NCBI GenBank assembly: GCA_903882875.1
Contig: CAIRYQ010000059.1
Coordinates: 1-64,000, forward strand
DNA length: 64,000 nucleotides
From: an uncultured Spartobacteria bacterium
GTDB taxonomy: Bacteria > Verrucomicrobiota > Verrucomicrobiia > Chthoniobacterales > Chthoniobacteraceae
Reading direction: 5' to 3'
The notes below the pieces were generated by a model. The model worked only from the letters and a program-made list of their open reading frames with translations, was not told the DNA's origin and made no database searches. A program made the position numbers and the translations under genes. Positions 1-64,000 of this stretch are shown piece after piece; within the stretch, counting starts at the first letter, position 1, and every line of letters begins with the position of its first letter.

Positions 1-129
1 AAGATCGAACGCACCTTTGCCTGGCTGGGCAACTACCGCCGCCTGGTCGTCCGTTACGAAAATCACCTCCTGATGTATCAAGCCTTCTTCCATGTCGCTT
101 GCTCGCTCATCACCCTTCGATACTTATGA
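1..129 (+). mobile_element. IS5-family transposase, C-terminal end (cut by window edge)
   Basis: The open frame enters from the left edge and ends at the TGA at 127-129 after 42 codons. The readable part contains ERTFAWLGNYRRLVVRYE, the C-terminal signature around the last catalytic Glu of IS5-type DDE transposases (IS427/IS1031-like groups). Only this end is in view, so neither completeness nor the terminal inverted repeat can be judged. Its stop codon overlaps the ATG of the next gene (ATGA), which is odd for an insertion sequence beside a regulator. It suggests that the element has lost its right end or that the regulator's original start was replaced. Confidence 0.75.
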
Positions 130-1589
130 AACCACTTCTAATCAACAGGAACACCTTGAGCACGCGGTCACATTCCACAGCTCTCTACGAGCAGGTCGCA
201 GACAATGTCGAGAAACTCATTCGCTCCGGCACGATGCGGCCGGGTGATCGCATCCCATCAGTGCGGCGTGCTTGCTTGCAGCACCGTGTCAGCCTTACGA
301 CGGCTGTGCAGGCGTATCTCGTGCTGGAAAATCGCGGGTTGATCGAAGCGCGGCCAAAGTCCGGTTTCTTCGTTCGCTCGCAGTTCCCCGCCCCCGAACC
401 GGAGCCGCTTACCTCACGTCCCAGACAATCACCAACGCTGGTCGGCGTTGGCAGCTTGCAATCACGAATCTTTGACGCGGCGCGAATGCCTGATGTTGTG
501 CCGCTCGGTGCCGCTTATCCCGGCGCCGGGAATCTGCCCGTCGAGAAATTGAGCCGGATTATGGCTTCAACGTCCCGCACGACGGGAGCGCGAGGCATCA
601 GCTATGACATGCCGCCAGGCTCCGAGCAGTTACGGCGACAGATTGCGAAGCGTTCGCTCGATCGAGGCCAGAACCTTTCGCCTGATGAAATCATCACCAC
701 TTGCGGCGGGACCGAGGCGCTGGCGCTTTGTCTCCGCGCCGTCACCAAGTGCGGCGACATCGTCGCAGTGGAATCGCCAACCTATTTTGGCGTGCTTCAG
801 CAGATCGAAGAACTCGGATTGAAGGCCATTGAGATTCCGATGCACCCGCGTGACGGCATGGACATCGAAGCTCTTGAACGCGCACTGAAAGGCCGTCGCG
901 TCGCCGCCTGCCTCGCCGTGCCAAACTTCAGTAACCCCCTCGGGTCGCTCATGCCGGAGGCGAACAAGCGGCGGCTGGTGGAAATCCTCGCCCGTCGTGA
1001 CGTGCCGCTCATTGAGGACGACATCAATGGGGGCCTGTATCACAGCGGTGTTCGTCCGCGTGTCGTCCAGTCCTATGATAGGGAAGGCCGCGTGATGCTG
1101 TGCGGTTCATTTTCCAAAACGCTGGCCCCCGGTTATCGCGTCGGCTGGGTCGTTCCCGGGCGTTACTACGAAAAGGTGAAAGCGCTCAAACTCACGAGCA
1201 CCCTCGCGACTGCCTCCCTGCCTCAACTGGCCATAGCGGACTTCATGGCGAACGGTGGTTATGATCATCATCTGCGCTCTTTGCGGCGTAATTTCGCGAA
1301 CCAAATCCGGCAGATGAGCGAAGCGGTGCTGGAAGCATTCCCGGCGGGGATCAAGCTCACGCGGCCCTCAGGCGGCTTCGTGCTTTGGATCGAACTGCCC
1401 CGGAAGGTTTCGGCGCTAAGGCTCCATGAACGGGCGATGGCCGAGAAGATTAGCATTGCGCCTGGGCCGATGTTCTCCGCGACGCAGGGCTTTCAAAACT
1501 TCATTCGTCTCAACTGCGGGCATCCGTGGTCAGAGGAGATTGGGAGGGCGGTGGGAACGCTCGGGCGTCTTGTGACAAAGCTGATTTGA
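126..1589 (+). CDS. MocR-type GntR regulator with aminotransferase domain
   Basis: A 487-residue protein counted from the ATG at 126. An upstream ATG at 99 lies inside the transposase end and adds nothing conserved. Residues about 15-85 form a GntR winged helix (ALYEQVADNVEKLIRSG, then GDRIPSVRR). Residues about 110-480 are a fold-type I aminotransferase domain with the PLP-binding lysine at K331 in SFSKTLAPGYRVGW and the substrate Arg near RLNCGHPW. Proteins of this build are PLP-sensing transcription factors rather than working aminotransferases, usually acting on amino-acid or vitamin B6 genes. No target is obvious nearby. The family's length and domain order are complete, so it is probably functional despite touching the insertion sequence. 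Confidence 0.85.
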   Translation: MKPLLINRNTLSTRSHSTALYEQVADNVEKLIRSGTMRPGDRIPSVRRACLQHRVSLTTAVQAYLVLENRGLIEARPKSGFFVRSQFPAPEPEPLTSRPRQSPTLVGVGSLQSRIFDAARMPDVVPLGAAYPGAGNLPVEKLSRIMASTSRTTGARGISYDMPPGSEQLRRQIAKRSLDRGQNLSPDEIITTCGGTEALALCLRAVTKCGDIVAVESPTYFGVLQQIEELGLKAIEIPMHPRDGMDIEALERALKGRRVAACLAVPNFSNPLGSLMPEANKRRLVEILARRDVPLIEDDINGGLYHSGVRPRVVQSYDREGRVMLCGSFSKTLAPGYRVGWVVPGRYYEKVKALKLTSTLATASLPQLAIADFMANGGYDHHLRSLRRNFANQIRQMSEAVLEAFPAGIKLTRPSGGFVLWIELPRKVSALRLHERAMAEKISIAPGPMFSATQGFQNFIRLNCGHPWSEEIGRAVGTLGRLVTKLI

Positions 1590-1672
1590 CCGTCTCACAC
1601 CCGGATCTGTCCATGAGGGGAAAGTGGGCGTCAGTATATGGCGGAGGTTCCGACGCGAAGTAACCCCATGCC

Positions 1673-1900
1673 ATGGAAAACGAAATTCTCGCTGTCTTCC
1701 GCATTCTTGCATTCGTCGTCTTCGCCGCTGCGCTCTACGCGGGCTACCACCTGCTCAAGAACCATGAAAAGCTCTTTGGAGTTGATCCCAATATGCCAAG
1801 CGAAGGATCCAGTTCCCGCTCATACTCGAAGATGCAGGTATTCGCGATTTGGGCTCACGTCCTCATTGCCAGCGGCAGCGTCGCACTGATGCTGGAATAA
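1673..1900 (+). CDS. small two-helix membrane protein, unknown
   Basis: A 75-residue product starting MENEILAVFRIL. A hydrophobic stretch at about 6-26 (LAVFRILAFVVFAAALYAGYH) and another at about 55-74 (VFAIWAHVLIASGSVALML) flank a polar loop, so two membrane passes are likely. No family is recognised. It stands alone between the MocR-type regulator and a degraded stretch, with no strong ribosome-binding site. It may be a real orphan gene or the surviving part of something longer. Confidence 0.45.
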   Translation: MENEILAVFRILAFVVFAAALYAGYHLLKNHEKLFGVDPNMPSEGSSSRSYSKMQVFAIWAHVLIASGSVALMLE

Positions 1901-2603
1901 TCCCGCCCACTCCGAATTTCGTGGCACGGGAAGCAGGCAACGCCATCATCGGCAAGGCGAAGGGCAACAAGCGGCCCTCGTTCATTTACGTGAACAACGG
2001 CACGAAGGGAATGCGCTGAAGACCATTGAGGCGATGCTGGAAACTCCCAGGACACACAGTTGAGAGGATGATTGTCGCGGCAATGATTTCCGACCCAAGC
2101 GGGCTGTTAGCGTGCAGATGAGCACTCATACTCGGCAATCGGTCCTCATCGTGGACGGCGGTGTTTTTGGAATCACCGCGGCGATTGAACTCAGTGTGCG
2201 TGGCTGGCAGGTCAACGCTCTCGATCGGGGCGGCGTCCATCATGCCGATGCAGCCTCGACCGACACTCGACAATGCTTGTATTGCGTGCGCCCCGATGTC
2301 TGCAGCCCAGCCCGAGGCCGCTCATGCGCCCGCGGGCTCCGCAGCGAGCGCCGGGCGAGGAAGAGGTTCGCCATTGTGTGATTGGAGTTTGAGATGAAAT
2401 GCCCTGTGAAAAATTACCCTGTGAAAGTAATGAAAGAAAACTTGCCGGAAACCCAGTTGAATTGAACCCTTGCTCCGAGAGGCTAAAAATGAGCCGAACG
2501 AAATGGCAACACCAATCTCCAGCCAAACTCTGCGGCACGATTCCCAGTTCAGCGCCGACCCCGTGCGCCCCGGACGTTTTTCAAAACACGAGGGAGTCTG
2601 CCG
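1901..2603. other. decayed intergenic stretch with gene scraps
   Basis: No intact gene is visible. An open segment at about 1912-2019 on the plus strand encodes a C-terminal-looking peptide ending in NNGTKGMR before a TGA; its family is not recognised and no start is present. The oxidoreductase scrap listed separately lies at 2118-2275. Around 2400-2470 the words ACCCTGTGAAA repeat. The stretch looks like debris between the small membrane protein and the amidotransferase gene. Confidence 0.5.
2118..2275 (+). pseudogene. FAD-dependent oxidoreductase, N-terminal scrap
   Basis: From the ATG at 2118 the frame reads an FAD-binding Rossmann start (SVLIVDGGVFGITAAIEL, then RGWQVNALDRGGVHHADAASTD), the opening of sarcosine-oxidase/DAO-type amine oxidoreductases. 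After about residue 50 the similarity stops and the reading continues as low-quality sequence to 2381. A complete enzyme would need more than 350 residues. The dinucleotide motif is also altered: DGGVFG replaces the usual GGGVFG. This is a truncated, dead copy. Confidence 0.65.
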
Positions 2604-3227
2604 ATGATCGAACTCGCCACGTGGATTCGCGAATCCGACGAGCCAATGTTCGCGCAGTTTCTCACGCGGCATCCGCACGTTCGTTTCGCAAATGCGCGGC
2701 GCGCGCCGGTGGATATCACGGATGCTCGGGGCGTGATGATCACCGGCGGGCCCGACATCGCGCTGGAGTTTCACTCCGAGCCGCCGCACGAACATTGGCT
2801 GATTCGTGACGCGGAGCCGGAGCGCGATTTGTGGGAATTTGCCGCTGTGCGTTTCGCCTGCGAGCGCCGCCTGCCGATTCTCTGCATCTGCAAGGGCGTG
2901 CAGGTGCTCAATGTCGCGCTCGGCGGCACGCTGCTCGTTGACATCCCCGGGCACGATCTGCCGGAGATGAAGTCGGCGAACGTGCAGCCGCTGCATTACG
3001 CATCCGGAGTGCGGCATCGTTTTGAAAAGGTGAACAGCTCGCATCACCAGGCGCTCGATCGCGTGGCGGATGCGATCGAAATCGAGGCGTGGCACGCGGG
3101 CGACGGCATCATCGAGCAGGTGCGGCTCCGCGAGCATCCGTGGGGCATCGGCGTCCAATATCACCCGGAGCGCGATGTGATGTATGCGCCCTTATTCGAC
3201 GACTTCTTCGCGCAACTCACACGCTGA
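2604..3227 (+). CDS. class I glutamine amidotransferase-like (gamma-glutamyl hydrolase type)
   Basis: A 207-residue single-domain protein of the peptidase C26 / class I GATase fold. The nucleophile is Cys96 in CICKGVQVLN, and the His-Glu of the triad lie in GVQYHPERD near residue 188-190. VNSSHHQALD is the second conserved His segment. Members hydrolyse gamma-glutamyl bonds, for example gamma-glutamyl-GABA in the PuuD pathway. The length is slightly short for PuuD (about 250) because the N-terminal region is compact. No polyamine or synthetase genes are nearby, so the substrate is open. The next open frame starts 12 bases downstream but is a broken fragment. Confidence 0.8.
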   Translation: MIELATWIRESDEPMFAQFLTRHPHVRFANARRAPVDITDARGVMITGGPDIALEFHSEPPHEHWLIRDAEPERDLWEFAAVRFACERRLPILCICKGVQVLNVALGGTLLVDIPGHDLPEMKSANVQPLHYASGVRHRFEKVNSSHHQALDRVADAIEIEAWHAGDGIIEQVRLREHPWGIGVQYHPERDVMYAPLFDDFFAQLTR

Positions 3228-3238
3228 CTTCCAGACCG

Positions 3239-3514
3239 ATGAACACCGCCGCACAAGAACTCACGATCCGCGGCGGCTTTGAATTCGTTTGCGAGGCGAC
3301 AGCATGGACGCCGGCCATTCTGAAAATCCAGCCGCGGCTCGACCCGTGGCAGCGCAAGGAAAAGGAGCAGATGGCCTCTTTTCCCTACCATCTCGGTGGA
3401 GATGGCCATGAATTCGCACTGGAACTCCTCATCCGGGTGAACACAGCGGTGGCCTCAGGATTCTTCCAAGTCCCTCTGACCGGACTCATCTTTTCGAGCC
3501 ACTGGGAGAGTTAG
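3239..3514 (+). pseudogene. transglutaminase-family N-terminal fragment
   Basis: From the ATG at 3239 about 50 residues (AAQELTIRGGFEFVCEA, then WTPAILKIQPRLDPW) resemble the N-terminal beta domain of bacterial transglutaminase-like proteins, the same region that opens the intact gene at 5356-6282. The similarity is then lost and the frame ends at 3514. No catalytic Cys-His-Asp region follows. It lies tail-to-tail with the intact three-gene transglutaminase operon, so it may be the remains of a fourth copy. Confidence 0.6.
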
Positions 3515-4446
3515 TCCGAGTGGTTGGCTTGTTGGTTTAGTTTGGTCCCCGTTTCACTCGGTTTTGCCGCCGTCAGATCCGGTGCGCTGGCAAAGCGCTC
3601 GGTCTTGACGGTCACAGTCATTCCAAGATAGGCATCCTTCTGTTCAAAAAATGTTCCGCTCACCGGCATGACACCGCGCGGATGATTGCTTACGCCCGCC
3701 ACGACATGATCACGGGAGGTGGCTTCGCCCAAGGTGGGATCATAGCCGGTCCAGCCGATCTCCGGCAAATACGCTTCGGCCCAGGCGTGAGTCGAAGCAC
3801 GACCCGCCTCCGACGCCGCACAGTCGAGATACCCGCTGGCGAAGCGCGCCGGAAGGCCGAGGACGCGCAGGGCTTCCAGCATGAACGTCGCCATGTCGCG
3901 GCACGAACCGGAGTTTAGGGCAAGCGTTTCGCTCGGCGTCTGAACACCTTTGGCATCGCGCCGGCGGTATTCGACAGTCTTGCGGATGGCGAGGGCAACC
4001 GCGGCAACGGCTTCCTCCGCGCCGCTCACCGCGTTAAGATCGATTGTCGCGCCAACCCATTGCTTTACCCGCGCCACATCTTCGGGGAAGGTCGTGGCCT
4101 GATAGGCTGCGGCGACCACGGATTCCAAACCGGAAAACTCGACGGGAAAAGGCACGGGCGTCGCTGGCCGCCCCGAGCGCAAGGGGAAAGGCGCGGTTTG
4201 CTGGAGAATTACCTCACTGCGAATGGCTAACTGATCCGCCGGGCGCAAAAAATCCGCGGTCGCCACGGAGTTGCCGAAGACATCCCGGCTCCATTTCAGC
4301 TCGAATGCCGGCGAAATCTCCAGACGCATATCCTTGACCTGCACGTCGTGACCTTCGCGTGGCCGCAGCACGAGCCGATGTGGTCCGAAGCGAACAGCCG
4401 TTTTGTAACGGTAGGTCGTCTCGTGAAGGATACGCAACCAGCTCAT
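3511..4446 (-). CDS. transglutaminase-like protease, third gene of operon
   Basis: A 311-residue protein starting MSWLRILHETTYRY. The ATG at 4446 overlaps the stop of the upstream gene (ATGA). The N-terminal beta domain (about 1-110) is followed by the transglutaminase core with Cys182 (GSCRDMATFMLEAL), His220 (STHAWAEAYLP) and Asp236 (GYDPTLG), all in the expected order. Family members are cytoplasmic cysteine peptidases or amidases of the Tgl/cyanophycin-locus type. It is the last of three related genes read leftward, and coupling by overlap suggests that the proteins are made together. The natural substrate is unknown. Confidence 0.85.
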   Translation of the reverse strand: MSWLRILHETTYRYKTAVRFGPHRLVLRPREGHDVQVKDMRLEISPAFELKWSRDVFGNSVATADFLRPADQLAIRSEVILQQTAPFPLRSGRPATPVPFPVEFSGLESVVAAAYQATTFPEDVARVKQWVGATIDLNAVSGAEEAVAAVALAIRKTVEYRRRDAKGVQTPSETLALNSGSCRDMATFMLEALRVLGLPARFASGYLDCAASEAGRASTHAWAEAYLPEIGWTGYDPTLGEATSRDHVVAGVSNHPRGVMPVSGTFFEQKDAYLGMTVTVKTERFASAPDLTAAKPSETGTKLNQQANHSD

Positions 4447-5249
4447 GCGCTTTGATGATTCCCGCCCGCCGGAGTTGGTTGCACGGTCACTTTCATCGAA
4501 TTGAGCTGGAGCGCGCCGTAGTTGGAAGTGAACGCCACGTCCGCGGCATCGCGTCCGTAGCCAATCACGATGCGATTGCCACAGCATTGCTTTTGGACGT
4601 CATCGAAGGTGAACCAGCGACCGCCCTCGAAGGCCTTGAACCAGGCGTGCAGATCCATCGGCTGCAGATTGTGCATGTACCCGACGACCATGCGCGCGGG
4701 AATGTTGAGGTTGCGCGTGAGCGCGACTCCCAGGTGGGCGTAATCGCGGCACACGCCGCTTTTTGATTTGGCTGTGTCCAAGGCGGAAGTATGGACGTTG
4801 ATCGCCCCGTGGACATATTTCATTTCATCGCGCAGCCATTGCTCGATGGCCGCGACCTGACTGTAGCCCGCCTGTCGTTGCCCGGCGATCGAACTGGCCA
4901 GTTCATTCAGCAGGTCGGACTGGCAGTAACGGCTTGGCAACAGGAACTGAAGAGCGGTTTCGGGAAGCTGATGCACCGGGACGAATGCCGCGTATGGATC
5001 CACGTCGATCGTATCCGCAGTGTGCGCGCGGCAACTGCAATGCACGTCGAATTGCTCGCTGGGAATCAGCACACGCTGGCAGAGGTTGCCGAACCCGTCG
5101 GTGAACTCCGCGACCGGTGCGTGCGGCGCGAAGGCATATCCTTCGAGCGTGATCCACTGCTCGTAGCCGCTGCGCGGACGCAGCATCATGATCGCGGGAA
5201 TGGGTGAGGCCGCACTGAAGGAAATGTAGCGGGTGGCGTCGAGAATCAT
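4443..5249 (-). CDS. transglutaminase-like protease, second gene of operon
   Basis: A 268-residue protein with an N-terminal beta domain (about 1-115) and a transglutaminase core: Cys167 (SGVCRDYAHLGVAL), His201 (MDLHAWFKAF) and Asp216 or Asp217 (WFTFDDV). The motif LLPSRYCQSD before the core is shared with the first gene of the operon, showing that the two are close paralogues. It starts 106 bases after the first gene ends and overlaps the third gene by four bases. Three such genes in a row are common in Verrucomicrobia and Proteobacteria, often near alpha-E and circularly permuted ATP-grasp genes. Those partners are absent here. Confidence 0.85.
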   Translation of the reverse strand: MILDATRYISFSAASPIPAIMMLRPRSGYEQWITLEGYAFAPHAPVAEFTDGFGNLCQRVLIPSEQFDVHCSCRAHTADTIDVDPYAAFVPVHQLPETALQFLLPSRYCQSDLLNELASSIAGQRQAGYSQVAAIEQWLRDEMKYVHGAINVHTSALDTAKSKSGVCRDYAHLGVALTRNLNIPARMVVGYMHNLQPMDLHAWFKAFEGGRWFTFDDVQKQCCGNRIVIGYGRDAADVAFTSNYGALQLNSMKVTVQPTPAGGNHQSA

Positions 5250-5355
5250 GGCTATGGCTGAACATTCGCATGGCGGAGGGCCGAAGGCGGTATCGATCCT
5301 TGAATCATCCCGCCACTGCGCAAGTCCCTTCCCCCGCTTTGCCGTCCAAACGTCA

Positions 5356-6282
5356 TCAGGGCGCGTCCGTGATTACCGTTCGCTGGTTGTCGACACGCTT
5401 GGAAAAATCCAGAGGGTCGCCGACGCCCACCGTCCCGCGCGCCACCTGGTAGGCCCAGACTTGGAAGAAACTGAGCGTCGCTCCGCCATAGATCGTCGAG
5501 AAAGCTCCGTCCACGGCGTCCTGCCCGCAAGCGACTTTTATCCGACCGATGCGCGGTACATGGAAGCGCGCATCAGTCGTGAACCAGTGGCCGCCGAGAT
5601 ACACTTCGGCGTAGGCGTGAAAATCCATGTGATTGTCCGGATCGGGAACCCCGATGTCGGCCATGTGTCCGGTCACATAGCGCGCCGGGATGTTGAAGGT
5701 GCGATTGAGCGCGATGGCGAGGTGCGCGAAATCGCGGCACACGCCGTAGCCGCGGTGCAACACATCCCATGCGGAGAGGTCGGAGCGACCGGAACAATAG
5801 CGATACTCGATGTTGTCATGCACCCACTGGCTGATGGCCGTCACGCGCGGCCAACCGTGCTCCACCCGGCCGAATTTTTCCCAGGCGAAGTTGGTCAGCT
5901 TGTCTGAGTCGCAATACCGGCTCGGCAAAGTGTAACGCAGCAGATCGGGTGGCAGTTCCCCGGGCGAGAGAGGTGTGGACGGAGGCAGGTCGTGATTGTC
6001 CGGCTGCGAGCATACCGAGACGATGGCGTCGTGCCGGAAGCAATTCGCGCCAGGCGCGAGGATCACGCGGTTTACACGATTGCCGTGGCTGTCGGTGAAT
6101 TCTTCAGCAGGCAGATTGTTGCCGAAAGCGAGGGCCTCGAAGACTACGGCATGGGTGCGATCGGGCCGGAGTTTCAAGTTCAGGAGCAGCCAAGCCGTGC
6201 CCGTGACCTCGTAGGTGAGGCTGCAACCCACGCGCAGCGTCACGTCGAATTTGGGTGCAGGGCGAAGCGGAAGAGAAGTCAT
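5356..6282 (-). CDS. transglutaminase-like protease, first gene of operon
   Basis: A 308-residue protein. Residues about 10-115 form the beta domain (VTLRVGCSLTYEV) and the core follows with Cys182 (YGVCRDFAHLAIAL), His222 (MDFHAYAEVYL) and Asp237 (TTDARF). RYTLPSRYCDSD is the shared linker. It heads the leftward operon with the genes ending at 4443 and 3511. There is no signal peptide, so a cytoplasmic site is expected. All three paralogues keep intact triads, so the set is not a decay series. Confidence 0.85.
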   Translation of the reverse strand: MTSLPLRPAPKFDVTLRVGCSLTYEVTGTAWLLLNLKLRPDRTHAVVFEALAFGNNLPAEEFTDSHGNRVNRVILAPGANCFRHDAIVSVCSQPDNHDLPPSTPLSPGELPPDLLRYTLPSRYCDSDKLTNFAWEKFGRVEHGWPRVTAISQWVHDNIEYRYCSGRSDLSAWDVLHRGYGVCRDFAHLAIALNRTFNIPARYVTGHMADIGVPDPDNHMDFHAYAEVYLGGHWFTTDARFHVPRIGRIKVACGQDAVDGAFSTIYGGATLSFFQVWAYQVARGTVGVGDPLDFSKRVDNQRTVITDAP

Positions 6283-6738
6283 GCCGGTGCAACAGACAGC
6301 ATGATCGGATTCACGTCACGCCCTCTTGGCTGCCGGGCATATTTCCGAACTACGAATGCCTGTGAATGTCCACCCGCTCATGATGAGTCTCCACCGCTCC
6401 CTGAATCTCCTCGACCTCGTGCGCCGCCGCCTCGGCGCGCTCGGTGGCCGGGTCGCGCAAGCGAACGCAATTCGCGGCAAGTAACCACGCGATAACATCA
6501 CCCCGCCTTCTCCCAGCGTTTTCCTGTCCCGGTATTTCTGCAAGCGCACGAAATTGTAGTCGCTAAAGAAGGGCATGCACATGAGGCGCCCCTTCGGAGA
6601 TTTCGAGCGCCGTTGCACCTTCCAGTTATTGGAGCACGGCGTCTGTTCGGAGATATCTTCGAAGCGATGAGGGAAACTTGAGTTGTTCTGCGTGGCTGCA
6701 GGGATATTGTATTTTTATACACTGCACTTCCCGACATC
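6283..6738. other. intergenic region between the transglutaminase operon and lexA
   Basis: The 456 bases separate divergent genes. A short plus-strand frame at 6362-6484 and a minus-strand frame at 6316-6618 exist, but neither shows recognisable conservation. The only supported element is the palindrome just upstream of lexA, listed separately. The promoter of the leftward transglutaminase operon should lie near 6290-6350, but no clear -10/-35 pair can be picked. Confidence 0.4.
6708..6721 (+). promoter_or_regulatory. candidate LexA operator (TGTAT-N4-ATACA)
   Basis: The perfect palindrome TGTATTTTTATACA ends 17 bases before the lexA ATG, the usual place for an autoregulatory LexA box. The geometry of two 5-base arms with a 4-base spacer matches the TGTTC-N4-GAACA motif reported for verrucomicrobial LexA, but the arms differ (TGTAT/ATACA). 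The run TATACA could double as a -10 element, so LexA binding would block it directly. This is inferred from position and symmetry only. Confidence 0.5.
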
Positions 6739-7347
6739 ATGCTCACCGACCGACAGCAGGAGATTTTCGACTTCATCCGCCAGCAGCAGCAGACACGGGG
6801 CTTTGTGCCTTCGATCGCCGAAATGCAGAAGCATTTCGGTTTCGCCAGCCCGACCGCCGTGGTGGGTCATCTCCGTGCGCTTGAGACGAAAGGAGTGCCG
6901 AGGCGTGAGCCCAACAAGGCGCGGGGACTGATCCTCACCGGTGAATACCGCGAGCGGCAGATGACCGAGATTCCGATCTACGGCACCATCCCAGCCGGTC
7001 TGCCAGCCGATGAACGCCAGCAATCCGATGGCTGCATTTCCGTGGATGTCGAAACGCTCCGGCTTCCAAAAGGTGCCCGTGTGTTCGCCCTCAAAGTCCG
7101 TGGCGCTTCCATGATCGGTGCGGGGATTCTGCCGGGGGACATCGTGGTGATGGAATTCAAGGAGGCGAAATCCGGTGACGTCGTGGCCGCGCTGATTGAT
7201 GGCGAGACGGCGTTGAAGCGTTACGTCGTCCAGCGCGGCAAGCCGTTCCTGAAGGCAGAGAACCCAAAATTCACGAATCTTGTCCCTGCGCAGGAACTCG
7301 TCATCCAGGGAGTCCAGATTGCCCTGCTGCGGGTCATGAAGCGATGA
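6739..7347 (+). CDS. lexA: LexA repressor / autopeptidase
   Basis: A 202-residue SOS repressor. Residues 1-65 are the winged helix (LTDRQQEIFDFI, SPTAVVGHLRALETKG, REPNKARGL). The self-cleavage bond is A86-G87 in TIPAGLPAD, and the Ser-Lys dyad is S124 (GASMIGAGI) and K160 (ETALKRY). Length and spacing are standard. RecA-stimulated cleavage would derepress DNA-repair genes. The gene stop overlaps the start of a short open frame, and the scrap of a Y-family polymerase lies about 200 bases on, so this was probably once a LexA-controlled mutagenesis cassette. A palindrome 17 bases before the start is a plausible autoregulatory site. Confidence 0.92.
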   Translation: MLTDRQQEIFDFIRQQQQTRGFVPSIAEMQKHFGFASPTAVVGHLRALETKGVPRREPNKARGLILTGEYRERQMTEIPIYGTIPAGLPADERQQSDGCISVDVETLRLPKGARVFALKVRGASMIGAGILPGDIVVMEFKEAKSGDVVAALIDGETALKRYVVQRGKPFLKAENPKFTNLVPAQELVIQGVQIALLRVMKR

Positions 7348-7545
7348 ATGCCCTGCGCTCCATCTTCAGGCGTTTGATGGCGTGGTGTGGCTTTGCAGGC
7401 CGTCCCCATGCCGAGCGGTTGGAGTTGCCGCTGCACACTTCCAAACGCGATTATGCCTTTGACGCAACTTTCCTCCGAAAGCTCACCGAGACGCTCTCTG
7501 TAAATCGCATCAAGGGCATAATCACGCATCCAAACGACGAGACCG
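7344..7545 (+). other. short open segment overlapping the lexA stop, unrecognised
   Basis: A frame starts with ATG at 7344, overlapping the lexA stop (ATGA), and reads about 65 residues (MNALRSIFRRLMAWCGF, then TFLRKLTETLSVNRIKG) before running out of frame with the polymerase scrap at 7546. The overlap and the plausible first 60 residues hint at a real coupled gene, perhaps the start of the lost mutagenesis cassette. The frame continues far into the next fragment as shadow sequence, so its true end is unclear. No family is recognised. Confidence 0.3.
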
Positions 7546-8163
7546 ATGATCGTCCATCTCGACGCCGACGCATTTTTTGCGTCCGTCGAGCAGGCCGCCG
7601 ATCCGAAGCTGAGGGGAAAGCCGGTGGCGGTCGGCGGCGACAGACGCGGCATCATCGCCTCGGCGAGCTACGAGGCGCGCAAGCTCGGCATTTATGCCCC
7701 GATGCCCACCTATGTGAGCGGAAAGAACAAGTGGGGCTTCAAGTTCAACCGCACGCACGACTATCAGCCCTCGGAATTCGCCGGGCTCCCGCTCACGCGC
7801 GGCATGGACAGCGTCTCGACGAATGGCTGCGCGAGCCCGTGGGTGCAGTCGAACCGCGGCATGGCCGGGCTCGACGAGGCCGTGAGCTTCCGCGCGTACG
7901 AACTCGCAGGCGTCCCCGCCTCGCGCTGCCGGCATGTGCAGTTCCGCGTGATTGATGCCGCGGAGGAGCAGACGACGAAACAATACACCGGCGACCTGTG
8001 GGGCCTCCACCTCCTCGTCGAAAATCCCGACGGCGGATTCCTCGACGAACGCGAACTTCCCGACTGGAAACTCCACCGCACCAAGTCCGTCGCCTTCCTC
8101 ATCGGGGAGCCGACGGCCACAGCGACGATCTCCGCCGCACCGCCGACTGGTGCTGGTCGCTGA
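7546..8163 (+). pseudogene. chimeric fragment: Y-family DNA polymerase start joined to a CotH-like segment
   Basis: The first 55 residues ([16 protein letters not shown], then KPVAVGG and [14 protein letters not shown]) are the N-terminal palm of a DinB-type Y-family polymerase with its catalytic Asp and the SYEAR segment. Directly after APMPT the frame changes, without a stop, to [32 protein letters not shown] and [14 protein letters not shown]. These are the segments of spore-coat CotH-type kinase-like proteins. The CotH part also lacks its beginning and end. A deletion has apparently fused two unrelated genes in frame. Neither half can be active as read. Confidence 0.7.
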
Positions 8164-8439
8164 GTCCGCTCACGCTCCAGCACGAACTCGCGCTCGTCGT
8201 CCTGCTCGAACCGCTCTACCGCGCGCGGTGCATCAACGCCGGAACGCCATATCCCCGCGACCTACCGAACTCGGCAGTCTCCCGCACTGCCTCGGCATTT
8301 TCCCTTATACAATACTGCTCTGGCGGCACGATCCTTGCGATGGGGTCGGCGTGTTTATGCATTTTGAACTGAGTTTCACGACCCGCTTCGCCCCTGCGTT
8401 CACGCGCGTGCGTCCACGCATGATCCGCTTTTGCCCGCG
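8164..8439 (+). other. gene debris upstream of the sensor kinase
   Basis: A further coding-like scrap can be read in another frame from about 8117 to 8270 ([18 protein letters not shown], then HELALVVLLEPLYRA). It resembles the inside of some protein but is not recognised, and it has neither start nor end. From about 8290 to 8439 lies the presumed promoter region of the kinase at 8440; TTATACAATACTG at about 8305 contains a -10-like TATACAAT. Confidence 0.35.
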
Positions 8440-10887
8440 ATGAAAAAGTGGTTCCAGAATTTGAAGGTCGCGCAGAAGCTGATGCTGATCAGCGTCTTTT
8501 TCGTGCTGCCGGATTCGGTGATGCTCTACCTGTTCATCACCGCGATCAACGACAACATCCATTTCGCTCATATGGAGCAGAAGGGAAACCAGTATCAGCG
8601 GCCGTTGGAAAAATTGCTGGAGCTGATTCCGCAGCACCGCCAGCTCGTGCATCAAATGCTGAATGAAGAGCCTGCGGCCCGTCAGGCCGTGTTGCGGAAG
8701 GCGGAGGAGATTGATGCGGCATTTCAAAAGTTGGCGGAGGTGGATTCCCAAATCGGTGTCGAACTCCAGTTCACCGATGAAGGCCTGGCCAAGCGGCATC
8801 GCGAGCATTTCCGCGTGCAGACGGTCAATGCGGAATGGCAGGAACTGAAGGCCCAACTTGCGCGCTTTGACTATGCAGAATCCACCGAAAAGCATCTGCA
8901 CCTGATCGCTGATGTGCGGACGATGATCACCCATGCGGGCGACACGTCAAACCTGATCCTCGATCCCGATCTAGATAGCTACTATATGGTGGATGCGACA
9001 CTGCTGGCCTTGCCGCAGACGCAGGACCGGCTCGCTGCGGTGATGGCGCATGGAGAGACGGTCCTCAAGCAGGCAAACGTGACCCAAAAGGATAGGCAGC
9101 AGTTTGCGATCTTCGCCGCGCTTCTTCAGGAAGATGACCTGGATCGAATCACCGGCAGTGTGAATACGTCATTGCGCGAAGACTCGAACTTTCACGAAGC
9201 CAGTCCGAGTACCCAGCTCAGGGTGCCGCCTGCGCTGAAGGACTACGTGGCTGCGGCCGAGCCATTCATCCGCATGACGAAGCAACTCGCCGATGAGGAG
9301 AATGCGGATGTGAAGGCCGAGGAATATCTCGAGGCGGGAAACAAGGCGCGCGCAGCAAGTTTCAGACTTTGGTGGATCGCCGATGAAGAGCTGGATGTGG
9401 AACTCCAGCAGCGAATCGATGCCTACCAAAGCCGCAAGCTGAAAAGCCTGCTGGTGGCGGCTGGCGCCCTGATTGCGGCCATCGGGTTCGTCACCTTCAT
9501 CACGCGGAGCATCAGCGGGCCGTTGCGCAAGCAGGCGGCGGCATTGCAGAGCGCCAACGAAGCCCTGCAGGCACAGATCACCGAGCGCGAGCGGGCGGAA
9601 ATGGCGCTGCGCACGGCGGAGGAAAAGTATCGCGGCATTTTCGAGAACGCCGTCGAAGGCATTTTCCAATCCACGACGGACGGCCATTACCTCGTGGCCA
9701 ACCCGACCCTCGCCCGCATGTATGGCTATGATTCAGTCGAGGAATTGCAGGCGGCGATGACAAATATCAGCGCCCGGCTTTACGTCGATCCGCAACGGCG
9801 CGGCGAATTTCAGCGGCGCATCGCGCAGGACGGAACCGTTCACCACTTCGAGTCGCAGATCTATCGCAAGGACGGCAGTGTCATTTGGATTTCCGAGCAC
9901 GCGCGTGCCGTGCATGACGCCACGGGCGCGCTGCTTTGCTACGAGGGCACGGTCGAAGACATCACCGAACGCAAAAGGAACGAGGCGGAATTGGAGGCGC
10001 TCAACCAGCAACTCGTGGAGACCTCGCGCAAGGCCGGCATGGCCGAGGTGGCCACCGGCGTCCTGCACAATGTCGGCAACGTGCTCAACAGCGTCAACGT
10101 CTCGGCCATGCTCGTCGTGGATCGGCTGAGCAAATCGCGGATCGCGCATCTCGCGAATGTCTCCGCGCTTTTGCGGGAAAATGCGGCCGACCTCGGCCAA
10201 TACCTTACCAACGATCCAAAAGGCAAAAAACTGCCGGCTTTCATCGTCTCGCTCGCAGATCGGCTCGGGGTCGAGCAGACGGAATTGCTCCGCGAACTTG
10301 AAGGGCTGACGAAAAACGTCGGCCACATCAATGAGATCGTCTCCATGCAGCAAAGCTACTCGAAAGTTTCCGGTGTCATCGAATCGCTGGCGGCCACGGT
10401 TCTGGTCGAAGACGCGCTGGAAATGAACGGCGCGGCGTTTGAGCGCCACGGCGTCGAGGTCATCCGGGAATTCACCGACGTGCCGCCGGTCCGCGTGGAC
10501 CGGCACAAGATCCTGCAAATTCTCATCAACCTGATCAGCAATGCCAAGTATGCGGTGAGTGCAAGCCCGCGGCGCGACAAGCGGGTCACCGTCCGCATCG
10601 GCATCAACGGCAACCGCCAGGTGAAGATCGCCGTGGCCGACAACGGCGTTGGCATCGCGCAGGAGAATCTCGCGCGCATCTTCGCACACGGCTTTACCAC
10701 GAAGAAGAACGGCCACGGCTTCGGCCTGCACAGCGCCGCGCTCGCCGCGACGGAAGCCGGCGGCGCGCTGTCCGTTTGCAGTGACGGCCCCGGTCACGGT
10801 GCCACCTTCACGCTCGAACTCCCCATGGACGAAACAACCGGCAAAAACGCGAGGACTGCCGCACTCGTTCAACAAAAACCATCCTGA
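8440..10887 (+). CDS. membrane sensor histidine kinase with PAS domain (VLHNVGN type)
   Basis: An 815-residue protein counted from the ATG at 8440; a TTG at 8431 is a weaker alternative. A membrane helix at about 12-34 and another near 338-356 enclose a 300-residue periplasmic sensor domain of unknown type, rich in helices. After a short coiled coil, a PAS domain spans about 390-510 (AEEKYRGIFENAVEGIF). The kinase core has the phosphoacceptor H543 in VLHNVGNVLNSVNV, the N box INLISNAKYAV, VADNGVGI, and the lid GFTTKKNGHGFGLHS. It is followed four bases later by a hybrid kinase. The pair is a paralogue of the genes at 17996-21678. Confidence 0.85.
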   Translation: MKKWFQNLKVAQKLMLISVFFVLPDSVMLYLFITAINDNIHFAHMEQKGNQYQRPLEKLLELIPQHRQLVHQMLNEEPAARQAVLRKAEEIDAAFQKLAEVDSQIGVELQFTDEGLAKRHREHFRVQTVNAEWQELKAQLARFDYAESTEKHLHLIADVRTMITHAGDTSNLILDPDLDSYYMVDATLLALPQTQDRLAAVMAHGETVLKQANVTQKDRQQFAIFAALLQEDDLDRITGSVNTSLREDSNFHEASPSTQLRVPPALKDYVAAAEPFIRMTKQLADEENADVKAEEYLEAGNKARAASFRLWWIADEELDVELQQRIDAYQSRKLKSLLVAAGALIAAIGFVTFITRSISGPLRKQAAALQSANEALQAQITERERAEMALRTAEEKYRGIFENAVEGIFQSTTDGHYLVANPTLARMYGYDSVEELQAAMTNISARLYVDPQRRGEFQRRIAQDGTVHHFESQIYRKDGSVIWISEHARAVHDATGALLCYEGTVEDITERKRNEAELEALNQQLVETSRKAGMAEVATGVLHNVGNVLNSVNVSAMLVVDRLSKSRIAHLANVSALLRENAADLGQYLTNDPKGKKLPAFIVSLADRLGVEQTELLRELEGLTKNVGHINEIVSMQQSYSKVSGVIESLAATVLVEDALEMNGAAFERHGVEVIREFTDVPPVRVDRHKILQILINLISNAKYAVSASPRRDKRVTVRIGINGNRQVKIAVADNGVGIAQENLARIFAHGFTTKKNGHGFGLHSAALAATEAGGALSVCSDGPGHGATFTLELPMDETTGKNARTAALVQQKPS

Positions 10888-10891
10888 ATCC

Positions 10892-13042
10892 ATGCACGCT
10901 TCCTACGATCCTGACGCAGCCATCATCGGAGAATGCGACCTGCGCATCCTGATCATTGACGACAACACGGCGATTCACGAGGACATCCGCAAAATCCTCG
11001 GCGCTCCTTCGCAGGAAGACTCGTCGCTCGACAGCGAGGCTGCGGAAATCTTCGGTGCCGAGACCGAATCGCTGACCAGCGTTGCATTCGAGATTGATTC
11101 GGCATTCCAAGGCCAGGAGGGGCTCGCCAAGGTGCAACACGCCCTCGACGAAGGCCGGCCTTACGCCATGGCGTTTGTGGATGTGCGCATGCCGCCGGGC
11201 TGGGATGGCATCGAAACCATCAGCCGAATTTGGAAAACGTATCCCGAACTCCAGGTCGTTATCTGCACCGCCTACTCCGACTACTCGTGGGAGGAAATGA
11301 TCCGCAAGATCGGCAAGACCGACAACATGGTGATTTTGAAAAAACCATTCGACAACGTCGAAGTGCTGCAGCTCGCGCACACGCTCACACGCAAGTGGAC
11401 GCTGAGCCACCGGCTGCGGATTCATGTGGACGGCCTCGACAAGCTCGTCTCCGCACGCACCTATGAACTCCAGTCCGCCAACCTCCGGCTGCAACGGGAA
11501 ATGGAGGAGCGCGCCCTCGCCCAGAAAGAGCTGAGCTGCTCCGAAGAGCGCTTTGCCAAAGCTTTCCAGGCCAGTCCCATTCCCATGGCCATCCAGTCGC
11601 GCAAGACGGACCGCTTCCTCGATGTGAACGAGGCGTTCCTCAACGTCACGGGTTTCCGCCGCCTCGAAATCATCAGCCACACGCCCGCCGAACTCAACCT
11701 GTGTCCCGACCCCGAGACGCCCCTGCTGCTCCGGCTGCAACTCATGGAAGATCGCAAGGTGCGCAACTTCGAGTGCCAGTTGCGCACGCGCTCCGGCGAG
11801 ATTCGCGACTGCGTGGTTTCCGCCGAAGCCTTTGAACTCGGCGATGAAGCCGTGGCCCTCGTGGCCACGCAGGACGTGAGCGAGCAGCGCAAGCTCGAGA
11901 CGAAGCTCCGGCACGCGCAGAAACTCGAGGCGGTGGGCCAGTTTGCCGCCGGCGTGGCGCACGATTTCAACAACATGCTCACCGTCATCCAGGGACACGC
12001 GAGCATCCATCTCACGGCTAACAATCTCGACAAGGATGTCGCCCATTCGCTCAACCAGGTCTCCCTCGCCGCCGAGCGCGCCGCCGCGCTCACCCGCCAA
12101 CTCCTCACCTTCAGCCGCAAGCAGGTCGTGCAACCGCAGGTGCTCGACCTGAACGCCGTCGTCGTGAACCTTTACGAGATGCTCCGCAGGCTCATCGGCG
12201 AACACATTGACCTCCGCTGCGAGTTCACCGACGGCATCCCCACCATCCATGCCGACCAGAGCAACATCGAGCAGATCGTCGTCAATCTCGTCGTCAACGC
12301 CCGCGACGCGATGCCGCAGGGTGGCCGCCTCACCATTCGCACCGAGGCCGTGGAAATCGGAAACATGCACACGAGTCGCCATCCCCAGTCCCGCGCCGGA
12401 CGCTTCGTCACCCTCAGCCTTGCCGACACCGGCTGCGGCATGGACGCCGAGACGCTCAGCCACGTCTTCGAGCCGTTCTTCACCACCAAGGAAGTCGGCA
12501 AGGGCAGCGGCCTCGGGCTGGCCACGGTCTATGGAATCGTCGCACAGCAGGAAGGATGGATCGAAGTCACCAGCGTTCCGGACAAGGGCACCGAGATGAA
12601 AATTTTCCTCCCGGCCTGCGAGTCGCCGGCCAAACCCGCAACGGGCGAGGGCAACACCGAACTGCGCGGCGGCGGCGAAACCATCCTCGTCGTCGAAGAC
12701 GAGTCCGCCGTGCGCCACATCATGGCCCACGTGCTGCGCCATCACGGCTACCGCGTCTTCGAAGCCGCCGACGGTCCCGAGGCCATCAGCATGTGGTCCG
12801 AGAAAAAGGACGAAGTGGATCTGCTGCTCACCGACATCGTCATGCCCAACGGACTCAAGGGCAACGTGCTCGCCGACCAACTCAAGGCCGACAAGGCCGG
12901 TCTCAAGGTCATCTTCTCGAGCGGTTACAGCTCGGACTTCGGCACCGAATCCGCCCCGCTCGACGAGCGCTCCAGCTTCCTCGAAAAGCCCTACAAGCCC
13001 GACGTTCTGATTCGTGCGGTGCGCGACTGCCTTGATCGCTGA
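10892..13042 (+). CDS. hybrid kinase: receiver-PAS-HisKA-HATPase-receiver
   Basis: A 716-residue soluble protein starting at the ATG at 10892, four bases after the membrane kinase ends. An N-terminal receiver (about 16-165) has ILIIDDN, phosphoacceptor D97 (FVDVRMPPGWDG) and the Lys in ILKKPFDN, with an acidic insertion of about 35 residues after its first helix. PAS covers about 215-335. HisKA has H357 (GVAHDFNNMLTVIQGH), and a complete HATPase follows (VNLVVNARDAMP, DTGCGM, GKGSGLGLATVYG). A C-terminal receiver has D648 (LLTDIVMP). The upstream kinase probably phosphorylates D97. With no DNA-binding output, the final target is not visible. Confidence 0.87.
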   Translation: MHASYDPDAAIIGECDLRILIIDDNTAIHEDIRKILGAPSQEDSSLDSEAAEIFGAETESLTSVAFEIDSAFQGQEGLAKVQHALDEGRPYAMAFVDVRMPPGWDGIETISRIWKTYPELQVVICTAYSDYSWEEMIRKIGKTDNMVILKKPFDNVEVLQLAHTLTRKWTLSHRLRIHVDGLDKLVSARTYELQSANLRLQREMEERALAQKELSCSEERFAKAFQASPIPMAIQSRKTDRFLDVNEAFLNVTGFRRLEIISHTPAELNLCPDPETPLLLRLQLMEDRKVRNFECQLRTRSGEIRDCVVSAEAFELGDEAVALVATQDVSEQRKLETKLRHAQKLEAVGQFAAGVAHDFNNMLTVIQGHASIHLTANNLDKDVAHSLNQVSLAAERAAALTRQLLTFSRKQVVQPQVLDLNAVVVNLYEMLRRLIGEHIDLRCEFTDGIPTIHADQSNIEQIVVNLVVNARDAMPQGGRLTIRTEAVEIGNMHTSRHPQSRAGRFVTLSLADTGCGMDAETLSHVFEPFFTTKEVGKGSGLGLATVYGIVAQQEGWIEVTSVPDKGTEMKIFLPACESPAKPATGEGNTELRGGGETILVVEDESAVRHIMAHVLRHHGYRVFEAADGPEAISMWSEKKDEVDLLLTDIVMPNGLKGNVLADQLKADKAGLKVIFSSGYSSDFGTESAPLDERSSFLEKPYKPDVLIRAVRDCLDR

Positions 13043-13093
13043 CGAAACGGGACGACGCAGTTCCGCCCTGCACCTCGGAGCCCTGGGCGCCGC

Positions 13094-13222
13094 TCAGAGC
13101 CATGAGTTGTGCAGCTTGCTGCCCAGCGCGAAGATCTTCATCAGGATCGGGAAGATCGCCCAGAGGACGAAGGCCAGCGCGATCCAGACGAACACGGTGA
13201 GTGTCATTTGCAGTGTCTTCAT
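13094..13222 (-). CDS. 42-residue single-helix membrane protein
   Basis: The start is the ATG at 13222, preceded by an excellent ribosome-binding site (AAAGGAG, spacing about 8). The 42 residues run MKTLQMTLTVFVWIALAF and on through a hydrophobic helix (about 6-32) to a short polar tail KLHNSWL. The strong Shine-Dalgarno sequence, the good start context and the clean helix make a real small gene likely. It lies 66 bases downstream of the nuclease gene on the same strand and may be its last cistron. No family is recognised. Confidence 0.6.
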   Translation of the reverse strand: MKTLQMTLTVFVWIALAFVLWAIFPILMKIFALGSKLHNSWL

Positions 13223-13288
13223 TTCGGTTTCTCCTTTCTCCGGCCGCACCGGATGCAACGGCGCGACCGGTGGTTCATTGTTGTTTCC

Positions 13289-14119
13289 TCAGCTCCACGC
13301 GCGGCACTCGTTGAAGACTTCGCAGCTCACGCATTGCAGGCCCGGCGAGGGGACGAAGTCCCGCACGTCGAGGCCGTGGACGCAGGCTTCGAGCAGCCGG
13401 AACAGGCGTGCCTGCTGCGTTTCGCTCATCGGCTCCAATGCCGTGATGACGAGCTTCGGGTTCTTCAGCTTGACGAGGTGGTGCAGCTCGATGCCGGGCT
13501 CCCGTCTGCCGGTGGCCTCGCGGTAGAGCACCGCGTAGATGCTGGTCTGCACCTCGTTGGTGTGCGCGACCTTTTCCGCATTGGGCGTCTGGCCGCTGGT
13601 CTTGTAATCAATGATCTTGCCGGCCTGCACCAGGTCGAGCACGCCGATCAATGCCGGCAGCCCGTGCTGATGCGGATCGGTTTCCACCGGTACCTCGACC
13701 GCCTCGGGTTTGGACTCGGCCGGGATGTTCGACTCGCGGATGTAGGTTTCCACGAGACGCCAGCCGGTCTGCTTTTCCTCCGCCTCCTCGCCCTGCTCCC
13801 AACGCACGGGTTCATCGCCCACATCCGCCCACGCCTTGGAAAACTCGTCGTGGAGTTCCCTGAGCGTGAGCGGCTGACTTTTCCAGCGCGCCTTGTTCCA
13901 TGCCTTGAGCACGGCATGCACCGCGCTGCCGACGTGGAGTGCCGCCGTCTTGGCTTTCACAATCCCGGCGACATACCGGAAAAAGAACTTCAGCCGGCAT
14001 TGCAGGAACAGCGTCAGCCGCGAGGCCGACACCTTCCTTTGCAAATGGCCGATGATTTCCTTCTCCGTGGGTGCGGGTGCCGGTGCGGATGATGGGACTG
14101 ATGATGCGGGCTCGATCAT
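13289..14119 (-). CDS. PD-(D/E)XK nuclease of the RecB/Cas4-like superfamily
   Basis: A 276-residue protein. Visible are the opening motif (RLTLFLQCRLKFFFRYV), GSAVHAVLKA with its conserved His, the active site GVLDLVQ then IIDYKTSG (D...DxK), a Gln-Tyr-type motif (NEVQTSIYAVLYRE) and a C-terminal Cys cluster CVSCEVFNEC, which with the early Cys could bind an iron-sulfur cluster. Such nucleases (PF12705-like) act in recombination, repair or phage replication. The gene overlaps the upstream gene by four bases (ATGA), so it is co-translated with the Asn/Gly-rich protein. Its small size suggests a stand-alone exonuclease rather than a RecB subunit. Confidence 0.8.
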   Translation of the reverse strand: MIEPASSVPSSAPAPAPTEKEIIGHLQRKVSASRLTLFLQCRLKFFFRYVAGIVKAKTAALHVGSAVHAVLKAWNKARWKSQPLTLRELHDEFSKAWADVGDEPVRWEQGEEAEEKQTGWRLVETYIRESNIPAESKPEAVEVPVETDPHQHGLPALIGVLDLVQAGKIIDYKTSGQTPNAEKVAHTNEVQTSIYAVLYREATGRREPGIELHHLVKLKNPKLVITALEPMSETQQARLFRLLEACVHGLDVRDFVPSPGLQCVSCEVFNECRAWS

Positions 14120-14523
14120 GTGCGCGCGGGTTGGCGGCTCCAGCGACGCTGCGGGCCTCCTGCTTTCTTCCCTGTCTTTTCCAGCAGCTCCTCGATGAGC
14201 TGGGACGCCTGCATCTTGTCGAGGCTCGTGACGCCAGCACCATAGAGCTGCCGCGCCATTTCCTCGACGTCCTGCTTGGTGAGGCTGCTCTCGGCGATGA
14301 TGCGCAGGATGAATCCCTTCTGCCCATCCGTGCAGTTCCAGGGATCGCCGTTGGACGGAGCAGGCGCGGCATGGCGGCCGTTGCCATTTGCGTAGCCGTT
14401 CCCATTGGAATGGCCGTTGCCGTTGCGGGCCGGGCTGCCGTTGGCGTGCGCACCGTTGCCATTGTTCATCCCGTAGGTCGTCGCATCGGGCATGAAGCCG
14501 ACCTGCTGGATCTCATTGTCCAC
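14116..14523 (-). CDS. Asn/Gly-rich protein with C-terminal helical domain
   Basis: A 135-residue product with a GTG start at 14523. Residues about 18-55 are a low-complexity Asn-Gly-rich linker. Residues about 65-120 form a compact helical domain (TDGQKGFILRIIAESSLT, then MQASQLIEELLEKTG). Similar small helical domains are found at the ends of phage-type recombination and single-strand DNA proteins, but I cannot name the family. The start lies inside the interrupted RHH-like frame, and the stop overlaps the nuclease start. In the frame before the GTG, coding-like sequence continues (EARRQRKKLYALLQTAVDNE), so an upstream fusion or frameshift is possible. Confidence 0.6.
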   Translation of the reverse strand: MDNEIQQVGFMPDATTYGMNNGNGAHANGSPARNGNGHSNGNGYANGNGRHAAPAPSNGDPWNCTDGQKGFILRIIAESSLTKQDVEEMARQLYGAGVTSLDKMQASQLIEELLEKTGKKAGGPQRRWSRQPART

Positions 14524-14708
14524 TGCCGTCTGCAGCAGGGCGTAGAGCTTCTTTCGCTGTCGGCGGGCTTCGCCAGCCGCTCCAACCCTTCACGCACCAG
14601 CGAGGACGCAAATCGCGTCATCGGGATGCGCCGGGCCTTCGCGGCATGATAGAGCGCCGTGATGAGCGGGCGTTCGAGGCGGGGACTGTAATGGCGCGAT
14701 TACGCCAT
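14466..14708 (-). pseudogene. ribbon-helix-helix-like gene with a stop at codon 3
   Basis: An ATG at 14708 has a near-perfect ribosome-binding site (AAAGGAGG, about 5 bases away), but the third codon is TAA (14700-14702). Past the stop the same frame reads a convincing small protein: SRHYSPRLERPLI, then LYHAAKARRIPMTRFASS and LVREGLERL. This resembles the short RHH-like DNA-binding proteins that start with an RHYSP segment and often accompany recombination genes. The frame finally ends at 14466, within the next gene. A single-base nonsense change, a recoded stop or restart at an internal ATG are all possible; disruption is simplest. Confidence 0.55.
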
Positions 14709-14726
14709 GCGGCCTCCTTTCCGATT

Positions 14727-14746
14727 GCACGGCAGGGATGCCGTGC
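14727..14746. promoter_or_regulatory. inverted repeat upstream of the interrupted RHH-like gene
   Basis: GCACGGCA and TGCCGTGC form a perfect 8-base stem around GGGA, 19 bases upstream of the ATG at 14708 on the minus strand. No T-run follows on either strand, so it is not a terminator. Position and symmetry fit an operator, possibly for autoregulation by the RHH-like protein. Confidence 0.35.
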
Positions 14747-15367
14747 GGGGTGAACAATGCTGCACTGCGGCAGGCTTACGCCGGTGCCGCGGTGCGGATC
14801 ACGGAATGACCGCGGTCCCTTGCATGTTCATATAACGCGAGAACCGGAGTTGTTTCACGGGGCGGCCGGCTGCCAGTTGTTCGGGGCGTTGTGATGAAGC
14901 GCACGGATGTGATTTACCCGGTGAAGTTGCGGTCCCCGACGGAGGGATAGGCCCAAGCCGCTTCCGTAGTCTGTCGAGCGTCCGACTTGCAAGCCGCGAC
15001 CATAGCGCAGCCATTCGGTCGACAAAAAAATGATCCGTCTTGCGCTCGGATTTCGCATGAGCAGGTGAAATGAATACTCCCTTGCCTCTCCGTCTCCTTA
15101 ATGTGGAGGCGGCCCTGTTTGATGAACTTTGGCGTGAGAAAAAACATTGCCGGCGCTTCGATAGGCGGCGAACTGCGCGGAGGCAGGTGCAGCGCATCGA
15201 ACAGGCGCGTATGCGAATCCGAAAACGCACCGCCGGCAGGCACCGGACATGCTAATCGCTCGTTTGACAAAACCAGCCCGATTCATGAATTCAGCCGCTT
15301 TCACCCGACCGAAGCGCAGCCGCTCCGCGTTACACCGCCCGGACACTACTCCGCCGATCTCGCCGTG
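14747..15367. other. intergenic region upstream of the TonB-dependent receptor
   Basis: About 620 bases with no gene that I can support. Short frames exist on both strands but have arginine-rich shadow composition. The leader of the receptor gene should be here. A box resembling ATATAACG occurs near 14830 on the plus strand, but no -35 element can be paired with it. No recognised riboswitch fold was found by eye. Confidence 0.35.
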
Positions 15368-17401
15368 ATGATGCCACCCCGAACGAATCCCCGTGTCACG
15401 GTACCGCTGCGGCGCGGCGCATGCTCCGCACTTTTCACGGCACTGCTCATCCCGGCGCTGCCCCCCAAAATCGAGGCGGCCGATCCCGACGAGCTGCTGA
15501 AGCACCTGAGCATCGAGGAACTCGGCTCGGTGAAGGTGGACACGGTTTATACGGCGTCGAAATTCACGGAAAAGGTGACGGACGCGCCGTCGTCGGTGAC
15601 GATCGTGACGCGGGATGAAATCTCGAAGTTCGGCTACCGCACGCTGGCCGACATTCTTCGTGCGACACGCGGCTACGATGTCACGTACGATCGCAACTAC
15701 GCCTACGCGGGCGTGCGCGGCTACACGAGTCTCGACGATTTTGGTTCGCGCGTGCTGCTGCTCGTGGACGGGCACCGGATGAATGATCCGATCTACGACA
15801 CCGCGGCCATCGGCACGGACGAACTGGTGGACGTGGGCCTCATCGAGCGGGTGGAAATCATCCGCGGCCCCGGCTCGGCGGTGTACGGGAGCAATGCGTT
15901 TTTCGGCGTCATCAATGTGATCACGCGGAACGGCGCGTCCGTGAATGGCGTGGAATCGGCGGCGACCGGCGGCAGCCAGGGGACGTACAGCGGGCGGCTT
16001 ACACTCGGAAAACGACTGCCAAACGGCCTCGATTATTTGTTCTCCGTCTCGACGTATGCGAGCGCCGGACGGTCGAATCTTTTTTACAAGGAATACAACT
16101 CGCCCGCGACGAACAACGGCGTCGCGACCAACCAGGACGGCGACCGCTACTGGTCCGTGCTGGGGAAGGTGAGCTACGAGGATTTCACGCTGCAGGCAGG
16201 CTACGTCACGCGGGAAAAAAATGTGCCGACCGGCTCGTACGGCACAGTGTTCAATGCGCCGAATACGACCGTGGATTCGCGCGGCTACATCGAGCTTCGC
16301 TACGCGCACAAGTTGGACAACGGATGGTCGCTAACGGGCAAGGCGTACTACGATTTGTACGACTTCACCGAGGCCGCATTTTACAACTACGGCGCAGGCC
16401 CCGTGCTCAACGACAACCCCGCGCGAGCCCGCTGGTGGGGGCTCGAGACGGGCGCGAGCAAGATGTTTTGGAACAAGCTGCGCCTTTCCTTCGGCGCGGA
16501 TTTCCGGGACGGCACCGTGCTGAAAGAGTCGGACTACGACGTGAATCCGTACACCAGCTACGCGAACGTGAGCGCGAAGCAGATGGTGATCGGCACGTTC
16601 GCGGAAAGCACATGGGACATCACAAAGTCGCTGAGCCTGAGCGGCGGCGTGCGATGGGATCACTACGACAGCTTCGGCAGTACCGTGAACCCGCGCGGCG
16701 CGATGATCTGGAAGCCGCGCGAGGGCACGACTCTGAAGCTGCTTTACGGCCAGGCATTCCGCGCGCCGAACATCAACCAGCTCGACTATGCCGGCACCGG
16801 CCAGCTCGCAAATCCCGCGCTCCGCCCGGAGACGATCCGCACCTATGAATTCGAGGCGCAGCAGCAGTGGGGCAGGCACTGGCACGGCACGCTCTCGCTG
16901 TACCGCAATGACATCAGCGACCTCATCACCACCGACATGCTTCCGAACGGGCTCACCCGTTACGACAACCTCGGCAATGCCCGCGTGCTCGGCGCGGAGA
17001 CGGAGATCGAGGGCAAATGGGACAGCGGCCTCGCACTGCGCGCAAGCTACGCGCGGCAGAATGCCACGGACACGATGACCGGCATGAAGCTCGTGAATTC
17101 GCCGCAAAACGTCGCCAAGCTGCGCGTGAGCGTGCCGGTGTGGAGCGACAAAATCTTTGGCAGCGTCGAGCTGCTCTACACGAGCGACCGGCTCACGCTC
17201 ACGCACCAGCCGACCGGCGACACATGGCTGCTGAACGCCACGATCTTCAGCCGCAAACTCGCGCGCAGCCTGGAGTGCTCCGCCTCGGTTTACAACATCC
17301 TCAACCAAAAATACCGCACGCCCGGCGGCACCGAACACCTGCAGGACATGATCACGCAGGACGGGACGACGTTCCTGTTCAAGATTCAGTACCGTTTTTA
17401 G
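15368..17401 (+). CDS. TonB-dependent outer membrane receptor
   Basis: A protein of about 677 residues counted from the ATG at 15368; the longer upstream frame lacks coding character. A basic start followed by a hydrophobic run (CSALFTALLIPALP) and an AxA-like site is an export signal. The plug domain (about 60-175) has SSVTIVTRDEIS, LADILRATRGYDV, GVRGYTS, RVLLLVDGHRMND and ERVEIIRGPGSAVYGSNAFFG. The barrel ends in FKIQYRF with the terminal Phe needed for outer-membrane insertion. The next gene, three bases on, is a YfiR-like protein, and a sensor kinase pair follows. The receptor may therefore report a ligand to signalling rather than only import it. The ligand is unknown. Confidence 0.87.
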   Translation: MMPPRTNPRVTVPLRRGACSALFTALLIPALPPKIEAADPDELLKHLSIEELGSVKVDTVYTASKFTEKVTDAPSSVTIVTRDEISKFGYRTLADILRATRGYDVTYDRNYAYAGVRGYTSLDDFGSRVLLLVDGHRMNDPIYDTAAIGTDELVDVGLIERVEIIRGPGSAVYGSNAFFGVINVITRNGASVNGVESAATGGSQGTYSGRLTLGKRLPNGLDYLFSVSTYASAGRSNLFYKEYNSPATNNGVATNQDGDRYWSVLGKVSYEDFTLQAGYVTREKNVPTGSYGTVFNAPNTTVDSRGYIELRYAHKLDNGWSLTGKAYYDLYDFTEAAFYNYGAGPVLNDNPARARWWGLETGASKMFWNKLRLSFGADFRDGTVLKESDYDVNPYTSYANVSAKQMVIGTFAESTWDITKSLSLSGGVRWDHYDSFGSTVNPRGAMIWKPREGTTLKLLYGQAFRAPNINQLDYAGTGQLANPALRPETIRTYEFEAQQQWGRHWHGTLSLYRNDISDLITTDMLPNGLTRYDNLGNARVLGAETEIEGKWDSGLALRASYARQNATDTMTGMKLVNSPQNVAKLRVSVPVWSDKIFGSVELLYTSDRLTLTHQPTGDTWLLNATIFSRKLARSLECSASVYNILNQKYRTPGGTEHLQDMITQDGTTFLFKIQYRF

Positions 17402-17404
17402 GGC

Positions 17405-17983
17405 ATGGTGAATCACTCCGCACACCATTCGCACCGCCCGTGGCGCCGCCTGCTTTCCCGGTGGAAGGGGATTTTTGCTTCCGCGTTTTTCACCGCATTC
17501 GCGGGGACTGCGCTCGCAGAAAGCGAGGCGAGCGTGAAAGCGGCCTACCTGTTCAATTTCGCGAAGCTCGCCGAATGGCCTGCTGCAGCGTTCGACGGCG
17601 CAAAGTCGCCGCTCATCATCGGCGTCGTCGGTCGCGACCCGATCACGGAAGAGCTGATGCGACTTTTCACGAGGGCGACGGCCAACGGGCATCCGCTGGA
17701 AATCCGGCGCGTCTCCGCAAGCAGCGCCCGGGAACTCCGCGCGTGCCATATCGTTTTCGTCCCGCAGTCCGAGGATGCGGACGGCATCATCGCGTCGGTG
17801 CAAGGCTCGCCCGTGCTCGTCGTGGGCGAGTCCGAGGGATTTGCGCGACGCGGCGGAGCTCTCGGTTTTGTGAAGCAGGGCGAGACGCTGAAATTCGAGG
17901 CCAACCCGAAGGCCGCCGCGCGCAACGGCGTCACCGTCAGTTCCAAACTGCTCCGCGTGGCGCAAAGCGTGGTGGGGAAATAA
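17405..17983 (+). CDS. YfiR-like periplasmic protein (DUF4154)
   Basis: A 192-residue protein with a basic N-terminus and a signal peptide ending near residue 38 (TAFAGTALAE). The mature part opens with VKAAYLFNFAKLAEWP, the family hallmark, and continues with IIGVVGRDP and the segment LVVGESEGFARRGGALGFVKQGE. YfiR of Pseudomonas is a periplasmic regulator that restrains the inner-membrane cyclase YfiN. Here it lies three bases after the receptor and twelve before a CHASE8-type kinase. It probably links receptor occupancy to that kinase. Confidence 0.82.
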   Translation: MVNHSAHHSHRPWRRLLSRWKGIFASAFFTAFAGTALAESEASVKAAYLFNFAKLAEWPAAAFDGAKSPLIIGVVGRDPITEELMRLFTRATANGHPLEIRRVSASSARELRACHIVFVPQSEDADGIIASVQGSPVLVVGESEGFARRGGALGFVKQGETLKFEANPKAAARNGVTVSSKLLRVAQSVVGK

Positions 17984-17995
17984 CCGCATGAACCC

Positions 17996-19990
17996 ATGAT
18001 CCAATCCCTGCTGGCACGGTTCAGGAATGTCTCGATCCGCGGCAAGGTCATGCTCGTGACGAGCGCCGCCTGTCTCGGCGCGCTGTTTTCCGCCGCGGGC
18101 GGCCTATACATTTTTCAACTGCGCCATTTCCGCCAGACCTTCACGCGCGAGCTTCAGACGCTCTCGCGGATCATGGCGGACAACAGCGCCGTCGCACTCG
18201 CATTCGACGACGCGAAAACCGCGAACGAGGTGCTCTCCGCGCTCGGCGTGAAGCCCGAAATCCGTGGCGCGGGCATCCTCGGTGCCGGTGGAAAAATGTT
18301 TGCGAAGTTCGGAAAGATCGGCGGCTTCGTCCCGCCGGGTCCGCGCGATCCCTCGGGCATTGTGGATCGCGGCGAGGTGTGGACCGCCGTCGAGCCGGTC
18401 GTCATGGATGGAAAACGGATCGGCACGTTTTTCATGGACGCGGACTTTGCAAAGCCGCGCAGCGAACTGTTGCGCCTGTTTTTCAATGTCACCCTCGCGG
18501 TGCTTGCGGGCTCGATCGTCATCGTCCTGCTGCTGACGATGCAGCTCCAGAAATTCATCACACAGCCCATCCAGTCGCTCGCCAGCGCAAGCCGCGCGGT
18601 CGCGAGGAATCACGATTACTCGGTGCGCGTCGGCCAGCGCGGCGAGGACGAGGTGGGCATGCTCACCGAGGCGTTCAACGGGATGCTCGAGCAGATCCAG
18701 AAACAGGACGCCGCGCTCCAGGCTGCGCAGTCAGAACTCCGCGAACGCGCCGAGGCTGCCCAGGCGCAGCTCGCGGCGATCATTGATGCGACGCCCGATT
18801 TCGTCGGCAACGCGACTCCTCAGGGCGTCGCGCTTTACGTGAACCCCGCGGGGCGCCGTATGATCGGCCTCGGCACGGACGAGAACATTTCCCTGATGAA
18901 TGTTTCCGACTTTCACCCCGCGTGGGCGCTCCGGATCGTCACCACGCAAGGCATCCCCGCCGCGATCCGGGACGGTTCGTGGGTCGGCGAAAATGCCGTC
19001 CTCCACCGCGACGGGAGGGATATCCCCGTATCGCAGCTGATCATCGCCCACAAGGACGCCGAGGGCGGCCTCCATCATCTCTCGACCGTGATGACCGACA
19101 TCAGCAAGCGCAAGGCATCCGAGGAGGCGCTGCGGCTCTCGCAGGAGAAACTGCTGACGACCTCGCGTCTCGCCGGGATGGCCGAGGTGGCCACAGGCGT
19201 GCTGCACAATGTGGGCAACGTGCTCAACAGCGTGAACGTCTCCGCGGGTGTCGTGCTGAAAAAACTGCGCGCCTCGAAGGCTGCGAAACTTTGCCAGGCC
19301 GCGGAACTTCTCGGCAGCCAGAACGGCAACCTCGCGGAATTCCTCACGCAGAATCCCGCCGGACAGAAACTCCCCGGCTATCTGGCCAAGCTCGGCAGGT
19401 TCCTCCTTGAGGAAAACGCCGCGCTCACCGCCGAGGTGGATCAGCTTTCGCACAACATCGAGCACATCAAGGAAGTCGTGACCATGCAGCAGGGCTACGC
19501 GAAGGTCAGCGGCGTCTTCGAGGATCTGCCGCTCGAACGGCTGGTCGAGGATGCCATCGCGATGAACATCGCCGCGCTTGAACGCCACAGCATCACCGTC
19601 GAGCGCCGTTTTTTCCACACGCCGCCCGCCCGCGTGGACCGGCACCGCGTGCTGCAGATTTTGATCAACCTCATCCGCAACGCCAAGTACGCGCTCGCCG
19701 AGGTGCAGCGCCCGGACAAGGTGATTTCCATCACCGTCGCACCGACGGAGGGTGGCTGCGTGTGCGTCACCGTCGCGGACAACGGCATCGGCATCCTGCC
19801 GGAGAATCTCACGCGCATCTTCGGCCACGGCTTCACCACGCGCAAGGAGGGCCACGGCTTCGGCCTGCACAGCGGCGCGCTCGCTGCGCAGGAGATGGGC
19901 GGCTCGCTGGGCGTCCACAGCGACGGCCCCGGCCGCGGCGCGACATTCACACTCGAGCTTCCCGTGGTCTCCGCCGCCTTCCATTCATGA
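17996..19990 (+). CDS. sensor kinase with CHASE8-like domain, HAMP and PAS
   Basis: A 664-residue protein. A membrane helix at about 17-40 and another at about 160-183 bracket a CHASE8-like periplasmic domain (LQTLSRIMADNSAVALAFDD is the opening signature). HAMP spans about 184-237, then come a short coiled coil, a PAS domain (about 262-378) and the kinase core. H404 lies in VLHNVGNVLNSVNV, with INLIRNAKYAL, VADNGIGI and GFTTRKEGHGFGLHS. The core is a close paralogue of the kinase at 8440. CHASE8 domains in YfiN-type proteins are the partners of YfiR, matching the gene upstream. The stop overlaps the next gene (ATGA). Confidence 0.87.
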   Translation: MIQSLLARFRNVSIRGKVMLVTSAACLGALFSAAGGLYIFQLRHFRQTFTRELQTLSRIMADNSAVALAFDDAKTANEVLSALGVKPEIRGAGILGAGGKMFAKFGKIGGFVPPGPRDPSGIVDRGEVWTAVEPVVMDGKRIGTFFMDADFAKPRSELLRLFFNVTLAVLAGSIVIVLLLTMQLQKFITQPIQSLASASRAVARNHDYSVRVGQRGEDEVGMLTEAFNGMLEQIQKQDAALQAAQSELRERAEAAQAQLAAIIDATPDFVGNATPQGVALYVNPAGRRMIGLGTDENISLMNVSDFHPAWALRIVTTQGIPAAIRDGSWVGENAVLHRDGRDIPVSQLIIAHKDAEGGLHHLSTVMTDISKRKASEEALRLSQEKLLTTSRLAGMAEVATGVLHNVGNVLNSVNVSAGVVLKKLRASKAAKLCQAAELLGSQNGNLAEFLTQNPAGQKLPGYLAKLGRFLLEENAALTAEVDQLSHNIEHIKEVVTMQQGYAKVSGVFEDLPLERLVEDAIAMNIAALERHSITVERRFFHTPPARVDRHRVLQILINLIRNAKYALAEVQRPDKVISITVAPTEGGCVCVTVADNGIGILPENLTRIFGHGFTTRKEGHGFGLHSGALAAQEMGGSLGVHSDGPGRGATFTLELPVVSAAFHS

Positions 19991-21678
19991 ACAAGATTCC
20001 CGCCCCATTGTCACCGGTGAACCACCGCGTCCTGGTGATTGATGACAATCCCTCGATCCACGAGGATTTCCGGAAGGTGCTGGATCCCGTCGGATCGCGC
20101 CTCGGCGAGGAGCTCGACGAGGACGAGAAATCCATCTTCGGCGACAAGCCGGACATCCGGTTCGGATCGGAATTCGAACTGGACTTCGCCTTCCAAGGCC
20201 GCGAGGGCCTCGACATGGTTCGCTCCGCCGCGCTCGCGGGGACGCCGTACGCCGTCGCCTTTGTGGATGTGCGGATGCCGCCCGGCTGGGACGGTATCGA
20301 GACGATCACGCACATCTGGAAAGAATTTCCAGACCTCCAGATCGTCATCTGCACAGCCTACTCGGACTATTCGTGGGAAGACATCACTCAGGCACTCGGC
20401 ACCACCGACCAGGTGCTCGTGCTCAAGAAGCCCTTCGACCATATCGAGGTGACACAGATGGCGCACGCACTCTGCAAAAAATGGCAGCTCACCCAGATCG
20501 CGAACAGGCAGATGGCGGAACTCGACGCGCTCGTCCACCAGCGCACCGCCGAACTGCGCGAGGCCAATGCACGGCTCACTGCCGAAATCGCCGAGCGCAG
20601 CTCCGCACAGGATGCGATGCTCAGTTCCGAGGAGCGCTTCTCGAAGGCCTTCCACAGAAGCCCCGTGCCCATGGCCGTCCAGCGGATCGAAGCGCCCGGC
20701 TTTCTCGACGCAAACGAACGCTTTTTTGAACTCCTCGGCTTCCCGCGCACATCCTTGCTCTCGGGCGAAATCAACTTCTGGGCGGACGATACGACTCCGG
20801 CCCGGATCCGCGACGCGCTGTCCACACAACGCACAGTGCAGGACATGCCCGCGGGCATCCGGACGGCGGGCGGCGGGACGCGCGCGGTGCTCCTCGCCGC
20901 GGAAAATCTCGTCCTCGGCAACGCGCCCTACCGCCTGCTCATCCTGCAGGACATCACGGAGCGCATCCGGATCGAGACGGAGCTGAGCAAGTTACAGGAC
21001 ACGGAATCCGCCGGCCCTTTCGCCACGGGCTTCGCGCATGATTTCAACAACATCCTCACCGTCATCCTTGGCAACGCATCGTTCGAGCTTTGCAAGAGGG
21101 ATCTCGACACCGAGCTCAGCGGCTCGCTCCGGCAGGTCGTGCTCGCCGCCGAGCGGGCCACCACGCTCACGCGGCAGTTGCTCGCAAACAGCCGCAGCGA
21201 GGTGCCCCAGCGCCGCCCGCTCAATGCGGAATCCGCCACCACACCGGACGACCCGCCGCACGAAGGAAAATCCACCATTCTCGTCATCGAGGACGACGAC
21301 ACGCTCCGCGAATTTCTCAGCAAGGCGCTCGGCAAGCTCGGTTACCGCGTCCTCACAGCGCCGGACGGCACGAATGCCCTCGAAGTCTGGGCCGGGCACC
21401 GCGACGAAATCGATCTGCTGCTCACCGATGTCGTCTTGCCTGAATCCATGTGTGGTCGGCAACTCGCACACCGGTTCTCGACCGATCGTCCGGACTTGAA
21501 AGTGATTTTCACCAGCGGCCACGGCACGGAACTCGCCAGGCCGGATCTCGACCGGCAGAACGCACACACCTTTCTTCCGAAGCCGTACGTCACCTCACAC
21601 CTCGCCGAGACCGTGGCCGCGCAATTCCGCTCCGCCCGCCCGCCCGCTGCCGCACCGGAGAAGAAACGCGCGGGATAA
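19987..21678 (+). CDS. receiver-PAS-HisKA-receiver protein lacking the ATPase domain
   Basis: A 563-residue protein overlapping the kinase stop by four bases. The first receiver (about 14-160) has VLVIDDN, D94 (FVDVRMPPGWDG) and LKKPFDH, with the acidic insertion of its paralogue. PAS is at about 210-330. The HisKA helix pair keeps H351 (GFAHDFNNILTVILGN). After TRQLLANSR the expected HATPase is missing, and within about 25 residues the second receiver begins (TILVIEDDD, D481 in LLTDVVLP). The paralogue at 10892 keeps the whole ATPase at this point. The protein cannot phosphorylate itself and may serve as a phosphotransfer relay driven by the upstream kinase. Confidence 0.85.
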   Translation: MNKIPAPLSPVNHRVLVIDDNPSIHEDFRKVLDPVGSRLGEELDEDEKSIFGDKPDIRFGSEFELDFAFQGREGLDMVRSAALAGTPYAVAFVDVRMPPGWDGIETITHIWKEFPDLQIVICTAYSDYSWEDITQALGTTDQVLVLKKPFDHIEVTQMAHALCKKWQLTQIANRQMAELDALVHQRTAELREANARLTAEIAERSSAQDAMLSSEERFSKAFHRSPVPMAVQRIEAPGFLDANERFFELLGFPRTSLLSGEINFWADDTTPARIRDALSTQRTVQDMPAGIRTAGGGTRAVLLAAENLVLGNAPYRLLILQDITERIRIETELSKLQDTESAGPFATGFAHDFNNILTVILGNASFELCKRDLDTELSGSLRQVVLAAERATTLTRQLLANSRSEVPQRRPLNAESATTPDDPPHEGKSTILVIEDDDTLREFLSKALGKLGYRVLTAPDGTNALEVWAGHRDEIDLLLTDVVLPESMCGRQLAHRFSTDRPDLKVIFTSGHGTELARPDLDRQNAHTFLPKPYVTSHLAETVAAQFRSARPPAAAPEKKRAG

Positions 21679-21738
21679 ATCACCGCCAGGCAACTGACGC
21701 GGGGAGTTCGCGGGCCCTTCGCTGGTGAAATCCAAATC

Positions 21739-22572
21739 CTACCGCCCGCGCAACACCGGCCACAGCGGCGTCGCTTCGCGCAGGAACTCCATCTGCGGCT
21801 CCTCCCACGCCTCGGCGGACGGCACGCCCAGCAGGGTCTCATACGGCTTCGGCGTGTTCTTCTGCGCCATGATCTGGAAGTCGTTGTAGAAATATCCCGG
21901 ATTGTCCCGCAGGCGCAGCAGCACGCGCAAATCCAGCTCATCCACCGCACCCGTCGCCTCATCCTGCGGATGGCACACATACACCGCCACGGCCCCCTGA
22001 CGCTGCGTGCAGAAGATCCGGATCGCCTGCCTCAGCTTGGAAGGCACATCGTCCGGCTCCACCGGCACGATCCTCATGCGTCCGCCCGTCCCCCGCTCCG
22101 GCGGAGGCGGCGGCTGCAGCTCTGTGAATTCCCCCGCCACGAGCTTCGCCACGGCACGGGGTTCGAGCCGCATGCTTGCGCAGTTGTGCGCCGTCACCTT
22201 CACGTGAGTGCGCCCGTTGTTGAGGAAATGAAACAGCACCTTCGCGGGAATCTCGGCCATCGCCGGCGGCCCGTCCGCTGGCCACAGGTGGGAGCGGCGC
22301 TTGTCCTTTGCCGCGCGCAGGCTCGTGAACACCGCCGCGAAATCCCCCTCCTTGTCCCGATACGTGTTCCATGTGAACCCGTCGCGCACATCCATCACAT
22401 GCTCGCCCGCCAGCTCCGGGTGCGGCGGCACATACACCCACAGCCGCGCCCCCAGCAGCATCCGCATCAGCGGCCCAAACAGCGCCGGGTCGTCCTTCGC
22501 CAGCATCATCACCCGATCCAGCTCCTGCGGATCGGTCACCGGGCCTTCCTCGGGCGGGTCTTCGTCGCTCAT
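21739..22572 (-). CDS. SseB-family protein
   Basis: A 277-residue protein with the two SseB regions: the N-terminal one (LMRMLLGARLWVYVPP, then VFTSLRAAKD) and the C-terminal one (VPSKLRQAIRIFCTQR, AVAVYVCHPQD). SseB was named for enhanced serine sensitivity in E. coli; its molecular role is poorly known. In several bacteria it lies near secretion or nucleic-acid loci. Here it follows the EVE-HNH gene by 31 bases on the same strand, so it may be the fourth cistron of that operon. The N-terminus is acidic, with no signal or membrane segment. Confidence 0.75.
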   Translation of the reverse strand: MSDEDPPEEGPVTDPQELDRVMMLAKDDPALFGPLMRMLLGARLWVYVPPHPELAGEHVMDVRDGFTWNTYRDKEGDFAAVFTSLRAAKDKRRSHLWPADGPPAMAEIPAKVLFHFLNNGRTHVKVTAHNCASMRLEPRAVAKLVAGEFTELQPPPPPERGTGGRMRIVPVEPDDVPSKLRQAIRIFCTQRQGAVAVYVCHPQDEATGAVDELDLRVLLRLRDNPGYFYNDFQIMAQKNTPKPYETLLGVPSAEAWEEPQMEFLREATPLWPVLRGR

Positions 22573-22603
22573 AGGGATAAATGCTATCTGGTCCCTTGCT
22601 TCT

Positions 22604-23941
22604 CTACTCTTCGGCAGCCTTCTCCTGTGCGCGGATGGAGCGGAGTTCGGCGATCGAGCGCACCTCTCCTCGCTGTGCGTTCATGCCTCGATGAAGCATG
22701 GCATGGCAGTTAGGGCACACCGGTTTCATATCGCTTGCAGGAACATGGATGCTGCCATTCTCAGCGTCACTACTCGCCAGCGGGTGTTCATGATGCACAT
22801 GGATAAAGTCGCGTCCGATTTCCCCATACTCTTCGAGAAAGCTCATCTTGCAGACAACGCAGCGATATTTATGAACCTCCAGACAGAGAGCGCGATTCTT
22901 GGCATCGCGCTCCCGGCGCGTGCTCCAAGTTTCGATGAGTCGGCCTTCGAGACTGGATGCAGTGTCTTCGGCGAGTTCAGGTGAGGGCGAGGATAAAGTG
23001 GGTTGTGGAAGGGATGGGCTAAGAGTTGAATCCGACTTACTGGTGTCTTCATTGGACCGTCGATCCTCGTCCTCCAAACGTTCCACTGCTTGCCAGACGA
23101 TGTCATGAAAGCGGCTGTCCAGTTCAACGCCACTTCCCTGTGGCGCACGAAATGATTCCATTCCCGGAAGGGATTGGAGATCAAGTGGCTCATCGGGATC
23201 GAACACCCACTGCCAGAGAATATCGACATGCTTCCAGCCGTCCTGTCTGCCGTTACTGCGAATCCAACCCCATCCAACAATGCCACGCGGCGCATCACCA
23301 GTTCTGAGCATGATATAACGATCCCCGGCACACACTTTCTTAACTGAGTAACAACTCCATTGTTTATCAATCGGGATCAGTCCGTCGAGAATCTGCGAGC
23401 GCCATCCTGCAAAAGTTTCGACTGGCACCGGAACACCGGAATCGCCAATTGTAGCCTTCCGGTTTGGCTTCCACGTCAACACATAAGTTCGCGGTTCTTC
23501 AAAAATGAAGGATGGGGTCTCAATGATCTGATACGTCCGCTGATCGCTTTCAGACAATGGTTTCCCAGTCCTCTCACAGACAAGTGAGTCCACCACAGGC
23601 CATGATGGAATGTATCCGATATTTTCCAACCGCACATGAGTTCGTCGACCCTCAATGGTGATCGATCTCGCTACGCCCCACGCCATGACGCGGGATTGCT
23701 CGCTTGTCGAATCCACAAGAATCACAGGCAGGGACACATCATCGCCATGCAGTTCATTGAGCATCTGTTTTGCCCTTGTCCATGTGACATTCTCGGTGAA
23801 TTCGAGGTAGTCGTCCTCAATTGCTTGAACGATCTTCTCGCTGTCCAAGAAGGTGCAAACAGACAATTCGTGGATTTGCGGTGCTGCTGCTGGGTCTGAC
23901 ATACAAAGGTCGAAGGAGAGTCTGACTTTTATCTTGTTCAC
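22604..23941 (-). CDS. EVE-domain HNH endonuclease (modified-DNA restriction type)
   Basis: A 445-residue protein from a GTG start that overlaps the upstream stop (GTGA); an ATG at 23902 is the alternative. Residues about 200-290 look like an EVE/PUA-type base-reading domain (YIMLRTGDAPRGIVGWGWI, then DILWQWVFDP). An acidic linker follows. Residues about 350-430 form an HNH nuclease: CVVC, FIHVHHEHPLA, and DMKPVCPNCHAMLHRG with paired zinc cysteines and the catalytic His. The first 190 residues are a further, unassigned domain. EVE-HNH fusions are predicted to cut DNA with modified bases. The coupling to two small genes upstream is unusual. Confidence 0.8.
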   Translation of the reverse strand: MNKIKVRLSFDLCMSDPAAAPQIHELSVCTFLDSEKIVQAIEDDYLEFTENVTWTRAKQMLNELHGDDVSLPVILVDSTSEQSRVMAWGVARSITIEGRRTHVRLENIGYIPSWPVVDSLVCERTGKPLSESDQRTYQIIETPSFIFEEPRTYVLTWKPNRKATIGDSGVPVPVETFAGWRSQILDGLIPIDKQWSCYSVKKVCAGDRYIMLRTGDAPRGIVGWGWIRSNGRQDGWKHVDILWQWVFDPDEPLDLQSLPGMESFRAPQGSGVELDSRFHDIVWQAVERLEDEDRRSNEDTSKSDSTLSPSLPQPTLSSPSPELAEDTASSLEGRLIETWSTRRERDAKNRALCLEVHKYRCVVCKMSFLEEYGEIGRDFIHVHHEHPLASSDAENGSIHVPASDMKPVCPNCHAMLHRGMNAQRGEVRSIAELRSIRAQEKAAEE

Positions 23942-24186
23942 GCCGCCGATTGCAGCGCACGGACGCTCAGGACTTCCGCCGAAGTGAGCGGTTCGATTTG
24001 AGATTCGCGCACCGTCACGACGGCGATGGTTTCGCCCGTGGCGGTGAAGACTTCCAACGTGTAGCCGTGCTCCCGGCCGGGCAGGCCGGCGTGAGTTTCG
24101 ACGACGGTGGCGACATCGCCGCGCCGGAGGCGGTGCGCAGGAAGATCGGCGGCGAGGGCGACGCGGGTGTAGGGTTCGTATTTCAT
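23938..24186 (-). CDS. DUF4926 protein, likely antidote or cofactor of its neighbours
   Basis: An 82-residue small beta-rich protein matching DUF4926 (PF16277-type): VALAADLPAHRLRRGDVATVVE, given here only as the segments LPAHRLRRGDVATVVE and ETIAVVTVRESQIEPL. Domains of this kind look like small SH3-like barrels. It overlaps both neighbours by four bases, so all three proteins are translated together. DUF4926 genes are often found beside DUF6883 genes, an arrangement resembling toxin-antitoxin pairs. That role is inferred and not shown for this protein. Confidence 0.75.
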   Translation of the reverse strand: MKYEPYTRVALAADLPAHRLRRGDVATVVETHAGLPGREHGYTLEVFTATGETIAVVTVRESQIEPLTSAEVLSVRALQSAA

Positions 24187-24512
24187 CGGCGGGCTGGGTA
24201 GAGGGTGATGAATTTGGTTTGCTGGCTGGCGTCTTCGATCATCCAGATGGTCACGACTTCCAGCTCTTGACTATTCGGGCCCCGAAGCGGGCCGCGGATG
24301 GCATACTTGGGGCCATATTCGCTGAATTCAAGAAATTCCGCATCAAGCGGAAGCAACTGTGTTTGGATGTCATGCCGGAGCTGTTCGGGATTTTCCAGCG
24401 TGTATCCCGCTCGGGCGAGGAAAGCGGATTTGTCGTCCTCGGGGCGCGGACGGAGAAGATAGCCTGCGATCTTCTCACTGGCGACGAGTGCGAGCGCGGA
24501 CAGTTTCATCAC
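24183..24512 (-). CDS. DUF6883-like protein, first gene of the EVE-HNH operon
   Basis: A 109-residue protein resembling DUF6883: an opening segment ending KIAGYLL, then KSAFLARAGYTLENPEQL, KYAIRGPLRG, and a tail VVTIWMIEDA, then FITLYPARR. The last strand pattern is typical of the family. An ATG at 24509 is an equal start. It heads a leftward operon and overlaps DUF4926 by ATGA. Related proteins are sometimes fused to polymorphic-toxin scaffolds, so a toxic activity is conceivable, but no catalytic residues can be named. Confidence 0.65.
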   Translation of the reverse strand: MMKLSALALVASEKIAGYLLRPRPEDDKSAFLARAGYTLENPEQLRHDIQTQLLPLDAEFLEFSEYGPKYAIRGPLRGPNSQELEVVTIWMIEDASQQTKFITLYPARR

Positions 24513-24723
24513 AATATTCCAGCGTTCCCCTGCGCGCAGCTCCGCTCACGGCGTCGGCGGTTTCGGCGCTGGCGGCGGTGTCGGCTGCGGCCCCGGATCC
24601 GTCTGGCTGTGGTCGCGCGGGGGGAAGGTTTGGAGGAGGAAGCGGGCGGCTTTGGACCGGGATGGGTGGAGGAGCATTGGAGGGTAATTGGATTCTTGAG
24701 ACCGATGTATATGATGTAAAGCC

Positions 24724-24755
24724 CATTCCCGGCGCGGATGGACGCGCCGGGAATG
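24724..24755 (-). terminator. strong hairpin downstream of the fibronectin-like gene
   Basis: CATTCCCGGCGCG and CGCGCCGGGAATG form a perfect 13-base stem with a 6-base loop, about 20 bases past the stop of the minus-strand gene ending at 24776. Only a weak T stretch (GGGCTTTAC) follows on that strand, so it is a GC-rich, less efficient terminator or an mRNA-stabilising end. Confidence 0.55.
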
Positions 24756-24775
24756 GAGTGTGCCCGCCAGTTTCC

Positions 24776-25546
24776 TCACATCGCCCGGCACTGCACCGTG
24801 TTGCTCCAGTCGGAGTGCTGGCCTTTGGCGAAGTGGATGCGGGCTTGGACGGCGTAGAGGGTGCCGGGGATGAGGTTGTTCAGGGCGAGGCCGCGGGCGC
24901 TCTTCGAGAATTCGCCGTTGACCCAGGGGCCCTGGGTGCCGTCGGGGTTGATGACGGCGCAGCGGGCCTCGTAGCCTGCGGCGTTTTTGACGGGGTCCAC
25001 CTTTGGGAGGAGCTGGCCGGCGAGGCCGTGTTTCACGTCGCTGAGGGCGGGGGCGGCGAGGGCGGCGAAGGTGTTGCCGGCCTTGGTGGATTTGAAGCCG
25101 CTGCTGAGCAGGAGGGTGAGGTTGTTGCCGTGCTTGCCGTCCACATAGGCGGCGAGCTGGCGGAGCAGGGCGATGAGGGCGGTGCGCTTGTCATTCTTGT
25201 CGGCGGTGTCGGCGGGGCCGCCCTGCTTGGCGGCGATGATGGAGGCGCTGAAGGCGGTGTGCGCGGTGTCGAGGTCGGCCTTGGAAACGGGCGGGACGGT
25301 GCCGGGCGGGTTGTTGTAGGCGGCCTGGGCGTAGAGACCGTTGCTGACTTCGCCGGCGAGGTCTTCGAGGTCATGGTCTTTCATGCCGTCGAAGCTGATG
25401 ATGACGTGGATGATGGGCATACGCTTGGTGGTGCTTGTGGTTATGGTTTCAGGGATGTTGCCGTCCCAAGTCAGGCCCGGGGTATCGAAGCGCAATGGAT
25501 TGCCCTGCGAGTCCTTGCCGTCCCAGGAGGCGTTTGGTGGTGCCAT
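24776..25546 (-). CDS. fibronectin type III-like protein, unknown role
   Basis: A 256-residue protein with no signal peptide. The first 60 residues are a beta-rich lead (ASWDGKDSQGNPLRFDTP). The middle is helical and alanine-rich (about 60-165). The end (about 175-256) reads like a fibronectin type III module: YEARCAVINPDGTQGPW, LIPGTLYAVQARIHFAKG and HSDWSNTVQC. Similar proteins recur in Verrucomicrobia in several copies, but their job is unknown. A hairpin follows its stop. Upstream lies a stretch of tandem repeats and long palindromes, so the gene is in a mobile neighbourhood. Confidence 0.6.
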   Translation of the reverse strand: MAPPNASWDGKDSQGNPLRFDTPGLTWDGNIPETITTSTTKRMPIIHVIISFDGMKDHDLEDLAGEVSNGLYAQAAYNNPPGTVPPVSKADLDTAHTAFSASIIAAKQGGPADTADKNDKRTALIALLRQLAAYVDGKHGNNLTLLLSSGFKSTKAGNTFAALAAPALSDVKHGLAGQLLPKVDPVKNAAGYEARCAVINPDGTQGPWVNGEFSKSARGLALNNLIPGTLYAVQARIHFAKGQHSDWSNTVQCRAM

Positions 25547-26195
25547 GGTGGGCTGTGGTTTGTGGTTTTGGGTTTGGTGTGAAGTGGCGCGGGTGCGCCG
25601 AAATGGGTGCGTGGGCGGGCGGATGGCAAAAGGCAGATTCTGAAGGCAGGAAGGCGGGAAAGTTCCGCTTGCGGGCCTCTTTCCTGATTTCCTGCTTTCC
25701 TCATTGAGCTCTTCCTCCGATTGCCATCCATCCGGACAGGCAGGGCGAAAACGGGCATTTTTCCTGCAAAACAGGGCTCTTCCTCGTTTTCCTTCATTTG
25801 AGGACCGGCATTTTCGATCAAAAATGCGGCATCTTTAATCGAAGATGTCGCATCTTTGATCGAGAATGCGGCATCGCTGATCGGAGATGGAGCGCCTGCG
25901 GCGGTGTCCGCGAGGGGTTTGGCGAACGGTGCGGGGACCTCGGCCGACGACACCGGGCCGCCTGCCGGGGCTGGGCGGCGGATGCCGGGATGTGGTGTGG
26001 GGTTCGTTCGCATGAGGGGCGGATTGGGGGTGACATCATTGCTTTACAAATTCTCCGGGCGGTTGTGTCAGGGTTTGTAAAAAAATCTTTGCGGAAATGC
26101 CGTCCCGTGGCATTTCCCGCCGCCCTTTCCTGGGCGCAGGCTCGTTCATCGCATGGTTCCGGTGGTGGTCGCCGGGCCCGGCCACGGGTCAGGGC
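25547..26195. other. intergenic region with tandem repeats, no supported gene
   Basis: A minus-strand open frame runs 25471-26013 but has a proline- and arginine-rich, shifting composition and overlaps the fibronectin-like gene out of frame, so I do not call it. The repeat at 25806-25894 is listed separately. Nothing else is recognisable before the first long palindrome begins at 26196. Confidence 0.4.
25806..25894. repeat. 21-base tandem repeat, about four units
   Basis: Units starting at about 25823, 25844 and 25865 share the pattern ATGCGGCATCTTTGATCGA with a few changes, flanked by partial units. The 21-base period equals seven codons. In the minus-strand frame it reads a heptad (SIKDAAF-like). 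If translated it would make a short amphipathic helix; if not, it is a simple slippage repeat. Confidence 0.7.
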
Positions 26196-26517
26196 CTGTC
26201 ATGCACTTTGGCAAAGGCGGCAGTGGATCGCGGGCCAACGGCCCTGGACAAGCCAGCCCAGGGCAAGCGAGGAACGAGCGCCGCCCTGGGTATTGTATGC
26301 AGGAACGGACAAAGCCCTGAAGGGGCGGCACATCTTTGCCGCGCAGGTGGCCACCTTTGCCCCAAGGGCGGCACACCTTGTCACGCCCTTTCAGGGCTTT
26401 GTTGGTTTCCTCCCCCTATCCCAGGGCGGCGTCCGCGAAAGACGCGGACTTGCCCTGGGCTGGCTTGTGCAGGGCCTTTGGCCCGCTGCTCGCCGCCTCT
26501 GCCAAAGTGCATGACAG
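26196..26517. repeat. 322-base imperfect palindrome (element A)
   Basis: Outer arms of 25 bases (26196-26220 and 26493-26517) match inverted with one mismatch. The next arms (26230-26267 and 26449-26486, 38 bases) match with two mismatches. Further inside, GCCGCCCTGGGTA pairs with TATCCCAGGGCGGC, and an AAAGCCCTGAA core pairs with TTCAGGGCTTT. The whole element can fold into one long hairpin. Its core is shared with the palindrome at 63549-63686, so this is a dispersed family of non-coding REP-like elements. No transposase lies inside. Confidence 0.85.
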
Positions 26518-26534
26518 TCCCAGAAAACCCTGCT

Positions 26535-26766
26535 TATCCGGTTGCTTGACACAGACAGGCTCGGCGAGGGCTTCGAGAATAGCCCAGCACTTCAGTGCTG
26601 GGTACAAGATGGTGAAAACGAGCAAAGTCCCGCAAGGGACGGCAGAACGCTCCTTCCGTCCCTGCCGGGACTTTGTTTTTCTGGAACCTCCGGTTCCCAG
26701 CGCTGAAGCGCTGGGCTATTTTCACGGCGTTCCCTTTCACCACGCGCTGTGTCAGGCAACCGGATA
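26535..26766. repeat. 232-base imperfect palindrome (element B)
   Basis: Outer arms 26535-26554 and 26747-26766 match inverted with one mismatch in 20. Inner arms contain AATAGCCCAGC facing GCTGGGCTATT, and AAAGTCCCGCAAGGGACGG facing a near-complement around 26658-26676. It lies 17 bases after element A, is built on the same plan, but has a different sequence. It ends about 110 bases before the sigma-factor start. Confidence 0.85.
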
Positions 26767-26840
26767 GGCATGCAGAAAACCAGCAGTGAGTCACTTGCAA
26801 CTCACATCAGGCAGCCGGCAACCCGCCCGCAACTGCCTGA

Positions 26841-26870
26841 TTGACACGCCGGGAGCGCCGGTGCTTATCG
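26841..26870 (+). promoter_or_regulatory. possible promoter of the sigma-factor gene
   Basis: TTGACA at 26841-26846 is a perfect -35 box. About 17 bases later comes CTTATC/TTATCG, a poor -10. The TTGACA overlaps the end of a small inverted repeat (ATCAGGCAG at 26806-26814 facing CTGCCTGAT at 26833-26841), which could be an operator. Initiation would fall almost on the ATG at 26879, giving a nearly leaderless message. Tentative. Confidence 0.25.
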
Positions 26871-26878
26871 CCGATGTC

Positions 26879-27625
26879 ATGACGGGTGGATTGCCAGCCA
26901 ATGTTGATTTCCAAAAGACACAGTGGTCGGTGATCGAGATCGTGAGGCGGAGGCCGGATTCGCCGGAGGCGAGGCGGGCGCTGGCGGGATTGTGCGCGGC
27001 CTACTGGTATCCGCTCTATGCCTTTGCGCGGCGGTGCGGACTCGGCGAGGAGGATGCGCAGGATGCGACACAGTCGTTTTTTGCAAAAATCGTGCAGGAC
27101 AATCTTTTCGCGGCGGCGATTCCCGAGAGGGGGCTGCTGCGCACGTTCCTGCTGGCGTCGTTCCAGAACCACATGGCGAATGAGCGGAAGCGCGAACTGG
27201 CGGCCAAGCGCGGGAGCGGCGCGGAAATGGTGCCGCTGGATTTCAGCGATGGCGAGAGCCGCTATCTCCGCGAGCCGGCGGATCCGATGACTCCGGAGAC
27301 TCATTTTGACCGGAACTGGGCGCGGACGGTGATGCGCGCGGCGCTGGCGAGCCTCGGCAGGCAAGAGGCGCGCGCCGGGAGGAAGGAGCAGTTTGAATCG
27401 CTGAGGGGCTTTCTCTCCGATGTGGAGGATGCGGACGGGGATTACGCGGCGGCGGCCGAAAAGCTGGGGATGACGGTGCAGGCCGCACGCACGGCGGTGA
27501 GCCGGCTGCGGGAGAAGTTCCGCAAATGTGTGCGCAGGCAAATCGCGCAGACGCTGGACTCGCCCGACAGCGCGCAGGTGGAGGCGGAGATGGCGGCGCT
27601 GCTCGCCGCGCTGGCCGAGGGGTGA
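26879..27625 (+). CDS. ECF-like RNA polymerase sigma factor
   Basis: A 248-residue protein from the ATG at 26879 (MTGGLPANVDF). Region 2 spans about 10-95 (WSVIEIVRRRPDS, YWYPLYAFARRCGLGEEDAQDATQ given as separate pieces YPLYAFARRCGL and EEDAQDATQSFF). Region 4 is at about 165-225 (YAAAAEKLGMTVQAARTAV, then SRLREKFRKCVR). The spacing between regions is longer than in ordinary ECF factors and matches the Verrucomicrobia/Planctomycetes ECF-like group, often paired with large Ser/Thr kinases. No such kinase is next to it. It follows two long palindromes; its targets are unknown. Confidence 0.8.
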   Translation: MTGGLPANVDFQKTQWSVIEIVRRRPDSPEARRALAGLCAAYWYPLYAFARRCGLGEEDAQDATQSFFAKIVQDNLFAAAIPERGLLRTFLLASFQNHMANERKRELAAKRGSGAEMVPLDFSDGESRYLREPADPMTPETHFDRNWARTVMRAALASLGRQEARAGRKEQFESLRGFLSDVEDADGDYAAAAEKLGMTVQAARTAVSRLREKFRKCVRRQIAQTLDSPDSAQVEAEMAALLAALAEG

Positions 27626-27662
27626 GGCGGATTCGAGATCACGGCACCGGAGACGCAGGAGG

Positions 27663-28574
27663 CTATTTTTTCTCCGGGAACAGCTCCGCCAGCAGCGCCG
27701 CCATGCGGTACCCTGCGAGCACGAGCCTGCGGCCGGAAATCTCATAAGCCTCGTGCGCGAATTCCGGCGTGAGCCGCGGCGCCTCCGTGTTGTCGGGATG
27801 CGGCCCCGGCGGGTATGCGCTCGTGCAGCCGATGAGGTGGCTCTCCCGCGCCCATGATTCCGCGCTCGCAGGTTGCGCGAGTTCGGTGAGCTTTTCCTTC
27901 GGGAAGCGCCGCATGAGTTCGCGCGCCTCCTCGCCGATGATCCCCTCGCCCGGCTTCGGCCGCGCGCCGACTTTCGGATTGGCCCACAGTTCGACCACCG
28001 CGCCTTCGCGCACGTCGAAGCGGAATGCCTTGTCCCAAAACGTGTGCAGATTTGCCGCCATGCCGGGCAGGAGGTCGCTGAAATGGACGCCGGAGATCAG
28101 GTAGCCGTTGCCGCCGCGATCATTCCATGTCGTCGCGTGCAACGGCTGGTGGATGTCGCCGACCCAGTGAAAGAGCATCCCGAGCGCCTTCGCGCGCTCG
28201 TCGGCGGGCGATTTGCCGTCGCGCAGCGTCTTCAGGTTTTCGCCGATGGCCCACACGACGTTCGGCCCCTCGGGGAGCTTGAAGGCTTTCCCGTCGTCGG
28301 TCTTGTCCGAGTCCACGTAGTGCCATGCGGACCACGGGTATTCCTTCTTCGGCAGCGCGCGCAAATCGTCCATCCAGCAGGAGACGGTGGTGAAATTGTA
28401 GGGCTGCCCGTCGTTGTAACGGCTGTCGAGCGTGGCGACCATTTCCTCCACCGCGGCGCGCACGCGCGGGCTGCTGAGTTCCCACGCGATCTGCCCGACG
28501 AGCATGTGTCCGCCCGCGTCCCATGCGTGTGCGGTGGCGGTGATCAGGAGTGCGGCGAGGATGGTTTTTTTCAT
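27663..28574 (-). CDS. secreted S1/P1-type nuclease
   Basis: A 303-residue protein. The signal peptide (MKKTILAALLITATAHA) would be cut to leave Trp as the first mature residue (WDAGGHMLVG), exactly as S1/P1 enzymes need for the zinc cluster. Other zinc ligands are visible in SAWHYVDSD, LFHWVGDIHQPLHA and HFSDLL, then HTFWD. The family uses three zinc ions to cut single-stranded DNA/RNA and to remove 3-prime phosphates. Here the enzyme would be periplasmic or secreted and serve nutrient scavenging. It follows a secreted OB-fold gene by 64 bases on the same strand. Confidence 0.88.
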   Translation of the reverse strand: MKKTILAALLITATAHAWDAGGHMLVGQIAWELSSPRVRAAVEEMVATLDSRYNDGQPYNFTTVSCWMDDLRALPKKEYPWSAWHYVDSDKTDDGKAFKLPEGPNVVWAIGENLKTLRDGKSPADERAKALGMLFHWVGDIHQPLHATTWNDRGGNGYLISGVHFSDLLPGMAANLHTFWDKAFRFDVREGAVVELWANPKVGARPKPGEGIIGEEARELMRRFPKEKLTELAQPASAESWARESHLIGCTSAYPPGPHPDNTEAPRLTPEFAHEAYEISGRRLVLAGYRMAALLAELFPEKK

Positions 28575-28638
28575 GGGGAAAATGGGCGGCGAAACTGGGG
28601 ATGGAAAATCCCGCGCAACGCCGCGTCTGTGTGCGCGC

Positions 28639-29067
28639 TCACGGAAGCACCTTGATCTGCTCCAGCTCGAACACACGCACCTGCAACGCGCCGTTCCAAT
28701 CCTCCAGCAGGCCGCCGACATGGATCGTCTTGCCGACGAACGCCGCAAGATCCTGCTTCGCAATCCCCTTCGCGCCGGACATGCCGAGAAAGACGAGCGA
28801 GACGGAGTCGTGGTGGTTCTTTGTGAAATTCAGGTAGCTCGTGGAACCGCTCCGGCTGCTGCCCATCGCCACAATTTTCCCCTCGAGCACCACCCGCCTG
28901 CCGAGCCGTTTCCGCAGCGCGGCGAGATCCGTCGGCGAATAAACCGTCTCGGCCACCACCGGGATCGCCGCCTTTGGCCTCGCCGGCTCCGCCCGCAACA
29001 CAGCCGGGGAAGCGGACAGACACATAGCGGCGCAGAGGGACGGCAAAATACCGGCGGGAAATTTCAT
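28639..29067 (-). CDS. secreted OB-fold-like protein
   Basis: A 142-residue protein from the ATG at 29067; upstream in-frame codons lack a signal sequence. The N-terminal hydrophobic segment (ILPSLCAAMCLSASPAVLRA) is an export signal. The mature part reads as one OB-fold: LRKRLGRRVVLEGKIVAMG, then STSYLNFTKNHHDSVSLVF and GKTIHVGGLLEDW, ending VFELEQIKVL. Such folds bind oligonucleotides or act as nuclease helpers. The gene directly precedes the S1/P1 nuclease, so it may present nucleic acid to the enzyme. The role is inferred. Confidence 0.65.
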   Translation of the reverse strand: MKFPAGILPSLCAAMCLSASPAVLRAEPARPKAAIPVVAETVYSPTDLAALRKRLGRRVVLEGKIVAMGSSRSGSTSYLNFTKNHHDSVSLVFLGMSGAKGIAKQDLAAFVGKTIHVGGLLEDWNGALQVRVFELEQIKVLP

Positions 29068-29573
29068 GGGGCGCTGCAGGTAATACGGAACATCGCGCAC
29101 CGCGCGAATGAAATTCGGGATCCGCGCGCGATGAGCCTTCGGAATGTGCCTCCGCCAAAGGACGGACTCGCGAGGCCGTCCGTCCGCCTGCGGGCGCATC
29201 GGATGATGAGCGCACCGGGTAGTGGCTCAGTTTGAAATCATTGCGCTGCTGGACTGAGACAATATAGGCCCCGAGAAATGCGGATGAAATACACTGTGAA
29301 TCCGAGAGGATTTCCCTTGCAGTGTTTCGGCAGGAAATTCCTTGCCGTCTTTTCGTGAATGCCAATGCGGATCAAATCAGCGCCGCGAAATTCTTGCGGG
29401 AGAGCGCCTCTGCCCCGAGCATTTCTGATTCTTTGAATCGTGACTCTCTCTCTGCTCATCCGCGCAGGATGCACAGATCAATCAGACTGTTCAAAGAATT
29501 TCAAATTGAGCCACTACCGCGCATACCGCGCAGGCTTGCCTTTCGCACGGCGATCTCTAAGCCGCTCCTCACC
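29068..29573. other. intergenic region between the OB-fold gene and panC
   Basis: About 500 bases between divergent genes. No supported reading frame is present. A small hairpin (AATCC GAGA GGATT) lies near 29299. The panC frame is open upstream to 29322, but that part does not look like PanC. The two promoters must lie here, but I cannot place them. Confidence 0.35.
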
Positions 29574-30407
29574 GTGAAAATCCTCCGCACCATCGCAGCC
29601 GCCCGGCGCTTCCGTTCGCAGGCATCCGGGCGCATGGTGCTCGTGCCGACGATGGGCGCGCTGCACGCGGGACATGCGTCGCTCATCCGCCGCGCGCGTT
29701 CGCTCGCCGGAAAGGACGGCGCGGTCGTCGTGAGCATCTTTGTGAACCCGGCGCAGTTCGGACCGAAGGAGGATCTCTCGCGGTATCCGCGTCCGTTTGC
29801 GGAGGACAAAAAATTGTGCGCCTCGCTCGGTGCGGATGCGATCTTCCATCCGCCCGCGGGGGAGATGTACCGCGCGGACTTTTCGACGTGGGTGAATGAG
29901 GAGAGCGTGTCGGGCGGATTGTGCGGCGCGTCGAGGCCGGGGCATTTCCGCGGAGTCACGACGGTGGTGCTGAAGCTCTTCACCATCGTGCAGCCGGATG
30001 CAGCGGTGTTCGGGCTGAAGGATTTTCAGCAGTGCGCGGTGATTGCACGGATGGTGCGGGATCTGGATCTGCCCGTGCGGCTCGTCTTCGCGCCCACGGT
30101 GCGTGAAGACGACGGCCTCGCGCTGAGTTCGCGCAACGCCTACCTCACGCCCGAGGAGCGCGCCGAGGCTCCGACGCTGCGTGCGGCGCTGCTCGCGGCA
30201 CGCGCGGCATTTTCAAAGGGCGAGCACAGCGCGGCGAAGCTCACGCGGATCGTGCGCGGGAAAATTTCGGCGGGCGCGCGCGTGGACTACATCGAGGCCG
30301 TGGACAGCGCGACGCTGAAGCCCGCGCGCGTGACGAAGCGCGGCGACACGATCGCGCTCGCGGCGTTCTTCGGACGCACACGGCTGATTGACAACATCCA
30401 GCTCTGA
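29574..30407 (+). CDS. panC: pantothenate synthetase
   Basis: A 277-residue enzyme that joins pantoate and beta-alanine with ATP, the last step to vitamin B5. The start is taken as GTG at 29574 (KILRTIAAARRFR) because homologues begin there, though the frame is open further upstream. The PTMGALHAGH motif (HxGH at 31-34), VSIFVNPAQFGPKEDL, PGHFRGVTTVV, FGLKDFQQ and SSRNAYL are all present. It lies 20 bases ahead of nadB on the same strand, so two cofactor-biosynthesis genes are probably cotranscribed. Confidence 0.92.
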   Translation: MKILRTIAAARRFRSQASGRMVLVPTMGALHAGHASLIRRARSLAGKDGAVVVSIFVNPAQFGPKEDLSRYPRPFAEDKKLCASLGADAIFHPPAGEMYRADFSTWVNEESVSGGLCGASRPGHFRGVTTVVLKLFTIVQPDAAVFGLKDFQQCAVIARMVRDLDLPVRLVFAPTVREDDGLALSSRNAYLTPEERAEAPTLRAALLAARAAFSKGEHSAAKLTRIVRGKISAGARVDYIEAVDSATLKPARVTKRGDTIALAAFFGRTRLIDNIQL

Positions 30408-30427
30408 GCGCGCACCCATTTCAAATC

Positions 30428-32014
30428 ATGCTCCACTTTGACTACGCAGTGATCGGCAGCGGGCTCGCGGGACTGAGCTTTGCGCTGAAGGCCGCGAAGC
30501 ACGGCACCGTTGCCATCATCACCAAAAAGGCGAAGGCCGAATCGAACACCGCTTGGGCGCAGGGCGGCATCGCTTGCGTGACGGACGAGGCGGACAGCTT
30601 CGAGTCGCACGTGCAGGACACGCTCGTGTCCGGCGCGGGGCTTTGCGACGAAGCGGTGGTGCGCAGTATCGTGCGCGACGGGCCGGGACGCATCGCGGAA
30701 CTGGTCGAACTCGGCGTCGCCTTTGATCACAAATCCGACGGCAGCCCGGACCTCACCCGCGAGGGCGGGCACGCGGCGCGGCGAATTTTGCACGCACGCG
30801 ACGCGACGGGCCGCGAGATCGAGCGTGCGCTGCTGGAGGCCGTGGCGAAGGAGCCGCGCATCACGCTGCTCGAAAATCACATGGCGGTGGATCTGATCAC
30901 GCTGCGGAAGCTCGGGCTTTCCGCGATGACCGATCGGTGTGTCGGCGCATACGTGCTGAACGAAATCACCGGTGACGTGCTCACGCTGCGCACGGACCGC
31001 GTGGTGCTCGCGACCGGCGGCTGCGGCAAAGTGTACCGCTACACGACGAATCCGAGCATCGCGACGGGCGACGGCGTGGCGATCGCGTGGCGCGCGGGCG
31101 TGCCGGTCGCGAACATGGAGTTCATCCAGTTCCACCCGACGTGCCTTTTCCACCACGAGGCGCGGAGTTTTCTCATCAGCGAGGCCGTGCGCGGCGAAGG
31201 TGGGCGGCTCGTGGATGCGAACGGGAAGGAATTCGCGCACCGCTACGATCCGCGGGGCGCGCTCGCACCGCGCGACATCGTGGCGCGGGCGATTGACGCG
31301 GAGATGAAGCGCACGGGCAGCCCGTGCGTGTTTGTGGACATCAGCCACAAGCCCGCGGATTTCGTGCGCTCGCATTTTCCAACGATCCACGAGCGGTGCC
31401 TCGCGCTCGGCATTGACATCACGAAGCAGCCAATCCCGGTCGTGCCCGCAGCGCACTACCAGTGCGGCGGCGTGGTGACGGACGCAAACGGCGCAACTCC
31501 CCTTTCCGGCCTGTCCGCCATCGGCGAAGTCGCCTGCACCGGACTTCACGGCGCAAACCGCCTCGCGAGCAACAGCCTGCTCGAAGCGGTCGTCCTCGCG
31601 CATCGAGCGGCGCATACTTTGGAAAATTGGCGCGCACCTTCCGAGCCGACGATCACCGAACTGCCCGGATGGAAAAGCGGCAATGCGACGGACGTGGACG
31701 AGCTGGTCGTGATCTATCACAACTGGGGAGAAATCCGCCGGCTGATGTGGGATTACGTGGGCATCGTGCGAACGGACAAGCGGCTCCAGCGCGCATCGGC
31801 ACGGCTGCGGAATCTGCAGCAGGAGATTCAGGAATTTTACTGGGACTTCAAGGTGACGACGGACCTCCTCGAACTGCGCAACCTCGCGACCGTCGCGAGC
31901 CTGATCGTGGACAGCGCGCTGCTTCGCCGTGAGAGCCGAGGGCTGCACTACACGCTCGATTATCCCGGGACAGATGATCGCTACGTGCGACCGACGGTGC
32001 TGCGGAAGGTGTGA
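30428..32014 (+). CDS. nadB: L-aspartate oxidase
   Basis: A 528-residue flavoprotein that oxidises aspartate to iminoaspartate for NAD synthesis. The FAD Rossmann motif is at the start (YAVIGSGLAGLSFALKAA). Further motifs are SNTAWAQGGIA, the substrate-loop segment EGGHAARRILHARDATG, the second FAD contact VVLATGGCGKVY, EFIQFHPT, and GLHGANRLASNSLLEA near the C-terminus. The helical tail is complete. It follows panC and ends convergent to the sensor-kinase operon. NadA and NadC are not in the window. Confidence 0.92.
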   Translation: MLHFDYAVIGSGLAGLSFALKAAKHGTVAIITKKAKAESNTAWAQGGIACVTDEADSFESHVQDTLVSGAGLCDEAVVRSIVRDGPGRIAELVELGVAFDHKSDGSPDLTREGGHAARRILHARDATGREIERALLEAVAKEPRITLLENHMAVDLITLRKLGLSAMTDRCVGAYVLNEITGDVLTLRTDRVVLATGGCGKVYRYTTNPSIATGDGVAIAWRAGVPVANMEFIQFHPTCLFHHEARSFLISEAVRGEGGRLVDANGKEFAHRYDPRGALAPRDIVARAIDAEMKRTGSPCVFVDISHKPADFVRSHFPTIHERCLALGIDITKQPIPVVPAAHYQCGGVVTDANGATPLSGLSAIGEVACTGLHGANRLASNSLLEAVVLAHRAAHTLENWRAPSEPTITELPGWKSGNATDVDELVVIYHNWGEIRRLMWDYVGIVRTDKRLQRASARLRNLQQEIQEFYWDFKVTTDLLELRNLATVASLIVDSALLRRESRGLHYTLDYPGTDDRYVRPTVLRKV

Positions 32015-32044
32015 CGCTTTTGCCCAAGAGCAGAAAGATGCCGC

Positions 32045-34063
32045 TCAGTTGCTGCCGACCTCGGGGAGCGGGAGCGTGACGCGGATGATGCCGGGGCTCT
32101 TGTCGGGATGCGGAATCTCGATGCTGCCGCGGTGGCTCTCGATGATCTTGCGCGAGACGGAGAGGCCGAGGCCGAGGCCGACGCTGCGCGTGCTCTGGAA
32201 AGGCTCGCCGATTTTCTCCGCGACATCGCGCGAAAATCCCGTGCCGGTGTCCTGGAACTCGACGGCGATGCCGGGCTTGCCAGACGATGGCGTCTCGGTC
32301 ATGCGGATGGTGATGGTCGGGTTCTCGGGGTTCGCCTGGAGGGCGTTGATGAGCAGCTCGAAAAATGCGTGCCGGAGCGCCTTTGCGTCGCCGGTAATTG
32401 TCCAGGGGGACTTCGCCTTGTCCATGTTCAGGGCGACCTTGGTCTTCGAAGGCTGGTAGCTGCTCGCATCGCTGCATGCGCCCTCGATGAGATCCGTGAG
32501 CTTCACGGTGTCGCCTGCTTTTCCGTCCCATTCGCGGCTGAGGAAATTCATCTGCTGGGTGAGGCGCACGATGCGCTTCACGCTGCTGCCGAGGACGGAG
32601 CTGAGTTCGCGGCGGACATCCGGATCATCGCCCTGGATGTCGAGGAGCTGCTGCATGGTGGAGACAGGCGTGACGGCGTTGCCGATCTCGTGCGCGAGGT
32701 GCCATGACATCTGGCGGACGAGGCGGAGCTTGCCGGCCTCGATTTCGAGGCGCGTGGCGCGCTCGTGCTCGGTGACGTCGTCGAGGACAAGCAGCGCGGC
32801 ATTCGGCCGGTGGCTGTCGCCGACGGTGAACGGGTGGATGGTGACGCGGCACGAGACCTCGGGCCGACCCGGCGGCACCCATTTGAACGGGACTGCGGGA
32901 TTTCCGCTCTGGATGACCTGGAAGATGAGGCTGCCGATCTGCTGCGGGATTTCCGCAAAATCCATCGGCCGCGAGGCCGCGCGATCGGGCGCGATGAGAC
33001 GGAGCGCGGCGGGATTCGCGTGGAGCACGCCGCAGTTCGAGCCGACGACGATGCAGCCGTTGCCGAGGCCGGCGAGGATGTCATCAATGAGCCCGTGCGT
33101 GGCCGCGAGCTGCTCATGGCGCCAGCAGTTGCGGATGGCGACGCCGAGTTCCTCGAGCCAGTGGAAGAGCTGCGTGAGTTCCTCGTCGGAAAAGGTGCCG
33201 CCGGTGATGCGCTCGTCGAGCAGGAGCACGCCGACGAGGGCTTCGCGGTCGTTGATCGGAAGGGCGATGGCGCTGCCGAGGGTGTGGAATTCGCGGCTGA
33301 GTTCGCGGTTGCCGCGGACCTCGGCGCTGTCTGCGCGGAGAATGCGGCCGTGCTGCGTGAGGTGCCGCCCGAGCCCGGTGGAGAGGCTGAGCGGGAAGTG
33401 CTCCACGAGCGCGGGATCGTGCCCGATGGTGTGCGCGGGGCGCAACCATTGGTCGTCGGACGCGGGCGCGCCATCCGTGGAGAGCGCGCTGGCCTTGCGG
33501 AGGAAGACGGCGGCGCGGTTCACGCCGAGAGCTTCGCGGAGCTGCTGGACGGCGTCGCGGATAAGTTCGCGGACATTCAGGCTGTGGACGAGGAGCGAGG
33601 AAAAATGGCGGAGTTCGTCGAGGCCGCGGCGTGGCGCGTACGGGGACGAATGGGAGGGGCCCGGCGCCTGCGTGCCAGAGGGCTCGGCTTCACTGGAAGC
33701 CGGCGCTTCGGCGAGTGCGCGGCCGAGGAGATACTGGAGGAGCCGCGCACGCACGGGCTTTTCGAGGACATGCGCGGCACCGAGGAGGTATGCCTCCTCC
33801 TCCCATACGCCGGGGCCAAGGCCGGAGAAGACGATGAGCGGGCAGTCGGGATCGAAGGAACGAATCTCGACGATGGAACGAGTCGCGACGCTGTCGGGAT
33901 TTCCGAGATCGAGGATGATCGCATCCACCGCGCCGCGTCCGAGAAGGGAGGCTGCTGCGGCTGCATCCTCCTTCATGATGACACGGAATGCGCCCGGATT
34001 GACCGCGGCCTCGATGGAGGCGGCGAATGAAGAATGCGCGGTGATGACCAGAAGGGTTTGCAT
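32045..34063 (-). CDS. sensor kinase with pseudo-receiver, GAF and PAS domains
   Basis: A 672-residue soluble protein from the ATG at 34063, four bases after the upstream kinase ends. The first 120 residues have a receiver fold: ILDLG carries a possible phospho-Asp and LEKPV the Lys, but the acidic pair of the first strand is replaced by ITAHSS, so it is probably not phosphorylated. GAF follows (about 170-330), PAS (about 335-450), then HisKA with the His in WHLAHEIGNAVTPV and an intact HATPase (LLINALQANP, DTGTGFS, GLGLGLSVSRKI). Most likely it works with the neighbouring membrane kinase. Confidence 0.82.
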   Translation of the reverse strand: MQTLLVITAHSSFAASIEAAVNPGAFRVIMKEDAAAAASLLGRGAVDAIILDLGNPDSVATRSIVEIRSFDPDCPLIVFSGLGPGVWEEEAYLLGAAHVLEKPVRARLLQYLLGRALAEAPASSEAEPSGTQAPGPSHSSPYAPRRGLDELRHFSSLLVHSLNVRELIRDAVQQLREALGVNRAAVFLRKASALSTDGAPASDDQWLRPAHTIGHDPALVEHFPLSLSTGLGRHLTQHGRILRADSAEVRGNRELSREFHTLGSAIALPINDREALVGVLLLDERITGGTFSDEELTQLFHWLEELGVAIRNCWRHEQLAATHGLIDDILAGLGNGCIVVGSNCGVLHANPAALRLIAPDRAASRPMDFAEIPQQIGSLIFQVIQSGNPAVPFKWVPPGRPEVSCRVTIHPFTVGDSHRPNAALLVLDDVTEHERATRLEIEAGKLRLVRQMSWHLAHEIGNAVTPVSTMQQLLDIQGDDPDVRRELSSVLGSSVKRIVRLTQQMNFLSREWDGKAGDTVKLTDLIEGACSDASSYQPSKTKVALNMDKAKSPWTITGDAKALRHAFFELLINALQANPENPTITIRMTETPSSGKPGIAVEFQDTGTGFSRDVAEKIGEPFQSTRSVGLGLGLSVSRKIIESHRGSIEIPHPDKSPGIIRVTLPLPEVGSN

Positions 34064-34067
34064 GAAA

Positions 34068-36239
34068 TCAGGCTTCGCTATCAGCAAGAACCGGGGCATG
34101 GGGTGCTTTCAACACCCGGTGCCGGTTCGGCAGATCAAGGCTCACGGCGGTGCCTTTTCCGATCTCGCTGGAGATGCCGAGGCTGCCGCCGTGAAGCGAG
34201 GCAATCTTGCGGCAGATGGCGAGGCCGAGGCCGAAGCCGCGATCCTCGTCGCCGGTCTTTTTTGTCGTGAAATACGGCTGGAAAATGCGGTGGAGATTTT
34301 CCGACGGGATGCCGCTGCCGTGGTCGGTCACGCGAACGCGGAACCAGTCGCGCTCCGCATCGGTCTTCAGGAGGCGGATGACTTCGACCTCGATGCGTCC
34401 GCCGGACTGCGAGGCGTCCACCGCGTTTGCGATGAGATTGCTGATGAGGCGGCGGACGAGGACGCGATCCATCTCGATCAGGATTTCACCCGAAAGCCGC
34501 AGCGAATACTCGATCACCTTGCCCTTGCGCGGATTCTGCCGCGCAAAATCCACGACCTCCTGCACGAGCACATCGAGGCGCCCGTTCTGAAAATCAGGCC
34601 GGAGATTTTCCGAGAAAAAGAGCGCCTCGCGGATGTAGTCGCGCATCGTCTGGATGTTGCGGATGGCCACCGGGGCGAGATCCGTGCGCAGCGTCTCCGG
34701 CGACACGCCCTCGGTGAGGAGCTGGAGCAGCGTCCACACGGGGGTGGTGAGATTGTTCAGATCGTGCGCCATGCCTTGCGACATGCGTCCGAGGAGATCC
34801 AGTTCCTTGGCCTGGAGGAGCTGATCCTTGAGCGAAACCTGATTGATGACGAGGGCAACGTTCGTCGTGAGTTCGGACAGAAGATCGGTGTCCGTCTGCG
34901 TGAAGGATCTGCCGTTGCGCTTTTCATCCAAGGCGAGGACGCCAAGCGGCTGACGCCCCACCAGAAATGGAAATGCAAGCACGCCAGGAAGCCCCTCCAA
35001 CTGCTGTCTTGCCGCGGCCTCAAGCGGGCGTCCGTCATTGGCATGACCGACACCGAGGGTCAGAAACGGGCGGTCCGCCGCGAAAAAAAACTGAAAAAGC
35101 GCCGAGTCGTTTGTGAGCTCCGTAATCGTCGTCGCGCCGCCCTCCGGATAGGAACGCACGAGGGAAAATACGCGGCTGTTTTCGTCCCGGAGGATGAGCG
35201 TGTAGCCGCGAAGATCGAGAGTGTTCACGAGCAGGGCGTGGAGATCCGCGATCAGATCGGCGAGTTCCGTGTGCCATCTGCTTTCCTCGATGAATGCACG
35301 GACCTTGTCCTGATATTCGAAATGATCGCCCATCAGTCGGCGCTCAAGCGATTCAGGCCCGGCCCCGAGCAGCTTCGGCATGAAACGCGAGGCCGTGAAT
35401 CCGCTTGCGAGCAGTACCGCAAGGGATGTCCAAAATGCAAACGGCGTGATCGCGCCCTGCGGTGCGACAAGCGCGACGACAAGCATCAGAACCAGCCCAA
35501 TCAGGAAAAGGAACGCCAGGCGCATCCCATGCGCCGCGAACCGCGACAGGCCGATGTGGACATCCAGCAACTGATGCTGAAGAACGCTGTAGCCGACGAG
35601 GATGCCATAACAAATCGCGCAGAGGCTCCCGATGGGAAAAATCGGCGTGTTGAGAACAGGGTAATGATACACGCCGAGGATCGGCAGGATGTCATTCGTG
35701 CCCCCGGCAATGAGAATGCCGGTGGCCCAGAGCAGCGAGCGGATCTGGCCTTGGCGGAACCGCGTGGCACTTGCCCTGGCCCGCGCCAAAAAAACAAGCG
35801 TGAAGGTCGCGGACATCGCATAGAGTGCGGTGTAGACCCAGAAGGCAGGGCCGCCCACGCCATACCAAGCGTAGCCGGCATTGCGGACATCCGAAACAAA
35901 CCAGGAGGTGAACAGCGTCCCGACGAGACACGCACCGGCACCGTATGCGAAGATCAAAAGCGTCCTCCGCCGGAGGCTGCACACCTGCACGCAGAGGTGC
36001 AGCAGACTCACGGGCAGAAAAATGACGCCGATCTGGAGGAAGCGCGCCCAGTCCAATGCGGCTTCCGGACTTGCAACGCGGAACATCACGAATGTGCCGA
36101 CATTCCAGATCGTGATCGAAACACCCCACATCAAATATGCGAACTTCAACGAACCCTGCACTCCGGCGCGAAGGACAAAGAACGACAGCAGGGCATTCAG
36201 CACTGCCGCGGCAAGGGGTACGTAGGCGGCGATCGTCAT
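34068..36239 (-). CDS. seven-helix membrane sensor histidine kinase with GAF domain
   Basis: A 723-residue protein. The N-terminal half has about seven to eight membrane helices (from PLAAAVLNALLSFFVL to WTSLAVLLASGF), resembling the 7TM sensor module of histidine kinases. A GAF domain lies at about 330-490 and the kinase core has the His in GMAHDLNNLTTPV, NLIANAVDAS, DHGSGIP and GFGLGLAICRKI. The architecture is close to the PEP-CTERM kinase PrsK, but no PEP-CTERM genes are visible. Its start overlaps the stop of the ketosynthase-like gene (ATGA). Confidence 0.83.
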   Translation of the reverse strand: MTIAAYVPLAAAVLNALLSFFVLRAGVQGSLKFAYLMWGVSITIWNVGTFVMFRVASPEAALDWARFLQIGVIFLPVSLLHLCVQVCSLRRRTLLIFAYGAGACLVGTLFTSWFVSDVRNAGYAWYGVGGPAFWVYTALYAMSATFTLVFLARARASATRFRQGQIRSLLWATGILIAGGTNDILPILGVYHYPVLNTPIFPIGSLCAICYGILVGYSVLQHQLLDVHIGLSRFAAHGMRLAFLFLIGLVLMLVVALVAPQGAITPFAFWTSLAVLLASGFTASRFMPKLLGAGPESLERRLMGDHFEYQDKVRAFIEESRWHTELADLIADLHALLVNTLDLRGYTLILRDENSRVFSLVRSYPEGGATTITELTNDSALFQFFFAADRPFLTLGVGHANDGRPLEAAARQQLEGLPGVLAFPFLVGRQPLGVLALDEKRNGRSFTQTDTDLLSELTTNVALVINQVSLKDQLLQAKELDLLGRMSQGMAHDLNNLTTPVWTLLQLLTEGVSPETLRTDLAPVAIRNIQTMRDYIREALFFSENLRPDFQNGRLDVLVQEVVDFARQNPRKGKVIEYSLRLSGEILIEMDRVLVRRLISNLIANAVDASQSGGRIEVEVIRLLKTDAERDWFRVRVTDHGSGIPSENLHRIFQPYFTTKKTGDEDRGFGLGLAICRKIASLHGGSLGISSEIGKGTAVSLDLPNRHRVLKAPHAPVLADSEA

Positions 36240-37504
36240 GACCTTGGCCGGTAGCGCCGCAAAGTCAGGCAGGAGTTCTTTCCGCCAAAGCCCGCACTGA
36301 GATTGAGGGCAACGTCAATCGGGTAGGGCCGAGACTCAAAGGGCACGAGATCCAAATCCCACCCTTCGTCCGGGACAGTCAGATTGGTCGTCTTTGGGAT
36401 GACTTGGTGGTGGATCGCCAGCGCGGTGGCAATGGTCTCGATCGCTCCAGCCGCAGCCAGCAGGTGGCCGGTGACGCCTTTCGTCGAACTCATCGCGAGC
36501 CGCTTGGAATCGGTCCCGAAATGCGCCTTGATCGCCTTCAGTTCCACGGTGTCATTCACCGCCGTCGCCGTGCCGTGTGCATTGATGTAGCTCACCTCCG
36601 AGCGATTCACCCCCGCATCCCGCAGGGATTTCTCAATCGCCTTCCGAATCCCGATGCCATCCGGGTGCGGAGCCACGCTGTGATAGGATTCGCACGCACG
36701 CCCATGGCCAACGACCTCCGCATAAATCCGTGCATCCCGCGCCAGTGCGTGGGTGAGTTCCTCCATGACCACAAATCCCGCGCCTTCGCCGAGCACAAAC
36801 CCGTCACGCGCGACATCAAAGGGCCGCATGGCGGTCTCCGGCTTCTCATTTTGGGTGGACATCACTTTCGTCTGGCAAAACGCACCCCACAACGGCGGCA
36901 GGATCGGCGCCTCGGCTCCGCCCGCGACCATCACATCCACTTCGTCGTCCTGAATCATGCGAAGCGCGTAGCCCATGACATCGTTGCCGGACGCGCTTCC
37001 CGAGCTGTATGTGCATGCGTGGCCGCGGATGTCCAAATCGAGCGCGATTTCGCCCGCGCCAGCACCCATGTAGCCGTTGATCAGCGTGAACGGGCTGATG
37101 CTCCGGTAGCCCCGTTCCTCGAACGACGGCATTCCGTTCAGCCACGATTCAAACCCGCCCACGGAAGTACCCTCAATGACGCCCACGCGCTCAGGATCAC
37201 CAATATCGGCCACCCGCGAAGTCCGCGTCGCATCCAGCAGCGCCAGCCGGGCCGCGACGGTCGCGTATTGGATCGCAACGGCGAGGCGGCGTCCCTTTTT
37301 GGGATCGGTGTATTTTCCGATATCAAAATCACGCACCTCCGCTGCAACGCGGCTCGGGAATGGCGCCCCATCAAAACGAGTCAGGAGAGCCGCCGCACTC
37401 CGCCCGTCGCGGATGCTCTCCCAGAAAGTCACCAGATCTTTCCCGTTCGGAGCGATCACTCCCATCCCGGTTACGACCACGCGGCGCTGGCGTTCATGGT
37501 TCAT
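36236..37504 (-). CDS. beta-ketoacyl-ACP synthase-like protein without the active-site Cys
   Basis: A 422-residue protein of the FabF/KAS II family: VTGMGVIAPNG, the acyl-binding core, VDVMVAGGAE, NAHGTATAVND (first His), SSTKGVTGHLLAAAGA (Lys and second His) and the end GFGGKNS. Counting back from DVMVAGGAE, the position of the catalytic Cys is occupied by Ser170 (YSSGSASGND). Cys164 lies six residues earlier, outside the nucleophile turn. A normal condensing role is therefore doubtful; a chain-length-factor-like subunit or a decarboxylase is more likely. Overlaps with the methyltransferase (ATGA) and the sensor kinase (ATGA) tie it to both. Confidence 0.83.
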   Translation of the reverse strand: MNHERQRRVVVTGMGVIAPNGKDLVTFWESIRDGRSAAALLTRFDGAPFPSRVAAEVRDFDIGKYTDPKKGRRLAVAIQYATVAARLALLDATRTSRVADIGDPERVGVIEGTSVGGFESWLNGMPSFEERGYRSISPFTLINGYMGAGAGEIALDLDIRGHACTYSSGSASGNDVMGYALRMIQDDEVDVMVAGGAEAPILPPLWGAFCQTKVMSTQNEKPETAMRPFDVARDGFVLGEGAGFVVMEELTHALARDARIYAEVVGHGRACESYHSVAPHPDGIGIRKAIEKSLRDAGVNRSEVSYINAHGTATAVNDTVELKAIKAHFGTDSKRLAMSSTKGVTGHLLAAAGAIETIATALAIHHQVIPKTTNLTVPDEGWDLDLVPFESRPYPIDVALNLSAGFGGKNSCLTLRRYRPRS

Positions 37505-38079
37505 CGCACCGCCCTCCTCCCCAAAGGCAGGATCGCAGGCGTGCTCTTGATATAATCCTCATAGGCATCGCCGAACTGCGCCAGCAAGGCGTGTTCCTCA
37601 ATGCGCACCCGCGCGATCATGGTCGGAATGAAAATCACGAATGCCGCAGCGAGCGCGATCCACGCGTTCAGGATCAGCCCGATGCCGAGCAGCTCGAGGA
37701 TCATCGAAAAATACACCGGATGCCGCGCGTAGGCGAACGGCCCGCTCGTCACAAATTCATGCCCCTCGCGCATCTCCACATGCAGGCTCCAGAATTTTCC
37801 GAGCGCCCGGATCGCCGCGCGCCGGATCACAAATGAAGCCAGCGCGCACACGCATCCCGCCGCCATCGTGGGCCACCACAGCGCCGAGTGCCGCAGGAAA
37901 AATTCCGCAATCCCGCCGCCAATGATCAGCAGGCCGCACAGCATGAAGATCAGAAACGTCACGCCCTCGCGCTTTTTCCCGGCGACCACGTTCCGCTTGG
38001 TGGACACCTCCGCCATTCGCGCGCAAAAAAACATGCAAGCGACCGCCGGCGGGAGAACGTGGGCGAAGTCAACATTCAT
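37501..38079 (-). CDS. membrane methyltransferase of the ICMT/PEMT type
   Basis: A 192-residue protein from the ATG at 38079, with about four membrane helices. The SAM-binding signature GPFAYARHPVYFSMILE is followed by the helix GIGLILNAWIALAAAF and the conserved tail EEHALLAQFGDAYEDY. Family members methylate isoprenylcysteine, phospholipid head groups or other membrane-soluble acids. In small bacterial gene sets beside ketosynthases they often methylate a lipid or polyene product. The four-base overlap with the ketosynthase-like gene suggests joint action. Confidence 0.75.
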   Translation of the reverse strand: MNVDFAHVLPPAVACMFFCARMAEVSTKRNVVAGKKREGVTFLIFMLCGLLIIGGGIAEFFLRHSALWWPTMAAGCVCALASFVIRRAAIRALGKFWSLHVEMREGHEFVTSGPFAYARHPVYFSMILELLGIGLILNAWIALAAAFVIFIPTMIARVRIEEHALLAQFGDAYEDYIKSTPAILPLGRRAVR

Positions 38080-38199
38080 GGCCGGGGAAATCTGTGTCCG
38101 CGCAAAAAAACGCGCAAGCAGCGAACAGACGGATCGCGAGGACAGGAGCGCCGCGCTGCTCGCCGCGAGAGCCGAATCCACGCGAGACCGCCGCGGCAT

Positions 38200-38538
38200 T
38201 CATCCCGGAGGCCATGCGAGCGCCCTGCCTGCGAGCAGGTGGATGTGAAGGTGCGGTACACTCTCCCCGGCATCTCGTCCGTTGTTGATCACGATGCGGT
38301 AGCCGCTCTCCAGCACGCCAAGCTTCGCCGCGATCTCGCGCGTCGCCAGCAGCATCCGCCCGAGCATATCCGCATGCGAAACATCCGCCTCGGTAATGCG
38401 CGTGATGCACTTGCGCGGCACGATGAGGACATGCACGGGCGCCTGCGCTTGGATGTCGTGAAACGCGATGAAGTCCTCCACCTCATGCACAATCCTGGCG
38501 GGAATCTGGCCGGCTGCGATTTTTTCAAAGATGGTCAT
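38200..38538 (-). CDS. HIT-family nucleotide-binding protein
   Basis: A 112-residue histidine-triad protein of the HINT group, with start ATG at 38538; a GTG at 38547 is nine bases upstream. Visible are FHDIQAQAPVHVLIVPRK and the triad HLHIHLL near the C-terminus, preceded by NNGRDAGESV. HINT enzymes hydrolyse AMP-lysine and related phosphoramidates. It lies six bases after the unknown gene that follows nrdR, in one leftward run. Confidence 0.88.
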   Translation of the reverse strand: MTIFEKIAAGQIPARIVHEVEDFIAFHDIQAQAPVHVLIVPRKCITRITEADVSHADMLGRMLLATREIAAKLGVLESGYRIVINNGRDAGESVPHLHIHLLAGRALAWPPG

Positions 38539-38543
38539 TTGAG

Positions 38544-39131
38544 TCACGTAACGTGGAGAAAAAGATCGCGCGGACGGCCCGCACCGGCACTGCCATTTTC
38601 ACCGGACACATGCGCAGCGTGCCTGCGCGCAAAGGCGACGATCTCCGCGCGAAGCTCGTCACAGGTGCGGCTCCAGTGCCTGCGCTGCCGGAGGAGTTTC
38701 ACGCACGGCCCGAGGCTGTGCAGCTCGCAATAATTCCCGCCCGCGCGGACGACTTCACGCAACCGCGAGTCGAGCGCCGCAAAGAACGCCAGCTCGAAGC
38801 CGTTCCCCGCCTGCTGCGCGATCTCCACAAGCGATATCCGCGCGAAGGGCGACGCCTCCTCGAAGCACGCACCGATTTCCGGAAAGCCGATCGCCTTCAG
38901 CGCCTCGCGCACCGCGCGAATGAACGTGTCAGCGGTCATCGTCGGCCGGTCCGTCAGCGTCCGCAGCCACTCATGCACGCTCTCCGCGACATGCGGCGCG
39001 AGCGGCCAGTCCGCATGCCCCGCGCGTTTCGCCGCGAGCGCAAGCACGCGTGCCAGCCATCCGCGGTCAAACGCAATCGCACGCCGGTCCTCCAGCACGA
39101 TGACGGGGAGCGCGTCGCGGAATGCGATCAT
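38544..39131 (-). CDS. unknown protein coupled to nrdR
   Basis: A 195-residue protein whose ATG at 39131 overlaps the nrdR stop (ATGA). The opening (PVIVLEDRRAIAFDRGWL, then ARVLALAAKRAG) has the rhythm of an ATP-cone, suggesting a second nucleotide-sensing domain beside NrdR, but the match is loose. The rest is helical, with a Cys pair in GNYCELHSLGPCVKLL. There is no signal peptide. Translational coupling to nrdR suggests a link with deoxynucleotide control. The function cannot be named. Confidence 0.6.
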   Translation of the reverse strand: MIAFRDALPVIVLEDRRAIAFDRGWLARVLALAAKRAGHADWPLAPHVAESVHEWLRTLTDRPTMTADTFIRAVREALKAIGFPEIGACFEEASPFARISLVEIAQQAGNGFELAFFAALDSRLREVVRAGGNYCELHSLGPCVKLLRQRRHWSRTCDELRAEIVAFARRHAAHVSGENGSAGAGRPRDLFLHVT

Positions 39132-39616
39132 TTGAAAAGCTCCGGCTGGCCGCTCCCCTTCTTCGGCTTTTTCTCCAGCTTCTGGATCTCGTGGATGAAT
39201 TCCCCGATGTCCTGAAAATGCCGGTACACGCTCGCGTAGCGCACATACGCCACCTCGTCCGTCTCGTGCAGCGCCACCATCACCTTTGCGCCGATGACAT
39301 GGCTCGGCACCTCGCGGCGGAACTCCATCTGCAACTCGTGCATGATGTCCTCGGCCACCTTCTCCAGCGCCTCCGTGCCGACTGGGCGCTTCTCGCACGC
39401 CTTCAGCATTCCCGCCAACAGCTTCTCCTTGTCAAAAGGCTCGCTGCGCCCGTCCCGCTTCGCCACACGCAATTCGGACCGCTCGATCTCCTCGTAAGTC
39501 GTGAACCGCTGCGCACACTTCAGGCATTCGCGGCGGCGGCGGATGCTTCGCCCGTCCTTGGAAAGACGCGAATCAATGACCTTGTCTTCCAAGCTACCGC
39601 ATTTGGGGCAATACAT
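39128..39616 (-). CDS. nrdR: transcriptional repressor of ribonucleotide reductase genes
   Basis: A 162-residue protein with the zinc ribbon C3-x2-C6 and C31-x2-C34 (YCPKCGS, ECLKCAQRF), the linker TTYEEIE, and an ATP-cone (VAKRDGRSEPFDKEKLL to YVRYASVYRHFQDI). NrdR senses the ATP/dATP balance and represses nrd operons. It heads a leftward gene run. The C-terminal tail KKPKKGSGQPELF is a little longer than usual. Confidence 0.93.
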   Translation of the reverse strand: MYCPKCGSLEDKVIDSRLSKDGRSIRRRRECLKCAQRFTTYEEIERSELRVAKRDGRSEPFDKEKLLAGMLKACEKRPVGTEALEKVAEDIMHELQMEFRREVPSHVIGAKVMVALHETDEVAYVRYASVYRHFQDIGEFIHEIQKLEKKPKKGSGQPELFK

Positions 39617-40290
39617 GGGATTGTGGAAGGTTAGAACGAATGCGGCTTTTTAACACAAGCGGTGGGCCGGTCAATGGCAAACACACGCAGGCATCGCTCA
39701 AGTCAAGGCCGTCCATCATCAAGACTGGCGCATCAAAATCGCAGCGGTGGCGGGCAGCCCTTCCGGGTGGAGCACGCGACTCGCGTGCCGTCTGCGGCGG
39801 CTCGCCGCAGACATCTGACGCGCTTGTGTTCGTGAGTGACGTGAAGATTTGCGGACGCACCGGTTTGGCGATCCTGCTCGTTTGCTTACCCGCCGGAAAC
39901 TGCACGCGAGTCGCGTGCTCCACCCGGAAGCACACCCGCACGCCAGAGTTATTTTGGTGCGTCAGCCCTGTGCTCATGATCCTGAGTGAGAAACGTCCGC
40001 AGCTTCCCGTTCGCTCGCGCGCATGCGCGTGCGCGCGCACGCACCCGCGCTTCTGTTTTTCATTCCTATGTCTGCACAAACCGGACGAGGATGAGCGCGA
40101 CCAATGATACAAAACGCAGTGCGCGCGCCGCCGGATTTGCTTGGATTTTTCAAATCGAAGTCACCTCACCCCAGAGCGTACGGCACATGGTAATCTCCGC
40201 CAATTCTCAAAAGCCATCCGCTCTGGAAAAATCTCCGCCGAACACCACCGAAACCGGCACACGAATTGCTAGCAATTATAACATTCCACC
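39617..40290. other. intergenic region between nrdR and the pseudopilin operon
   Basis: Apart from the palindrome at 39725-39966, listed separately, no gene is supported in these 674 bases. A run of alternating GC/CG/AC dinucleotides lies near 40018-40045. TATAAC at 40277-40282, just before the GTG at 40291, could be the -10 of the pilin operon, but no matching -35 is seen. Confidence 0.4.
39725..39966. repeat. 242-base palindrome with perfect 28-base arms (element D)
   Basis: The segments 39761-39788 and 39902-39929 are exact inverted copies over 28 bases. Inside, 39790-39799 and 39803-39812 form a perfect 10-base stem with loop GCT. Outside, CTGGCGCATCAAAAT at 39725 faces a near-complement ending at 39966. 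Sequence and layout differ from elements A-C, so this is a second palindrome family. It lies between nrdR and the pilin operon. Confidence 0.85.
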
Positions 40291-40824
40291 GTGAAACCCA
40301 CTTCTTCCATGCAGCCAGACCCCGGTGCGCCAGTCACGCAGCCACCCCGCCGCCTCGGACTGCTCAGGCGCCTGCGGAAGTCCGCGGGAATCCTGCTCAT
40401 CGAGGCCGCCGTCGGAGCCGCCGCCCTCGCCCTAGTCATCGTGGGAGCCTCACAGGCCCTGCTCACCGCAAACCGCATTGCGGCCGCCTCAAGGGTGCTC
40501 ACCGCCGCGCGCTCCGTCGTCCAGCGCAACATTGACACCGCTCTCACCACCACCTTTACGCAGGCCAGCACGCCTGCCATCCTCGCATATCCGGCCAACG
40601 GAGTCGTGTGGGATGACGACGGCGGTGGCGACAACACCGTTCAGATTTCCGTGCAGGACAACAACACCGCCATCGTCGCGTCCGGCGTCCTCACACGCAC
40701 CGTCACCGCGCTTTCCAACGCCGACAACGCCGTGGTTCTCCAAGTCACTTTCAGCCTTACCTACACCTATCGTGGCCGCACTGATACCGTCAGCATGACT
40801 ACGATTCGCGCCAGAGATGACTAA
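40291..40824 (+). CDS. PilV-like minor pseudopilin
   Basis: A 177-residue protein; the GTG at 40291 or the ATG at 40309 is the start. A basic leader is followed by a prepilin peptidase site (SAG then ILLIEAAVGA, with Glu at +5) and a hydrophobic helix ALALVIVGASQALLTANR. The C-terminal part is beta-rich. It is the first gene of a four-gene operon with other pseudopilins and overlaps the next gene by eight bases. It probably caps or primes a type IV pilus or type II secretion pseudopilus. The core machinery is not in the window. Confidence 0.75.
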   Translation: MKPTSSMQPDPGAPVTQPPRRLGLLRRLRKSAGILLIEAAVGAAALALVIVGASQALLTANRIAAASRVLTAARSVVQRNIDTALTTTFTQASTPAILAYPANGVVWDDDGGGDNTVQISVQDNNTAIVASGVLTRTVTALSNADNAVVLQVTFSLTYTYRGRTDTVSMTTIRARDD

Positions 40825-41731
40825 TATGAAGCTCCTTCGTTCATGCCGCAGCCGTTCGGGCACGACACTCGCCGAGACGATGGTCTATGCCGTCATGGGC
40901 GTCATCATCTCCTGCGTCGTTTACACCTTTCTCACCAGCACCACCCAGCTTTACGCTAAGAACGTCTCCATCGTCCATTCGCATACCAACATGCGTTCCG
41001 TTCTGGATCGGACTTTGAATAACATGCAGAAAGCCAACAGCCTTCCCGTGCTGATTGACACCACCGGCGCAGTGGTCGCGACTCCTCCCTCCGCCGGAGT
41101 TTACTACGATGCTTACAGGGGCGCTCCTTACGTGATTACCAACCCATCCGGCAACGGCCTGCCCGCAGGAACCAGCAGCGTGACTCTTACTTCCTCGACG
41201 GTCGCACTTGCATCACCCCCTGCCCCGGTAGCCGGCGACGCAATCATCATCAGCAATCCCGGCGGCGACGTCAGGGTGCAGATCAGCGCGTGCGTCGCGG
41301 GCTCCTTCGACGCCGTGAATAATCGCCAGCCTTATACCGTGACGCTCTCCACTGCCCTGGCATCTGCCATCAGTTGGACAGCCGCCGAGACGCGCACCGC
41401 CACCCTGGTCCATAGCGAGGCGTTCCTCGTCGTTCCGGTTAGCACCTATTCTGAACTCCGCTATTTCGCAAACTTCGAGCCCATCCCCAATGCAGCCGGA
41501 CTGGCAAACCCCGCAAACTACTCGGTAGTCTCTAATCAGTTGAGCGTTCTTGCCGGAGAAATTACTCCTTTCTCGATTGCGACTGTCGGCACGGACAAGA
41601 TTGTGAAAGCCAGTTTTTTCGCTCGTTGCACCGATTACAGCACTTACCTGACTAAGCATCAGGCATTTGAGTTCAATACATTTGTCCGAGTCAATACCTC
41701 TCTCTCCTCACGATTGCGTCCCACGCAATAA
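40817..41731 (+). CDS. PilW-like minor pseudopilin
   Basis: A 304-residue protein. The leader ends in RSRSG and the mature part begins TTLAETMVYAVMG with Glu at +5, then a hydrophobic helix VIISCVVYTFLTS. The large remaining domain is rich in Ser, Thr and Val and beta-like. It follows the PilV-like gene with an eight-base overlap and is followed by the PilX-like gene 14 bases later. Order and domain style fit the minor-pilin set of Gram-negative type IV pili. Confidence 0.75.
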   Translation: MTNMKLLRSCRSRSGTTLAETMVYAVMGVIISCVVYTFLTSTTQLYAKNVSIVHSHTNMRSVLDRTLNNMQKANSLPVLIDTTGAVVATPPSAGVYYDAYRGAPYVITNPSGNGLPAGTSSVTLTSSTVALASPPAPVAGDAIIISNPGGDVRVQISACVAGSFDAVNNRQPYTVTLSTALASAISWTAAETRTATLVHSEAFLVVPVSTYSELRYFANFEPIPNAAGLANPANYSVVSNQLSVLAGEITPFSIATVGTDKIVKASFFARCTDYSTYLTKHQAFEFNTFVRVNTSLSSRLRPTQ

Positions 41732-41745
41732 TCCCGACTAACATC

Positions 41746-43593
41746 ATGAATGCCTGCCTTACCGACCTCGGAAGCGAAACCAGCGCCCGTGTCCCACGCT
41801 TTTCACCACTAGGGAGAAGCAAATCTCTCGGCGGAAGCACCATTCTGCTGGTCATGTTGATTGTTACCATCGTCACCGCAGCCGTAGGAATCGCATTCGT
41901 CGTCACAAACGCCGGACAGCGGATGGGAGCACGGGCGAGTAATTACATTGCAGCAGAGAGAGTCGCAGACGGGGCGGTCGAATACGGTTTTGGCATCTGG
42001 AAACAAAGGATTTTCATGAACAATGGTGCTATTACCACCGCAGTTGCCAATAATAATGCGACCGCCCCCCTCCCTCCCGGTTTTCAATACGACACGGCAG
42101 CAAACAATGGCCCCCTTTCTTTCACTGCCACGGATGCATATGGCGCACCGGCTTCAACTCCGGTTCCCACCGTTGTCAGCATGATCAATTATCCCGGCTG
42201 GAAAGGATACTCGTATAATTATCTGGTGAGCGCAAAAGTCGTGACCACCAACCAGTTGGGAAGTATAATCAAAGCTGGCGTCCGCCGCCGCTTCCAATAC
42301 GTCGAAGTCCCCATCTTCCAGATGATGTTCTTTTTCAACGACGATCTCGCGATGTACAATCCTGCGACCATGACAGTGGGAGGACTGGTGCATACCAATG
42401 GCAACCTTTATCTGAGCCAGGAAAGCGGGCTCACATTCAACAACAACGTCTCTTATGCCGGAACTTACTCGAATAACACCATCCCACCTTACGGTTCGAC
42501 ATACAAGTCATGGAGCAGTTCCGATCAGCCGCCAACCCTGAATGGCGCTCTGACTCAGGTGCCGGTGGCCGCGCCATTGGGCGTGTCAATGACCTCTAAT
42601 TTTAATACCAGCGACACCAATCCAAACAACGACGGATTCCAGGAGATCATCCAACTGCCCAATTCAGCCTTTCCCGATCCGCCGGAAATTGCACAGCGCC
42701 GGATGTCCAACAAGGCGGGCATCGTCATAACAATCAATGGTGCAACTGCCACGCTCGCTCTGCAAAACAGCACCGTGGCGACCACAGCGCAACAGACGGC
42801 GATCAAGGCCGCATTCACCGGCAAGACCACCTTATATGACCAGCGCGAAGGCAAGACCGTGGATGTCGCCAACATTGATGTTTCACTGCTCACGCCCGCA
42901 CTGAATGCGCTAGGCGCGGCTAATTTCAACTTGGTGTTGTATGTTGTGGACACAACCCCTGTTTCTGTGAGTTCGCCGAATCCGAAGACAATCCGCTTGA
43001 ATAACGGAGGCGTATTGCCAGATGCCGGCCTGACAATCGCAAGCCAAAATCCGGTCTATATCAAAGGCGACTATAACACCGGAACCAGCTCATCAGTACC
43101 ATCAACCAGTGTCCCGGCGAATGCCACCGGCAATCCGAACGACACAGACAGCCCGACTGCACCCGGATACACCCGCAAGTCATCGTCCGTGCTGGCGGAT
43201 GCCGTGATGTTTCTGTCCAACTCGTGGAGCGACGCGAACTCATCACTAGCCCTTAGCAGCCGCAATGCAAGCAACACGACTTACAATACTGCAATCATGT
43301 CCGGCTATCTTCCATCCGGATACACCAACTCATCAGGCGTTCAATACGGCTACGACGGAGGCGCCAATAACTTCCCTCGCTTCCTTGAGAGCTGGACAAA
43401 CAAGACATGCACCTACACGGGTTCCATGGTCGAGCTTTTTGCAAGCCAGACTTTTACTGGTGCATGGGCGCTTGGGAATGTTTATGCGCCTCCGACCCGC
43501 AGATGGAATTTTGACACCAATTTCCTGAACAGCGCGCCTCCGGGGAGTCTTATCTGTGTAGTTTATTCGCGCGGCTCATGGTCAAAATTCTAA
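41746..43593 (+). CDS. PilX-like pilus assembly protein, large
   Basis: A 615-residue protein. An N-terminal hydrophobic helix (STILLVMLIVTIVTAAVG) follows a GG pair, but there is no Glu at +5, as in PilX/GspK-like components. The following AGQRMGARASNYIAAERVAD is typical of PilX. The long outer domain is Asn/Ser/Thr-rich with many beta segments (TNGNLYLSQESG, GDYNTGTSSS). Its size is far above ordinary PilX (about 200), so it may carry an adhesin-like domain. Codons are less GC-rich than in the neighbours. Confidence 0.7.
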   Translation: MNACLTDLGSETSARVPRFSPLGRSKSLGGSTILLVMLIVTIVTAAVGIAFVVTNAGQRMGARASNYIAAERVADGAVEYGFGIWKQRIFMNNGAITTAVANNNATAPLPPGFQYDTAANNGPLSFTATDAYGAPASTPVPTVVSMINYPGWKGYSYNYLVSAKVVTTNQLGSIIKAGVRRRFQYVEVPIFQMMFFFNDDLAMYNPATMTVGGLVHTNGNLYLSQESGLTFNNNVSYAGTYSNNTIPPYGSTYKSWSSSDQPPTLNGALTQVPVAAPLGVSMTSNFNTSDTNPNNDGFQEIIQLPNSAFPDPPEIAQRRMSNKAGIVITINGATATLALQNSTVATTAQQTAIKAAFTGKTTLYDQREGKTVDVANIDVSLLTPALNALGAANFNLVLYVVDTTPVSVSSPNPKTIRLNNGGVLPDAGLTIASQNPVYIKGDYNTGTSSSVPSTSVPANATGNPNDTDSPTAPGYTRKSSSVLADAVMFLSNSWSDANSSLALSSRNASNTTYNTAIMSGYLPSGYTNSSGVQYGYDGGANNFPRFLESWTNKTCTYTGSMVELFASQTFTGAWALGNVYAPPTRRWNFDTNFLNSAPPGSLICVVYSRGSWSKF

Positions 43594-43604
43594 ACATGAT
43601 TCAA

Positions 43605-44192
43605 ATGAAGACCGCCATTGCCTTCGCATTCGTAACGGGCACCCTGTCCCTGTCCGCACTCGACCTGACTCCCAATTTTGCACCGATGGCCTCCGATGGC
43701 ATCGTTCTGACGAATCCATTCTTCACGGACGGCGGGAAAAAATACGGGGTGATCCTGAACATGGACACCGAGCTGACCTCATACGGCGACGGGGCGAAGT
43801 TCAAATTCACCAAGCTCGATCATGCGGAGATGATTCTCCGTCACTCGCCTTTCGACGTGAATGTGAAGTTCGGCCCAGACACCTTGGATGCCTACGAACA
43901 GGCCGCGCGCAAGATGCTGCCACAAGTCGCCGAAGGGGTAACACTCGAAAGGCAGTTAAAAAATCCCCTGCCCATGAACGCATGGGAGAGCCATCGCTTT
44001 ATTTTCAAATACACCACCCCGGCAGGTGTCTCCCGCGAGAGCATCACTTTTCTAAACATTCTTCCCGGCGAGCAGGTGGTCATGCAGGTTTACGCGAAAG
44101 ACGCGCAGTTCGAAAATGCCGCGGCACGCGCGGATGACGTCATCCGCCGCTGGTATGAGGTGGATCCGAAGTCAATCAAGCGTGGCAACTGA
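43605..44192 (+). CDS. secreted protein of the pseudopilin operon
   Basis: A 195-residue protein from the ATG at 43605 (an ATG at 43596 is also possible), starting 11 bases after the PilX-like gene ends. It has a signal peptide MKTAIAFAFVTGTLSLSA. The mature domain reads GKKYGVILNMDTEL, HAEMILRHSPFDVNV, ESITFLNILPGEQVVMQVY and ADDVIRRWYEVDP. The pattern loosely resembles PsbP/DUF1795-type folds, but that is a guess. It is probably a periplasmic or surface partner of the pseudopilins. Confidence 0.6.
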   Translation: MKTAIAFAFVTGTLSLSALDLTPNFAPMASDGIVLTNPFFTDGGKKYGVILNMDTELTSYGDGAKFKFTKLDHAEMILRHSPFDVNVKFGPDTLDAYEQAARKMLPQVAEGVTLERQLKNPLPMNAWESHRFIFKYTTPAGVSRESITFLNILPGEQVVMQVYAKDAQFENAAARADDVIRRWYEVDPKSIKRGN

Positions 44193-44257
44193 TCGCCCCG
44201 GAACCTCCCTGAAGCAACACGGTCTGCGGCCTTCGCGGAGGATTCGCGCAGGGCGAA

Positions 44258-44794
44258 TCAGTCATCTAAGCGGGAAAGTATTGGGCGTTCCTTTTCCACA
44301 GCGGCGACTGCATGCGATGCACGGACTGCGCGAACCGTCGGGAAAAACTCCTCGGCCACCATGTAACCCACGCAGTTCCCAGCACCGCAGCGACACGGGT
44401 GCTCCTCGTAGTTCTCCACGTCGTAGCTGTAGTTGAACGTGATTTCCTCGCCCGGCTGGATCGTGCGCAGCGCCATGATCCATATCTGCTCACCGAAGAT
44501 TTCCGCCACCGCGTTCGGCTCGCAACTGTGGTTCAAAAATCTCGCTGGATTCCAATCCACGTTGCCGTCCACGTCATTCTCGTCATCTAGGATGAAGACG
44601 AACGGATTGTCCGCCGCGACGCGCACCGCCGCCTCCGCCTTTGTGATCTTCTCGCCGACATACTCGATGATCGCCGCGCCCTTCCGTATCCTGCGCAGGG
44701 CAAAGCCGCCCATGCCGTGAATTCCCGAATCCCTGAACTCGATCATTTTCTTTGTCCCTGCGGCTGAAGTCCCCGCAGATTTTTTCTTGGCCAT
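44258..44794 (-). CDS. SET-domain lysine methyltransferase
   Basis: A 178-residue protein with a Lys-rich start. The SET core has GIHGMGGFALRRIRKGAAI, the SAM-binding NHSC (88-91, within RFLNHSCEPN), GEEITFNYSYD with the catalytic Tyr, and a post-SET zinc cluster CRCGAGNC (Cys134, 136, 141). Complete SET plus post-SET is a eukaryote-like form found sporadically in bacteria, probably by transfer. The substrate could be a ribosomal or DNA-binding protein. It stands alone, convergent to the pseudopilin operon. Confidence 0.85.
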   Translation of the reverse strand: MAKKKSAGTSAAGTKKMIEFRDSGIHGMGGFALRRIRKGAAIIEYVGEKITKAEAAVRVAADNPFVFILDDENDVDGNVDWNPARFLNHSCEPNAVAEIFGEQIWIMALRTIQPGEEITFNYSYDVENYEEHPCRCGAGNCVGYMVAEEFFPTVRAVRASHAVAAVEKERPILSRLDD

Positions 44795-44880
44795 GGATGC
44801 TTTTAGTTCTGCAACAATTTTTGATATTTGGCGGCGTGCAGTAGCTCACGTACATAGCAGCGTCAAAGATCAATCGCCCC

Positions 44881-44964
44881 CGCGAAGGTGCCGGTGCGAA
44901 AATCAAGGTCATGGTGAAAGGCATCCTCAACGAATACGGCTACGCGCCCGACTCGCAGGAGTAA
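44881..44964 (+). pseudogene. type I restriction HsdR C-terminal scrap
   Basis: A frame ending at the TAA at 44962-44964 reads AKIKVMVKGILNEYGYAPDSQE. It resembles the extreme C-terminus of HsdR-type subunits (VMVKRILxKYGYPPDxQE). No upstream coding remains. Together with the methyltransferase end at the right edge, it points to past restriction-modification loci. Confidence 0.4.
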
Positions 44965-45023
44965 GCCTCCTCGCGCAGGCCGGGCTGCTGTGCGCGGATT
45001 GGGCGTGAGGAGGGGAACGCTGG

Positions 45024-45908
45024 TCAGCGTTTTTCGTAGAGCAGGAAAAGCCCCGAGTGATCCACGTCGCCGTGGCCTTCCCCGTGGACGAATTTTTCCC
45101 ACTGTGCGCGGCAGTTGTCCAAGGTCGGCGATTTGAATCCCAGCGACTCCGCGAGTTCGCAGATGAGGCGCACATCCTTGAGCTGGAGGGCGGAGCGGCC
45201 GCCGGGCTTGAAGTCGCGGCGCACCATGCGCTCTCCGTGCAGATTGAGGATCCGGCTTTCCGCAAATCCGCCAAGCAACGCCTCGCGCACCTTTGCGGAA
45301 TCCACGCCTGCGAGTTCCGCGAGACGCAGCGCCTGCGCGACGGCGTCAATGGTCTGCGCGACGATGAGCTGGTTTGCGAGCTTCGTGACCTGCCCGGAGC
45401 CGGCGGGGCCGAGGTGCGTGATGCGTTTGCCCACGGTCTGCAAAATCGGCAGTGCGCGCTGAAATGCCTCGTCGGTGCCGCCTGCCATGATCGTGAGGTC
45501 GCCCGCCTCCGCGCCAACCTGCCCGCCGGAGACGGGCGCATCGAGCCATGTGATGCGCTTTGCAAACTCCTTCGTCTCCGGCACGCCTGTCGTTCCGAAA
45601 TCAATGATCATCGCGCCGGGGCTGAGTCCCCCGACGAGGCCGCCTTCGCCGAAGACGACTTTCTCCACGACATCGGTCGTCGTGAGATTGATGCAGATCA
45701 CGCCATCGCCGATCTCGCGCGCGAGTTCCGGGAGCGTCGCTGCGCGCTTCATTCCAAGAGCGATGGCGGCCTCAGCGGGAGCGTCGCTGCGATTCCAGAC
45801 CACTACCTTCGCGCCCGCTTCGTGGAGGTGCCTTGCATTTGCACGGCCCATGTTGCCGAGTCCGGCGAATCCGATTTTGTGTCCAGAGAGCGTGTAGTTC
45901 GATTGCAT
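45024..45908 (-). CDS. 3-hydroxyisobutyrate/threonate-type dehydrogenase
   Basis: A 294-residue protein from the ATG at 45908; the upstream open frame does not continue the fold. The N-terminal Rossmann motif GFAGLGNMGRANARHL, the NAD-site NLTTTDVVEKV, the substrate signature LDAPVSGGQVGAEAG and the catalytic Lys in QVTKLANQLIVA are all present. The family includes L-threonate dehydrogenase (LtnD). The gene faces a DenD-like gene divergently, 154 bases apart, and DenD and LtnD both act on four-carbon sugar acids. A role in threonate or erythronate breakdown is therefore favoured over valine breakdown. Confidence 0.8.
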   Translation of the reverse strand: MQSNYTLSGHKIGFAGLGNMGRANARHLHEAGAKVVVWNRSDAPAEAAIALGMKRAATLPELAREIGDGVICINLTTTDVVEKVVFGEGGLVGGLSPGAMIIDFGTTGVPETKEFAKRITWLDAPVSGGQVGAEAGDLTIMAGGTDEAFQRALPILQTVGKRITHLGPAGSGQVTKLANQLIVAQTIDAVAQALRLAELAGVDSAKVREALLGGFAESRILNLHGERMVRRDFKPGGRSALQLKDVRLICELAESLGFKSPTLDNCRAQWEKFVHGEGHGDVDHSGLFLLYEKR

Positions 45909-46062
45909 GTGATTCGCGGGAGTGTGGAGGAAGTGGCGCGGTTTTGAAGCGCGCAGTGCCCGGCCCCGATTGACACCGGGAGTTGCCACGGAATGCGAGA
46001 CCTGAGAACGAAGAATCAGGAACTTTTCAATCCCCCGTCCCAACCACATCCATCTCCCATCC

Positions 46063-47049
46063 ATGAAAATCATCATCACCGGCGGCGGCGGCTTCCTCGG
46101 CTCGCAGCTTTGCGAGAAACTTCTCGAACGCGGCGCACTCACCGGGCCTTCCGGCGGCGCGGAAAAAATCGGCGAAGTCGTGCTGCTCGACGCGATCTTC
46201 CATCGCCCCGCGACTGACTCCCGCGTGAAGCAAATCACCGGCGACATCAGCAATCGCGACACGGTCTTTTCCGCTGTGGGTACCGACGCTGCCACGGCGA
46301 TTTTCCATCTCGCCTCGATGGTGAGCGGCGAATGCGAGGAGCGTTTCGACGACGCATTGCGCGTGAATCTCGACGGCGGGCGCAATGTCTTCGAGGCCGC
46401 GCGAAAACTGCCGGGCCGACCGCGCGTCGTCTTCGCGAGCAGCATCGCGTGCTTCGGCGGCGAAGCGATGCAGGTGCCGAACACCGACCGTACGAAGCTC
46501 ACGCCGCAGACGACCTACGGAATGACGAAGGCCATCTGCGAACTCATGGTGAACGACCACTCACGCAAGGGCCACTTCGACGGACGCTCCGCACGGCTGC
46601 CGACGGTGATCGTGCGGCCCGGAAAACCGAATGCCGCAGCGTCCGGCTGGGCGAGCGGAATGTTCCGCGAACCGCTCAATGGCGAGCCGTGCATGCTGCC
46701 CGTTCGCCGCGAGCAATGCCACCCGATGACCGGCTACCGCACCGTGATCGAGTCACTCATCGCGCTGCATGAAGTCCCTGCCGAACGGCTGCGCGACGAT
46801 CGCGCCATCGGCCTGCCCGCGCACCGCGTCACTCCTCAGCTCACCGAATCGGTGCTGCGCGAAATTGCAAACGAACGAGGGCTGAAGCTCGGCCCGATCA
46901 CGGACGCCTTCGATGCGCGCATCCAGGGCATCGTGGACAACTGGCCGGTCGCGGTGGACGGCGCGCGTGCCATCGCTCTCGGTCTGCCGCAGCCGCCGCC
47001 GCTCAAGCAAATCGTCGAGCAATACATCGAGGATTTCGGAAAACGGTGA
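46063..47049 (+). CDS. denD: D-erythronate dehydrogenase-like SDR
   Basis: A 328-residue extended short-chain dehydrogenase: Rossmann ITGGGGFLGSQLCEKLLERG, FHLASMVSGECE, the active-site SSIACFGG and YGMTKAICELMV (Tyr-x-x-x-Lys), and VIVRPGKPNAAASGWASGMF, the signature of the DenD group (given here only in part). DenD oxidises D-erythronate to 2-keto-D-erythronate. The kinase (DenK/OtnK) and isomerase genes expected for the full pathway are not in view. The divergent dehydrogenase may be LtnD. Confidence 0.78.
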   Translation: MKIIITGGGGFLGSQLCEKLLERGALTGPSGGAEKIGEVVLLDAIFHRPATDSRVKQITGDISNRDTVFSAVGTDAATAIFHLASMVSGECEERFDDALRVNLDGGRNVFEAARKLPGRPRVVFASSIACFGGEAMQVPNTDRTKLTPQTTYGMTKAICELMVNDHSRKGHFDGRSARLPTVIVRPGKPNAAASGWASGMFREPLNGEPCMLPVRREQCHPMTGYRTVIESLIALHEVPAERLRDDRAIGLPAHRVTPQLTESVLREIANERGLKLGPITDAFDARIQGIVDNWPVAVDGARAIALGLPQPPPLKQIVEQYIEDFGKR

Positions 47050-47085
47050 CTGCGGTGCGCCGAGTCATCGTGACATTTCAAAAAA

Positions 47086-47146
47086 CCGTCTTATAGCGGG
47101 CCGCTATCAGTGCGATGCCGAGCGCCTATTTCCGCTATTGAGACGG
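47086..47146. promoter_or_regulatory. inverted repeats upstream of the halogenase-like gene
   Basis: ATAGCGG and CCGCTAT flank a single G at 47093-47107, a 15-base palindrome. A wider pair, CCGTCTTATAGCGG at 47086-47099 and CCGCTATTGAGACGG at 47132-47146, also matches inverted with a one-base slip. Either alternative can fold, so the site could be a regulator operator or switchable leader hairpins, 43-100 bases ahead of the ATG at 47189. Confidence 0.4.
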
Positions 47147-47188
47147 ATTGATATCAGTCTTGGCGTGCCACATCCCATCGGCAGACGC

Positions 47189-48448
47189 ATGAACGACGAA
47201 TACGACGCGATCCTCATCGGCGGCGGGCCTTCGGGCGCGACCGCGTCGGCGATCCTCGCGGAGTACGGGCACCGCGTACTCGTGCTGGAGCGTGACAAAT
47301 TTCCGCGCTACCGCGTCGGCGAATCGCTGATCCCGTTCACCTTCGGCCCGCTGGAGCGCATCGGGATGATTCCTAAGATGAAGGCGTCCCGCTTCGTGAA
47401 AAAGTACAGCGTGTGCTTTGTCCAGCCGGACGGAAAACGATCGCAGCCATTCTATTTTTTCCACCGCTACGACCGCGAGACCGTCGCGCAGACGTGGCAG
47501 GTGCTGCGCTCGGAATTTGACGAGATGATGCTCGACAATGCGCGCGAGAAAGGCGCGGAGGTGCGCGAGGAGACGACGGTGAACCGGCTGCTGATGGACG
47601 GGGATCGTGTGACTGGAGTCGAAGCAACGGATCGCAGGACTGGCCGCACTTTCGAGGCGCGAGCGCCCATCACGCTCGACTGCTCGGGCAAGGAGGCGTT
47701 CGCGCCGAACAAGCTCGGCTGGCGCTTTCCCGATCCAGAACTGAACAAGATCGCCGTGTGGACTTACTACCGCGGCTCGAAACGCGAGCCGGGGATTGAC
47801 GAGGGGCAGACGACCGTCGCGATGATTCCCGAGAAGGGCTGGTTCTGGCACATCCCGCAGCACGACGACATGGTGAGCGTGGGTGTCGTCGCCGACGGAA
47901 AATATCTCACGCGCGGCGGCGTGAAGGAGCCGCGCGAGATTTTCCACCGCGAGGTGGAGGAGAACCTGTGGATCAAGGATCACCTGAGTGTCGGCGAATG
48001 CACGGGCGAGTATTTCATCACGAGCGAGTACACGCGCTACTCGCGCCACTGCGCCTCGCCGGGGCTGCTGCTGCTCGGCGATGCGTTCGCGTTTCTCGAT
48101 CCGGTCTTCAGCAGCGGCGTCCTGCTCGCACTGAAGTGCGGCCACCTTGCGGGCGAGGCCGTGCATGAGGGAATCGTGGGCGGCGATCTTTCTCCCGCGC
48201 ACTTTGCCCCGTACGGAGCCGCGATCCGCGAAGGCATCGAGAACATGCGCAAGCTCGTGTATGCGTTCTACGATCCGAAATTTTCCTTCCGCGAAGTCGT
48301 GCAGCGCCATCCCGCAGCCGGAGATCAAATCACCGACTGCCTCTCCGGCGACGTGAGCAAGGACTATTCGCAGCTCTGGGATTGGATCCGCGAGTTTGTC
48401 CCCCTCCCCGATGCGCTGAGTTACGGCGAGCCGCTGATCGGAGCGTAG
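47189..48448 (+). CDS. flavin-dependent halogenase-like oxidoreductase
   Basis: A 419-residue protein from the ATG at 47189. The FAD motif GGGPSGATASAILAEYGH is followed by VLERDKFPRYRVGESLIP, the start typical of tryptophan-halogenase-like and geranylgeranyl-reductase-like proteins. The WxWxIP motif associated with halogenases is present at 218-223 (WFWHIP). The second FAD contact is LLLGDAFAFLDPVFSSGV. The enzyme is shorter than tryptophan halogenases (about 530), closer to carrier-bound phenol or pyrrole halogenases. No carrier protein or nonribosomal synthetase lies nearby. A plain monooxygenase or reductase remains possible. Confidence 0.72.
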   Translation: MNDEYDAILIGGGPSGATASAILAEYGHRVLVLERDKFPRYRVGESLIPFTFGPLERIGMIPKMKASRFVKKYSVCFVQPDGKRSQPFYFFHRYDRETVAQTWQVLRSEFDEMMLDNAREKGAEVREETTVNRLLMDGDRVTGVEATDRRTGRTFEARAPITLDCSGKEAFAPNKLGWRFPDPELNKIAVWTYYRGSKREPGIDEGQTTVAMIPEKGWFWHIPQHDDMVSVGVVADGKYLTRGGVKEPREIFHREVEENLWIKDHLSVGECTGEYFITSEYTRYSRHCASPGLLLLGDAFAFLDPVFSSGVLLALKCGHLAGEAVHEGIVGGDLSPAHFAPYGAAIREGIENMRKLVYAFYDPKFSFREVVQRHPAAGDQITDCLSGDVSKDYSQLWDWIREFVPLPDALSYGEPLIGA

Positions 48449-48451
48449 CCG

Positions 48452-48922
48452 CTACTTGTTGCGGCGCTTATTGAAGTCCGACATCGCGCGATCCGCCTCG
48501 CGCTTTTCCACGCGGGTCTTGATGTCCTGGCGCTTGTCGTGCGCGAGCTTCCCCTTGCCCACACCCAGTTCCACCTTCACACGCGAGTCCTTCCAATAGA
48601 GCCGCAGCGCGATCAGCGCGTGCCCTTCCACCTGCACTTTGCCGAAGAGCTTCTCGATCTCCTGACGGTGCATGAGGAGCTTGCGCACCTGCTTCGGCTC
48701 ATGCTGCGTGTGGCTCGCCTTCGCATACGCCTGAATGTCGAGATCATACAGCCACACCTCCCCTTTTTCGATCTTCGCGAAGGCATTCCCCACGTTTGCG
48801 AATCCCGCGCGGATGGACTTCACCTCGGTGCCTTTCAAGACAATGCCCGCCTCGTAGCGAGCGAGGATGTGATAATCACGCAGCGCCTTGCGGTTGACCG
48901 AAATGTCGCCACCCGTGCCCAT
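48452..48922 (-). CDS. smpB: SsrA-binding protein
   Basis: A 156-residue protein that delivers tmRNA to stalled ribosomes. The OB-barrel and tail are intact: NRKALRDYHILARYEAGI, LKGTEVKSIRAGFANVG, KRDR-like tail DKRQDIKTRVEKREADRAM. It lies 35 bases after rpoZ on the minus strand and ends convergent to the halogenase-like gene. The ssrA gene is not seen here. Confidence 0.95.
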   Translation of the reverse strand: MGTGGDISVNRKALRDYHILARYEAGIVLKGTEVKSIRAGFANVGNAFAKIEKGEVWLYDLDIQAYAKASHTQHEPKQVRKLLMHRQEIEKLFGKVQVEGHALIALRLYWKDSRVKVELGVGKGKLAHDKRQDIKTRVEKREADRAMSDFNKRRNK

Positions 48923-48957
48923 GCTTCAATGCTGACCGCCCGTGTTCCGGGCCGGCG

Positions 48958-49173
48958 CTATTCCTTTTCCTCAACCACCGGCTTCAGTTCGTAACTGAGC
49001 TTGCCGTCAATGATCTCCTGAAGGGCGATGTCCGCAAAGCCCATCTTTGGCGTGGTCTCGATCATCGGGCGGTGCCCGGCAGTAAGCTGTCGGACCCGCT
49101 TCGAGACCATGTTCACCAGAAAGGGAACATTTTGAATCTTCTTTGCGGCTTCATCTACAAGGTGGCTGAGCAT
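48958..49173 (-). CDS. rpoZ: RNA polymerase omega subunit
   Basis: A 71-residue protein with FLVNMVSKRVRQL, then GHRPMI and DIALQEIIDGKL, the omega-subunit pattern that folds onto the beta-prime C-terminus. The length matches the short verrucomicrobial form. It is followed by smpB and divergent from a tiny basic gene at 49386. Its promoter lies in the 212 bases between. Confidence 0.85.
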   Translation of the reverse strand: MLSHLVDEAAKKIQNVPFLVNMVSKRVRQLTAGHRPMIETTPKMGFADIALQEIIDGKLSYELKPVVEEKE

Positions 49174-49385
49174 ATTCGGTGGTGTGAGGCGGTTTCCCCT
49201 GTGAAAAAAGGGAGCGGAGGATGGAGGGGATGCACGGGCTTGTCAACGGGTGATTCCACGCAATTCGCGCGGCACGAACGGTGAATCCACTGCGGCGACG
49301 ACGAAAGCCGCGCAACGCCCGTCCCTGCGATTCCTTGCGAAACTGCTTGGCAGACGCACGGGGAGCGTGTGTGTTCCGCGATCCT

Positions 49386-49487
49386 ATGGGACACTGCAAA
49401 GGCAAAGACAACGTGAAGAAGCGCGCCGTGCGCCGCAAAAAAACCGAACGCCTCGCTCTCGCAAAGAGCCAGGCTGCGGCAAAGTAG
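49386..49487 (+). CDS. 33-residue highly basic protein
   Basis: MGHCKGKDNVKKRAVRRK and the following KTERLALAKSQAAAK give 33 residues, with about 14 Lys/Arg. A near-perfect intrinsic terminator begins 29 bases after the stop, and the product stands alone between rpoZ and a PQQ-propeller gene. Such composition is seen in tiny ribosome-associated or nucleic-acid-binding proteins. A longer reading from 49281 exists but its extra part is arginine shadow. No family is recognised. Confidence 0.55.
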   Translation: MGHCKGKDNVKKRAVRRKKTERLALAKSQAAAK

Positions 49488-49515
49488 CGCAACGCGCTTC
49501 CGCAGAAAAAATGAC

Positions 49516-49548
49516 AGGCCTCGGGACTCGTTCCGAGGCCTTGTTTTT
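49516..49548 (+). terminator. intrinsic terminator after the small basic gene
   Basis: AGGCCTCGG and CCGAGGCCT form a perfect 9-base stem with an 8-base loop, followed by TGTTTTT. It ends the transcript of the 33-residue gene and isolates it from the propeller gene downstream. Confidence 0.8.
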
Positions 49549-49709
49549 CGTACTGAGCTGAAGTGCGGAGCGGTTCCGCACGCTTGGAGAGAAGGCAGTC
49601 GCATCCGAGATCTCTGCGACATACGGCACCCGCAGAAGCCTCCATTAGCGTTCGGATCGGATTTGAAAACAGGATGCGCTTCCGTCTCGCGTCGTGTAAT
49701 CACACCCGC

Positions 49710-50924
49710 ATGAACATGCCCGCACGCCTGCTCGCCCTCGCCGTCCTCGTCTCCTCGCGCGCAGCGGCCGGCGACTGGCCGCACTACCGCGGCCCTGCGC
49801 TGAACGGCTCCACACAGGAGTCCGCCGGCATATTTCCCGTCGGCGGGCCGCGCGAGCTGTGGCGCGTGCAGCTCGGCACGGGGCTGAGCAGCGTCACCGT
49901 CGCGGATGGCCGCGTATTTTCCGCCGGCTATCAGGGCGGCAAGGAAGTCCTGCAATGCCTCAGCGCCACGAACGGACGCGTGCTGTGGACGCATTCGTGG
50001 ACGGCGAAGCTTGGCAACTATCTTTTCGAAGGCGGCCCGCGCGCCACGCCCACGCTCGACGGCAACCGCGTGTACATGCTCGGTGCGGACGGCCATGTTG
50101 CATGCGTCTCCTCCGCAAACGGAAAACCGATCTGGGAGAAAAATCTCGTCAGCGATTTCGGCGGACGCCGACCCGAGTGGGGTTTCAGCGGCTCACCGAC
50201 GATCGAGGGAAAAAATGTGATCCTCGACTGCGGCGGCAAGGGTTCAAGCACCGTCGCGCTGAACAAGCTCACCGGCGACATCGCGTGGAAATCCGGCGAC
50301 GACGAGGCCGGCTATGGCAGCCCAGTCATCGCAACACTAGGCGGCGTGCGTCGTGTGCTCATTTTGAAAGCCGACGCGCTCGTCTCACTCGACACCACGA
50401 CGGGCACGGAGGCCGCGCGCTTCGACTGGAAGACCTCGTGGAAAGTGAACGCCGCCACGCCGCTGCTCGTCGGCACGCGCGTCGTTGTCTCGTCGGCGTA
50501 CAATCACGGCGCGGGCGCGTTTGATTTCGGCGGCGGCAAGCCCACGCAAGCATGGTTCACGAAAGCCATGCACGCGCATTTCAACTCGCCCGTCGCGTAC
50601 GGCGGCTTCGTCTTCGGCATGGACGGCGAGGCCGGCAAACGCCGCGCCGCACTCGTCTGCCTCGACCTCGCGAACGGCGACGAGAAGTGGCGCGCGAAGG
50701 AAGTGAACAACGGCTCGCTGATCGTCGCGGGCGACAAGCTGATCATCGTCACCGAAGGCGGCGAACTCGTCATCGCCGCCGCATCCGGCACGGGCTACAA
50801 GGAATTCGCGCGGAAAAAAATCCTCAGCGGCCGCTGCTGGGTGCAGCCCGCGCTCTCGGGCGGAAAACTCTTTTGCAAGAACAACGCCGGCGAACTCGTC
50901 GCGCTCGACCTCGGCGGAAAGTAG
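49710..50924 (+). CDS. secreted PQQ-like beta-propeller protein
   Basis: A 404-residue protein; ATG at 49710 with signal peptide MNMPARLLALAVLVSSRAA, or ATG at 49674. The mature part begins GDWPHYRGPALNGSTQES, the typical start of planctomycete/verrucomicrobial quinoprotein-like propellers. Repeats show as VLWTHSW, PIWEKNL, IAWKSGD, EKWRAKE with Trp-docking residues. It lacks clear PQQ cofactor and calcium ligands, so it is more probably a BamB-like scaffold or binding protein than a dehydrogenase. It is convergent to the uracil-DNA glycosylase operon. Confidence 0.75.
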   Translation: MNMPARLLALAVLVSSRAAAGDWPHYRGPALNGSTQESAGIFPVGGPRELWRVQLGTGLSSVTVADGRVFSAGYQGGKEVLQCLSATNGRVLWTHSWTAKLGNYLFEGGPRATPTLDGNRVYMLGADGHVACVSSANGKPIWEKNLVSDFGGRRPEWGFSGSPTIEGKNVILDCGGKGSSTVALNKLTGDIAWKSGDDEAGYGSPVIATLGGVRRVLILKADALVSLDTTTGTEAARFDWKTSWKVNAATPLLVGTRVVVSSAYNHGAGAFDFGGGKPTQAWFTKAMHAHFNSPVAYGGFVFGMDGEAGKRRAALVCLDLANGDEKWRAKEVNNGSLIVAGDKLIIVTEGGELVIAAASGTGYKEFARKKILSGRCWVQPALSGGKLFCKNNAGELVALDLGGK

Positions 50925-50942
50925 CGGCGGAACGGACGGGAC

Positions 50943-51563
50943 TCAGACCACCGGCCACGCGTCGTGCTGCACGATCAGCTTCAGCGCACGCGCGAGCAGC
51001 GATTTTCCCGGCTCCATGCGATGCCACGGCGACGCTCCGCTCGGGTGCGGCAGCGGGATCACGTCAAACTCGTGGCCGTGCCGCTTCACTCGGAATTTTT
51101 TCCCTATTACGTCGGTGAGCTTTTCAAATTCGACGAGTTGCAGGATCGCGAGCTTGCCGATCGGCAGCACGAGTGCGGGGCGCAGGATTTCGATCTCGTC
51201 CGCGAGCCAGTGCGAACACATCTCGATCTCGCCGGGGTCGGGCACGCGGTCGCCACCAGCCTTCGTCTTTCCGGGAAAGCAGCGGCACACCGCGGCCATG
51301 TAGATGCGTTCGCGGAAGTCCGCCTCGCTCCATCCGCACGCGGCAGTGAACCAGCCGTAGAGCGTCTTTCCCGCAGTCCATGCGAATGGCCGCCCAAGCA
51401 CCGGCTCCTTCACTCCGGGCGCCTGCCCCACACTCATCACGCGCGACACGATCGCGCCTCCGCTCACCGCGGGCCGGTGCATTTTCGGGCACAGCGTGCA
51501 GGCGCGGAGTTTCGTGACGAGCGCGTCGAGGCGCTTTGCAATGTCAGCCTGCGATCTCGCCAT
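50943..51563 (-). CDS. uracil-DNA glycosylase, family 4-like (Fe-S)
   Basis: A 206-residue protein from the ATG at 51563, which overlaps the end of fmt by 20 bases. Cys22 and Cys25 (CTLCP), Cys93/95 (CRCFPGK) and Cys116 (EMCSHW) fit the iron-sulfur ligands. Motif A is VGQAPGVKEP with GRPFAW, and the second motif is PLPHPSGASPW with its His. It would remove uracil from DNA in base excision repair. A tryptophan follows GRPFA where many family-4 enzymes have a different residue, so subgroup placement is uncertain. Confidence 0.8.
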   Translation of the reverse strand: MARSQADIAKRLDALVTKLRACTLCPKMHRPAVSGGAIVSRVMSVGQAPGVKEPVLGRPFAWTAGKTLYGWFTAACGWSEADFRERIYMAAVCRCFPGKTKAGGDRVPDPGEIEMCSHWLADEIEILRPALVLPIGKLAILQLVEFEKLTDVIGKKFRVKRHGHEFDVIPLPHPSGASPWHRMEPGKSLLARALKLIVQHDAWPVV

Positions 51564-52470
51564 CGGTGATTGGGTTTCCACGGAGAAATTCACGCGCGTC
51601 CATGCGTTTCTTGCCCTCGAGCTGCACGTCCGTCGCGAGCACACAGCCGTCGCCTGTGCCGATGAGCAGTCCATCCTCACGCGTCCGCAGCAGGCCCGGC
51701 GCAAGCACCGGTTCGGCGAACGGCGTCGCGGAGAAAATCTTCAGCCGCCTGCCGCCGAATCCCGTCGTCGCGGCGGGCCAGGGATTCATCGCGCGCACTT
51801 TTCTTGCGACCGTTTCGCGGCCTGCGAAAAAATCGAGCTGACCGTGTTCACGCGTGAGCTTGCCCGCGTAGGTCACGCTCTCTCCTGGCTGCGGCGTGCG
51901 TGGCGCGCAGCCTTGGCGCAGCAGCGCCACGGCGTCCGCAAGTGCAAGCGGCGCGAGTTCGGCGAGGCGGTCGTGCAGCGTGCCGCCGGTCTCGTCGGGC
52001 GCGATGGTGATTTCGCGCATGAGCAGCACGTCGCCGGTGTCGAGGCCCTCGTCCATGAACATCACCGCCACGCCCGTCTTTTCATCACCCGCCCCGATCG
52101 CCGCCTGGATCGGGGCCGCGCCGCGCCAGCGTGGGAGCAACGACGCATGCAAATTCAAGCACGCGAGCTTCGCCGCATCGAGCACACCCTTTGGCAAGAT
52201 CTGCCCATAGGCCATTACCACGATCAGATCCGCGCCGAGCGCCTGCACTTCGGCGACGGATTCCGGCACGCGCATCTTCACCGGCTGCAACACGCGCACT
52301 CCGCGTTCGAGCGCGATCTTCTTGATCTCCGGCGGCTGGATTTCCTGATGCCGCCCCACCGGCTTGTCAGGCTGTGTGACGAGCGCGACGACCTCGGTGC
52401 CCGGCGCAGCAAGCAGCCACCGGAAACTCGGGATCCCGATGTCGCCTGTTCCGAAAAAAGCGACGCGCAT
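51544..52470 (-). CDS. fmt: methionyl-tRNA formyltransferase
   Basis: A 308-residue enzyme that formylates initiator tRNA. The formyl-THF domain has VAFFGTGDIGIPSF, and the catalytic region reads LNLHASLLPRWRGAAPIQ (Asn, His) with MDEGLDTGDVLL (Asp). The C-terminal OB domain is complete (VRAMNPWPAATT). It is six bases downstream of adk and overlaps the glycosylase gene. Confidence 0.93.
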   Translation of the reverse strand: MRVAFFGTGDIGIPSFRWLLAAPGTEVVALVTQPDKPVGRHQEIQPPEIKKIALERGVRVLQPVKMRVPESVAEVQALGADLIVVMAYGQILPKGVLDAAKLACLNLHASLLPRWRGAAPIQAAIGAGDEKTGVAVMFMDEGLDTGDVLLMREITIAPDETGGTLHDRLAELAPLALADAVALLRQGCAPRTPQPGESVTYAGKLTREHGQLDFFAGRETVARKVRAMNPWPAATTGFGGRRLKIFSATPFAEPVLAPGLLRTREDGLLIGTGDGCVLATDVQLEGKKRMDAREFLRGNPITDGEIAG

Positions 52471-52476
52471 CGCCGC

Positions 52477-53061
52477 TCAGTTGTCCTCGCAGATCGCGCC
52501 GACGATCTCCTTCACCACGCAGATCGGCGCGACGAGGGCGTTGATGTTTTTCACTCTTTTCTCCCCGTAAAAATCGAGCAGCGGCTTGCTCTCGGCCTCG
52601 TAGGTCACGAGGCGGCGGCGGATCGTCTCCTCGTTCGCGTCGTCGAAACGGTTCTCCTTCAGCGCGCGCTTGCGGATGCGTGTGACGAGCTGCTCGCGGT
52701 CCGGGCACGAGAGGTGGAAGACGCGACGCACATCAATCATGTCGCGCATGATTTCCGCCTGTCGCTGGTTGCGCGGCACGCCGTCGAGCACGAGCGCATC
52801 AATGTCCGGCTTGAACGCGTGGATGCCGACGAGATGCCCGATGTGCGCGCGCAGCAGCTCCATCGTGATTTCATCCGGTACGAGCTGCCCACGGCTCGAA
52901 TAATCAATAAATTTCTGCCCGATGGCCGTGCGCGTATCGAGCGCGCGGAAGACATCGCCCATCGAGAGATGGAAAAAGCGCGGGATGTTCCCGAGGATTT
53001 TGCCTTGGGTGCCTTTGCCGCTCCCTGGAGCGCCGAGCAGGAGGTATGTGCGGTATTGCAT
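52477..53061 (-). CDS. adk: adenylate kinase (short-lid type)
   Basis: A 194-residue kinase with P-loop LLGAPGSGKGTQ, the NMP-binding segment HLSMGDVFRA, LVLDGVPRNQRQAE and a short lid without zinc cysteines (RIRKRALKENRFDD). It interconverts AMP, ADP and ATP. It heads the adk-fmt-glycosylase run. VPRN is found where most adenylate kinases have FPRT, which could widen substrate choice. Confidence 0.85.
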   Translation of the reverse strand: MQYRTYLLLGAPGSGKGTQGKILGNIPRFFHLSMGDVFRALDTRTAIGQKFIDYSSRGQLVPDEITMELLRAHIGHLVGIHAFKPDIDALVLDGVPRNQRQAEIMRDMIDVRRVFHLSCPDREQLVTRIRKRALKENRFDDANEETIRRRLVTYEAESKPLLDFYGEKRVKNINALVAPICVVKEIVGAICEDN

Positions 53062-53259
53062 GGGAAAAGCCGCGCATCATCCGTGCAAAACGGCTTCCGG
53101 CAAGCCTTGCTTCGCGGCAGAACGAAATCCGATCCTGTCCCCTTCCCTTCACCGGCCACGGGCTGTCCGTGGATCCCGCACTGCGGTGACGGCCCGGATG
53201 CGCGTTTGCCGGCTGTTCGACAAAGCAAAGGCGCATCACTAATCTGGGGTCTTACGACC

Positions 53260-54051
53260 ATGGAAATCATCATCCAGCCCACGCCCGAAGCCGGCAGCAT
53301 CATCGCGGCGCGCATCATCGCGAAACTCGTGCGCACGAAGCCGGACTGCGTGCTCGGGCTCGCGACGGGCAGCACACCGCTCGCGACCTACCGCGAACTC
53401 GCGCGGATACACCGCGAGGGCGTGCTCGATTTTTCAAAGGTCACCACGTTTAACCTCGACGAATACGTGGGCCTGCCGCCGGGACATTCGCAGAGCTACC
53501 ATGCGTTCATGGACGAGCACTTTTTCCGGCATGTGAATGTGCCGCGCTCACGCATCCACATCCCGGATGGAATGGCGCGTGACATTCCCGCGGAGTGCGC
53601 GCGCTACGAGGCGGCGATTGTCGCAGCGGGCGGGATTGATTTGCAGTTGCTCGGCATCGGCACCGATGGGCACATCGGCTTCAACGAGCCTTCGTCCTCG
53701 CTAGCATCGCGCACGCGCATCAAGACGCTCACCGAGCGCACGCGTGCGGACAATGCGCGATTCTTCGGCGGCGATCTCGACCAGGTGCCGTTTCACTGCA
53801 TCACGATGGGCGTCGGCAGCATCATGGCCGCGCGTGAAGTGCTCATGCTCGCATTCGGCGCGAACAAGGCGGACGCCGTCGCCGCCGCAGTCGAGGGACC
53901 GATCGCCGCGATGAATCCCGCGAGCGTACTGCAAATGCACGCGGTCGCGAAGTGCATCGTGGACGAGCCCGCCGCAGGAAAGCTCACGCGGCGCGACTAC
54001 TATCGCTGGGTCTTCGAGCACAAGCCCGGCTGGCAAAAAATCGGCGGCTGA
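53260..54051 (+). CDS. nagB: glucosamine-6-phosphate deaminase
   Basis: A 263-residue enzyme from the ATG at 53260. LGLATGSTPLATYREL, FNLDEYVGLPPGHSQSYH and LLGIGTDGHIGFNEPSSS mark the phosphate loop and the Asp/His/Glu active site. It converts GlcN6P to Fru6P and ammonia. There is no GlcNAc transporter or nagA nearby. It ends two bases from the convergent dltB-like gene. Confidence 0.92.
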   Translation: MEIIIQPTPEAGSIIAARIIAKLVRTKPDCVLGLATGSTPLATYRELARIHREGVLDFSKVTTFNLDEYVGLPPGHSQSYHAFMDEHFFRHVNVPRSRIHIPDGMARDIPAECARYEAAIVAAGGIDLQLLGIGTDGHIGFNEPSSSLASRTRIKTLTERTRADNARFFGGDLDQVPFHCITMGVGSIMAAREVLMLAFGANKADAVAAAVEGPIAAMNPASVLQMHAVAKCIVDEPAAGKLTRRDYYRWVFEHKPGWQKIGG

Positions 54052-54053
54052 AA

Positions 54054-55853
54054 TCAGCGCTTCGCCGCGCCCGGCTCGCGGGGCTTTGCCGCCGTCGGAA
54101 CCGGTAGCCGCGGCGGCGGCGTCCATGGCTCGTCGGGGAACACGATGGTCTTTGGCTTTCCGATCAGACGGAAGCCTTCGACAATGCGCGTCTCGATGAT
54201 GTGCGAGCGTCCGTTCCGCAGATAAGTGGGCAGTTCCGCACGGAAGCCGATGTTGCCGTCGCCATAGCCTCTCTCGCGGAGATCGGGGCGCGGGATCGTG
54301 CAGCGTGAACGCGCGGCCCAGACGTGATCCACGTAGATGTCCACGGTGAGAAAATCCACCGGCATGTCCTTTTGCCAGACGAAGCCCGAGAACGCCCGGT
54401 AATCCGCCTCCTCGACAATCGCCTCGAACGGCGGCGGCGGCGGCGGCGTGAGACGCCCGCTGAAAAGCAGCATGCCGAGCGCGATGATGTGGAAGGTGAT
54501 GCCGATGTTCAGCGCACGCCACCACGGGCCGTCGCCCCACACTTTCGCCACCTTGTTCCAGCGCGAGAAGATGTCGTAGCCGCACAGCAGCACGGCGTGG
54601 TAGATGCCGTAGGCGATGTAGTAGCCCGTGAGCCCGTGCCATACGCCCATGATTCCGAAAGTGAGGAACAGCCCGAGGTAGCTCGCGGTGTGTTTGCCCT
54701 TGAACCACTTCCCTTTCGCAGCCGCGAGCTGGAAGCGCATGTGGATGTGGTCGCGGAACCAGAACGACAGGCTGATATGCCAGCGCGTCCAGAAATCGCG
54801 GATGTTGCGTGCGAGGAATGGGAGTGAAAAATTTTCAGGCGACTTGATTCCCATGAGCCGCGACACGCCGACGGCAAACGCGCTGTAGCCGGCGAAATCG
54901 AAGAACAGGTAAAACGTGTACACGTACATGTAGGCCACGTAACCCTTGAGCCCGGCGACTTTCAGCAGCGGCACGCGCAGGTGCGTGTCAATCTGCGCGG
55001 CGATGATGAATTTGTAGAGGAACCCGCGCATCACGCGCTGGATGCAGAAATCGAGATCGTCGAGGAGTTCGTCGCGCGTGCGCGTCCTCACCCAGTCCTG
55101 CCCGAAGCGCCGGTAGCGATCGATCGGACCGGACGAAACGGTCGGGAGAAAAAACAGGAATGCGAAGAGCTGGCCGGGCGCGAGCGACTTCACCACGCCG
55201 TCGCGGATGGAGAAAATCACATCGAGCGCGCGGAAGGTGACGTAGCTGATCCCGACGTAGCCGAAGACGCTCTCATGCGACACGAATGGCATGAGCCGGT
55301 TCGTGAGCAGCGGCAGCAGCGTGAGCAGCATCGCGACGTAAAAGCTGCGGTTCGATTTCCACCGGAGAAATGCGAACGGCACGCAGACCTGCCACGCGGC
55401 GCAGAGGAGAAAAAGATACAGCGGCGAAAACTCGATCCCCGCCTTTGTGTTCGACCACGGACTCGTGATCGCCGCTCCGGCATCCGGCAGGTGTGCCCCG
55501 GCGATGCGCAGCACGGCATTATCGTGATGCCCAAAGACGAATCCGAGGATCGGCAGCGTGAGAAAGAAGCACCAGCGCGCGCTCGCATTTCCAAACACGG
55601 ACACAGCGAGTAGGAACAGCGAGAACGACCAGCTCGCCTGCAACTGGTGGATGAACTGCGCGCCCATGCTCACGTCCGGAATCGGAAAAACAAGCCCGAC
55701 GATCACGGTGACGATGAACGGAACCACGATCACCACGCCAAGCATCGCGGCGATGCGCGACCAGCGCGCCTGCGGAATTCCGAGCGCAAGGATTGGCAGC
55801 ACTGCGTAAAGCAGCAGCAGGCCGAAGAAGGTCCAGTTCGCGAAGGGGGTCAT
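54054..55853 (-). CDS. dltB: DltB-like MBOAT acyltransferase with extra C-terminal domain
   Basis: A 599-residue membrane protein. From about residue 1 to 470 it has more than ten hydrophobic segments, and the MBOAT core reads YTFYLFFDFAGYSAFAVG, ENFSLPFLARNIRDFWTRWH, MGVWHGLTGYYIAYG (the second with the conserved catalytic-region His). DltB normally ends there (about 400-420). Here a proline run (PPPPPP) leads to a beta-sandwich-like domain: FSGFVWQKDMPVDFLTVDIY, then LRERGYGDGNIGFRAELPTY. That tail resembles the modules with GWAWD and GNGxHGF segments seen in carbohydrate-related proteins. It lies 75 bases after dltA. Confidence 0.8.
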   Translation of the reverse strand: MTPFANWTFFGLLLLYAVLPILALGIPQARWSRIAAMLGVVIVVPFIVTVIVGLVFPIPDVSMGAQFIHQLQASWSFSLFLLAVSVFGNASARWCFFLTLPILGFVFGHHDNAVLRIAGAHLPDAGAAITSPWSNTKAGIEFSPLYLFLLCAAWQVCVPFAFLRWKSNRSFYVAMLLTLLPLLTNRLMPFVSHESVFGYVGISYVTFRALDVIFSIRDGVVKSLAPGQLFAFLFFLPTVSSGPIDRYRRFGQDWVRTRTRDELLDDLDFCIQRVMRGFLYKFIIAAQIDTHLRVPLLKVAGLKGYVAYMYVYTFYLFFDFAGYSAFAVGVSRLMGIKSPENFSLPFLARNIRDFWTRWHISLSFWFRDHIHMRFQLAAAKGKWFKGKHTASYLGLFLTFGIMGVWHGLTGYYIAYGIYHAVLLCGYDIFSRWNKVAKVWGDGPWWRALNIGITFHIIALGMLLFSGRLTPPPPPPFEAIVEEADYRAFSGFVWQKDMPVDFLTVDIYVDHVWAARSRCTIPRPDLRERGYGDGNIGFRAELPTYLRNGRSHIIETRIVEGFRLIGKPKTIVFPDEPWTPPPRLPVPTAAKPREPGAAKR

Positions 55854-55928
55854 CGTTCAGGGAATGACGAAATCTTAAGCGCTCCGCTCTTAGGGGGAAG
55901 CTTCGTCATTCGTCATCGCACAAAAGCT

Positions 55929-57392
55929 TCACAGCATCTCCGCGAGCTTTTTCCGATCCGCCTTGCCGTTGTTGTTCATGGGGAAGCTGTCGAGGAAATG
56001 GAATTTCCGCGGCACCATGTAGGCGGGCAATCGCACGCCGAGCTGCGTTTTCAATTTCGCCGCCTGCTCGAAATCGGTGCCCTGCTTCACACCGCTCAAC
56101 ACGACGAATGCGGTGAGCGAGTCAATGATGTCGCCCTTTTTCACCGGCAGCACGACGGCGTCCGCGATCTCGGGCAATGCGCGGAGATTCGCTTCGAGGT
56201 CGCCGAGTTCGATGCGGTAGCCGTGGAGCTTGATCTGGCTGTCCATGCGGCCCTCACAGAAAATCATGCCGTCGCGATCGCGGCCCCAGTCGCCGGTGCG
56301 GTAGGCGCGAGAGTCATCAATCGGGTAAAATGCCTTCGCCGTGAGGTCGTCGCGCTTGAGGTAGCCGGGGCTCACATTTGGCCCGACGATCACAATCTCG
56401 CCACGCTCGCCGGGCGGCACCGCCTTGCCATCTTCGCCGCGGATGACGACGCGCGTGCCGGTCATGGCGTAGCCGATGGGCAGCGGATTCCACTGCGCGA
56501 TGATCTCGCGCGTGATGCCGATTTTCGTCATCGCGACCGTCGCTTCCGTCGGGCCGTAGGTATTCCAGATCGTCACGCCGGGGAACCGCTCGATCATCTT
56601 CGACGCCGTCTCCGGCGCGAGCGCCTCGCCGCAAAAATAGAACGCGCGCATCTGCGACATCATCTCCGAGTTGAATCCCTTTTCGATCATGCACATCTGC
56701 GCGAACGACGGCGTGCTCATCCACTGAGTCGCGCCGCATTCGCGCAGCGCGATGAAAAGCGCGCGCAGGTTCGTGATGTGATCCTTGGTGAGCGAGAAGA
56801 TGGTGTTCCCCGAGCTGAGCGCGAGGTAGATGTCGTGCACCGAAAGATCGAAAGTAAATGGCGCGTGGTTCAGGAAGACCTCACCGCATTCCTGGAAATT
56901 TCCCTCGGCGTGCATCCATTCGAGGTAGTGGTTCAGGTTCGCCAGTGTGATCACCACGCCCTTCGGCTCGCCCGTGCTGCCGCTCGTGAAAAGGATGTAG
57001 AAAGGATCGGAATTTTCGAGCGGCTTGCGCTGGTAGTCCAACGCGCCCGCAGCGGCGACGATCTCCGCGACCTTCGCCGGCGTGAGCACGATTTCCGCGC
57101 CCGCGATTTCCACCACTCGGGCCATGCGCGCCTCGGGCGTCATGTAGTCAATCGGCACATACGGGCGGCCCGATTTCACCGCCGCGAGAAATGCCACGAG
57201 CATCTCCGGCTCCTTGTGCCCATGCACCGCGACGGGCGTGCGCCGCTCGCCGAGCTGCGAGTCAAGCCACGCGGCGAGCGCGTTGCTTTTTGCGAGCAGT
57301 TCGCCGTGCGTCATGCGGCGGTCGCCGCTCACATGCGCGAGGCGATCGGGTGAAGTGCGTCCGTGTCTTTCGATTTGTTCAAGGAGGTGCAT
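55929..57392 (-). CDS. dltA: D-alanine-activating ligase DltA-like
   Basis: A 487-residue adenylating enzyme from the ATG at 57392; upstream codons are shadow. Motifs: FYILFTSGSTGEPKGVVIT (P-loop), FTFDLSVHDIYLAL, FYFCGEALAPETA, WNTYGPTEATVAMT, YRTGDWGRDRDGMIF and the lysine in NNNGKADRKKL. The FDLSVHD pocket and length match DltA rather than peptide-synthetase modules. DltA loads D-alanine on a carrier (DltC) for transfer by DltB. No DltC or DltD is in view, so the carrier must be elsewhere. Confidence 0.83.
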   Translation of the reverse strand: MHLLEQIERHGRTSPDRLAHVSGDRRMTHGELLAKSNALAAWLDSQLGERRTPVAVHGHKEPEMLVAFLAAVKSGRPYVPIDYMTPEARMARVVEIAGAEIVLTPAKVAEIVAAAGALDYQRKPLENSDPFYILFTSGSTGEPKGVVITLANLNHYLEWMHAEGNFQECGEVFLNHAPFTFDLSVHDIYLALSSGNTIFSLTKDHITNLRALFIALRECGATQWMSTPSFAQMCMIEKGFNSEMMSQMRAFYFCGEALAPETASKMIERFPGVTIWNTYGPTEATVAMTKIGITREIIAQWNPLPIGYAMTGTRVVIRGEDGKAVPPGERGEIVIVGPNVSPGYLKRDDLTAKAFYPIDDSRAYRTGDWGRDRDGMIFCEGRMDSQIKLHGYRIELGDLEANLRALPEIADAVVLPVKKGDIIDSLTAFVVLSGVKQGTDFEQAAKLKTQLGVRLPAYMVPRKFHFLDSFPMNNNGKADRKKLAEML

Positions 57393-57772
57393 GAGGGCGG
57401 AGTTTTTCAAAAACCGGCGCTCACGGCGAGAGGAATGAGGAAGGACAAACAAAAAGGCACGAAGCGATGCGCCGATGCTGGCGAGGATTGTGGCATCGCG
57501 GGGGCGGGCGCAGCGAGGCGATCTTCCATGCCAAAAGGCCTGCACTCACCGCTGTATTAAGTACCGGACATTCAAATCCCGGCGTGTGCGGAAGCGGAAC
57601 CAGAGAATCCCGTGAATCCGCAAGTGGCGTTCGGCGCGGACCGGAAATCCCGCGAGTCCTCCCGCGGGATTTCATTTTTACTCCACGTCTGTTTTGATGC
57701 GTCAGGCCGGCCCATTGCGAACATCGCATTGCCATAGTCCGCGCGAGCGCCTAACGCTCCCGGCCTTTCCAA
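57393..57772. other. intergenic region between dltA and the aminotransferase gene
   Basis: These 380 bases between divergent genes contain no supported frame. An intrinsic-terminator-like hairpin at 57647-57680 on the plus strand is listed separately, and TATTAAGT near 57554 could be a -10 of the transcript it ends. A short uncharacterised RNA or an attenuated leader of the aminotransferase operon is possible. Confidence 0.4.
57647..57680 (+). terminator. intrinsic terminator in the leader of the aminotransferase operon
   Basis: AAATCCCGCG and CGCGGGATTT pair perfectly over 10 bases around an 8-base loop, followed by TTTCATTTTT. There is no plus-strand gene upstream of it, so it either ends a small RNA or attenuates the operon starting at 57773. 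Confidence 0.65.
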
Positions 57773-58903
57773 ATGATCACGACCTCCGCCAGCCAAGTGA
57801 ATCCCGCCGAACGCATCCTCATGGGCCCCGGCCCGAGCAGCGTCCCGCATCGCGTCCTCCGCGCGATGGGCGCACCGACGCTCGGCCACCTCGACCCGCA
57901 GTATCTCGCGATCATGGACGAGACATGCGAAATGCTCCGGCAGGTTTTCCGCACGGCGAACAAGCTCACCTTCCCCGTCAGCGGCACCGGCATGGCCGGC
58001 ATGGAATGCATCGCGACCAATCTCCTCGAACGCGGCGACGAAGCCATCGTGTGTGTGAACGGCGTCTTCGGCAGCCGCATGAAGGACGTGATGGAACGCT
58101 GCGGCGCGACCGTCCACGCCGTCGAGGCGCCGTGGGGCGACATCATTTCCAAAGAGCAAATCGCCGCTGCGCTCGATGCACATCCGAAGTCGAAACTCCT
58201 CGCCATCGTCCACGCCGAGACAAGCACCGGCGCGCTCCAGCCGCTCGAAGGACTCTCCGCGCTCTGCCGCGAAAAGGGCGCTCTGCTCGTCGTGGATGCC
58301 GTCACTTCACTCGGCGGCCACGAACTGCGCGTGGACGATTGGGGCATCGATGCGATCTACAGCGGCACGCAGAAATGCCTCTCGTGCCCGCCCGGCCTCT
58401 CACCCGTGAGCTTCGGCGACCGCGCGCTCGCGGTGATGGATGCGAGGAAAACCAAAGTGCAGTCGTGGTATCTCGACGTTTCGCTGCTCCGCAAATATTA
58501 CATGAACCCCGGCGCAGGCGGCGGCCGCGTGTATCACCACACCGCGCCGATCAACATGACCTACGCCCTGCGCGAATCGCTCGCGATTCTCCTCGAAGAA
58601 GGACTCGACGCGCGCATCGAGCGCCACCGCATCATGCACCTGCGCCTCCGCGCCGGATTGGAAAAACTCGGCCTCAGCTACGTGCCGAAACATTCGCTGC
58701 ACACGCTGAACTGCATCCACGCGCCCGCCGGCAAGGACGAGGCCGCGCTGCGCAAACGCCTGCTCGAAGAATACGGAATCGAAATCGGCGCGGGCCTCGG
58801 CCCGATGGCTGGCAAGGCGATCCGCATCGGTCTCATGGGTCACTCCGCCTCGCAGCGAAACGTGGACCTCGTCCTCGCGGCACTCGCGGAAATTTTGCGC
58901 TGA
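57773..58903 (+). CDS. alanine/serine-glyoxylate aminotransferase
   Basis: A 376-residue class V aminotransferase: RILMGPGPSSVPHRVL at the start, GTGMAGMECIATNLLERGD, HAETSTGALQPLE, VVDAVTSLGGHELRVDDW, and the PLP lysine K201 in YSGTQKCLSCPPG. The group makes glycine from glyoxylate with alanine or serine as donor. It lies five bases ahead of glcD, so glycolate is oxidised to glyoxylate and then aminated. A terminator-like hairpin lies in its leader. Confidence 0.88.
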   Translation: MITTSASQVNPAERILMGPGPSSVPHRVLRAMGAPTLGHLDPQYLAIMDETCEMLRQVFRTANKLTFPVSGTGMAGMECIATNLLERGDEAIVCVNGVFGSRMKDVMERCGATVHAVEAPWGDIISKEQIAAALDAHPKSKLLAIVHAETSTGALQPLEGLSALCREKGALLVVDAVTSLGGHELRVDDWGIDAIYSGTQKCLSCPPGLSPVSFGDRALAVMDARKTKVQSWYLDVSLLRKYYMNPGAGGGRVYHHTAPINMTYALRESLAILLEEGLDARIERHRIMHLRLRAGLEKLGLSYVPKHSLHTLNCIHAPAGKDEAALRKRLLEEYGIEIGAGLGPMAGKAIRIGLMGHSASQRNVDLVLAALAEILR

Positions 58904-58908
58904 ACTAA

Positions 58909-60348
58909 ATGGATCCGCTCGACCGCTTCCGCGCCGTGTTCCCCGCGGAACGGATGCTCACCGGGCCCGCGCAGCTAGGCGCGTATGAATCCGACGGGCT
59001 CACCGCGTTTCACGCGCGGCCCATCGCCATCGTCGTACCGGAGACGCAGGACGAAGTCATCACTGCCGTGCGCCTCTGCAATGAACTCGCGCTCCCCTTC
59101 GTCGCACGCGGCAGCGGCACGAGCCTCAGCGGCGGCTCGCTGCCGGTGGAAAATGGGATCGTCATCGCACTGAACCGGCTCAACCGCATTCTCCGCCTCG
59201 ACGCACGCGAGCGCATCGCGGTCGTCGAACCAGGCGTGATCAATACGCAAGTCACGACTGCCGCGGAACAATACGGACTCCACTACGCGCCCGATCCTTC
59301 GTCGCAGACGATCTGCACCATCGGCGGGAACGTCGCGTTCAACTCCGGCGGCGCGCATTGCCTGAAATACGGCATGACCTCGAATCATGTGCTCGGCATC
59401 AAGGCCGTGCTCGCGACTGGCGAAGTCGTGGAATTTGGAAGCGCGAGCCGCGAGCAAATCGGCGCGGACTTCACCGGACTGTTCACCGGCAACGAGGGAC
59501 TCTTCGGCATCGCGCTCGAAATCACACTGCAACTGCTCCCGCGCGCCGAGTGCTTTCACACCGTCCTCGCGGGCTACCGTACGCTTGAGGAAGCGGGCAA
59601 CGCCGTGAGCGCCGTCGTCGCGAGCGGGCTGCTGCCGGGCGCGATCGAAATCATGGACACGCTCGCCATCCAGGCCGCCGAGGCAGCAGTCCACGCAAAC
59701 TATCCGCGCGATTGCGATGCGATGCTGATCGTCGAACTCGAAGGCCCGCGCGAAAAAGTCGCCGCCGAGCGTGTGCATCTCGACGCGCTCCTCGCCGCAT
59801 CGCAGCCAGTCGAGACGCGCGTCGCGCGCAACAGCGCCGAGCGCGCCGCGATCTGGAAAGGCCGCAAGTGCGCATTCAGCGCGGTCGGCAGACTGTCGCC
59901 GGATTTCATCGTGCAGGACGGCGTCGTGCCGCGCCAGCGGCTCGGCGAGGCGCTGCGCCGCATCGGCGAAATGTCGCGCGCCGCGGGATTGCGCGTCGCG
60001 AATGTCTTCCACGCCGGCGACGGCAACCTGCACCCGCTCATCCTCTACAACGGCCGCGAGACCGGCGCGCTCGCCCGCGCGGAGGAACTCGCGGGTCGCA
60101 TCCTGCGCATGTGCGTCGAGATGGGCGGCAGCCTCACCGGCGAACACGGCATCGGCATGGAAAAGCGCGAGTATCTTCCCGAGATGTTCAGCGCCGCCGA
60201 GATCGATCTCATGCAGCGCCTGCGCGCCGCCTTCGATCCGCTCGGCATTTCCAATCCCGGAAAAATGTTCCCCGGCGGCGACGCGCCCGCGCTCGTGCAG
60301 CACGGCCTCCACCCGCTCGAAGCCGCCGGACTGATCAGCCGCGAGTAG
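58909..60348 (+). CDS. glcD: glycolate oxidase subunit GlcD-like FAD dehydrogenase
   Basis: A 479-residue FAD-linked oxidase of the VAO/PCMH type. The FAD region has [39 protein letters not shown] and [19 protein letters not shown]; the C-terminus has [13 protein letters not shown] and [10 protein letters not shown]. It turns glycolate or D-lactate into the 2-oxo acid. Partner subunits GlcE and GlcF are absent from the operon, where the aminotransferase is the only companion. D-lactate dehydrogenase remains an alternative, but the neighbour favours glycolate. Confidence 0.87.
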
Positions 60349-60351
60349 CGA

Positions 60352-60945
60352 TCATCGCTCCGGCACGACAGTCCTGCTCACGCGCAACTGTTCGTGGCCG
60401 GGAAAGTATGCCTCGATCTCGAATGTCCCGCCGCCCGCCATCTCGCGCGTGGAGATTTTCGCCGAGTATTCCAGCCGCTCCCGCGGATTGATGAACACGA
60501 CGCTCGGCTCCTTTTCGATCGGCTGATCGTCGGACCACCGCGAGACGATCTTTCCGCCCGCGTTCTTCACGATCACCTCCATGCGCATCGAGGTCGGGAA
60601 TTCGAGATGCACGGGCGTCTTCCCGTTGTTCACGACCGTCACCGTCACCTCGACTGCGTGCGTGTCGGGCAGCTTCACCTTCGGAGGATCGAGCTTCATG
60701 CTCATCGCCAGGCTCCGCGCGTCCGCCGTGTCGCGAGGATCCTTCGCGCCCTTTTTCACAAATGGCGAGGCGACCACCTCTGCGGTCTTTTTTCCCGCGC
60801 CCTTCGTCGCGTCCCAGGCGGTGCCGACGCCGTCCTTCGTCTTCTGCAAAGCGCGCTTCCAAAATCCCGGCTTTGCAGGCGCATCGTCATCCGCGTGCAG
60901 CGACGCGACACCGGCGGCGCAGAGGACGAGGCACAGGATTTTCAT
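60352..60945 (-). CDS. exported BsuPI-like inhibitor-domain protein
   Basis: A 197-residue protein from the ATG at 60945 with signal peptide MKILCLVLCAAGVASLHA. A basic helical stretch (GFWKRALQKTKDGVGTAWDA) leads to a beta domain: HAVEVTVTVVNNGKTPVHLE, MEVIVKNAGGKIVSRWSDD, FEIEAYFPGH. The second half matches the BsuPI fold of intracellular proteinase inhibitors. In a periplasmic form it may regulate or bind a protease, but this is not shown. It is convergent to glcD (3 bases) and divergent from the next gene. Confidence 0.65.
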   Translation of the reverse strand: MKILCLVLCAAGVASLHADDDAPAKPGFWKRALQKTKDGVGTAWDATKGAGKKTAEVVASPFVKKGAKDPRDTADARSLAMSMKLDPPKVKLPDTHAVEVTVTVVNNGKTPVHLEFPTSMRMEVIVKNAGGKIVSRWSDDQPIEKEPSVVFINPRERLEYSAKISTREMAGGGTFEIEAYFPGHEQLRVSRTVVPER

Positions 60946-61010
60946 GCCGGGAATGTGGACGACAATCTTCGCATGTTGCAAATGGCATTTCCGCCCCCGA
61001 AGCTCCGCCC

Positions 61011-61658
61011 ATGCGCCTTTCGATCCTCTGCACCGCAGTTCTCTCGCTCGCTTTTTCCCCGGTCTGTCCGGCAATGACAAAAAAGACGCCAATCGCCATC
61101 CGCATGCACACCGAGGCGGACAAGAACGACAGCGACTCATTTTCCGTCCCGGTGAACCTGATCTACCAGCACCGTCAGGCATATCTCAGCAAGGTCGCGG
61201 ACATCAGCGAAAAGATGGTTGAGAAAATCCTCCCGTTTCGCGCAAGCGACGGCACATGGGGCTGCGTCCTCAAGCTCATCCCGTCAGGCCGCATCCGCCT
61301 CGAAACCATGAGCGCAAACCTGCGCGGATCGGCCCTTGTGATCTTCGTGATAACGGAGACCAGCCGGCACCAGGTCGCGGACATGATCATAGACCGCATC
61401 GTGACCGATGGCATCATCACGATCCCGCGCGGCCTCAAGGATTTTGAAATCGAGCTGCTCAAGAAGCAGTTCAAGATCCTCGGCGAACCGGTGAAACAGA
61501 ACCCCCGCGACAAGCCGAAGGACAAGCCGATGGAAATGCCGGGCGGAACCTTCGAGCCGCCGGCGGATCGGAACGCCGCGTACGATCCCATCACCTCCCC
61601 GGCCCCGGCGCGCAACCGCCGGAACTCCGCACTCGATCTCCCGCGGCTTCAGGACTGA
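61011..61658 (+). CDS. exported protein of unknown function
   Basis: A 215-residue protein from the ATG at 61011 with signal peptide MRLSILCTAVLSLAFSPVCPA. The mature part shows VPVNLIYQHRQAYLSKVADI, VLKLIPSGRIRLETMS and VADMIIDRIVTDGIITIP, then a Pro/Lys-rich tail (NPRDKPKDKPMEMPGG). No family is recognised. It lies 65 bases from the divergent BsuPI-like gene, sharing its promoter region. Confidence 0.6.
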   Translation: MRLSILCTAVLSLAFSPVCPAMTKKTPIAIRMHTEADKNDSDSFSVPVNLIYQHRQAYLSKVADISEKMVEKILPFRASDGTWGCVLKLIPSGRIRLETMSANLRGSALVIFVITETSRHQVADMIIDRIVTDGIITIPRGLKDFEIELLKKQFKILGEPVKQNPRDKPKDKPMEMPGGTFEPPADRNAAYDPITSPAPARNRRNSALDLPRLQD

Positions 61659-61743
61659 TGCCCCGGAGCGAGACCGCGCCCGCACCGCGCCCGTCGGTGC
61701 AAGTTCGTGTTCATTCGCAGTTTCGATCCCGCAGGATCCCTCG

Positions 61744-62685
61744 ATGAACATCACCTACTCTGCCCTGCTCGCCGCCGTCGCGCCGACCTTCGTCGTGCTC
61801 GCATGTGGCTTTGCGCTGCGGAGACTGCACGGCCTGCGGCCCGAGGCGGACGGCAGCATGTTCACCGTCGCCGTGAATTTCCTCTACCCGTGCTTCATCG
61901 CCGACACCGTGCTGAACAGCACCGCGCTGCGCGACGTGCGCACCGTCGCCGTCGCACCGCTCGTCGGATTCTCGCTGCTGCTGTCTTGCCTCGCGCTCGC
62001 CGCGCTCGCCGCGAAAGTGCTGCGCCTGAAAAACCCGCAGCCCGCGCGCACGTTTGCATTCACCGCCGCGATCCCGAACTGGGGCTACCTCCCGCTCCCG
62101 CTCGTGCAGCAGCTCTTCGGCACGAACACCACCGGCGTGCTCTTCGTCCACAACATCGGCCTCGAACTCGCGCTCTGGTCCGCCGGCATCTGGCTCCTTT
62201 CTGGCAGCGGCTCCTGGAAAAAAGTGCTCACCGTTCCGTTCCTCGCGATCCTCGGCGCGCTGGCACTGAACCTCGCGCACGCCGCGGACTGGCTCCCGCG
62301 CATCGCGCTCGATTCGCTGCACCTGCTCGGCCAGGCGGCGATCCCGCTCTCGCTCCTGCTCACCGGCGCGCTCCTCGCGGATGCCGTCGTGTCGCTGCGC
62401 GACGACCGCCGCCCGCTCACCACCGTCGCCGGCTGCCTCGTGCGCGCCGCGCTGCTGCCGCCGCTTTTCCTCGCCGCGGCAAAATGGCTGCCGGTGTCGC
62501 TCGACCTGAAACGCGTGCTCGCCGTGCAGGCCGCGATGCCCTGCGCGATGGTGCCCGTGCTGCTCTCGCGCCACTACCGCGGCGACACCGGCATCGCCGT
62601 GCAGATCGTCCTCGCAAGCACCGCCCTCGGCCTGCTCACGATCCCCCTCTGGCTGCGCATCGGCTTCGCGTGGCTCGGGCTGTGA
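61744..62685 (+). CDS. AEC-family (auxin efflux carrier-like) transporter
   Basis: A 313-residue membrane protein with about ten helices in two inverted halves. FTAAIPNWGYLPLPLVQQLF carries the mid-helix break typical of AEC carriers, and VLAVQAAMPCAMVPVLLSRH is the matching segment in the second half. AEC proteins export or import organic anions such as malate. No adjacent enzyme suggests the substrate. The start ATG at 61744 follows 85 bases of intergenic DNA. Confidence 0.83.
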   Translation: MNITYSALLAAVAPTFVVLACGFALRRLHGLRPEADGSMFTVAVNFLYPCFIADTVLNSTALRDVRTVAVAPLVGFSLLLSCLALAALAAKVLRLKNPQPARTFAFTAAIPNWGYLPLPLVQQLFGTNTTGVLFVHNIGLELALWSAGIWLLSGSGSWKKVLTVPFLAILGALALNLAHAADWLPRIALDSLHLLGQAAIPLSLLLTGALLADAVVSLRDDRRPLTTVAGCLVRAALLPPLFLAAAKWLPVSLDLKRVLAVQAAMPCAMVPVLLSRHYRGDTGIAVQIVLASTALGLLTIPLWLRIGFAWLGL

Positions 62686-62760
62686 ACTGACGGGAGTGAC
62701 ACGAATGCACGCGCGGGACTGCGGGCATGGCTGTGATTGGTGAAAAGTGAATGGTGCCCT

Positions 62761-63471
62761 TCACCCCACCGGCGCCGTCTCCCGGCATTTGGGAAAGTGG
62801 GAGCATCCGTAAAAGTTCCCGTGCGGGCCGGTGCGGAGCACCAGCGGGATGCCGCACTTCGGGCACTGCGACGCGATGGGGGCCGGTGGCTCCTGCCCTG
62901 CATTCCCGGGCGGTCCATTGTCCTCCTGAGCATGGTCCCCTTCGGGCGGAGTCGGGAAACCCGTCGGCGGACGTCCGCCTTGCGCGCCGTCGCCGAAGAC
63001 CACCGACACCTTCCCCTCCACCTCCGCCAGCGTGTAAGCGCGTTGCGCCGGGAACCGCACCAGCGGCAGCCCCGCCGCTGCGAACACTTGCTCCACGAAT
63101 GCATCCCGCTCCTGCCGGTCCGCCCGTGCGTGACTCGCGTCATCCAGTTCGATGCCCGCGAGGGGGCGCATCGTCGCCGGGTCGCACAGCAGGAAGTCCA
63201 CATGCTTCGCCGCAATCCGGTTCCGCGCCGCCGCATTCTCATTGGGTCGCTCCACAAAGAACACATCCGCCAGCCGCACTTTCGCGCACACCGTCACCCG
63301 CTCGCCGACAACCTGACGCAGCACATGGTAAAAGGAAACCTCCGCCGCACTCAGGAATTCATCCCTCAGCCGGTAGGACAGCGGTCCGTTCCCCATCGGC
63401 TGTCCGCCGATGCCGAACAGCTTCAGCAGCATTCCCAGGCATCCGGACTTCTCACTCATTGGTTCACTCAT
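62761..63471 (-). CDS. DUF2726 protein with C-terminal topoisomerase-type zinc ribbon
   Basis: A 236-residue protein. The N-terminal part (about 30-160) fits DUF2726: LRDEFLSAAEVSFYHVLRQ, VCAKVRLADVFFV, HVDFLLCDPATMRPLAGIEL with a possible nuclease-type Asp/Glu pair, and FVEQVFAAAGLPLVRFP. A proline-rich linker follows. The end is a zinc ribbon (CPKCGIPLVLRTGP, then FYGCSHFPKC) like those at topoisomerase I C-termini. The combination suggests nucleic-acid processing. ATG at 63471 or 63459 can start it. Confidence 0.75.
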   Translation of the reverse strand: MSEPMSEKSGCLGMLLKLFGIGGQPMGNGPLSYRLRDEFLSAAEVSFYHVLRQVVGERVTVCAKVRLADVFFVERPNENAAARNRIAAKHVDFLLCDPATMRPLAGIELDDASHARADRQERDAFVEQVFAAAGLPLVRFPAQRAYTLAEVEGKVSVVFGDGAQGGRPPTGFPTPPEGDHAQEDNGPPGNAGQEPPAPIASQCPKCGIPLVLRTGPHGNFYGCSHFPKCRETAPVG

Positions 63472-63548
63472 TTGGGCGTGCTTGTAAAATTCGCAGATTC
63501 TCTCCCGCGCTTTTGCGGAGCACCATTCGAAGCATCAAGGGTGCGAAC

Positions 63549-63686
63549 CATGCCAGCCCAGCAACGCCCTGGGTCATCGGCCCAACAGGATCAAAGCCCT
63601 GAAAGGGCGAGCCATGATGAGGCCGCCCCTTCAGGGCTTTGTCCTGTTTTACGATGGTTCCCAGGGCGTTGCCCTTGGCTGGCATG
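63549..63686. repeat. 138-base palindrome (element C)
   Basis: CATGCCAGCCCAGCAACG at 63549 faces CGTTGCCCTTGGCTGGCATG ending at 63686, with a two-base slip, and inside an AAAGCCCTGAAAGGGCG arm faces CGCCCCTTCAGGGCTTT. The core is the same as in element A, so the two are relatives. It lies beside the DUF2726 gene and a damaged methyltransferase. Confidence 0.8.
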
Positions 63687-63742
63687 TTACCGGGCCTTTG
63701 GCCCTCAGCGGCGCGCAGTTTCAAAGTGCAGGACGGACTGCT

Positions 63743-64000
63743 AACCAGCAATCTGGATGCAGTCCTTCGTGATGAATGCCGCCCGCTCCTTCTCGGGAAG
63801 CGGCAGGCCGGGCGGGGTGATCTTTTCCCCGGCGCGTTCATTGGCGGCGAGTGAGAGGTTGAGGGCGAGGAGGGTCGGCGGGCTTGGGCATGGCGTAGGC
63901 GGCGCGGACGGCGGTGTCGAGGCGGGCGTGGGCGGTGTGCAGCGGGTTGTCGCCGGGTTCGTCGAGGGTGCGGTAGAGTTCGCGCAGCGACCAGCCGTGC
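63743..64000 (-). pseudogene. DNA methyltransferase C-terminal end, frameshifted, cut by window edge
   Basis: Reading leftward from the edge, one frame gives HGWSLRELYRTLDEPGDNP, then LDTAVRAAYAMPKPADP. The continuation LLALNLSLAANERAGEKI, GLPLPEKERAAFITKDCIQI to the TAG at 63743-63745 is in another frame. Together they match the end of large class I SAM-dependent DNA methyltransferases (MmeI-like/type IIG relatives). A short deletion near 63880-63900 breaks the frame. The rest lies outside the window. Confidence 0.6.

What the first reader, a model, noticed from the sequence alone, without database searches (positions are those of the whole stretch)
21739..24512. DUF6883-DUF4926-EVE/HNH operon joined by 4-base overlaps, a candidate defence system
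Sequence: three minus-strand genes are linked by ATGA (24183-24186) and GTGA (23938-23941) overlaps, and SseB follows 31 bases later. Known: EVE-HNH proteins are predicted modified-DNA restriction enzymes, and DUF6883 and DUF4926 often occur as neighbours in an arrangement resembling toxin-immunity pairs. Inference: here the pair seems translationally coupled to the nuclease, which would make a composite anti-phage or anti-plasmid unit in which a small protein may control the nuclease. The first 190 residues of the nuclease are an additional unassigned domain. I do not know of a described system with this order.
Basis: partly seen in the sequence, partly recalled or inferred. Interest (0 to 1): 0.75.

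Follow-up and report, generated by a model that had tools for sequence, protein, structure and literature searches.

The report
Toxin–immunity pair beside a restriction nuclease
Two small genes of unknown function (DUF6883 and DUF4926) look like a portable RNA-cutting toxin with its antidote, and the gene after them, a predicted modified-DNA-cutting enzyme, sits next to them only in this genome, so the three are probably neighbours rather than one new defence machine.

Summary
In detail: DUF6883 (24183-24509), DUF4926 (23938-24186) and a 445-aa HNH protein (22604-23941) lie on the minus strand, joined by ATGA and GTGA overlaps; SseB follows after 31 bases. The composite-defence reading is not supported. 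DUF6883-DUF4926 is a widespread, self-contained two-gene module: 52 of 73 loci examined hold both genes near-complete, often with the same ATGA overlap. No other pair locus has an EVE-HNH gene beside it, and none of 64 HNH/EVE-HNH loci except this one carries the pair. The nuclease gene has GC3 0.55, against 0.77-0.89 in most neighbouring genes, and its GTG start is only the first possible start. A confident DUF6883 model (pLDDT 94) best matches the BECR-fold tRNase CdiA-CT of Klebsiella 342 (6CP9) and C-termini of phage minor capsid proteins; its conserved K13, Y17, K27 and S/T102 parallel that toxin's active site. DUF6883 also ends a phage-type polyvalent protein followed by three DUF4926 genes, and broken toxins beside intact DUF4926 recur. 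Best reading: an RNase toxin-immunity module followed by a separately acquired EVE-HNH type IV restriction-like enzyme with an orphan N-terminal region (residues 1 to ~147). The toxin and immunity assignments are new in the literature searched.

The parts
24183..24509 (-). DUF6883 gene, 108 aa; predicted BECR-fold RNase toxin
   Evidence: Pfam PF21814 E 1.1e-18; AlphaFold2 pLDDT 94 from a 28-sequence alignment; Foldseek best PDB hit 6cp9; conserved K13, Y17, K27, S/T102
24183..24186 (-). ATGA overlap DUF6883 stop / DUF4926 start
   Evidence: sequence; same 4-base overlap in 18 of 39 pair loci
23938..24186 (-). DUF4926 gene, 82 aa; predicted immunity protein / antitoxin
   Evidence: Pfam PF16277 E 4.1e-15; constant partner of DUF6883
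23938..23941 (-). GTGA overlap DUF4926 stop / first possible start of the HNH protein
   Evidence: sequence; start uncertain; seen only here
22604..23941 (-). 445-aa EVE-HNH protein, predicted modification-dependent (type IV) endonuclease
   Evidence: matches to EVE-HNH relatives; GC3 0.547
23501..23941 (-). orphan N-terminal region of that protein, residues 1-147
   Evidence: no relative in genome contigs, viral contigs, plasmids, 388 phylum genomes or 57 near relatives
23045..23500 (-). EVE-like (PUA-superfamily) domain, about residues 148-299
   Evidence: family profile E 1.1e-38 at residues 152-299 (the profile includes this sequence); family members match Pfam EVE at up to 1e-4 and the EVE structures 2eve and 2g2x weakly
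22676..22951 (-). HNH nuclease domain, about residues 331-422, with CxxC / HVHH / CPNCH motifs
   Evidence: blastp to HNH relatives; EcoKMcrA 6ghc hit E 0.006 alone, 5.4e-6 as family profile; invariant columns
21739..22572 (-). SseB N-terminal-domain gene, 31 bases downstream; not considered part of the module
   Evidence: Pfam PF07179 E 4.5e-6; GC3 0.86

Best explanation
Two independent units stand side by side on one strand. (1) DUF6883-DUF4926 is a two-gene toxin-immunity (toxin-antitoxin-like) module. DUF6883 is a small BECR-fold, metal-independent ribonuclease toxin, most likely cutting tRNA or another translation RNA, with an active site built from a helix Lys-x3-Tyr pair, a second-helix Lys and a last-strand Thr/Ser. 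DUF4926, translated from an overlapping start, binds and blocks it. (2) The following gene encodes an EVE-HNH protein: the EVE domain would flip and read a modified base in foreign DNA and the HNH domain would cut, as in VcaM4I. It was probably acquired separately behind the pair and may be co-transcribed, but nothing shows that DUF6883 or DUF4926 acts on it. Shown here: gene order, recurrence of the pair, predicted fold and residue pattern, lack of recurrence of the trio, base-composition difference. Inferred: RNase activity, its target, neutralisation by DUF4926, modified-DNA cleavage.
For: Pair recurs in Verrucomicrobia, cyanobacterial plasmids and chromosomes, Nitrosococcus and Methylobacterium; 52 of 73 loci hold both genes near-complete (some places were fetched twice). 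ATGA overlap in 18 of 39; fused in one ORF in L144. DUF6883 model pLDDT 94; the four best PDB matches are 6cp9 chains (E 1.4e-3 to 4.7e-3, prob 1.0, TM up to 0.67), a BECR tRNase toxin complex whose listed active-site residues are K157, Y160, H170, R252, T255; the related EC3006 toxin lists K204, Y208, H256, R260, T330 (PMC9086364); compare K13, Y17, K27, S/T102 here. The best viral match is the C-terminal type domain of a phage minor capsid protein (TM 0.87, E 1.4e-8). L042: LPD3 polyvalent protein ending in DUF6883, followed by three DUF4926 genes. Decay is asymmetric: toxin broken or absent with DUF4926 intact in about a dozen loci; the reverse clearly only in L036. Neighbouring toxin-antitoxin genes: PIN + Phd/YefM and a sub-threshold MqsA-like match, RelE/ParE, BrnTA. 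The trio is seen only here; nuclease GC3 0.547.
Against: The 6cp9 match is moderate (E just above 1e-3, rmsd 3.7 for the best-superposed chain), and K27 replaces the His of the Kp342 toxin. The DUF6883 gene itself is lower in GC than most neighbours (GC3 0.65), so base composition does not cleanly separate the two units. The 4-base GTGA junction and short SseB gap fit one transcript. DUF4926 was not modelled, and the complex was not predicted. One locus (L036) has an intact DUF6883 without a detectable DUF4926.
Confidence: 0.77

Rival explanations
1. Composite anti-phage unit: the DUF6883-DUF4926 pair is a control or suicide module for the EVE-HNH nuclease, so that inhibition or loss of the nuclease frees the RNase toxin (as toxin-antitoxin pairs guard some restriction loci).
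For: Same strand, 4-base junction. In Anabaena the pair sits between hsdS and hsdR of a type I restriction locus, so pairing with restriction genes does happen.
Against: No second trio near the pair loci or the 64 HNH/EVE-HNH loci; no convincing defence-family match in ten neighbouring proteins; GC3 break; downstream genes of the pair elsewhere are unrelated.
Confidence: 0.09
2. DUF6883-DUF4926 is a housekeeping pair, such as an RNA-processing factor and its partner, and not a toxin-immunity module.
For: No toxicity data exist; the genes are small, and one isolated DUF6883 (L036) was found.
Against: Patchy distribution (12 of 388 phylum genomes), plasmid carriage, fusion to a phage-type polyvalent protein with triplicate DUF4926, BECR fold, frequent decay of DUF6883 but not DUF4926.
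Confidence: 0.08
3. The EVE-like protein is not a modified-DNA restriction enzyme but a homing-type or other HNH nuclease that merely landed there.
For: The window protein alone does not reach Pfam EVE; the N-terminal 147 residues are orphan.
Against: Consistent EVE + HNH architecture in relatives; McrA-type HNH.
Confidence: 0.12

Closest known systems
CdiA-CT/CdiI of Klebsiella pneumoniae 342 (PDB 6CP9), BECR tRNase toxin and immunity protein
   Same: helices followed by four strands; Lys-Tyr pair in a helix and Thr near the last strand; toxin gene followed by immunity gene
   Different: DUF6883 is usually a stand-alone 108-115 aa protein without CdiA delivery parts; Lys instead of His in the second helix; no significant sequence match to PDB toxins
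PBECR / MuF phage toxins and polyvalent proteins (PMC5512222, PMC5576092)
   Same: DUF6883 occurs at the C-terminus of an LPD3 protein (L042) and structurally matches phage minor capsid proteins (TM 0.87)
   Different: most DUF6883 genes are free-standing bacterial two-gene modules; no PBECR family was among the Pfam hits
Type II toxin-antitoxin modules (RelE/ParE superfamily, BrnTA)
   Same: two small overlapping genes, BECR fold toxin, plasmid carriage, orphan antitoxins, neighbouring toxin-antitoxin loci
   Different: no DNA-binding domain was recognised in DUF4926, so autoregulation is not indicated
VcaM4I-type EVE-HNH restriction endonucleases (PMC7897488)
   Same: EVE-like domain, linker, HNH domain order; HNH zinc and catalytic motif kept
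   Different: extra orphan N-terminal region of about 147 residues; EVE match only through the family profile; no sequence hit to a VcaM4I structure was listed

Membership tests
BECR-fold RNase toxin (DUF6883) | core of N-terminal helix or helices followed by a four- or five-strand sheet | tested here: met
   model H-H-H-E-E-E-E, pLDDT 94; 6cp9 prob 1.0, TM up to 0.67
BECR-fold RNase toxin (DUF6883) | alcoholic residue (S/T) in the last core strand | tested here: met
   T102, or S in L039/L040; only the frameshifted L090 row lacks the column; feature as described in PMC5512222
BECR-fold RNase toxin (DUF6883) | His or other basic catalytic residue in the N-terminal helix | tested here: met
   K13, Y17 and K27 invariant; Kp342 uses K157/Y160/H170; equivalence rests on order and spacing, not on superposed coordinates
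BECR-fold RNase toxin (DUF6883) | ribonuclease activity and toxicity | not testable with these tools
   needs expression and RNA assay
toxin-immunity / toxin-antitoxin module | conserved adjacency of a toxin gene and a small partner gene | tested here: met
   52 of 73 loci with both near-complete; 18 of 39 with the ATGA overlap; confirmed starting from DUF4926
toxin-immunity / toxin-antitoxin module | partner survives alone more often than the toxin | tested here: met
   toxin broken or absent with DUF4926 detectable in L065, L091, L094, L096, L097, L099, L132, L133, L134, L149, L151, L157; opposite clearly only in L036; modest numbers, locus boundaries limited
toxin-immunity / toxin-antitoxin module | partner neutralises toxin by binding | not testable with these tools
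EVE-HNH type IV restriction endonuclease | EVE domain | tested here: inconclusive
   window protein itself no Pfam EVE match; 4 of 14 family members match (best 1e-4), 2eve and 2g2x at E 0.13 and 0.59
EVE-HNH type IV restriction endonuclease | intact HNH beta-beta-alpha-metal motif | tested here: met
   CxxC, HVHH and CPNCH columns kept in A5; 6ghc profile E 5.4e-6
EVE-HNH type IV restriction endonuclease | cleaves modified but not unmodified DNA | not testable with these tools
   needs biochemistry
composite DUF6883-DUF4926-nuclease defence system | recurrent gene order in unrelated genomes | tested here: not met
   no second case
composite DUF6883-DUF4926-nuclease defence system | location in a defence island | tested here: not met
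   no convincing PADLOC match in ten neighbouring proteins (one Csm6 match at E 0.0057 judged spurious); not all window genes were scanned

The most novel reading that the evidence does not exclude
The BECR toxin-immunity pair guards the EVE-HNH enzyme: the pair is coupled in translation to the nuclease, and an invader that blocks or evades the nuclease triggers the RNase, giving a two-layer restriction plus abortive-infection locus assembled here.
Probability: 0.07. Interest if true: 0.7.

Novelty: new member of a known kind. Interest (0 to 1): 0.4.

Why it matters
Two Pfam families of unknown function, spread over Verrucomicrobia, cyanobacteria and proteobacteria, gain a testable function (BECR ribonuclease toxin and its immunity protein); in the open literature searched, DUF6883 is not mentioned at all and DUF4926 once in passing. 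It adds plasmid- and phage-linked toxin modules to annotation and gives named candidate catalytic residues to mutate. It also removes a false lead for a composite defence system. The orphan N-terminal region of the EVE-HNH protein remains open.

Tried and rejected
Single-sequence AlphaFold2 of the 445-aa protein gave pLDDT 36 and was discarded. Searches for its N-terminal region in genome contigs, viral contigs, plasmids, the phylum and near relatives found no relative; the idea that it is a second EVE-like domain is not supported (hhalign probability 0.2; blastp E 0.28). No phage record encodes a close DUF6883 relative by tblastn. No clean empty site was found: the flanking genes of near relatives lie on separate contigs with other neighbours. 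Promoter and terminator scans gave no more than chance. A PADLOC Csm6 match to 24776-25546 (E 0.0057) was judged spurious.

Full report
Observation. The three minus-strand genes, the ATGA (24183-24186) and GTGA (23938-23941) junctions and the 31-base gap to SseB are all present. Pfam gives DUF6883 E 1.1e-18, DUF4926 E 4.1e-15, SseB E 4.5e-6 and a sub-threshold HNH match for the 445-aa protein; PADLOC and NCBIfam put its HNH part near type IV and phosphorothioate-dependent enzymes, weakly. The start of the 445-aa protein is uncertain: the frame is open for 99 codons upstream with no earlier ATG, GTG or TTG, so the GTG is merely the first choice.

What the nuclease is. Its C-terminal 110 residues match many HNH proteins of the phylum, most at 25-49% identity, and the HNH domain of EcoKMcrA (E 0.006 alone; 5.4e-6 as a family profile). 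Relatives in the same genus and in other families match from residue 152 or 191 onward and share the WNPK / WSC / GIVASG pattern. Members of this family match Pfam EVE (best 1e-4) and the EVE structures 2eve and 2g2x weakly. I call it EVE-HNH, by family profile rather than by direct match. By analogy to VcaM4I (PMC7897488) it should read modified cytosine through the EVE domain and cut through HNH. Residues 1 to about 147 have no relative anywhere searched.

What the pair is. DUF6883 occurs in 12 of 388 genomes of the phylum and in cyanobacterial and other plasmids; DUF4926 was sought separately. Of 73 loci examined, 52 hold both genes near-complete, some places being counted twice. In 18 of 39 loci, including this one, the two overlap by exactly ATGA; in L144 they form one ORF. 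The order is reversed in Methylobacterium. A model from 28 sequences has pLDDT 94 and three helices followed by four strands. The four best solved matches are 6cp9 chains, a CdiA-CT/CdiI complex; PMC9086364 describes its toxin as a BECR tRNase with helices followed by four strands and active-site residues K157, Y160, H170, R252 and T255. That the matched chains are the toxin and not the nearly all-beta immunity protein is inferred from the fold. DUF6883 keeps K13, Y17, K27 and T/S102, in the same order and similar spacing. The best viral structure match is a phage minor capsid protein (TM 0.87). In L042 DUF6883 ends a protein with the polyvalent-protein domain LPD3 and is followed by three DUF4926 genes, an arrangement typical of toxin and immunity arrays. 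Where the module decays, DUF6883 is broken or missing while DUF4926 persists in about a dozen loci; the opposite was clear only in L036. Several loci lie beside other toxin-antitoxin genes.

Are the three one system? Flanks of DUF6883 loci hold no EVE or HNH gene except in the window. Sixty-four HNH or EVE-HNH loci hold no DUF6883 or DUF4926 except copies of the window. DUF4926 loci from 169 genomes of the class hold none except the window, apart from a marginal opposite-strand HNH match in L149. Flanks were about 1.5 to 6 kb, so a more distant link is not excluded. The nuclease gene has GC 0.53 and GC3 0.55; DUF4926 has GC3 0.77, SseB 0.86 and DUF6883 0.65. Ten neighbouring proteins gave no convincing defence match. 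In near relatives the flanking kinase and S1/P1-nuclease genes are kept but adjoin other genes, so 21.7-27.6 kb looks like a variable region. The one hint for a link is Anabaena, where the pair sits between hsdS and hsdR; that shows toxin modules can enter restriction loci, not that they control them.

Verdict. Best read as a BECR ribonuclease toxin-immunity module followed by a separately acquired EVE-HNH enzyme, each a member of a known kind. The new part is the functional assignment of DUF6883 and DUF4926, which the searched literature does not contain. Activity, target, neutralisation and modified-DNA cleavage are inferred and need experiments.

Noticed in passing
window 26189-26524 and 26531-26770: Two adjacent palindromic elements (336 and 240 bases) with terminal inverted repeats of 33 nt (91%) and 24 nt (92%); related copies lie on many contigs of the same genome and in the same genus, like miniature inverted-repeat elements.
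   Followed up: partly
L042 796-3126 (same place as L150, L158): LPD3 polyvalent protein ending in DUF6883, followed by three tandem, non-identical DUF4926 genes.
   Followed up: yes
L144 1444-2040: DUF6883 and DUF4926 fused in a single 198-aa ORF.
   Followed up: partly
L064 2714-7982: In Anabaena cylindrica plasmid pANACY.03 the DUF6883-DUF4926 pair lies between hsdS and hsdR of a type I restriction locus.
   Followed up: no
L065 1-3318: In Stanieria a DUF4926 gene without DUF6883 directly follows a caspase-family protein gene, perhaps another partner.
   Followed up: no
window 25808-25889: Three tandem 21-base repeats (GCATCTTTGATCGA...).
   Followed up: no
window 23501-23941: Orphan N-terminal region (residues 1-147) of the EVE-HNH protein with no relative in any collection searched.
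   Followed up: partly
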